32,845 bases of DNA from Candidatus Altimarinota bacterium (GTDB taxonomy: Bacteria > Patescibacteriota > Gracilibacteria > BD1-5 > UBA6164): positions 1-32,845 of the forward strand of contig JAQUKG010000007.1 of assembly GCA_028719245.1 (NCBI GenBank), read 5' to 3'. The notes beneath the pieces were generated by a model. That model ran no database searches. It was not told where the DNA came from and saw nothing but the letters and a program-made list of their open reading frames with translations. A program made the position numbers and the translations under genes. Positions 1-32,845 of this stretch are shown one piece after another. Within the stretch, counting starts at the first letter, position 1, and every line of letters begins with the position of its first letter.

Positions 1-1
1 T

Positions 2-226
2 GATCATGTAGTAAAACTTATACCAATCTTTGAGATGAATACTTATATTGCTTTATTTCGACAAACTATAATAAATTTAGAGAAATTTAGATATAGTTAT
101 TGAAGAAAATTTAATCAAGAAAGAATTAAAAAAACTAAAATCAAACTTCCTTTTAAAAACTGAGAAATAGATTTTATATTTATGGAAGAATTTATAAAAA
201 GTTTACCTTATAGTGAAAGTTTATAG
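2..226 (+). CDS. C-terminal fragment of a restriction-modification protein (methylase or specificity subunit), 5' end outside window
   Basis: This is the last 74 codons of a gene entering from the left edge; it ends with TAG at 224-226. The tail contains YSYGRKFNQERI, a KIKLP motif, GEIDFIFMEEFI and a final SLPYS. This resembles the end of N6-adenine DNA methylase/restriction fusion proteins and type I-like specificity domains, where the tyrosine-glycine-arginine block and the KIKLP...FMxxFIKSLPYS pattern recur. Two in-frame TGA codons sit at glycine positions (YGR and NGE). One CGA codon, otherwise almost absent in this window, lies at 59-61. The catalytic part is not visible, so methylase, endonuclease fusion and specificity subunit cannot be told apart. 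The histidine kinase gene follows 35 bases downstream on the same strand. Confidence 0.6.
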
Positions 227-261
227 ATGATTTGAAGATATAAATAAATTTTAGATTTATC

Positions 262-1554
262 ATGAAGACAAAACTTTGAATTAAAACAAGAATATTTATA
301 ACCTTTTGAGTATTTATTGTTATAACAATAAATATTTTTTCGTATTTACTTTATACTTTAGTAAGTCAAAAATTTATTGAAAATATTACTCAAAATATAG
401 ATTTGGAATATCAAACTATTACAAATTTTATAGATTTGCAAAAAGATAATATTTTTGTGCTTTCAGATTATGAAATAAAAAATATTAATTCTTTATGATT
501 TTTCTTTTATTTATGAAATAATGATAATGATTTAAAACAAAAATATAAATTAGGACTTAATTATTATGACAATAATAAAAATATAATTTTTAGATGAGAT
601 TATAAATGATATAATGTCATTATTTGAAAAAACATTGATGATCTATCAAAAATCCAAGCTCAATTTGTGCAAATAGTATTTTTACTCAATTTATTTTTAA
701 TCGTAATTATATTTATAATAACATATTTTTTAACAAGTAGTTTATTAAAACCTCTTTGAAAAATCTCAGAATTTATAAAAAATTATGATTTAGATAAACA
801 ACAAACCCTTATAAAAAATGAATATTGAAATACAGAAATCTGAAATTATATTTCTTCAACAAATGCATTTATATCAAAAATAAAAGATATTTTTAACTCA
901 CAAAAAGATTTTATTCAAGATGTTAGTCATGAATTAAAAACACCTTTAATGCAAATTGATTCTAGCATTGAAATAATAGAAAATAAAATAAATGATGAAA
1001 AAATATTATCAAAACTTGAAAATATTAAATCATCAGTAAGAAATATAAATTCAATAATTTCAAATCTTTCTTTTTTACTTAGATGAGAAGAAAAAATAAC
1101 TAAAAAAGAAACAATAGATTTTAAAAAATATTTTGAAAATAAATTAAGAGAATATGAAGTTTTATCTTCTAAAAAAAATATTAAAATAAATTTAATATTA
1201 CAAAATGACTTAATTATAGAAAGTAATGTTTATTATATTGATAGGCTTTTTGATAATATAATTTCAAATGCAATTTATTATAATAACTGAAATAACGAAA
1301 TAAAAATAATTATTTCAACTAAATCTATAAAAATTATTGATGAGTGAATTTGAATAAATAGTCAAAATATAAAAAAAATATTTAATAGATTTTATAGAGA
1401 TGATAAGTCTGTTATATATTCAAAAAATTGAAGCTGATTATGACTTTCAATAGTAAAAAAAATAACAAATATGTTTGGTTGGAAAATAAATCTTTCATCT
1501 CAAGAGTGAGTATGAACGGAGTTTGAAATAATGTTTTCACAAAAAGAAATATAA
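262..1554 (+). CDS. Membrane-bound sensor histidine kinase
   Basis: A 430-residue HisKA/HATPase kinase that would autophosphorylate on histidine and pass the phosphate to a response regulator. A first membrane helix lies at about residues 9-30 and a second at about 130-160, so about 100 residues of sensor face outward. The H-box reads SHELKTP with the phospho-acceptor His at residue 223. The N-box (DNIISNAIYYNN), G1 box (DEGIGI), F-like segment (NRFYRDD) and G2 box (GSGLGLSIVKKI) follow in order. Several glycines of the G boxes are TGA codons, which is strong evidence for table 25. Start: the ATG at 262; no upstream ATG stays open and no Shine-Dalgarno is present. No response regulator gene is found in the window, so the partner is unknown. 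The signal sensed is unknown. Confidence 0.9.
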
Positions 1555-1599
1555 ATACATATTAGCTATAAAATTTTTAAGCTTTTTTGGCTTTTTTAT

Positions 1600-1626
1600 T
1601 TGACAAGGAGAAAATTATTTTATAAT
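1600..1626 (+). promoter_or_regulatory. Promoter for the VirD4/VirB4-like ATPase gene
   Basis: A perfect TTGACA (1600-1605) and a perfect TATAAT (1621-1626) are separated by 15 bases, shorter than the usual 17. Transcription would begin near 1633, giving a leader of about 23 bases with no Shine-Dalgarno before the ATG at 1656. An AGGAG lies inside the spacer, too far upstream to help translation. Confidence 0.55.
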
Positions 1627-1655
1627 AAATACTATATTATTTTATTTCAAACAAA

Positions 1656-3902
1656 ATGAAAAGTTATCTATTAAAAGTTTATCATTCATTTAGTTCGTGA
1701 AGAAAATTATTTGAAGAATTTTTGGAAGACATATGAAAAACTTTAGAACATAAAAGAATGATTTTCTGATTAAATTATAAATCATGAGAATTTTTTTATA
1801 GTTTAAATATTGATGAAAAAAATCTTTCACCTTTTGAAGCTCAATTTTATAGTTATTTTAATAATTTTCAAATAGATATAGATAATAAAAATTACCTAGA
1901 TTATGATAGAGAAAAAACAATAGTTTGAGAATTATTTTTAAAAAATAAATATTTTTTCCCTTTTAAACTTGATATAACTGATAGCACTGATTTTATTTCT
2001 TGACTTTACAGATGATTTGAAAATTTAAATGTAGCAACAGATAAAGTTTGATTTTTTGTTGATATTACACCTATAAAAGTAGAAAGTGTTATGTTTTACA
2101 TTAAATCAAAGTGGAAATTCTTTTTATTTAAAATAAAATTAAAACTTCAATTTTTTAAATATATTTTTAACTATAAAGTTCAAAAAGATTGGAAAGAAGA
2201 ATGATATAAATATTACAAATGAAAAATAGAGAATGAACTTTTCAAAACGAAAATATTCATAGTAATTCAATCAACTTCAAAAGAAACTGCATTATCAAAA
2301 CTTTCTTGAATTGCATCAAAGTTTCTCGTTTTTAAAAATTATCCTTTAAATCAATTTGATATAGAAATTAATAATAATTTCAGTGTTACTAATCTATTGG
2401 AGTGAAAATACTGAACTGCTTTAAATTTATCAAGCCTTGAAATATCAAATTTATTTTGTTTTCCAAAAGACCCAAAAGATGAAACTGGTCTTTTAAAAGT
2501 AACTTCAAAAAAATTAGCTTTACCAATTTGAATACCAACTTTTGATTATGAAAGGCAAAACAATTGAGAATTAATTCCAAAAAATATTCCTGATGATATA
2601 AATATTATTTGAGTTTCTGATTATAGATCAATTACAGTTCCAATTTGAATTTATGATGAAGATAGATTAAGACATATTTATGTGATTTGAAAAACTTGAG
2701 TTTGAAAATCAAAATTTCTTATAAGTAATATTATAAATGATATTAGACAATGAAGATGAGTTGCTATTATTGATCCACACTGAGATTTAATAGAAGAAGC
2801 AATTGCTCATATCCCTAAAGAAAGAGCTGAAGATGTAATAATTTTTGATCCTACTGATGAAAAATATCCATTTTGTATAAATCCTTTAGATGTAGCAAAA
2901 GATGAATCAAAACAAATTTTAGCAAAATGATTTATTGATATTTTCAAAAAATTCTTTTGAGCAAATTGGAATCCAAAACTTGAGCATGTTTTAAGAATGA
3001 TATTTTTAGCACTTTTAGATAAAAAAGGCTCAACACTTTTTGATATAATTAGAGCTTTAACTGACAAAGATTTTAGATATGAAATGATTGAAGCTGTAGA
3101 AGATGATGTAGTTAGAAATTTCTGGACAAATGAATTTGCTGGATGGTCTCAACAATTTAATACAGAAGCTATAATGCCAATATTGAACAAAGTTTGACAA
3201 ATATTATCTATAGAAGTTTTAAGAAATATTTTCGCTTCAAAAGAAAATAAACTTGATTTTAGAAAAGTAATGGACGAAAAAAAGATTTTGTTTATAAAAC
3301 TTCCAAAATGAAAACTTCAAGAAGAAATTATGTGATTTCTCGGGGCTATGTTTGTAACAAAGATTTATCAAGCAGCAATGAGTAGACAATCAATAGAAAA
3401 AGATAAAAGAACTCCATTTTTTTTATATGTTGATGAGTTTCAAAACTTTGCAACAGATACTTTTTGAGAAATATTATCTGAAGCTAGAAAATATTGATTA
3501 TGACTAGCTGTTGCACATCAATTTATAAAACAAATTCCTGATAATCTAACAAGAGCATTATTTTGAAATGTTTGAACTTTAATAAGTTTTAGAATTTCAA
3601 GTGAAGATAGTTTGTATATGAAACAACATTTTGAGCCATATTTAGATGCTTATGATTTAGCAAATTTAAATCAAAGAGCATTTTATTGTAAAACTATGGT
3701 AAAATGACAAGTAAAAGACCCATTTTCTCTTAAGGCTTTGTATATTCCCGATGCTAAATTAGATAGAGATTTCTTACAAAAACTTTATGAATTATCAAGA
3801 AGTAAATATTCAAGAAGTTTGCTTGAAGCTAAGAAAAATTTAGAAACAGAACATAAAGATGTAATGAAAAAACTTGAAGATTTTTGAGAACCATTAATTT
3901 AA
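1656..3902 (+). CDS. Type IV secretion/conjugation-type ATPase (VirD4/VirB4-like, TraG/TraM class)
   Basis: A 748-residue P-loop ATPase. Residues 1 to about 320 form a large N-terminal region with a hydrophobic, basic stretch near residue 160, possibly membrane-associated. The Walker A motif GKTGVGKS is at 345-352 (all three glycines are TGA) and is followed by AIIDPHGDL, typical of type IV secretion coupling ATPases. Walker B is at LYVDEFQNF (Asp593-Glu594), followed by SEARKYGLGLAVAHQF, the helicase-like segment of TraG/TrwB/VirD4 proteins. It would pump DNA or protein through a membrane channel, or power pilus or DNA uptake. No relaxase, VirB channel gene or mating-pair gene lies nearby, so a conjugation role is not shown. 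Such solitary ATPases are common in CPR genomes. The C-terminus is charged and helical. It ends one base before the stop of the convergent gmk gene. Confidence 0.82.
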
Positions 3903-3903
3903 T

Positions 3904-4479
3904 TTATTTATTTAAAATGATTTTTAATACTTCTTCCAAAACTTCTTTTTCAGATTTTGTTGCATCAATTATATAATTACATAAAACTTTTGCTTTTTGT
4001 TCTTCTATAATAGAACTATTAATTCTTTTTTCTAATTCTTCATTACTCATAAAAACTCATCTTTTTTTAATTCTTTCTTTTAAAACATTTTGTGTAATAT
4101 TTAAAAAAATAGTTGAATATTTATCATCAAATTCTGGTTTATTTTTTCTTAATTCTTCCAATCAATTTATATCTAATTCTTTTATAACTATTTTTCCTAA
4201 ATTAATTCAATTTTCTATTACATCTATAAATTTCGTTCCATAATATTCACTATTATGAACCAAGGCATATTCTAAAAATTCTCAATTTTGAACTCAAGCA
4301 AAAAAATTTTCTTTTGAAACAAAATAAGAATCAACTCAATCAACCTCATTTTCTCTTTTAAGTCTAGTTCTATACGAAAGAGGAATATGAATATTTGGTA
4401 AATTTAAATTTCTAATATTTGAAATTAAAGTTCATTTTCAGCTACCAGAAACTCACATTATAAAGTAAATATGTCCCAT
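3904..4479 (-). CDS. gmk: Guanylate kinase
   Basis: A 191-residue enzyme converting GMP plus ATP to GDP plus ADP, of normal length for the family. The P-loop GVSGSGKGT lies at about residues 9-17, next to the start. The GMP-binding segment follows as SYRTRLKRENEVDGVDSYF, corresponding to the family's S-x-R-x-x-R-x-G-E-x-x-G-x-x-Y-x-F. A lid/adenine region with LKERIKKRG follows. I chose the ATG at 4479 (MGHIYF) because it gives the usual short strand before the P-loop; an in-frame ATG seven codons later would leave almost nothing before it. It lies 16 bases downstream of trpS, so the two are probably co-transcribed from the trpS promoter. Its stop is separated by one base from that of the convergent ATPase gene. 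Confidence 0.9.
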
Positions 4480-4495
4480 AAAGAAAAATTAGAAT

Positions 4496-5464
4496 TTAAA
4501 GTCAAACAATATTTTTTATATTTTTATATTTTTCTAAAACTATTTTGTTTGCAATTTCATTTCATTCTTGTAGTTTTTTTTCAATTACTTTAAAATCATT
4601 TTCAAAAGAATTATATTTTTCTCTAGCAATTTTAAAATATTTTAAAATTAAGTCTAATAATTCTAGTTTTGCATGTCAATAACCATATCATCAAGCTAAA
4701 TATTTCTGTCTAATTTCTTGTTGTTTATCTTGATTTGCAAATAATTTTATTAAAGAAAATACATTACAATTATCAGGGTTTTTTACAGCTTCTAAAGGTA
4801 AATCATCAGTTTTTATTGACATAATTTTTTTCTTTAAAACTTTTTCATCTTCAAAAACTCAAATAAAATTATTATAACTTTTACTCATTTTTCTTCAATC
4901 AGTTCCAATTATTAATCATAAATCTTCATTTATTAAATCTGATGGTAATTTAAAAAAATCTGTTTTGTAAGTATTATTGAAATTTTCTGCTATATCGCGA
5001 GTAAACTCTATGTGTTGCTTTTGATCTTTTCAGACAGGAACTAAATCTATATCAAAATTTATTATATCAGCTGCCATTAAAATTGGGTAATTAAAAACAG
5101 CCATATTTATGTCAGAGTTTTTTGTTTGACTATCCTTAAAAGCATGAGCTCTTAACATTAAACTATATGGAGTTACACTTGTTAAAATCCACATAATATC
5201 AGTATGTCTTTGAAGATATGATTGTTCAAAAACTACTATATTCGGATTATCTCAAAGTAAAGAAAAATATTCTTTTAAAACATTTCTTTTATTTGCTTTT
5301 AAAGTTTCTTTATCGTGAACTGAAGTTAAAGAATGTAAATCTGCTAACATTAAAAAAGTTTGATTTCAAACTGAAATATCAATTATTGGTTTTACAGCTC
5401 AAAAATAATTTCAAATATGTATTCAATTTCCTGTTGGTTTTACTCAAGTTAATATCCTTTTCAT
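4496..5464 (-). CDS. trpS: Tryptophanyl-tRNA synthetase
   Basis: A 322-residue class Ic synthetase that charges tRNA-Trp, of normal length. The N-terminus reads GVKPTGNGIHIGNYFGAVKP, the family's PTG...HIGN ATP-binding signature at residues 10-19. Further on are VGKDQKQHIEFTRDIA (tryptophan and adenylate pocket) and the second class I loop KMSKS within TDGRKMSKSYNN. In-frame TGA codons fall on conserved glycines such as the G of VGKDQ. It is first in a minus-strand pair with gmk. The enzyme matters here because tryptophan codon use may itself be altered in this lineage (see the CGG/CGA finding). No T-box or other leader element is seen; the leader is only about 18 bases. Confidence 0.95.
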
Positions 5465-5488
5465 AAATTTATTTTAATAAATATTTTC

Positions 5489-5518
5489 ATTATAATAATA
5501 AAAATATTTAAAAATCAA
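5489..5518 (-). promoter_or_regulatory. Promoter for trpS-gmk
   Basis: On the minus strand TTGATT (5513-5518) and TATAAT (5489-5494) are separated by 18 bases, 25 bases upstream of the trpS ATG. The leader would be short and A/T-only. Confidence 0.5.
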
Positions 5519-5565
5519 AAAAGTTTTAATATTAGATAAATAATTTCAATAAAAACATAAATTAT

Positions 5566-5593
5566 TTGAAAAACAAATTTATTTTTATATTAT
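5566..5593 (+). promoter_or_regulatory. Promoter for rlmE
   Basis: TTGAAA (5566-5571) and TATTAT (5588-5593) have a 16-base spacer, 28 bases before the rlmE ATG. Together with the trpS promoter this accounts for the 157-base divergent gap 5465-5621; nothing else stands out there. Confidence 0.4.
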
Positions 5594-5621
5594 CAAACAT
5601 ATTAATTTAAACAGATTTAAA

Positions 5622-6302
5622 ATGGCAAAAATAAATAGAATTGAAAACAGACAAACTTGACCAATGAAAATATGATTTCATAGAAAAAAGAAAGTTCAAA
5701 GATGAAATTTTGTAGTGCAAGATGAATATTTTCAAAAAGCAAAAAAAGCTTGATATAGAGCAAGAAGTATTTATAAACTTTTAGAAATACAACAAAGATT
5801 TGGTTTAATAAAACCAGATTTTAGTGTAATAGATATTTGAGCCGCTCCTTGAAGTTTTTTACAGGCTATTAGAAATATTGTTTCAAAAGATAATTTAATA
5901 GTTTGAGTTGATTTAAAAGAAATAATTCCACTTAATTATCCGAATGTAAAAACTATTGTTTGTGATATATTTGACTATGAAAAATTAACCAATGAATTAA
6001 ATAAAATACTCCCTGAAAATCATATATTTGATATAATTACAAGTGATATTGCTCCAAATACAACTTGAGTTTTTGATGTTGATCAATATGCTTCAGTTGA
6101 ACTAAATATAGCAATTTGTGAATTTAGTGATAAATTTTTAAAAAAATGATGAGATATGATTTTGAAAGTTTTTGTTGGAGAAGATTTTAATGATTTAGTA
6201 ATGCAAGTAAAAAAAAGATTTTTAAATATGAAAACCTATAAACCAATGGCTTGTAGAGATAGTTCTCATGAAGAATATATAATTTGTTTAAGTAAAAAAT
6301 AA
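5622..6302 (+). CDS. rlmE: 23S rRNA (uridine-2'-O-)-methyltransferase, FtsJ/RrmJ family
   Basis: A 226-residue SAM-dependent methyltransferase of the RrmJ/FtsJ family, which in E. coli methylates the 2'-OH of U2552 in the ribosomal A-loop. The N-terminus is a basic RNA-binding tail (FHRKKKVQRG). The family block RARSIYKLLEI is followed by DFSVIDIGAAPGSF, the SAM-binding motif I. The catalytic K-D-K-E tetrad can be placed at Lys52, Asp142 (TSDIAPN), Lys182 (ILKVF) and Glu217 (SSHEEY). Motif I glycines are TGA-encoded. It has its own promoter and is divergent from trpS. It ends one base from the stop of the convergent transporter gene. Confidence 0.9.
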
Positions 6303-6303
6303 T

Positions 6304-7188
6304 TTAAACCTTGCAATAATCTTTATTACTATCATCAAAAGGATCAAGGTGAATTGAAATTATTGAATTTGGAATTATTTTTATAATTTCAAATTCAATT
6401 TTATCTCAAACTGTATGTGCATCAAGTAATTTTATATCTTTATTAAAAACTAAATGAAAATCAATAAAAACATCATCTCAAGATTTTCTAGTTTTTAGAA
6501 AATGGTATCAAGTAATTCTATTATCAGCAATTGAAATAATTTTAATAATTTTTTTAATAAGTTCATCATCTATTTTTCTGTCCATTAACATATGAAATCA
6601 TTCCAAAATTATACTTTTACTTGAAAATAATATATAAAATCAAATCATAATTGATATAACCGCATCAAGTATTTCAAATCAAGTAATTTTTATAAGTATT
6701 AAAGAAAAGATTATTCCTAAGTTTGTCCGTAAATCCGTTTTATAATGAAGCATATCAGCTCTTATAGTTAGATTATTATTTTCTTTTGCAACATTAGAAA
6801 GGTAATAAACCAAAAATCAAGTAATAATAACAGAAACTATCATCATATAAATTGAAATATTAACTTTCTCTATTCATTTTTGTGACAAAATTTTTTCAAT
6901 TGAAAAATATATCAAAGCAACTCAAGAAAATCAAACTATTAATCATTCCAAAACTGCTCAAATTCATTGAATTTTTCAATGTCAATAATTATAATATTCA
7001 TCTTGTTTAGTTCAACTTCTTTTAAAAATGTAAAGATTAAATAAAGAAACTCAAAAATCAAGTAATGAATCTAAAGCTGAAGATAAAACTGCCAAACTTC
7101 ATGTTAAAATTCAAGTAATAACTTTTATAATTACTAAAAATATTGCTGTAAAATTTGCTAAAATAATAGCTTTTTTAATTTTCTGCAT
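6304..7188 (-). CDS. Cation diffusion facilitator (FieF/CDF-type metal efflux transporter)
   Basis: A 294-residue inner-membrane metal/proton antiporter. Helix 2 carries SSALDSLLDFG, the D-x3-D half of the metal site. Helix 5 carries RADMLHYKTD, the H-x3-D half as in E. coli FieF. About six membrane helices fill residues 1-205. The cytoplasmic C-terminal domain contains DDVFIDFHLVF and DAHTVGDKIE, the typical His/Asp-rich dimerisation domain. The metal (Zn, Fe, Mn or Cd) cannot be assigned from sequence. The gene is divergent from the pilin cluster across a 180-base A/T-rich gap, in which I see only weak promoter-like motifs. It may end at 6304 or use the reverse side of the neighbouring gene as terminator. 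Confidence 0.9.
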
Positions 7189-7368
7189 AAGATTTTAATT
7201 AGAAAATATTTTTTTTAGTATAATTAATAATTTAAAAACACGAAAACTTTTTTAAAACTTATAACTTGATTTTTAAGTTTTTTTCGTTCTTTTAAAATTG
7301 ACTTTTATTATTAATAATATAAAATTCCCCGAGAAATAGATATTATTTTAAAATTTAATTATGTTAGT

Positions 7369-10300
7369 ATGAAAACTAAAAAAGCATTTACTTTAGTGGA
7401 ATTATTAGTAGTAATAACAATAATATGAATTATATCAACAATATGAATAATTAACTTTTTTTGATATGTTTGAGATGCTAATGATACAAAAAGAATAACT
7501 GATATTCAATCTATAAAAATAAGTTTAGATAATTATAAAAGAAACCATTCTCTATTATATCCAATAAATAATTCATGATCAGGAATAACTAATATAATGA
7601 CTTGAACTGAGATATTAGCTTATGAATCACAATTTGATGATAATTTAGCTTGACAAGTTTTATTAACAAAAACTCCTTTAGATCCTCAAACTAAATTACC
7701 ATATTTATATAGTGTTTCAAAAGATAGAACTTCTTACCAAATAACAGCAACTTTAGAAAATAAAAATAATTTAGTTTCTTATAGTCCTATTATATTAAAA
7801 ACTTATGCTTGAGATGATTCAGTTTTAGTAGCTTATGTGGAATGAAATTTTATTCCTCAAAATAAAAATATCCTACCTTGATTATTATATGCTGTAAATA
7901 CTTTGGTAACACCTAATTTTGATATATCAAATTCTGTAAATTTATCAAAAGTTATACTTAACTGACAATCATACAATTTAGCTTATGATATGAATTGAAT
8001 TACACAAGCTAATTGAACTAATTTATCAACTATATTAACAGATGTTCAGGTAGTTCAACAAGGTCAAAATACTCAAATAAGCAATAAAAATATAAGTTGT
8101 AGTTGAGTTTTAAATACTTCAAGAATATATTATAATTGAGAAAATGATATGTTAGCTTTAACTTGAACTACTCTAAATTCACAAATATGATGGAAATATA
8201 AAACTTGTGATGGAAATACATGAAATATGGTTCCAGCAGGAGATTTTTATTATAATTGTGCTAATATATGATTGTGAGCAGTTTTTGATAATACTTGCAA
8301 ATGGACTTGATGTTCTAGTTGATACACACAAAAAACTGATTGAAATCCATGATGTAAACTTAATTTATCAGCTCCTAGATTAGTTACTCCAGTAAATTGA
8401 GCTTCTAATTCTCCTATAAGTTGAGTATTTTCTTGGTATCCAGTTAGCTGAACAAATGTAAATTATAAATTATATTTAGGTAAAGCTTGAGAAACACTAA
8501 CTCAAACAGGTGGTTTAATTACTAATACAAGTTATAATTATAATAATTTAGCTTACTCAACAACTTATAATTGGTATATAGAAGCATGTGAGGGTACTAG
8601 TACTACATGTGTACAAAGTACAGTATATATATTTTCTACTATAAATGATTCAACAGTTGCCGTTATTAATGATCCTGCCGTAAAAAATTGTGAAAACTGA
8701 AGTGTAGTTTGTACAGCAAATGATGTAGTTATAAGTTATGTATGAACTTCTTGAACTCCTACTGATTGAAAAGATTGAGATTTTTGAGTTTCTACAAGGA
8801 TTACAGATAGTTTCTTTTGATGAGAAAAAATATTACAATACAAAATACAAAATAATTCTGATTGAAGAGCAAAATTTAAGGTATATTTATCAAAAGCTTG
8901 AGATACTTTAGCTGAAAGAAAACATGCAAACTCTTGATTTGATGATAGTGATCCATTAAGTGCTATAGATTTATGATGAGAAGCAATAGCTAATAATTTA
9001 ATATGGAAATATTGAAATTGATGTATATATAATTCTATTACTTGATGATATGAAGTTGTATGAAAAACTACTTGTTTTATAACTTTCAATGCTAGAGCTG
9101 ATAGTTCAATATCGGAAACTAGTAGTGTTGTATGAAAATTTAAAATTATAAATATTGATTCTCTATCAACTTGGACTTCTACAGCCTATACAACCGATAC
9201 AAATTTAAAACTTAAATCTAGCTGATTTAATTCACCTATTTTAACTCTTTCTAATATTTTACAATCTAAACAAGCAGCTGAACCGTCAAGTGATACTACA
9301 ACAGATAATTTTGGTTCTTCAACTATAACTAGTTCTTGAGCTAATACTTGATTTTGGAAAAGTTTAACTTATCGTATTACAAATTCTTCTACACAAAATT
9401 CTTTCTTTAAATTATGATTCTCTTGATTAAATACAACTTATGTTTGAGCATTGGGAAATAGTGAAAATTATTCTTTTTCATCTGTAGTTTTAGATAATTC
9501 AACTTGAAATGAAGATGATCCAAATACATTTTCTTGAAGTAAAACTCTTGACTTACAATCAAACTGAGTTTGAAATGTAATTTGGAAAAATAACAATTGT
9601 CAAAATACTCCAATCTGAACTAATATAGGTAAATGATTTATAGTCCCAAAAAATAGTAATTGTGATATAGTAGTTTACTATAGAGGTGATAAATTACAAC
9701 CATTTCATAATAAAAATATATTTAGTATTACATTATTAAATCAAACCATTGCTGACAAAACATACACTTATGACAAAACAATAAAAGCAAATTCAGTTTG
9801 ATGGTTGAATAATTGTATTTTTGATTGAAACAATAAATTTTCTTGAAGTTGTTATTTTGCTGATAATAATATAAAACAATTTACTTGTTCAGCAAAACCT
9901 AGCACTTCTGTTTGGAATAATGTATCATGATTTACTCAAACTCTTATTTCAGGAGTACGGAAACCTCTTGATAGTACCACAACCTATAATACAACTTCAG
10001 ATTACCAAAGTTGTAGATATAAATGTAACAATTGATATGGTTATTATAATTGAAATTGTATATTATCTCCTTCAACTTCTCCATGAAGTCCTTGTACTGC
10101 ACCTATTGTAACATATTTAACTGCTATTTGATGAAGTTATGCATTTTATAATTGATCTACTTCTTATACTCCTGCATATACTTGGAATTGAACTACTTGG
10201 ATTGCTCCAGCTACAACAATAAATAATCCAGTAGCAACACCAACTCAAAATACATGTGAACGGACAGCAACTTGTCCAAGTTGATATACTTGGAATTATG

Positions 10301-10845
10301 CTATAGGTAAATGTGAAAAAACTGTATTTAGTGAAAGTATTTATATTTGATCTGATGTTCATGGAATATGAGTAGCATGGTATAAATGTCCTACAAATAA
10401 TTATGTTACTTCTTTTTCAGCTACTCACTTTAATGGAAGTTCTTGGTATCAGAACTATAATTATTGAGTATGAATAAGTTCATATATATGAAATACTAGA
10501 AGTGCTTTAGTATGATCTAGTGCTTGTACAACTCAATATAATTATTATTATAATCCTGCATCATATAATCCAGCTGTTTTTAATAATACAAATATCTCAA
10601 TAGATGGTATGCAAATAGCCTGAGGTACATATGCAAATAATTGTTATACTGATTGGTGGTGATCTTTACGGTGATGAGAATTAATGACATCAGCATCTCC
10701 TTGATGAAAAAAATATTATTATTATAATACTTGGTGGCCTGGAATTAGTAGTGCAGATAATGTAACCTATCGGGTGGCATGATGAGCTCCTTCATGATAT
10801 AATCCTAGATGATGGACTATTACTATGAAATGTGCTTTAAAATAA
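7369..10845 (+). CDS. Giant type IV prepilin-like protein with Ig/Fn3-like and Cys-rich modules
   Basis: An 1158-residue protein starting with a classic prepilin leader: MKTKKA then FTLVELLVVITIIG, with Phe+1 and Glu+5, so a prepilin peptidase should cut after Ala6. An ordinary pilin head (about residues 25-150, with LDPQTKLPYLYS as in type IV pilins) is followed by a long extension. A fibronectin-III/Ig-like module at about 335-425 contains TPVNGASNSP and TYNWYIEACEG. Two diverged copies of a module of about 150 residues lie at about 445-595 and 630-790; both pair a hydrophobic LQYKIQNNS/LTYRITNSS strand with LIWK/VIWK, a cysteine and an FITFNAR/IVVYYRG strand. The region after 820 is Cys- and aromatic-rich (CNNGYGYYNGNC, CPSGYTWN). 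Normal pilins are 130-200 residues, so this looks like a pilus-tip or cell-surface adhesin. It heads the cluster to 13.5 kb. Three CGG codons, otherwise nearly absent, lie in its last third. Confidence 0.8.
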
Positions 10846-10869
10846 ATTTATTTTTTAATTTTTATATAT

Positions 10870-11547
10870 ATGAAAACTAAACTTTTAAAATGATTTGTAT
10901 TTGGAGTATCATTTATAGTTTGAATAATAATATGATATTTTGCATTATTTGCAGCACTTGATTGGTCTAGTGTTCCTACAAATGTAAATACAGAAACTCC
11001 ATTAACTCCAACTCTTTGGAATAATACTATGAGTTGAATTATAAATAATGTTGAATCTGTAGCTTCAAAAGTTTGAACTATAGCTAATGTAGTAACAGTT
11101 CAAACAAGAATTCAAAATACATATACTTCTCCTGGTTCGGGTAATGGAACAGCTATTGATCCATTAACAATTATAATTACTCCTAAAAAAGCTGGGAATA
11201 AAGTTATACTAGAATGGAATGTAAATGGTGAAATGCATCAAGATAATGTTTATATTGTTACTCGCAATTGAATACTACTTACTGATACAACAGATGTTTC
11301 TAATAATCGTTGGGCTGGTATTACATCTCAACCATATGATGTTGATACTGTTTCTACACCTGACAATGCTATAATAAAGATTATTGATAATAATACTTTA
11401 AGTGTAACATCAACTTATGAACTAAGAGTAAGATCATCTAGTGCAACTCCACGGGCATTATACTTAAATAGAACTGCAAATAATTATTGACAAGATGTTT
11501 ATGAGACTAGTTTATCTACTTGAACTGCGATGGAGATTTGGAATTAA
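10870..11547 (+). CDS. Membrane-anchored secreted protein of unknown function
   Basis: A 225-residue protein, not assigned to a family. One membrane helix at about residues 7-30 acts as signal anchor. A Ser/Thr/Asn-rich stretch follows (SSVPTNVNTETP), then a short amphipathic helix (NNVESVASKVGTIANVVTV) that could oligomerise. The C-terminal domain of about 130 residues is beta-rich (KVILEWNVNGE, YELRVRSSSATP) and looks like a jelly-roll or lectin-like head. No prepilin Glu+5 motif is visible. It sits 24 bases after the giant pilin and 39 before the next pilin-like gene, so it belongs to the same transcription unit and may be a pilus-associated stalk-and-head protein. One CGG codon lies near the C-terminus (SSATP-CGG-ALYLN). 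Confidence 0.7.
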
Positions 11548-11586
11548 TTCATATTATAATAATTTTTATTGACTATTAGTATAACT

Positions 11587-12018
11587 ATGAAAATACTAAG
11601 TAAATTTTGATTTTCTTTAACAGAGGTTGTTGTTTGAGTTTTTATATTATCTATTTGTTGAGTATGAATAGTAGGATCTTATACTTTTTTACTTGATAGA
11701 AATGATCAAATAGATAATATTCTAACAAATACATATTTTAATAAATATGTTTATGATGTTCTTAATATAATAGATATTCCAGATGTAAATATTTGAAATA
11801 AGTTTTATTTGGTTGCTAATGGAAATTCTTTTAGTGTTTCACTTGATCCAAGTTTTAATAAAAATAATGTTTGATTTTTTTACCCTGATGAAATTTGAAA
11901 TTATAGTAATGAAATAGAATTAATCTCTATAAATAATTTAAAATGAATAAATTTTAATACTTACAAAATAAAAACTATCTATAATCAAAATGAAAAAATA
12001 TCATACATTATTAAATAA
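11587..12018 (+). CDS. Minor pilin / pseudopilin (PilV/GspI-like)
   Basis: A 143-residue protein with a short basic leader (MKILSKFG) followed by FSLTEVVVGVFILSICG. The cleavage glycine is TGA-encoded, and Phe+1 and Glu+5 are present, as in type II secretion or type IV pilus minor subunits such as GspI or PilV. The long hydrophobic helix runs to about residue 30. The globular head is small and not recognisable further. The last 29 bases overlap the next pilin-like gene in another frame, a sign of translational coupling. Assignment to a precise subunit class rests only on order and size. Confidence 0.75.
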
Positions 12019-12634
12019 ATGATTTACTATTCTTGAATTAGTAATAAGTGTTTTTATAATAACACTTTTAATGTCTTGAATGACAATTATGTTTGATATT
12101 TTATGAACTTGATATAAAACCATAAAATTAAGAGCAAATGCTTATAGTGAGTTAGAATCATATGAAAATAAATTAGAAAATGCTAAATTTACTTTTAATA
12201 AAAATATTTTAATTGCTTGAAATATTTTTTTTAATAATGATAAATGATTTAGTCTGATAGCCTTAACAACACAAGATGAATCAAATTGAATACTTTTTTG
12301 AGTTTATGATACTATAGAAAAAAATATAAAATATTGAAACATATCTACATATTCAAATTATTCCCCATTTTATATAAATATAAATAATAGTGATATAAAT
12401 TTAATAAAATCTGATTTAAATAATTTTATATCAAACATAAATACTGGAAGTTTAATCTATTATTCAAAAATAAATTTATTAAAATTTTGATATAGTGATA
12501 TTCCAAGTTCTGATAAATCAAAAATTGATTTAATATTTACAAATGGCTATTATACAGATTTCTATTGAATGAATATATCGGATTTATATCAAAATCAAAG
12601 ATTTAAAAGATTTAGATTATCGTTAATAAAATAA
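11990..12634 (+). CDS. Minor pilin / pseudopilin (PilW/GspJ-like)
   Basis: A 214-residue protein with leader KYHTLLNKG followed by FTILELVISVFIITLLMSG: cleavage glycine (TGA), Phe+1, Glu+5 and a long N-terminal helix. The size and the position after a PilV-like gene fit GspJ/PilW-type minor pseudopilins, the larger of the tip subunits. The head is rich in Asn and Ile and carries no recognised domain. The start ATG at 11990 lies inside the previous gene (29-base overlap). The next gene begins two bases after its stop, so the three small genes are one tightly coupled unit. Confidence 0.75.
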
Positions 12635-12636
12635 TT

Positions 12637-13524
12637 ATGAAAAGAAATAATTCGTGATTTTTTCTAGCACTTTCAATAATAATTTCTCTTATTTTATGAT
12701 TATTTTCTGTTATTGTGTGGAAAATAACAGATACAGATTTATATTTTATAGATAATAAAAGTATTAGTAATGATATAAATACAAATAGTAAAAATGTTGA
12801 AAATATTATTTTTAAATATCATTATATCACAAATACTAATTGAGAATGAGAAGATTTGGTATTTTGTTCTTGATGATTAATATTTTTTGATAAAAATACT
12901 TTATCTTGATGAGATTGTTTGAATTGAGAAATTATAAATTGAACTGATTGAATAAATGATGAATGAAACAATGATGATTTTAAAGAAAGTTTTTCAACTT
13001 GAAATATAGATAATTTATTAACTATAGATTCTAGAAAAACTGATGATGATGGAGACTCTAGAAAAAATATAATATGAATAATTCCTCCATTAAAAGAACA
13101 AACAGTATTATATATAAATGATAAATTGATTCAGGCTGTATCTCTAAATATAAATAATTTTTGAGATTATATTAAAACTGATGTATTAAATAATATAAAT
13201 AATTTAACACTAAATATCTCTTTAAATAATAGTTCTTGAAGTATAAAAGTATTTAAAATAAATAAAGATTATTATAACAAAACAAAAGAAATAAGTGTAT
13301 TAGAAGAAAAACAATGAGAAATAAAAACTTTATCTTGATATATATTGGATAATTGAGATGTAAATAATATTTGAAGCCAATATATATTTTATGTTAAAAA
13401 TTATGATTATGCTATAAATATTAAAAATAATAGTTCAACTTGAGTTTTGACTTACGAAATAAATTGACTAGCAAATACAGGTAACAATGTCTATTTAATT
13501 TGAATTAATGATGATATAGAATAA
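12637..13524 (+). CDS. PilX/GspK-like minor pilin candidate
   Basis: A 295-residue protein beginning MKRNNSG then FFLALSIIISLILG. The cleavage-site glycine is TGA and a hydrophobic helix follows, but Glu+5 is missing. Minor pilins of the GspK/PilX position can lack Glu+5, and the order V-W/J-X/K fits a tip-complex operon. The rest is an outward domain with a VFCSGG cysteine, an Asp/Gly/Asn-rich segment at about residues 95-125 (possible calcium-binding loops) and a beta-rich C-terminal half. It could instead be a plain signal-anchor protein. It ends 76 bases before the secreted 639-residue protein, which has its own promoter. Confidence 0.65.
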
Positions 13525-13533
13525 ACATAAAAT

Positions 13534-13562
13534 TTGACTTCATTATGATATTATGAGATAAT
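13534..13562 (+). promoter_or_regulatory. Promoter for the 639-residue secreted protein
   Basis: TTGACT (13534-13539) and GATAAT (13557-13562) are 17 bases apart, 38 bases before the ATG at 13601. This is one of the best promoter matches in the window. It implies that the secreted protein can be expressed separately from the pilin genes upstream. Confidence 0.55.
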
Positions 13563-13600
13563 ACTTTTGTAAAAATTTATCAATATCATTTTTTATTTCT

Positions 13601-15520
13601 ATGAAGAAAATATTTTTTATAATGTTATTTATATTTTCAATTAATATAACTAATGCTGGTTGGTATTGAAATCATGGTATAAGTTATAATAATCCATGAA
13701 TTTCAACATTGCCAACTGTTAATTGATGATGACCAAATAATTGAACTTTATGTGATACTGATTGAGATAGTAATTGATGATCAGATCTTACATTATGAGA
13801 ATATGCAGTTGCTCTTAATAATGATCCTAATACTCTAACTCCTAATAGTAGTTTTTCAGTAGCAATCGCACCTTCCTGAACTATTAGATGTTTATATTGG
13901 GATTCTGCTATGCCAACTATTTCCAATGATTATACATTTAATAATATATGGGCAAATTGAACTAGAACTATAACTTTATCTCCAATAGATACCTGATGAT
14001 CTTGAATTTCAACTACAAAATGGTGTGAATGATCTACTTGTGATCCATCAGTTTGAAATATTTGAACCTCTATAACAAAAAGTTGAGATTACAATAATAC
14101 TATAAGATATCAAACTTGGGATATTGCTTGAAATGTAAGTTCTATAGGTTCATTTGTTTTAAAATTAGATAATTCAGCTCCAACTATAACAGATATGACA
14201 ACTCCAATTCCAGATAATTTATTGGCAAATAATCTCTATAATTATAGTGTAAATGTTTCAAATTGATGATATTCTCCAATTAAAATAATTCAATGAGTAA
14301 GAGAACAAAGTAGTAATGAAAATATAGATATTTCTTATTCTTGTATTTCGTCTCCTTGTAATGTTTCTTGGGATATTAAAAATATTGATAATTATATAAA
14401 CAATTGATGAAGACAATATACTTTTAGGGTTACGAAAGCTTGTGATGAAGTTTGAAATTGTTGGAATTGAACAAAAGATTTTAATCATAATGTTTATGCT
14501 GATACACAAAATATAACTACTAAATTGGTAAACACTAATCTTTCAGATATTTCAAATATAGCAGATTGAACTACAAAAAACCTTGCAATTACACTTAAAG
14601 ATACTTATTGAAATAATATTATTCCAGCTAGTTGAATATGAAGAAATATTACTTTAAAGTTCGATATAAATAACTCCATGTATTTAGATCAATTTAATAG
14701 AACTTGAAATTCTTCTATATTTTTGACAAATGCAAATGAAGATCAATCAATCTCATCTAATTTTACAAATAAATTTCCAATTTGAAATAGTATTAATTCA
14801 TTGACAAATCAATCTTCTACAAATTGAATTTATAATTATTGATTTAAAGTTTATACTCCAACATCAAATCAAAATAACTGACCAATATCTGATTTAAGTG
14901 CAATATTTACTATTAATTGAATAACATTTGATGTAAATTGAAGTTTATGAAGTATATTAGATCAAAGTATTTGATCTAGTAGTATTACAACTAAATTTTC
15001 ACCTCTTTATTTTACAACAATTACATGAGATTTGAGAAATGAGTGATTTACAACAGATTGAACAATACAAAATTCTAATATTTTAATTAATCCTTCAGAT
15101 TGATGAAATGATGTTTGAGTTTCAAGTAAAAAGATTTATTTGAAATTTTGATGAGAAACTATCAATATTCCAAATAAAACAACAACAAAATATAATCTTA
15201 TGTACTCTAAAACTTGAAATCCAACAATTGCAATTTCTAAAACTGGATTATCTACAATATTTGATGATAGTTCATCATCCATAACAACTTGATTAGAATT
15301 AATAAACCAACCTAAGCCATCTAGTATAAAAGCCTATTTATCCACACATATTTCATATTCATTAGATGGTAAAAATATAACTTATAATTCTGATATAGTA
15401 TGAAAAACTAGTTATTTTGCAACTTATACTAATGAAAAAATTAATTCAAAAATGAAAAATGTATATCAAGAACTAATAAAAAATGATTTTTGATTTACTG
15501 TAAGAAACTGAGATTATTAA
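13601..15520 (+). CDS. Secreted Ig-like repeat surface protein
   Basis: A 639-residue protein with a signal-peptidase-I leader (KKIFFIMLFIFSINITNA, cut predicted after Ala19). The mature part is rich in Ser, Thr, Asn and Gly and contains bacterial Ig-like sandwich signatures. One is FVLKLDNSAPTITDMTTP near residue 190, the standard linker before an Ig-like domain of secreted adhesins. Another is SPIDTGGSGISTTKWCEG. Cysteines occur in pairs (CDTDG, CISSPCNV, KACDEVGNC). No C-terminal anchor, LPxTG-like motif or membrane helix is seen, so it is released or held by other partners. Placement behind the pilin genes suggests a pilus-associated adhesin, but no enzyme function is visible. Confidence 0.7.
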
Positions 15521-15592
15521 TTTTATTTAAATTTTAACATTTACTTTTTCCAAATTTAATTATTATGTTGAAAATATTAATAATTTAAAATT

Positions 15593-15961
15593 ATGACCAA
15601 AAAAATATTACTTTTAATAATACTTTGCATTTTTTTATTAAGTTGACTTACAATGTTTTTAATATTTACTTATTTAGACCCATACAGAAACGAGCTAATT
15701 TCACTTATAACATTAACAACTACATTTATACTATTAGTCACATCTTTTTCAACTTTAATTTTATATATTTTCAAAAAAGTTTATTACAGATGAGAAGTAT
15801 TTTTATCTCATATATTTTCTAGTTTGAGACAATGAGTTTTGCTTAGTTTATTTCTAATATGAATAATAATATTTAAAATAATTTGAGTTTTTTGAATATC
15901 CACAATATCACTATTACTTATAATTACTCTATTTATAGAGTTAATGTTTGAAAATTTATAA
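15593..15961 (+). CDS. Small polytopic membrane protein, conserved in CPR-like genomes
   Basis: A 122-residue protein with four predicted membrane helices (about residues 4-26, 35-58, 80-97 and 99-118). A short basic loop (KKVYYRGE) and a RQGVLLSLFLIG segment sit between helices 2 and 3. The overall plan, including the Arg-Gln-Gly block before helix 3, resembles an uncharacterised small membrane protein I recall from many CPR genomes, but I cannot name it. It has no assigned function. It lies between the pilin cluster and a strong terminator. Confidence 0.65.
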
Positions 15962-15964
15962 AAA

Positions 15965-15995
15965 AATAAAGTTCAAAATTGAACTTTATTTTTTT
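15965..15995. terminator. Bidirectional rho-independent terminator
   Basis: A 12-base inverted repeat (15965-15976 with 15979-15990, core GTTCAA/TTGAAC) is flanked by an A-run on the left and a T-run on the right. It can therefore end both the membrane-protein gene on plus and the ABC-F gene on minus. The right edge overlaps the ABC-F stop codon (15994-15996). Confidence 0.75.
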
Positions 15996-17445
15996 ATTCT
16001 AAATCTAAATACTGATCAATTCTTATCTGCCATACAAACTCATCTACATGACTTACTAAAATCATTCATCACTCAAATTCATCTAATGCTTTTGCAATTA
16101 CTGGAATATGTCTAAAATTTATATGATTTGTAGGTTCATCAAGTATTAATATTCAAGGTTTTAAGAAAACTAAACGACAAAATGCAACAAGTCATTTTTG
16201 TCATTCTGATAAATCTCAAATACGAGTTTTCATTATTTCTCAATTAATTAAAAATCAAGCAGCTGTTGATCTAAGCTCTTGCTCTGTCATATCTTCGGTT
16301 GCAGCTTCTTTCAAACAATCATAAACTGTTTGATTAAAATCTAAGTTTGAAAAATCTTGTCTATAATAACCAATTTTTACTCATGGAGTTAAAACACATC
16401 AACTCTCATCTCAAGAAACTATTTTTTCAAGTAAAGTTGATTTACCAATACCATTTGGTCAACTTAAAAGTAAATGATCATCTTTTCTTAAATCAACTTC
16501 AATATCTTTTACAACAACTTCATCATGTTTAATTATATGAACAGAGTGAATCTTAAGCAAAACTCAACCAATATCTTCTTGAAGAGGAATTTGGAATTCT
16601 CTAATGGTTTTGTCTTCTTTTCTTGTATCAACTATATCATCTTCCATTTCATCGGCTGCTTCTCTCATTTTTTTAGCTACTAATCTAAGTTTTCATCATT
16701 TATGAGCAAATTTTTCTGCTTGCTCTTTTTTTGCTTGTGCTTCTTTTGCTAAACGAGCATTTGCCATATTATCTTTTTCTATTTTTCTTTTAATTTGCTC
16801 AACTACATCATTGTAATCTCAAATAAATTGTTCTGTTATTTTTGTATGAACATCAAGATATATTACTCAATCTGTAAAACTATTTAAAAATTCAGCATCA
16901 TGACTAATTACAAGAACTGTTTTTTTATAATTTTGTAAAAATGTAGTTAAATGCCAAATTCATTCTTTATCAAGATTATTTGTTGGTTCATCTAAAAGAA
17001 GTATATCAGGATTTTGAATTAAAGCCGCAGCAAGCAAAAGTCTTGCTTGTTGTCATCCAGAAAAAGATTTTATAAGTCTATCTAAAGGAGCTTTTAAATT
17101 AACTACATCAAGTATTTCATTAATCTGTTTATCAATATTAAAAACTGTTTTATCTGGAAAATATTTTCTAAAAAAGGCTTGAACACTTAGTTCTTTATCT
17201 TCTGCTAAAACTACTTGATATCAAGTAGCAATTGTTGCATTTTTATCTATATTTATAATTCAAGATTTTTTTTCTAAACTTCAATTAATTAATTTAAAAA
17301 TAGTTGATTTTCAAGCTCAATTTTGCCCCATAATAGTTAATTTTGCTCAAGCTCTAACATTGAAAGTTGCATCTTCTAAAATAGGTTTTCTAAAATCATA
17401 GAAAAATTCAACTCATTTAAAACTAATTACTGTTTCATTTGCCAT
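15994..17445 (-). CDS. ABC-F family ATPase (ribosome-associated, duplicated ATP-binding cassette)
   Basis: A 483-residue protein with two ATP-binding cassettes and no membrane helices, the hallmark of the ABC-F family that acts on ribosomes (EttA, Uup, antibiotic-resistance factors). Cassette 1 has Walker A GQNGAGKST (about 40-48), signature SFSGGQQAR and Walker B LLLDEPTNNLD. A charged, Lys/Glu-rich interdomain linker follows at about 235-285. Cassette 2 has Walker A GPNGIGKST, signature LSEGQKG and Walker B LILDEPTNHIN. Nearly all P-loop and signature glycines are TGA. The linker is the P-site tRNA-interaction motif region of the family, but the subfamily cannot be named from this. The protein is shorter than most ABC-Fs (about 520-640). 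Confidence 0.9.
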
Positions 17446-17588
17446 TTTTTTATAGTTAAAATTTAAAAACAAGTGTATTATATGAAAAAAAATATTTTGG
17501 CAAAAGGAAGTTTTAATTATTTGTAAAATTATAGAAGAATGTTATATAATGATTTGTACTAAATATTAATTAATATGTCATTTATCGT

Positions 17589-17619
17589 ATGTAGATTTAT
17601 TGACTACATTGAATATAAT
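17589..17619 (+). promoter_or_regulatory. C-box-like operator and promoter of the C-R operon
   Basis: A perfect inverted repeat, ATGTAG and CTACAT, with a 9-base spacer occupies 17589-17609. It is followed four bases later by TATAAT (17614-17619), 29 bases before the controller ATG. No good -35 hexamer lies at the proper distance, as in C-protein-dependent promoters, where the controller activates from a dyad over the -35 region. A related sequence precedes the methyltransferase gene (19508-19528). An AT-only 14-base palindrome at 17563-17576 lies just upstream. The rest of gap 17446-17648 shows nothing else. Confidence 0.55.
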
Positions 17620-17648
17620 TAAAAAAATATTTTCTTATATAAATATGA

Positions 17649-17858
17649 ATGGATATAAAAATTAAATTCTGACTTAAAATTAAAGAATTAAGAAAAATAA
17701 AAAAAATTTCTCAAGAACAATTTGCTTTTAAATCTAAATTACACAGAACTTATATTTCTGATATTGAGAGATGAATTAAAAATATATCTCTGGAAAATAT
17801 TGAAAAGATAGCATTGGCACTTGAAATTAATTTAAGTGATTTATTTAATAATTTATAA
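17649..17858 (+). CDS. Xre-family controller (C) protein of the restriction-modification system
   Basis: A 69-residue protein that is essentially one helix-turn-helix domain: LRKIKKISQEQFA, then the recognition helix region KLHRTYISDIERG, then NISLENIEKIALAL and DLF. The size and the ERG...SLENIEKIA pattern match C proteins of type II systems (C.BclI/C.AhdI type). These dimerise on C-boxes and control the C-R promoter. The stop is 5 bases before the endonuclease ATG, so the two genes form one unit. The ERG glycine is TGA-encoded. It probably autoregulates through the dyad at 17589-17609 and delays endonuclease synthesis until methylation is in place. Confidence 0.85.
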
Positions 17859-17863
17859 ACAAT

Positions 17864-18613
17864 ATGACTAATTTAAAATCATTTAATATTTTTTTAGAAA
17901 GTGTAAATTTATCTAAATATAGAAATTCATACCAAAAAATTAAACTTGTAGAAATGGATTTGGATAAAGATATTCAAGCATTATATCATTTATATAAAAT
18001 ATACTGGAATGAGAAAAAATTTATTTCTTTTGATGAATTTTATAAAGAATATTTAAATGATAAAACTAATGAATTAGAAAATTTTAGAAAGAAAATAGAT
18101 ATGTGTAAAACTTGTTTTTATAAGTGATTACCGGCGAGAATATATAGAACTTGGGCAAGTATTGTAACACAAATACACTGATGATATGTTGCGGAACAGA
18201 TTTTCTGAAACTGAACAATTTCAATGTCAGAGAAATTGGATCGTAGTTGAATAGATTTTAAAATAAAATATAAAAATAAAGAATTAAATATACAAGTAAA
18301 AAAAATCTCTAAAAGTAGAGAAGTTAGAGTAGATAAAAAATCTAGGAAAAAGGTTGATATTCTTAATATATATTACTTTGTTCCAAATAAAAAAGATATT
18401 GATAATAAATTTCTAAAAGATGGAATAACTTTTAAAAAGACTTATAATGATTTCAATAATACATATATAAAAAAAGACTATTTAAAATTGTTAGATAATT
18501 GATTTGTTGTTTTTTCTGAGTGAATATTCAAAGAAATGAAAGATAATTATTCGGTTTTAGTTGATAAATGATTTGATACATTTTCACAATTACTATTTAA
18601 GGATAATAATTAG
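17864..18613 (+). CDS. TaqI-like type II restriction endonuclease
   Basis: A 249-residue protein close to the length I recall for TaqI (263). The central block RIYRTWASIVTQIHGGYVAE, then FGNGTISMSEKLDRSGIDF and LNIQVKK, matches the TaqI/TthHB8I family as I remember it. In that family LDRAGVDF holds the catalytic aspartates and VNIQVKK the lysine. Here these are Asp126, Asp131 and Lys147, with spacing identical to the Asp137, Asp142 and Lys158 of TaqI. The C-terminal LLDNGFVVFSE is also typical. TaqI cuts T^CGA, so that target is predicted here. Nine or so in-frame TGA codons sit on family glycines, so the gene works only with table 25. It ends with TAG, unlike most genes here. It is co-transcribed with the C gene; its stop lies 7 bases from the stop of the convergent methyltransferase. 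Confidence 0.85.
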
Positions 18614-18620
18614 AAAAAAT

Positions 18621-19487
18621 TTATAAAAAATTATTAATCCTATCTGTAAGACTATTTCATAATTTTACATAATCTTTATTTATCTCAAATCCTAAAAAGT
18701 CTAATCATAATTGTTTTGCAACAAAACATTCACTTCAACTTCATGCAAAAGGAATTAAAATTTTAGATTTTTTGTTTATATCATATGCTCATAATATAAG
18801 TTTTCTTGTTAATTCATTTGGCTTTTGAGTTGGATGTATAATTATTTCATGTTCCTTATGAAGTGGTTTATCTTTTGAAGGAAATATGTTATTACACCAC
18901 TTACAATAAAAAAATCTTTCTGTTGATCATTTTCATCAAGCTAAAGTTCAGATTTTTATAACATCTCTTGGTAATGCTCAACAATCATGTGCATTATAAA
19001 TAGTTTCCTTATCTCATTTACTAAATCTTCATCAAGTAGCTCTTCTTACTTTTCAAGCAGCATTATTTAAGAATAATTCAGTATATGGTTCTCTAACTAA
19101 ATCTTTATTAAAAATTGGTGTATTTTTCCAAGAACATATTATTGATTCATGACTTCTTTGCCAAAAATTTAAACTTGGAATGTTTTTATTTGTATAGTGC
19201 CATATTAACCATCTTTTATCATATTTAATATTTACAGATATATGGGCAAGAATTTCACTAAATCAATAAATATATATGGTTCAATTTTCTGATAAAACTC
19301 TAAAAGCCTCTTTTATCCATTTTTTACTCCATTTAACATATTCTTCCATATTTTGTTTATCAGATTTGTTTCAAAAATCTTTTCAAATGTTATATGGAGG
19401 ATCTGCTATTATTATATCAAATAAATTATCTGGTAATTTTTCCATTCATTTAATACAATCAATATTATATATTTTATTAAATTCCAT
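18621..19487 (-). CDS. Beta-class DNA methyltransferase (N6-adenine or N4-cytosine) of the TaqI-like system
   Basis: A 288-residue enzyme. Catalytic motif IV reads DPPY (residues 29-32) and is preceded by a short N-terminus. A variable target-recognition region fills about 70-210. The C-terminus carries HPTQKPNELTRKLI (motif X) and then the SAM-binding motif I as IPFAGSGSECFVAKQLG. The order IV-TRD-X-I defines the beta class. A CKWCNNIF cysteine pair lies before motif X. M.TaqI itself is a gamma-class enzyme with NPPY and its SAM site first, so this nuclease-methylase pairing differs from the TaqI system. DPPY is compatible with N6-adenine methylation of TCGA, but the base is not proven. The gene faces the C-R operon tail to tail; its promoter region shares an operator-like sequence with the C gene. 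Confidence 0.85.
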
Positions 19488-19507
19488 TATTTATTTCCTT
19501 ATTACTA

Positions 19508-19528
19508 AATGTCGTCAATAGATTACAT
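19508..19528 (-). promoter_or_regulatory. C-box-like element upstream of the methyltransferase gene
   Basis: On the minus strand this 21-base stretch begins ATGTAATC and ends TATTGACGACAT. It resembles the C-gene operator (ATGTAG...TATTGACTACAT) with one base deleted and three changed. It ends 20 bases before the methyltransferase ATG and includes TTGACG, so it overlaps the probable promoter. Binding of the controller here would let it repress or time methylase synthesis. The dyad is imperfect, so affinity may be lower. The rest of the gap 19488-19583 shows nothing else. Confidence 0.45.
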
Positions 19529-19583
19529 TCTTTTATTAAAAATGCAAATATTTTTAAAACTTACTTATTATCAGCACTTTACT

Positions 19584-20720
19584 TTATAATAACTTTCTAA
19601 ACACTTCTACACTATCAAGATTTTCCCAAGTAAATCATTTTTTTCAAAAATGTCAGTAAGTAGCTGTTTTTTTATAAATCGGTTTTCTTAAATCAAGTTT
19701 TGTAATAATTCCATTTGGTGATAAATCAAAGTTTTCTCTAACCGCATTTATAATATTTTCAACTGGGAGTTTATTTGTTCCAAAACATTCAACATAAATG
19801 CTTATAGGATTTGCTATTCAAATAGCATAAGAAAGTTGTATTTCGCACCTATCACAAATTCAAGAAGCTACAATATTTTTTGCTAAATACCTAGCTATAT
19901 AAGCTCAAGATCTATCAACTTTTGTTGGATCTTTTCAAGAAAAAGCTCAACCTCAATGTCTTCAAACTCATCCGTAAGTATCTACAATTATTTTTCTTCA
20001 AGTAAGTCAAGCATCTCAAGTTGGACCACCAATATTAAAAACTCCCGTCGGATTTGTATAAATATTTTTTACATCTTTTACATCATATCAAAAATAAACT
20101 AAAACTGGAGAAATAACTTTTTTAATTAAATCTTGTTTTAAAATATTTTGATCAACTCAAAGTGCATGTTGAGTTGAAATTAATATAGTATCAACTCAAA
20201 CAGCTTTAAAGTTTTCATCATAAATAATAGTAACTTGAGTTTTTCAATCTGGATAAATATAATCAATTTCTCAAGATCTTCTAACCTCTTCAAGTTTTCT
20301 TCATAAATTATGAGCCATATCTATTGGTAATGGCATAAATTCTTTTGTTTCATTTGTAGCATAACCATACATTATTCATTGATCTCAAGCTCACCCCATA
20401 TCAACTCATTGTGCTATATCTCTTGATTGAATATGTATAAAATTTAAAATATTTACATTCTGATAATTGTAATATTTTTCATCACTATCATATCAAATAT
20501 CTTTTACAGTTTGTTTTGCAATTTGCATATAATCAACTTTTGCTTTTGTAGTTATTTCTCAAGCAATTACTAAATTTTGGTTTGCAGCTAAACACTCACA
20601 ACCTACTCTAGAATAAGGATCTTGTTTTAAACATTCATCTAAAATAGCATCACTTATTTGATCACAAATTTTATCTGGATGTCCAGAAGTAACGGATTCA
20701 CTCGTTATATATTGAAACAT
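19584..20720 (-). CDS. metK: S-adenosylmethionine synthetase
   Basis: A 378-residue enzyme that makes SAM from methionine and ATP, of normal length for MetK (about 380-400). The N-terminus reads [20 protein letters not shown], the family's methionine/ATP-site signature. It continues with the hexapeptide-type motif GAGDQGIMYGYA and the loop [19 protein letters not shown] that binds phosphates. In-frame TGA codons occupy glycines in all three motifs. It follows a SAM-I riboswitch and terminator on the same strand, so SAM feeds back on its synthesis. It lies directly next to a DNA methyltransferase, one of its consumers, but the two genes are separate units. Confidence 0.97.
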
Positions 20721-20730
20721 ATTATTTTCT

Positions 20731-20766
20731 TAAAAAATAAAAACTTTCCTTTTAAAAAAGGAAAGT
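20731..20766 (-). terminator. Riboswitch-controlled terminator before metK
   Basis: On the minus strand an 11-base stem (ACTTTCCTTTT with AAAAGGAAAGT) with a 2-base loop is followed by a long U-run and ends ten bases before the metK ATG. Its 5' arm contains CTTTCC, which is complementary to GGAAAG at the 3' edge of the upstream aptamer. This makes an antiterminator possible when SAM is absent. Confidence 0.8.
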
Positions 20767-20794
20767 AATTTTAAAATCATTTATAATTTATAAA

Positions 20795-20913
20795 ATATCT
20801 TTCCCAAATCTGGGTAGGAATTAGCACCTTTTATTTTTAGAATTTTACTTTCAAAATAAGGTTGCTGAACACTTTTATACGAGCCTATTCTCTTTTAGTG
20901 TTTCTCTTGATAT
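20795..20913 (-). ncRNA. SAM-I (S-box) riboswitch
   Basis: Read on the minus strand, the aptamer opens with ATATCAAGAGAAACACT and continues with GTGTTCAGCAACC. It then has AAGGTGCTAATTCC and closes with a CCCAgatttGGG hairpin and GATAT. ATATC and GATAT form P1. AACACT with GTGTT and the CAGCAACC...GGTGCTAATTCC blocks are the conserved S-box core. These are the invariant parts of SAM-I riboswitches as I know them. It lies between a promoter (about 20934-20961) and a terminator (20731-20766), directly before metK. High SAM should stabilise P1 and allow termination. S-box elements are typical of Firmicutes, so one in a table-25 CPR genome is noteworthy. Confidence 0.92.
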
Positions 20914-20933
20914 GTTGTCTTTTGGACTTCGTA

Positions 20934-20961
20934 ATTATATAAAAATTTTTAATAAATCAAA
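20934..20961 (-). promoter_or_regulatory. Promoter for the metK riboswitch leader
   Basis: On the minus strand TATAAT (20934-20939) lies 15-16 bases after TTGATT/TTTGAT (20955-20961). It places the transcript start near 20927, just before the S-box. It sits next to the groEL stop (20981-20983). Confidence 0.5.
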
Positions 20962-20980
20962 TTTATGTGAAAAATCTATT

Positions 20981-22633
20981 TTAATACATTCAAGGCATTC
21001 ACATTCATCACATTCAACCTCAAGATTGACAAGCTCAACTACAACTGCTTTCTTTTTTTGGTATTTCAACAACTCAACTTTCTGTAGTTAAAAACATTCA
21101 AGCTAGAGAAATGGCTTCTTCTAAAGCTACTCTTTCAACTTTCTTTGGGTCAATTATTCAAGCTGAGATCATATCAACATAAGTATCATTTGAAGCATCA
21201 TATCAATAATTTATATCTGTATTTTTTAATATTTCATTTGTAATAACTGAAGATTCTTTTCATGCATTTTCAACTATTTGTTTTACTGGATAACTTAAAG
21301 AATTTTTTACAATTCTAGCTCAAATATTTTGATCAGTATTTCAAAAATCAATATTTTCTAAAACTTTAGAAGCTTTAAGTAAAGCAACTCAACCTCAAGC
21401 AACAACTCATTCTTCTACTGCTGCACGGGTAGCATTAAGAGCATCTTCTATTCTTAACTTTTTCTCTTTCATTTCTACTTCGCTTGCGGCTCATACTTTT
21501 ATAACAGCAACTCAACCAGCAAGTTTTGCTAATCTTTCAGCTAATTTTTCTTTATCATATTTGCTATCAGTATTTTCAATAGCTGATTTCAATTCTCAAA
21601 CTCTTGTATTTATTTCAGATTTATCTCCGGCTCAACCGATAATAGTTGTTTTTCATTTTTCGCTAATTACATTTTTTGCATGTCATAAATCATCTAAAGT
21701 AGCATTTTCTAGCTTCATTCCTAGCTCGCTTGTGATAACATTTGCTCCCGTCAAAATTGCTATATCTTTAAGCATTTCTTTTTTCTTGTCACCAAATCAT
21801 GGAGCTTTAATACCTAAAATATTTAAAACTCATTTTAGTTTATTAAGTATAATTGTAGTTAAAGCTTCTCAGTCAATATCTTCAGCAATAATTACTAAAT
21901 CTTTTCTTCATTCTCCAAGAGATTGTTCCAAAAGTGGAAGCAAATCTTTCATAGAAGAAATTTTTATATCAGTTATAAGTATTTGAGCATCTCTAAATTC
22001 AGCTAACATTTTTTCTCACGAAGTAATCATATATGGACTAATATATCCTTGATCAAATTCCATTCATTCAGTTACTTCAAGTTCTAACCCAAAAGTTTGT
22101 CAGTCTTCAACTGTAATTACTCAATCATTTCAAACTTTTTCCATAGCTTTGGCAATTATTTCTCAAACTTCACTATCTTGGGCAGATAAAGATGCAACTT
22201 GTGCTATTTCTTGAGTTGTAGTAATTTCTTTAGAATTTTTTGATAATTCTTTTATTACTTCATTTCAAGCTTTTTTCATACCGTTTTTTAATTCAATGGC
22301 ATTTATTCAAGTTCTTATTTCTCTAAGTCATTCTTTAGCTAATCAGTAAGTTAAAAGTGTTGCAGTTGTAGTTCCATCTCAAGCAATATCATTAGTTTTA
22401 CTTGCAGCTTCTTTTACAAGTTCAGCTCACATATTCTCAAATTTGTCTTCCAATTCTATTTCACGAGCAATAGTAACTCAGTCATTTGTTACTTGAGGAG
22501 CTCCATATCATTTATCCAAAACTACATTTCTTCATTTTGGTCACATAGTTAAAACTACAGTTTTTGCAACTGTTTCAATTCAAGCAAACATTTTTGCTCT
22601 TAGTTCATCTCAATATTTAATTTGTTTAGACAT
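20981..22633 (-). CDS. groEL: 60 kDa chaperonin GroEL
   Basis: A 550-residue chaperonin subunit of normal length that folds proteins in the cytoplasm with GroES. The N-terminus [19 protein letters not shown] is typical, followed by VVLTMGPKGRNVVLDKGYG and the ATP site [20 protein letters not shown], then [23 protein letters not shown] appears in the second half. The C-terminal tail reads GGGMGGMGMPGMY, the usual flexible GGM tail. Just before it, KKESSCSGACQSG contains two cysteines, which I do not know from standard GroELs. The GGM-tail glycines are nearly all TGA. It follows groES by 23 bases and shares its CIRCE-controlled promoter. Confidence 0.97.
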
Positions 22634-22656
22634 AAGGTTTAAAGTTAGAAAATAAA

Positions 22657-22932
22657 TTATTCAACAATAGCTAACACATACTCAATTCCAACAATCTTAA
22701 ATTCTTTTCCATCAACTTTCACATCATCTCAAGAATATTGTCAGCTTAGAACTTTATCTCAAATTTTTACTGACATAGTTTTTCAATCTTTTCCTGGTCA
22801 TACAGCTACTACTTCGTAGATGTAAGGCCTTTCTTTATTGTTTCATTCTGGTATATAAATTCCAGAAGTTGTAATATTTTCTTTTTCTACTGCTTTAAGT
22901 AGAACTCTATCAGCAAGAGGTTTTATATTCAT
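22657..22932 (-). CDS. groES: 10 kDa co-chaperonin GroES
   Basis: A 91-residue lid protein of the GroEL ring. It begins [17 protein letters not shown] and contains the mobile loop [16 protein letters not shown] that docks onto GroEL. VVAVGPGKDG and the C-terminal [12 protein letters not shown] follow. In many GroES proteins the mobile loop reads KSxGGIVLP or TxxGIxLP; here the hydrophobic tripeptide is IYI. Glycines of the loop and of the GPG turn are partly TGA. It is the first gene of the groES-groEL operon, preceded by a consensus promoter and a CIRCE-like operator. Confidence 0.95.
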
Positions 22933-22969
22933 AGCAAGTAAAAGTTAAAAAATAAAATTGCTATATAAA

Positions 22970-22996
22970 TTAGCACTTAGATTATATAGGTGATAA
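22970..22996 (-). promoter_or_regulatory. Degenerate CIRCE operator of groES-groEL
   Basis: On the minus strand TTATCACCT, nine bases, then AAGTGCTAA. Compared with the CIRCE consensus TTAGCACTC-N9-GAGTGCTAA, the right arm matches at 8 of 9 and the left arm at 6 of 9, with the exact 9-base spacer. It overlaps the -10 of the groES promoter, the usual repressing position, and hrcA is encoded 0.5 kb away. Confidence 0.75.
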
Positions 22997-23008
22997 TAAA
23001 AAAGTCAA
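22981..23008 (-). promoter_or_regulatory. Promoter for groES-groEL
   Basis: TTGACT (23003-23008) and TATAAT (22981-22986) on the minus strand are 16 bases apart. The -10 lies within the CIRCE spacer and arm. Transcription would start near 22974, inside CIRCE, leaving a leader of about 42 bases. Confidence 0.65.
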
Positions 23009-23037
23009 ATTTGATTTTACTTTCTTTTCAAAATAAA

Positions 23038-23043
23038 TATAAT
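23038..23043 (+). promoter_or_regulatory. -10 element for trxA
   Basis: A TATAAT lies 36 bases before the trxA ATG. The best -35-like partner, TTTACT, is 16 bases upstream and only moderately good. With the divergent groES promoter and CIRCE this fills the gap 22933-23079. Confidence 0.4.
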
Positions 23044-23079
23044 CCAAACTACTATATTTTACATATTAATTTAATTTTT

Positions 23080-23394
23080 ATGTCTACAATTATATTAAAT
23101 GATGGTAATTTTCAAAATGAAATTAGTTCTTGAGTTGTTTTAGTTGATTTCTGGGCTGAATGGTGTGGGCCTTGTCAAATGATGTTACCAATTTTGGCTG
23201 ATTTTGAAACTGAAATGTGAGATAAATTAAAAGTATGAAAAGTTAATGTTGATGAAGTTCCTTCAATAGCTCAACAATTTAGAATTATGAGTATTCCAAC
23301 ATTAATAGTTTTTAAAGATGGAAAACCTGTTGAACAAATGGTTTGAGTAAAACAAAAAGAAGAACTAAAAACTATTGTGCAAAAATATTTATAA
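23080..23394 (+). CDS. trxA: Thioredoxin
   Basis: A 104-residue disulfide reductase with the canonical active site WCGPC (Cys29 and Cys32) in the context [15 protein letters not shown]. The cis-proline loop [12 protein letters not shown] and the C-terminal helix follow, giving the full fold at normal length. The tryptophans of the active site are TGG while two other glycines (SSG and VGK) are TGA, which distinguishes table 25 from table 4. The A/T-rich start context (TTTAATTTTT before ATG) has no Shine-Dalgarno. It is a single gene between the divergent groES and the convergent hrcA, and ends at a strong terminator. Confidence 0.95.
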
Positions 23395-23397
23395 TAT

Positions 23398-23429
23398 AAA
23401 AAATACTTTCAAATTTGAAAGTATTTTTT
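23398..23429. terminator. Bidirectional terminator between trxA and hrcA
   Basis: A perfect 26-base palindrome (23401-23426, arm AAATACTTTCAAA), extended by A on the left and T on the right, can terminate both strands. The hrcA stop codon (23428-23430) lies in its right flank. Confidence 0.75.
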
Positions 23430-24126
23430 ATATTATTCACCTAATAGCACTTATATTAAAACTATAATTCATTTTTAGTGAGCCTATAATTCAAATATAT
23501 CAAATTTCTCAGTTAATAGATATTGGTCTTATAATTATTGTATAATCTTTCAAAAAGCTAATAACATTTTCCTCTCATAAAAATATATTTACTCATTGAT
23601 TTAAAGGTAAAGATGAAATAAATTCTATAAAACTTTTTTTATCTTCTAACATTTTTATTATGCTAAAAATACTATTTCAAAGCATTTTATAATTATTTTC
23701 TAAAAAACTTCATATTCATAAATATTCCAAAATTGAACTTCATGAAGATATGAAAAATGCTATTTCCTTAGTTTTTTTTGATAACTCATTTGTAATATTA
23801 TAAATAAATTCTTCAAAAGTCTTTATGTCACTTCATTTAACTTTTAAATCTTTTTGATCCAAAAAATGATTTGGCATTTCTTTCATAAGATAATTTATAA
23901 AAGCTCTTAATCATTTTGCTGTTGGTAATCTTCAAGCAGAATTGTATGGTTGATAAATTAATTCTAAAGCTTCTAAAATTGCCATATCATTTCTAACTGT
24001 TGCTGAACTAACTCACAAATCATATTTCTTTAATAATGCTTTACTTCATAAAACATCTCAAGTTTGAATAAATTCTTCTACTATAATTTTTAATATTTCA
24101 ATATTTCTTGTAGTTAAATTTGACAT
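23428..24126 (-). CDS. hrcA: Heat-inducible transcription repressor HrcA (short form)
   Basis: A 232-residue HrcA, the repressor that binds CIRCE. The winged-helix N-terminus reads LTTRNIEILKIIVEEFIQTG and continues VSSATVRNDMAILEALELIY and SAGRLPTAKGLRAFINYLM, the family's most conserved part. The C-terminus has FLGEENVISFLKDYTIIIRP and GIIGSLKMNY, the family's end motifs. Typical HrcA proteins are about 340 residues; here the central GAF-like/insert region is about 100 residues shorter. It overlaps the upstream glycosyltransferase gene by 13 bases, so it appears to be expressed from that gene's promoter rather than from a CIRCE of its own. Confidence 0.88.
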
Positions 24127-25142
24127 AAATTTATAAAATTATTAGTAAAATTTTCTATAGTATATTTTTGTATAATATTATTATAATTTATTTCTTTCTT
24201 TCAAGATTTTATTAGATTTTCTATACTTTTTATAATTTCAATTGTAGAAATTGGAGAAAAATAATTTATTTTATTTCAAAAAATATTTCTTATTTCATCT
24301 ATATCGCTAGCAATTATTTGTGCATTAAAATTTACAGCATCATTTAAAGAAAATGGAAAACTTGAATAAAGCAAAGGAAATATTATTCCTAAAGATTGTT
24401 TATAATATAATCAAATTTCTTTTTCATCAGGTTCTCAAGCAAAAATTATTTTATCTTTTAATCAATATTGTATAATCATTTCCCTTGTTTCTAAGTCATT
24501 TGAAATATTATTTCCTAAAAAAATCATATTAATATTTGTTTTAGAAATACTTTCAAACAATCTCTTTAAATTTTTATTTATTCAAACTCAACTATTATAA
24601 AGCAAATATTCTCAATTTAGAGAATGTTTTGATTTTATATCAATTATAGAAGTTGGTTTTTTAATTTCGTAAAAAAAAGGTGAAATAATCTCAATTTTTA
24701 CTTCATCAATATTTAATTTTTCGTTTATATCTTTTTTAGTCTTTTCATCAAAACAAATAATCTTTTGAGCTTGTTTTAAATTTGATTTTAATATATTTTG
24801 GTAAGAATGTTTTCTAAATGATTTAGAATTATTAATATTTGGATAAAGTAATTTTTCTAAAGAAGTTATTATCTGTATGAATTTTTTATTATAAAATATA
24901 GGAAAAGTATCATTAAAAGTTATAACAATATCATTTTTATCTTGAATTAATTTACTTAAAAATAAAATTTGTTCTCAAAAAAAACTATTAAAATTTTTAG
25001 ATTTAATAATTTTTATTCATTCAATTTCATTATTTGAATATATATTTAAAGTAAAATCTTTAGAACCTAAATATATTAAAAAATTGTGCAAGAAATTTTC
25101 TTGTAAATTTGAAAAATTTCTAATATCAATTCCTATCTTCAT
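24114..25142 (-). CDS. Glycosyltransferase, GT-B fold (family 4-like)
   Basis: A 342-residue protein that probably transfers a sugar from a nucleotide-sugar donor to a cell-envelope glycan or lipid. It begins MKIGIDIRNF, as GT4 enzymes often do. Its second half shows LLYNSGVGINKNLKRLFESI (the start of the C-terminal Rossmann domain) and IIFAGEPDEKEIGLYYKQS. LLYSSFPFSLNDAVNFNAQI follows, corresponding to the donor-binding E-x7-E region of GT4, where an acidic residue normally stands at the start; here that Glu is not obvious. The final YTIENFTNNFINL is the usual C-terminal helix. It overlaps hrcA by 13 bases, an unusual pairing. Acceptor and donor are unknown. Confidence 0.75.
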
Positions 25143-25217
25143 TTTAAACTTTTAAATTATCTTATATATGATTTTAGTATAATCAAAAAGTTTTTTTTTC
25201 AAGTTAGTTATAAAAAA

Positions 25218-25505
25218 TTATACAATTTTCTTATTTTCAATTTCTATTTCTTTTTGTAATTCTTCTTCTATTTCCCTTTGAATTAATATTTGTTTTAATG
25301 CTAACTTTTTACTTTGATTTTTCTTTTCAATTCATAAGGCAATAATATAAACATTTATTATTGGAAAAATATATAATATTCAAATATACAAAAAGACAAT
25401 AATGAAAAATAAGATTCATAATTCAATATTTGAAAAATTATTATACTTTTCTATTAATTTTAATATTTCATGTAATGTTCTATATTTATATTCTATACTT
25501 AACAT
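25218..25505 (-). CDS. Small single- or two-helix membrane protein downstream of sortase
   Basis: A 95-residue protein with a hydrophobic stretch at about residues 27-60 (ILFFIIVFLYIGILYIFPI and following), then a charged coiled-coil-like tail (KKLALKQILIQREIEEELQ). No family is recognised. It starts 10 bases after the sortase stop and is probably in the same transcript. It may be a sortase-associated membrane component, but this is only position-based. Gap 25143-25217 holds weak promoter-like sequence for the glycosyltransferase. Confidence 0.6.
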
Positions 25506-25514
25506 AAATTTATA

Positions 25515-26513
25515 TTACTCAATTAATTCTCATATAACTATCATTCTATTTAATGTAGTTCATACAGGCCAACAAGTCATCAAACTAATTTCTGGTTTTT
25601 CAGTTTCTTTTTTTAAAACAGATACATCTCATGGTTTAATAATCTTTTTTTCTTTTATTTTAAAAATATATTTCTTTTGGTTATAATAAACTATAATTTC
25701 ATCTCAAAACTCTACATTATCAAGTAAAGCAAAAACATCGTTATAATCTCATTTTATCCAAGGAAAATTTGATGAATGTCAAAAAATAAAACTATTTCAT
25801 ATTTCTCAAGGTATAGCACTTCAAGGATATCTTATAATTCAATTAGAAAGTTCATTCATAAACACAGTTTCTAACTCTTTTACATTTTGAACTGTTTTAT
25901 TTTTAACATCAATTAAAGGAATATTTTTTCAAATTTTTGGAATTATTACTCTATTCTCAAATGGAACTATATCAATATTTAGATTTAAATCTTCTTTATA
26001 ATCTGAATTTATTAATTTATCCATAGAATGGTAAGTTTTATTTTTTACCATACCTATATCCTTTCAAATATTTTCTTTTTTCAATTCAACTTTAGGAATA
26101 TCTTCTTGAATAATATTCGTTGAATTAACAGAAGATAATAGTGAAACTTTGCTTTGTTCTAATACTTCTGGATTAAAATAACTTCTAGCAATTTCAGTAT
26201 ATGCATTATAGTTTGATATTCATAATAAAAATATAAATATCAAACTAGATGTAGACAGATATTTTATAAAAAATGTAATATTATTAATTATAATTTTTCA
26301 AATACTTTCTTTTTTTATATCCTCTTTTATTTCTTGATTTTCTAACTCCTGAAATTCACTTAAAATATCAATATCACTTTCTTGATTTACTTTATTACTA
26401 AAAATAATATTATTTCCATTTGTTTCTTGAATTTCATCACTTTTTAAATTTGTAAATTCATCTTCTAAATTTAGCAAACTAAGAACATCTATATTTGTAT
26501 TTTTGTTTTCCAT
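25515..26513 (-). CDS. Sortase (LPxTG-type transpeptidase family)
   Basis: A 332-residue membrane protein. An acidic cytoplasmic tail of about 75 residues precedes one membrane helix at about 78-100. The sortase domain fills about 180-332. Catalytic residues are visible in order: His246 in FIFGHSSNFPW, Cys314 in SLMTCWPVGTT and Arg323 in LNRMIVIGEL. The TLxTC motif of sortases appears as SLMTC. A sortase cleaves surface-protein sorting signals between Thr and Gly and joins them to an acceptor. A surface protein with a matching C-terminal tail is encoded just upstream on the same strand. The long N-terminal tail is unusual for sortases. The standard-code stop at 26298 is a TGA glycine. Confidence 0.88.
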
Positions 26514-26550
26514 AATTATTTTTATTATTTATTTTTATTTTTGCAAGAGT

Positions 26551-26579
26551 ATTTTATCACAATATTTTTTATATTCCAA
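26551..26579 (-). promoter_or_regulatory. Promoter for the sortase gene
   Basis: On the minus strand TTGGAA (26574-26579) and TAAAAT (26551-26556) are 17 bases apart, giving a leader of about 30 bases to the sortase ATG. Confidence 0.45.
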
Positions 26580-26620
26580 ATATTTTTTGAATTTATCTTT
26601 TAAATCTGTTTGACAAATAA

Positions 26621-26672
26621 TGAAATAACTTTTAAATACAAAAAAAGTTATTTCAAATGAAATAACTTTTTT
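26621..26672. terminator. Three-arm inverted repeat acting as terminator
   Basis: Arm A (26621-26633) TGAAATAACTTTT, arm B (about 26641-26654) AAAAGTTATTTCA and arm C (26658-26672) TGAAATAACTTTTTT. B can pair with either A or C. Read on the minus strand, the C-B hairpin is followed by a U-rich run, making it the terminator of the surface-protein gene. The B-A alternative would form instead if C were sequestered. It lies in the 174-base gap before the sortase promoter. Confidence 0.65.
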
Positions 26673-26687
26673 ACTAAATATTTTTAA

Positions 26688-28067
26688 TTATGCATTCTTT
26701 CTTCTCATAAAAAACAATCCTCAAACCAACATTAAGCTTAAAATAATTAAAATTAATTCTTTTGGTCAAGTTTGAACCTTTGTCATTGAAGGAAAATCTT
26801 TACTTTCAATTTCACAACTTTCATTTTTTAATACTGCCTTTACAGAGAAATCATCATAAGATAAAGCATTTCATACAATATTTATTTCAACTTGTGTATC
26901 TGTAGTATTTTGAATTAAAACCATTCAACTTCAAGTTTTATCTTTTTTGTAAAGATTGTAACTCGTTGCTTTTGGAACTATATCCCAAGACAAACTTGAT
27001 TTAGTTTTCATTTTTACTAATTTAATATTTTTTACAATTAATTCTTTTTTCAAATCATCACAATTTACTCAAGTCAATACTTCTGGTGCAGAAGTTAATT
27101 CAACATTTTTTACAGTAATACTTGCAACTCAATTTTCTTTAGATTCAACTCATAATTCACTTCTTAGTGATAAATTAATTTTATAATCTCAATTATCTTT
27201 TGGTGCTGTTATTGTTCAAGTATAAATTCAAGGTGATTTTTCTTGTAATTGTTGAATTAAATCATTTAAAGTTATTGAAACATCCGTTAATCAACTTGTT
27301 GCATCAACTTCAATATTTAAAACAGTTTCTCAAGCAACTTCTCATTCAGGATTTACTTTTATCCCATTAAATTTTGGTAAACTTGAATCTATTTTAAATA
27401 AAACTTTTTGTGATTCTCAAATCACTTTTCAATCAGAATCTAAAACATTTGCAAGAATTGAATTTTCTCAACTAGGTAATCAACTTAATTGCATTTCAAA
27501 AATTCAATCAGAGTTACTTGTAACTTCAGTTCATGTACCAGCATTTAGTATAATTTTTACTTTATGATTTTTTAAAGTAGTTCAACTAACCTTTACTTTA
27601 TCACTTCAAACAGTTATTCAATCTTCTGGTGAATTAATTTTTATTTCAGCTGTAGAAGTAGAAACACTTCAAGTTGAAACCTCAACTTCTACTAACCCAA
27701 AAACATCTTCTTTAGCAGTATCATAAACATTTATATCTTGAGTTCCGGCTTTTGTAAATTTAATAGCATTTTCAAATTTAACTTGTCCAGAATCACTAGC
27801 TTTAAATTTATAAGTATTTTCCGTTAAAATTCAAGGAAATTCAGCTTTCGGATCACTTTGAGAAAAAACTAAAATCTCTCAAGCATAATCTTTTACTATA
27901 TTTCAATCTTTATCTAAAGCTTTTATAACTATATCAACAGACTCTCAAACTTTAACTTTTGTCGGAGTAGCTTGAATATCAAATTTTTCAACTGTTCAAG
28001 CTCAAAAAGTTATTGTATAAATTCATAAAGCTAATATTGAGGAACATATTCTTAATAAATTTTTCAT
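26688..28067 (-). CDS. Ig-like surface protein with sortase-type C-terminal tail
   Basis: A 459-residue secreted protein. An N-terminal signal peptide (about residues 1-24) is followed by beta-sandwich domains: IQATPTKVKVGESVDIVIKA (bacterial Ig-like, about 28-125), INSPEDGITVGSDKVKVSG (about 140-240), and later modules up to about 425. The C-terminus reads VQTGPKE, a hydrophobic helix LILIILSLMLVGGLFF, then MRRKNA. This is the three-part sorting signal of gram-positive surface proteins (motif, membrane helix, basic tail), but with QTG in place of LPxTG. The sortase encoded just downstream is the likely processor. TGA glycines are frequent (KVKVGESV, SGTT, VGGLFF). The role is probably a cell-surface adhesin or structural protein. 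Confidence 0.8.
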
Positions 28068-28112
28068 AAAACACATTTTTAATAATCTAAAATAATTTGA
28101 AATAACAGCATC

Positions 28113-28141
28113 ATTTTACTACAAAAAACTAATATTTACAA
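28113..28141 (-). promoter_or_regulatory. Promoter for the surface-protein gene
   Basis: TTGTAA (28136-28141) and TAAAAT (28113-28118) on the minus strand have a 17-base spacer. A leader of about 40 bases precedes the ATG at 28067. It accounts for the gap 28068-28175. Confidence 0.45.
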
Positions 28142-28175
28142 GCTAATAATACTTTACAAAAAACAAACTTATTGT

Positions 28176-29228
28176 TTAAATATAAATAACTTTTATATAA
28201 TCTTTATTTATAGCCAATATTGATGTAAAAATTACTTGTAGATATGATAATCTTTCAAGCAAAAAGTTTGAATGTTCTTCATCAAGTTCACTTGCTAAAT
28301 CATCAATTAAAACAATCGGAAGTTGATTTGTAATTTTTTGGATAAAATAAATTTCAATTAACTTCAAATTTATAATTAAACTTTTTATCTCTCATCTTGA
28401 TGCAAAATCTACTAAATTCTTTCAATCAATTACTATATCAAAATCATCAATATGAGGTCAAATATGAGTTTTTCAAAGTATTATATCTCTATCAAAATTT
28501 TTTTCTAAATATTCTTTTATAGATTTTTCTATATTTTCTAAATCAACTTTTGTTGTATATTTATAAGAAATATCTTTTATTTTATTTCAAAATATTTCAC
28601 AATTATTTTTAATATTTTCTTTTATAAACTCATTTAATTTAGTTCTATAACTATATATCAAAATACAATATTTTATAAATTCTTCATCCCAGAATACTAT
28701 TTCTTCTTTTTGGCTTTTTTCTTCAAAAATATTTTTTAATACTTTATTTCTATTTTTTAAAATATTTTCATAATTTTTTAATAATTTTTCATATTCATTA
28801 AAAGTATTTTTCAAAATATCATCTAAAAAATCTCTTCTATATTTTGGTCATAGATAAAATAAATTCATTGAAATTGGAGAAAAATAAGATGTTTTTAAAA
28901 TATTTTCAGTTAAAAATTTTTTTGTTGTTTTTTTTCAGTTTAAAATAATTTGTTTTTTATTTTGCTTTAAGTCGTATGAAAATATTAGTTTATTTTCAAG
29001 TCAATCATTATTAAGATAAATTCATTCTATGTAAATATTTTCTTCTCACGATTTAATTAAATCTTCTATCTTTGAGTTATTTATATTATTTAAAAATAAA
29101 TAACAAATGGCTTGCAATATATTTGTTTTTCAAACTCAATTTTTTCAAATTATATCATTAATTTTATCAAAATATAAATCCATATTTTGTATGGATTTAA
29201 AATTAATTATTTTAACTTTTGTTAACAT
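28176..29228 (-). CDS. recF: DNA replication/repair protein RecF
   Basis: A 350-residue SMC-like ATPase that loads RecA at gaps. It has Walker A GKNGVGKTN at the N-terminus (after VKIINFKSIQNMDLYF). FSPISMNLFYLGPKYRRDFL is the RecF signature region, followed by GPHIDDFDIVI and the ABC-signature-like FASRGEIKSL. Walker B is IVLIDDLASELDEEH. Length is normal. The three P-loop glycines are TGA. It starts two bases after the gatC stop, so gatC and recF are one unit. RecF is usually near dnaA/dnaN/gyrB; here it is with a tRNA amidotransferase subunit. Confidence 0.9.
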
Positions 29229-29230
29229 CT

Positions 29231-29521
29231 TTATTTCATTATATCACTAACTGCTATTTGATTAGCTATAATTTTTTGTTTAGAACATTTTAAAAGTTCT
29301 ATGGGTTCAATTTCTCTTTCTGTTTCATCATCTTTAAAATCATTTTCCTTTTTAGAAATTACAGAAATTGTTGGAATCACTCAAGTAGTATCAACCTCAT
29401 TTAATAAATCAATATATTCTAATATAGAAGCCATATTTTGAGCTAATTTCTCTTCATTTTTAGGTGATAATTTAGCTAAATTTGTTGATATTTTTTTTAT
29501 TTGCTCTTGTGTTATAGTCAT
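29231..29521 (-). CDS. gatC: Aspartyl/glutamyl-tRNA amidotransferase subunit C
   Basis: A 96-residue GatC, the small subunit that holds GatA and GatB together to convert Glu-tRNA-Gln or Asp-tRNA-Asn to the amide form. It shows the family pattern TQEQIKKISTNLAKLSPKNE, then MASILEYIDLLNEVDTTGV and a C-terminal helix. The family's usual VxxLArLel start is only loosely kept. It is first in the gatC-recF pair; gatA and gatB are not in the window. A -10 element lies five bases upstream, so the mRNA may be leaderless. Confidence 0.8.
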
Positions 29522-29526
29522 TTTTT

Positions 29527-29556
29527 ATTATATTATGATATAAATATATGAAACAA
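29527..29556 (-). promoter_or_regulatory. Promoter for gatC-recF, probably leaderless
   Basis: On the minus strand TTGTTT (29551-29556) and TATAAT (29527-29532) are 18 bases apart. The -10 ends 5 bases before the A of the ATG (29521), so transcription would begin at or next to the start codon. Confidence 0.45.
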
Positions 29557-29584
29557 TATATTATTAAATGATAAAAAATCAAGT

Positions 29585-29914
29585 ATGGATTTTAAAAAAG
29601 AGTTAAAAAAACATTTTTGAGATTCAAAAACACTTATGGAAATTAGATATAATATTTCTAAAAATGTATTTATATTCTTTAGTTTATTATTTTTTTTAAA
29701 TTACCTTTTTGTTTGAGCTAAATTTTATGATTATATATTTTTAATAACTTTACCATTTTTATATATTTGTTTTTTATTAACATTTTGTTTTATTGTTTTT
29801 TATTATTTAAAATATACTTTTAATTTAAATAATATTATTTGAACAATTATTGCCATTCTTCTTTTAGCTGTATTTACAATACTTTTGTATCCTTTTTCTG
29901 GAATTATTTTATAA
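29585..29914 (+). CDS. Small three-helix membrane protein, function unknown
   Basis: A 109-residue protein with a charged N-terminus (MDFKKELKKHFGDSK) and three hydrophobic helices (about residues 28-46, 50-76 and 84-106). No family is recognised. It starts about 60 bases from gatC on the opposite strand and ends 10 bases before a lipoprotein gene on the same strand, so the two are likely co-transcribed. The gap 29522-29584 contains the gatC promoter and nothing else obvious. Confidence 0.6.
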
Positions 29915-29924
29915 TACTAAAAAT

Positions 29925-30488
29925 ATGAAAAATTTTATATGTTTACTTTTTATTTTAGTTTCTTTAACTTCTTGTTTTTTTTCAACAACAACTCAAGATG
30001 TATCAACTGCAACTTGATTAAATCCATATGAAAATACTGAATTTACTATGAGTTTACCATCAAATTGGGATATTCTAACAAATACTTGAAATGTATTACC
30101 AAAACCTAAAAATTGAGAAATATCTTTAGCATCTTCTTCTAGTGAATTGAAATATTGATTTTCAAGTAATATTTTAGTATTATCTCAAAAATTAAATAAA
30201 CAAGTTTCATCACTTGATTTTTCAATATTAAATAATGTTTGATCTACAAAAGAATATTTAGAATATTTAAAATTAGAATCAAAAAGTTTTGATTTTTCAG
30301 ATTGAGATAAATCTAATTTATATATTTTTGAAGCAAAATATAATATTACAACTCCAAAATTAAAATTTTTACAAGTATGAAAAGTCTGTGGTATTACAAA
30401 AGCATATTTGTTAACAATTGCTTTATCTACAGATATAAAAGATACTTCAAAATATGAAGAAATTTTAAAAACATTTAAGTGTAAATAA
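29925..30488 (+). CDS. Lipoprotein, function unknown
   Basis: A 187-residue protein with a lipoprotein signal: a hydrophobic leader and lipobox LTSC, with the lipid-anchored cysteine at residue 17. The outward domain shows EFTMSLPSNWDI near residue 38, a pattern seen in PsbP-like and related small beta-sandwich domains. It ends with CGITKAYLLTIALSTD and a helix. I cannot assign a function. It is paired with the membrane protein just upstream, and its stop lies 10 bases from the stop of the convergent methyltransferase gene. Confidence 0.65.
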
Positions 30489-30498
30489 TAAAAAATTA

Positions 30499-31164
30499 TT
30501 AAGATCTTTTAATTACACTCACAAAATTTCTATCATTATCAAAAAGTCTATTCTCAATAATTTCATATCAAGTTTCTTTAAATACATATTCAAGTTCAGA
30601 TAAAGAAAAATTATGATAAAATCTTTCAAATTCTCAAATTTTTATATTATAATCTTTTGAGTTAAATTCATTTTTAGAATCTTTTATAATTGATTTTTCG
30701 TACTTTTGTTTATTTAATTCGCTATCTAAAGCCCAGTTAGTCATGAAAATATAACTTCATCTTTGAGTTATATTTTTTAATTTTTCTAAAACTTCTAATC
30801 TTTGAGTTATATTTAATAAATGATGAAAAGATGCTATAAAAAAAATAGTTTTAAAATCTTTAAACTTTAATTTATCTAAGTCTAACATATCTCAAACTAA
30901 AAAATCTTCACTTCAAAACTTAGATTTTGCTTCATTTATCATTCAAATAGAAGCATCAATTCCAAAATAATCAATATCAGTTATATATTGGCTTTTTATG
31001 AAATGATCAAGCAATCTTCAGTTTCCACATCAAATATCAAGTATTTTTTTTCAGTCAATAAAATCAGAATATTTTTCTAAAAAATAATCTATTTCTTCCC
31101 ATTTCATTCAATTTCTTGAAGTAGAAAAAGTTTTACTAAAATTATCATAGTTTACTTTTTGCAT
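30499..31164 (-). CDS. Class I SAM-dependent methyltransferase (Trm9/ABH8-like fold)
   Basis: A 221-residue Rossmann methyltransferase. SAM motif I is KKILDIGCGNGRLL, preceded by NGMKWEEIDYF. The acidic ribose-binding motif II is YFGIDASIGMI, followed by DFLVGDMLDL, and motif IV is FFIASFHHLLN. The spacing and the ASFHHL motif are reminiscent of Trm9/ABH8-type tRNA wobble-uridine methyltransferases, but the substrate is not fixed by this. The gene begins one base after the argS stop, so argS and the methyltransferase form one operon, consistent with a tRNA-related role. Confidence 0.75.
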
Positions 31165-31165
31165 A

Positions 31166-32845
31166 TTACATTTTATTTGGTAATTTTATAGCTAAAATTT
31201 GAAAAATTATTTTTTGAATTTCTATATATTTATTTATAAGTTTTAGTTTTAATATTTTTTTATCAAAATTTTCTTCATTTAATATACTTTCATTATTGTA
31301 AAAAGCTGAAAACTTTTTAGCTAAAGTATAAGCATAATTTACTAAATTATGAGCCATAATATTTTCGTAAACTAAAAGCAAAATCTCGTTTAAAGCTGAA
31401 ATTTCTTTGAATAAATCTATTTCATCAAAGCTAGAGAAATTTTGAGTATTTTTATAATTTTGTATTTCATTTAAAGAAATATTTGATTTTTCCAAAATTC
31501 TAAGTCATCTTACATAAGTATAAGCTACATAAGGAAAACTATTTCATTCAAAACTCATAAACTCATCCCAATCAAAAACCATATCTATATTTCTTGATTT
31601 TGATAGATAACCATATTTTATAGATCAAATTCAAATAATTTCTGATATTTCATCAATTTCATTTTCACTTAAATCATCTCTTTTTTCTAAAATAATTTTT
31701 TTAGCTCTAGATTTAGCTTCATCAAGTAGATCTGAAAGTTTTATAATATTTCATTTTCTTGAACTCATAGCTCAGTCTTTTAAACTTATAAATCAATTTG
31801 GAGCATGAACTAATTTAGTTTCTCATAACCAATTAGCCGTTTTTGCAACTTCAAAAGCTTGGCAAAAATGAAGTTCTTGTCTAATATCTGTATGATAAAT
31901 AATTTTCTCTGGATTCCAATTTAACATTCTATATTTTATAGCTGTTAAATCTGAAGCAAAATATCCATGAGTTCCATCTCTTTTAGCAACCATTACACTT
32001 GGAAGTTTTGTTTTTTCATCAAAAATTACTCAAACTGAACCATCATCGTTTTGAGTTGCAATTCATTTTTGAATTAATTCTTTAATAATATCTGACATTT
32101 TGTATTCTAGATCTGGATAATCTCAAAGTTTTGGTAATCAAATTCATTCATAAAAACTTTCTCAAATATCATAAGTTGATTTTACTCAAAGTCTATCATT
32201 TTGAATTTGAACATTTTCTAGCGAATACTTTGTAAATAATTCCCAAAGTTTGATTGATTGCTTATCTCAAAGTGAAAGTTTTTTAAATTCTTGTCTTATT
32301 TTTTCTTCTAAATCAGTATTTTTTTCAGTTTCTTGAGTTATTTTTATATAAAGTGATTGTAGATAATCTACTGCATTTTGTTTTAATTTTTCTTCATCTC
32401 ACCATAATTTATAAGCTAAAATTAGTTTACCAAAAATTATTCCCCAATCTCATAAGTGGCTATCTCAAATAACATTGTATCATAAAAGTCTGTATAAATT
32501 ACAAGTAACTTGTCATTGATTTGATGGACACATATGTCAAATATGCATAGCTTTTCAGATATTTGTACCTATATAATCTACAATTACAGTTCTTCAATTT
32601 CAAATATTTGGTATTTTTATATTTTCATTTAAAAAAATATCTGTATAAAAATTATAACTTAGTTTTAAATTTAAATATGGTCAAGCAGTAGTTATTTCTA
32701 AAAAATTAGAATTAATTTGTAATTTATTTTTTAGTTCATTTACTATCAAAGCAGGATTTTTTCATAAATTTTTTGATAATAAAAAAGGTCAAAAACAAAA
32801 ATCTCAAAGCTCTTTTTTTGGTGGAGTTTCAATAGTTATTTCTTC
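31166..32845 (-). CDS. argS: Arginyl-tRNA synthetase, N-terminus cut by window edge
   Basis: The 559 C-terminal residues of a class Ia synthetase that charges tRNA-Arg; the start lies beyond the right edge. Reading from the edge are the N-terminal additional domain, then GTNIGKAMHIGHMCPSNQG (HIGH motif) and HLGDWGIIFGKLI, the ArgRS-specific GDWG. The KMSKS equivalent is AMSSRKGNIIKL. The C-terminal anticodon-binding domain contains HNLVNYAYTLAKKFSAFYNN and ends PNKM. HIGH, GDWG and SRKG positions include TGA glycines. It is followed immediately by a methyltransferase gene. CGN-decoding matters in this lineage, where CGA and CGG are very rare. Confidence 0.95.

Follow-up and report, generated by a model that had tools for sequence, protein, structure and literature searches.

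The question raised by this locus is how a restriction-modification module with a TaqI-like nuclease is controlled in a bacterium that has reassigned a stop codon, and which part of the arrangement, the control, the nuclease or the pairing of the two, is new. The stretch of 32,845 nucleotides that was analysed, called the window throughout, belongs to a 1.35 Mb draft genome of 113 contigs with an estimated contamination of 2.8% (label G000), in which TGA encodes glycine. An earlier note on this DNA had described a plus-strand controller (C) gene and a TaqI-like nuclease (R) gene facing a minus-strand methylase (M) gene, and this layout is borne out with all three reading frames intact under genetic code table 25, the only code under which they are open; the TGA codons fall at conserved glycines, for example in the methylase motifs DPPYNIG and FAGSGS. 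The genes are:

17649 to 17858, plus strand: C gene, 69-amino-acid controller of the HTH_3 type, with two TGA codons read as glycine
17864 to 18613, plus strand: R gene, 249 amino acids, RE_TaqI-family endonuclease with D126/D131...QVK146 conserved
18621 to 19487, minus strand: M gene, 288-amino-acid beta-class adenine methyltransferase

As only 5 bp separate the C stop at 17858 from the R start at 17864 on the same strand, C and R probably form one operon, while M is convergent with R, the two stops lying 7 bp apart.

The nuclease is assigned by its match to the Pfam family RE_TaqI (5.1e-39; 134.5 bits against a cut-off of 26.1), which spans positions 1-228 of the 229 of the profile, and by residues D126, D131 and K146, kept in every relative aligned; the spacing of its acidic residues is, we presume, that of TaqI. 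No sequence relative of R was found in the PDB or among the plasmid and phage records searched, and its AlphaFold model has a mean pLDDT of 68.6, low in the catalytic region. The methylase belongs to the Pfam family N6_N4_Mtase (8.8e-36), with RsrI, MboIIA and CcrM as solved-structure relatives, and carries a C-x2-C...H-x2-H motif (C195-C198...H210-H213) which is invariant in its relatives. Its DPPY motif (29-32) precedes FAGSGS (247-252), which places M in the beta class, the gamma-class order with the SAM motif ahead of an NPPY-type motif being absent. M.TaqI is a gamma-class methyltransferase, so only the nuclease is TaqI-like, and the earlier designation of the whole as a TaqI-like system holds for the nuclease and not for the methylase.

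R probably cuts TCGA. In 385 kb of the source genome this word occurs 34 times where 219 are expected (0.16), whereas two congeners that lack RE_TaqI show seen-to-expected ratios of 0.81 and 0.74; likewise, the TCGA:TCGT ratio is 0.12 in the source genome versus 0.81 and 0.73 in two congeners. This avoidance fits, as indirect evidence, a resident TCGA-cutting system, and it may be older than the C-R-M system itself. Other words are also rare in the sampled 385 kb, namely ACGT (4 versus 103 expected), GCGC (2 versus 17) and ACGC/GCGT (1 versus 42), and RCGY is avoided as though it were the target of a second restriction system; ACGT is low in the congener G002 as well. If, as these words indicate, one or more additional specificities containing CG are or were at work, the nuclease could have the TaqI fold and another target, the loss of TCGA being then due to another restriction system, present or past, and a methylase outside the class of M.TaqI would agree with that. 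We regard this as quite improbable, since the avoidance is specific to TCGA as compared with TCGT, TCGC and TCGG, is absent in the two congeners lacking RE_TaqI, and is accompanied by a near full-length match of R to the RE_TaqI family.

The 69-residue protein is a single-domain HTH_3 protein (Pfam, 4.4e-16), and its best matches by sequence among solved structures in the PDB, C.BclI (1.4e-15) and C.AhdI (8.8e-14), support its membership in the controller family of Type II restriction-modification systems, although these proteins have other nuclease and methylase partners and another operator sequence. Homologues of C occur in 12 genomes out of the order's 77, counting that of the window, and in none of the others does a TaqI-type nuclease stand beside C. 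The C protein of locus L035, next to a HinP1I-like nuclease, is 71% identical to that of the window by alignment (69% by BLAST); together with L037, L038 and L042, which possess another nuclease, the same-order systems cover 55-71% identity in C and match the window in their operator layout and in a -10 hexamer 4 bp past the right operator site, whereas their nucleases and methylases are unrelated to those of the window.

The predicted elements of the C-R promoter are:

17575 to 17588, plus strand: OL, putative left half of the C-box, with GTCATTTATCGT at 17577-17588, aligned with GCTATTTATAGC-type sites of related C genes
17589 to 17609, plus strand: OR, putative right half of the C-box, a perfect dyad ATGTAG-ATTTATTGA-CTACAT with a 9-nt centre
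17614 to 17619, plus strand: TATAAT, 4 bp past OR, predicted from sequence as the likely -10 box for C-R

The perfect ATGTAG-N9-CTACAT dyad previously noticed before C is indeed present at 17589-17609 with zero mismatches, and ATGTAG-ATTTATTGA-CTACAT has its sole perfect match there in the 1.35 Mb draft genome. By comparison with related loci, the dyad is the predicted OR, the right half of a bipartite OL/OR C-box; the site is thus real, but it is one half only, OL at about 17575-17588 having been overlooked. Nine related loci have, ahead of C, a left site (GCTATTTATAGC or a variant of it) and then a right site, TGTAGATTTATAGTCATCA; in each of these nine, the related C loci with an OR, a -10-like hexamer lies exactly 4 bp past that OR. 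The conserved unit is the 40-bp OL+OR and not the perfect 6-bp arms, most of the sites of related C genes being non-palindromic. A profile of this 40-bp unit, built from eight distinct related C loci with the window excluded, scores 29.9 bits at 17570-17609 with the runner-up in the window at 10.8, while an OR-only profile, from which the window was also excluded, gives 21.9 bits at OR and 13.6 at the next place in the window; the 19-bp OR core TGTAGATTTATTGACTACA occurs identically upstream of the L035 C gene. The earlier claim had been made to depend on conservation of the element in related loci, and the element does recur before related C genes. The dyad pattern itself, if 3 mismatches are allowed, is uninformative, with 39 matches in the window versus 19 expected.

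Operator and recognition region co-vary: proteins with TYIGN/TYIGI are found with TATAGTCATCA, those with TYIS/TYLS (window and L035) with TATTGACTACA, and, set against the GACT-type C-boxes with a TATA-like spacer that go with the Esp1396I circuit, the relatives have TTATAGTC and the window TATTGAC. The conserved operators tie the window C to C genes across the order in a way which would make operator specificity readable from natural variation. In three related loci (L039, L043 and L045) a perfect 28-bp palindrome, TAGTCATCATTATATATAATGATGACTA, covers the -10 region past OR upstream of C; it is absent in the window and is perhaps a third C site.

On the opposite side of the module, one further element precedes the methylase gene:

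19509 to 19528, minus strand: OM, putative single operator-like site before M, ATGTAATCTATTGACGACAT, 21 bp before M

A similar element at this place had been proposed to differ by one deletion and three changes; the element, ATGTA-ATCTATTGACGACAT at 19528-19509 of the minus strand, is present, and its best alignment requires one deletion and two changes. With a score of 14, OM is the top non-self match to the OR 21-mer in the window, where the next place scores 12, and among 2000 dinucleotide shuffles of the 103-bp leader of M not one attains its score. OM is similar, too, to the L035 OL, ATGTAATTTATTGAG; the gap in OM is the reason why the dyad pattern with 3 mismatches misses it. A profile scan tolerating gaps at any column gives 17.4 bits for OM and similar values, 17.3 and 16.8, for two other places in the window, so that the assignment of OM rests on its position and its likeness to the system's own OR and is less certain than that of OL and OR.

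Upstream of M, at a distance of 96 bp and in the same orientation, lies metK (19584-20720, minus strand), which encodes S-adenosylmethionine synthetase. A scan for promoters and terminators yielded matches no more frequent than in shuffles and no terminator-like site, and read-through from metK could therefore feed M regardless of OM. Joint acquisition of metK with the restriction-modification system was considered and found no support; metK has no match in three congeners, yet is present in 40 of the 77 genomes of the order. An empty insertion site was also sought, but gene order differs and no clean site was found among the congeners compared.

The co-directional metK and the two equal-scoring places in the gap-tolerant scan lend some substance to a simpler circuit, in which C governs the C-R operon alone, OM is a chance likeness or a shared promoter feature with TTGAC as -35, and M is expressed constitutively from its own promoter or via metK read-through; C proteins which act mainly at their own promoter are known, as in Csp231I (PMC4824078). 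This arrangement appears unlikely, though it is the most serious of the alternatives, as OM is the best match to the system's own OR in 32.8 kb, correctly oriented, 21 bp before M and unmatched in 2000 shuffles, as the likeness extends over the whole site beyond TTGAC, and as the TATAGTC of most related ORs does not make a -35.

The locus is, in our view, very probably a complete Type II restriction-modification system with an Esp1396I-like circuit, consisting of a TaqI-family nuclease and a beta-class adenine methylase that would protect the nuclease's site. By analogy with Esp1396I, whose C protein binds all three of its operators, we infer binding by C, activation, repression and an order of events as follows. 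Upon entry into a new cell, M would be expressed first from its own promoter, while C would initially come from a weak promoter until a C dimer at OL activates the C-R operon, and this dependence on C would make the nuclease appear late. With more C, a second dimer would occupy OR, against the -10 box, and switch C-R off, and C at OM would repress M and keep the methylase in check, so that both enzymes are capped later.

In Esp1396I the operators for C number exactly three (OL, OR and OM), and its OR reads TGTGTGATTATAGTCAACA, which is very near the OR ends ..TTATAGTCA.CA of C proteins related to the one of the window (PMC3758141). Shared with the window are the placement of C and R behind OL+OR and the separate single OM before M; the window differs in its RE_TaqI-family nuclease, in the use of code 25 and in TATTGACTACA in OR where the Esp1396I type has TATAGTCAACA. 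With TaqI, on the other hand, the window shares the RE_TaqI family of R and the avoidance of TCGA in the source genome, but it differs by its C gene, its beta-class methylase and its gene order; we know of no C protein in the TaqI system.

Whether the pairing of such a controller with a TaqI-type nuclease is new depends on its distribution. Among 60 relatives and 380 genomes of the phylum, RE_TaqI was restricted to the window and genome G417, and a genome scan added the loci L003 and L005. In G417 (L002/L004), L003 and L005 the R and M families are convergent as in the window, with 52-53% identity in R and about 58% in M, but these loci have no C gene of the window's family and carry a LexA part on M. 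An XRE gene before R in L005 was rejected as a second case of the pairing, being 25% identical to C and nearer to other XRE proteins. No C gene of the window's family stands beside another TaqI-type R in the relatives, phylum genomes and viral contigs searched (REBASE was outside the scope), nor was any report of a C protein with TaqI found in the literature accessible here, which lacked most subscription papers. The novelty claimed earlier thus narrows: the pairing with TaqI occurs nowhere else in the searched set, but C control as such recurs in 12 of the 77 genomes of the order and in the circuit of Esp1396I, and what looks new is the combination of C control with a TaqI-type nuclease only. 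The window offers in addition a full predicted C circuit (OL, OR and OM) in a bacterium that reads a stop codon as an amino acid.

Viral contigs display other arrangements, with a TaqI-type nuclease directly before a related methylase on the same strand and no C gene at L066:3298-4879 and L049:45-1638, and, at L006:4001-4222, a remnant in which only the initial ~60 codons of such a nuclease gene are left. The truncated R on L006 and the R of L005, split by a frameshift or a sequencing error, might suggest that such modules decay and that the window too is a silent island of non-working genes. This is hardly credible, given three full-length frames with conserved motifs, intact operators and the strong avoidance of TCGA.

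The window M begins at the methylase domain and lacks an N-terminal LexA wing and S24 part; the methylases of its closest non-viral TaqI-type kin carry a LexA fusion. That of G417 (L002/L004) has an N-terminal LexA wing (1.7e-9), those of L003 and L005 an entire LexA (wing + S24) that retains the Ala-Gly site, Ser and Lys. Fusions of this kind turn up repeatedly in the phylum: 362 genomes searched with a profile yielded ten full-length LexA-methylase fusions (L015, L017-L019, L021-L024, L026 and L030), which adjoin nucleases of MamI, BsaWI, MutH, BglII, ScaI and HindIII type, and the LexA partners are DNA methyltransferases of several specificities. Examples with wing + S24 and cleavage residues kept are:

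L003, 4678 to 6198, minus strand: LexA-methylase fusion
L005, 1086 to 2615, minus strand: LexA-methylase fusion
L015, 1501 to 3006: LexA-methylase fusion

That the window methylase once had a LexA part and lost it was considered and rejected as unsupported, since in the methylase tree, which left out the L002/L004 methylase, it groups, weakly (95/64), with viral methylases outside the LexA-fused clade. The leaders of the fusion genes contain a direct repeat of period 11 with at least 8 of 9 positions matching in 12 of 13 cases, where base shuffles expect 0.26, and each of the other periods from 7 to 17 is found in at most 1 of the 13; of the LexA genes that stand alone in these genomes, some likewise have period-11 repeats, with a different half-site (GTTTG/GTTCG).

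Tentatively, the controller of the nuclease-methylase module may be exchangeable, C serving in the window and a methylase-fused LexA in relatives as a damage-sensing protection loop. If LexA self-cleavage on RecA filaments is retained, nuclease breaks in under-methylated host DNA would derepress the methylase gene; the fusion would then couple self-protection to DNA damage caused by restriction, and the C circuit of the window would be the alternative solution. As a putative second answer to the problem of restriction-modification control the fusion is apparently undescribed, no account of it having been found in the literature within reach, from which most subscription papers were missing, and it is more surprising than the window system itself. 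The genome of L015 encodes a second long LexA-containing protein (L207, G324:C8:5464-5658, a 528-aa frame), possibly another fusion. At the ScaI-type locus L024, a C-family gene (381-596) before R and a LexA-fused methylase (1192-2685) bring both modes of control together.
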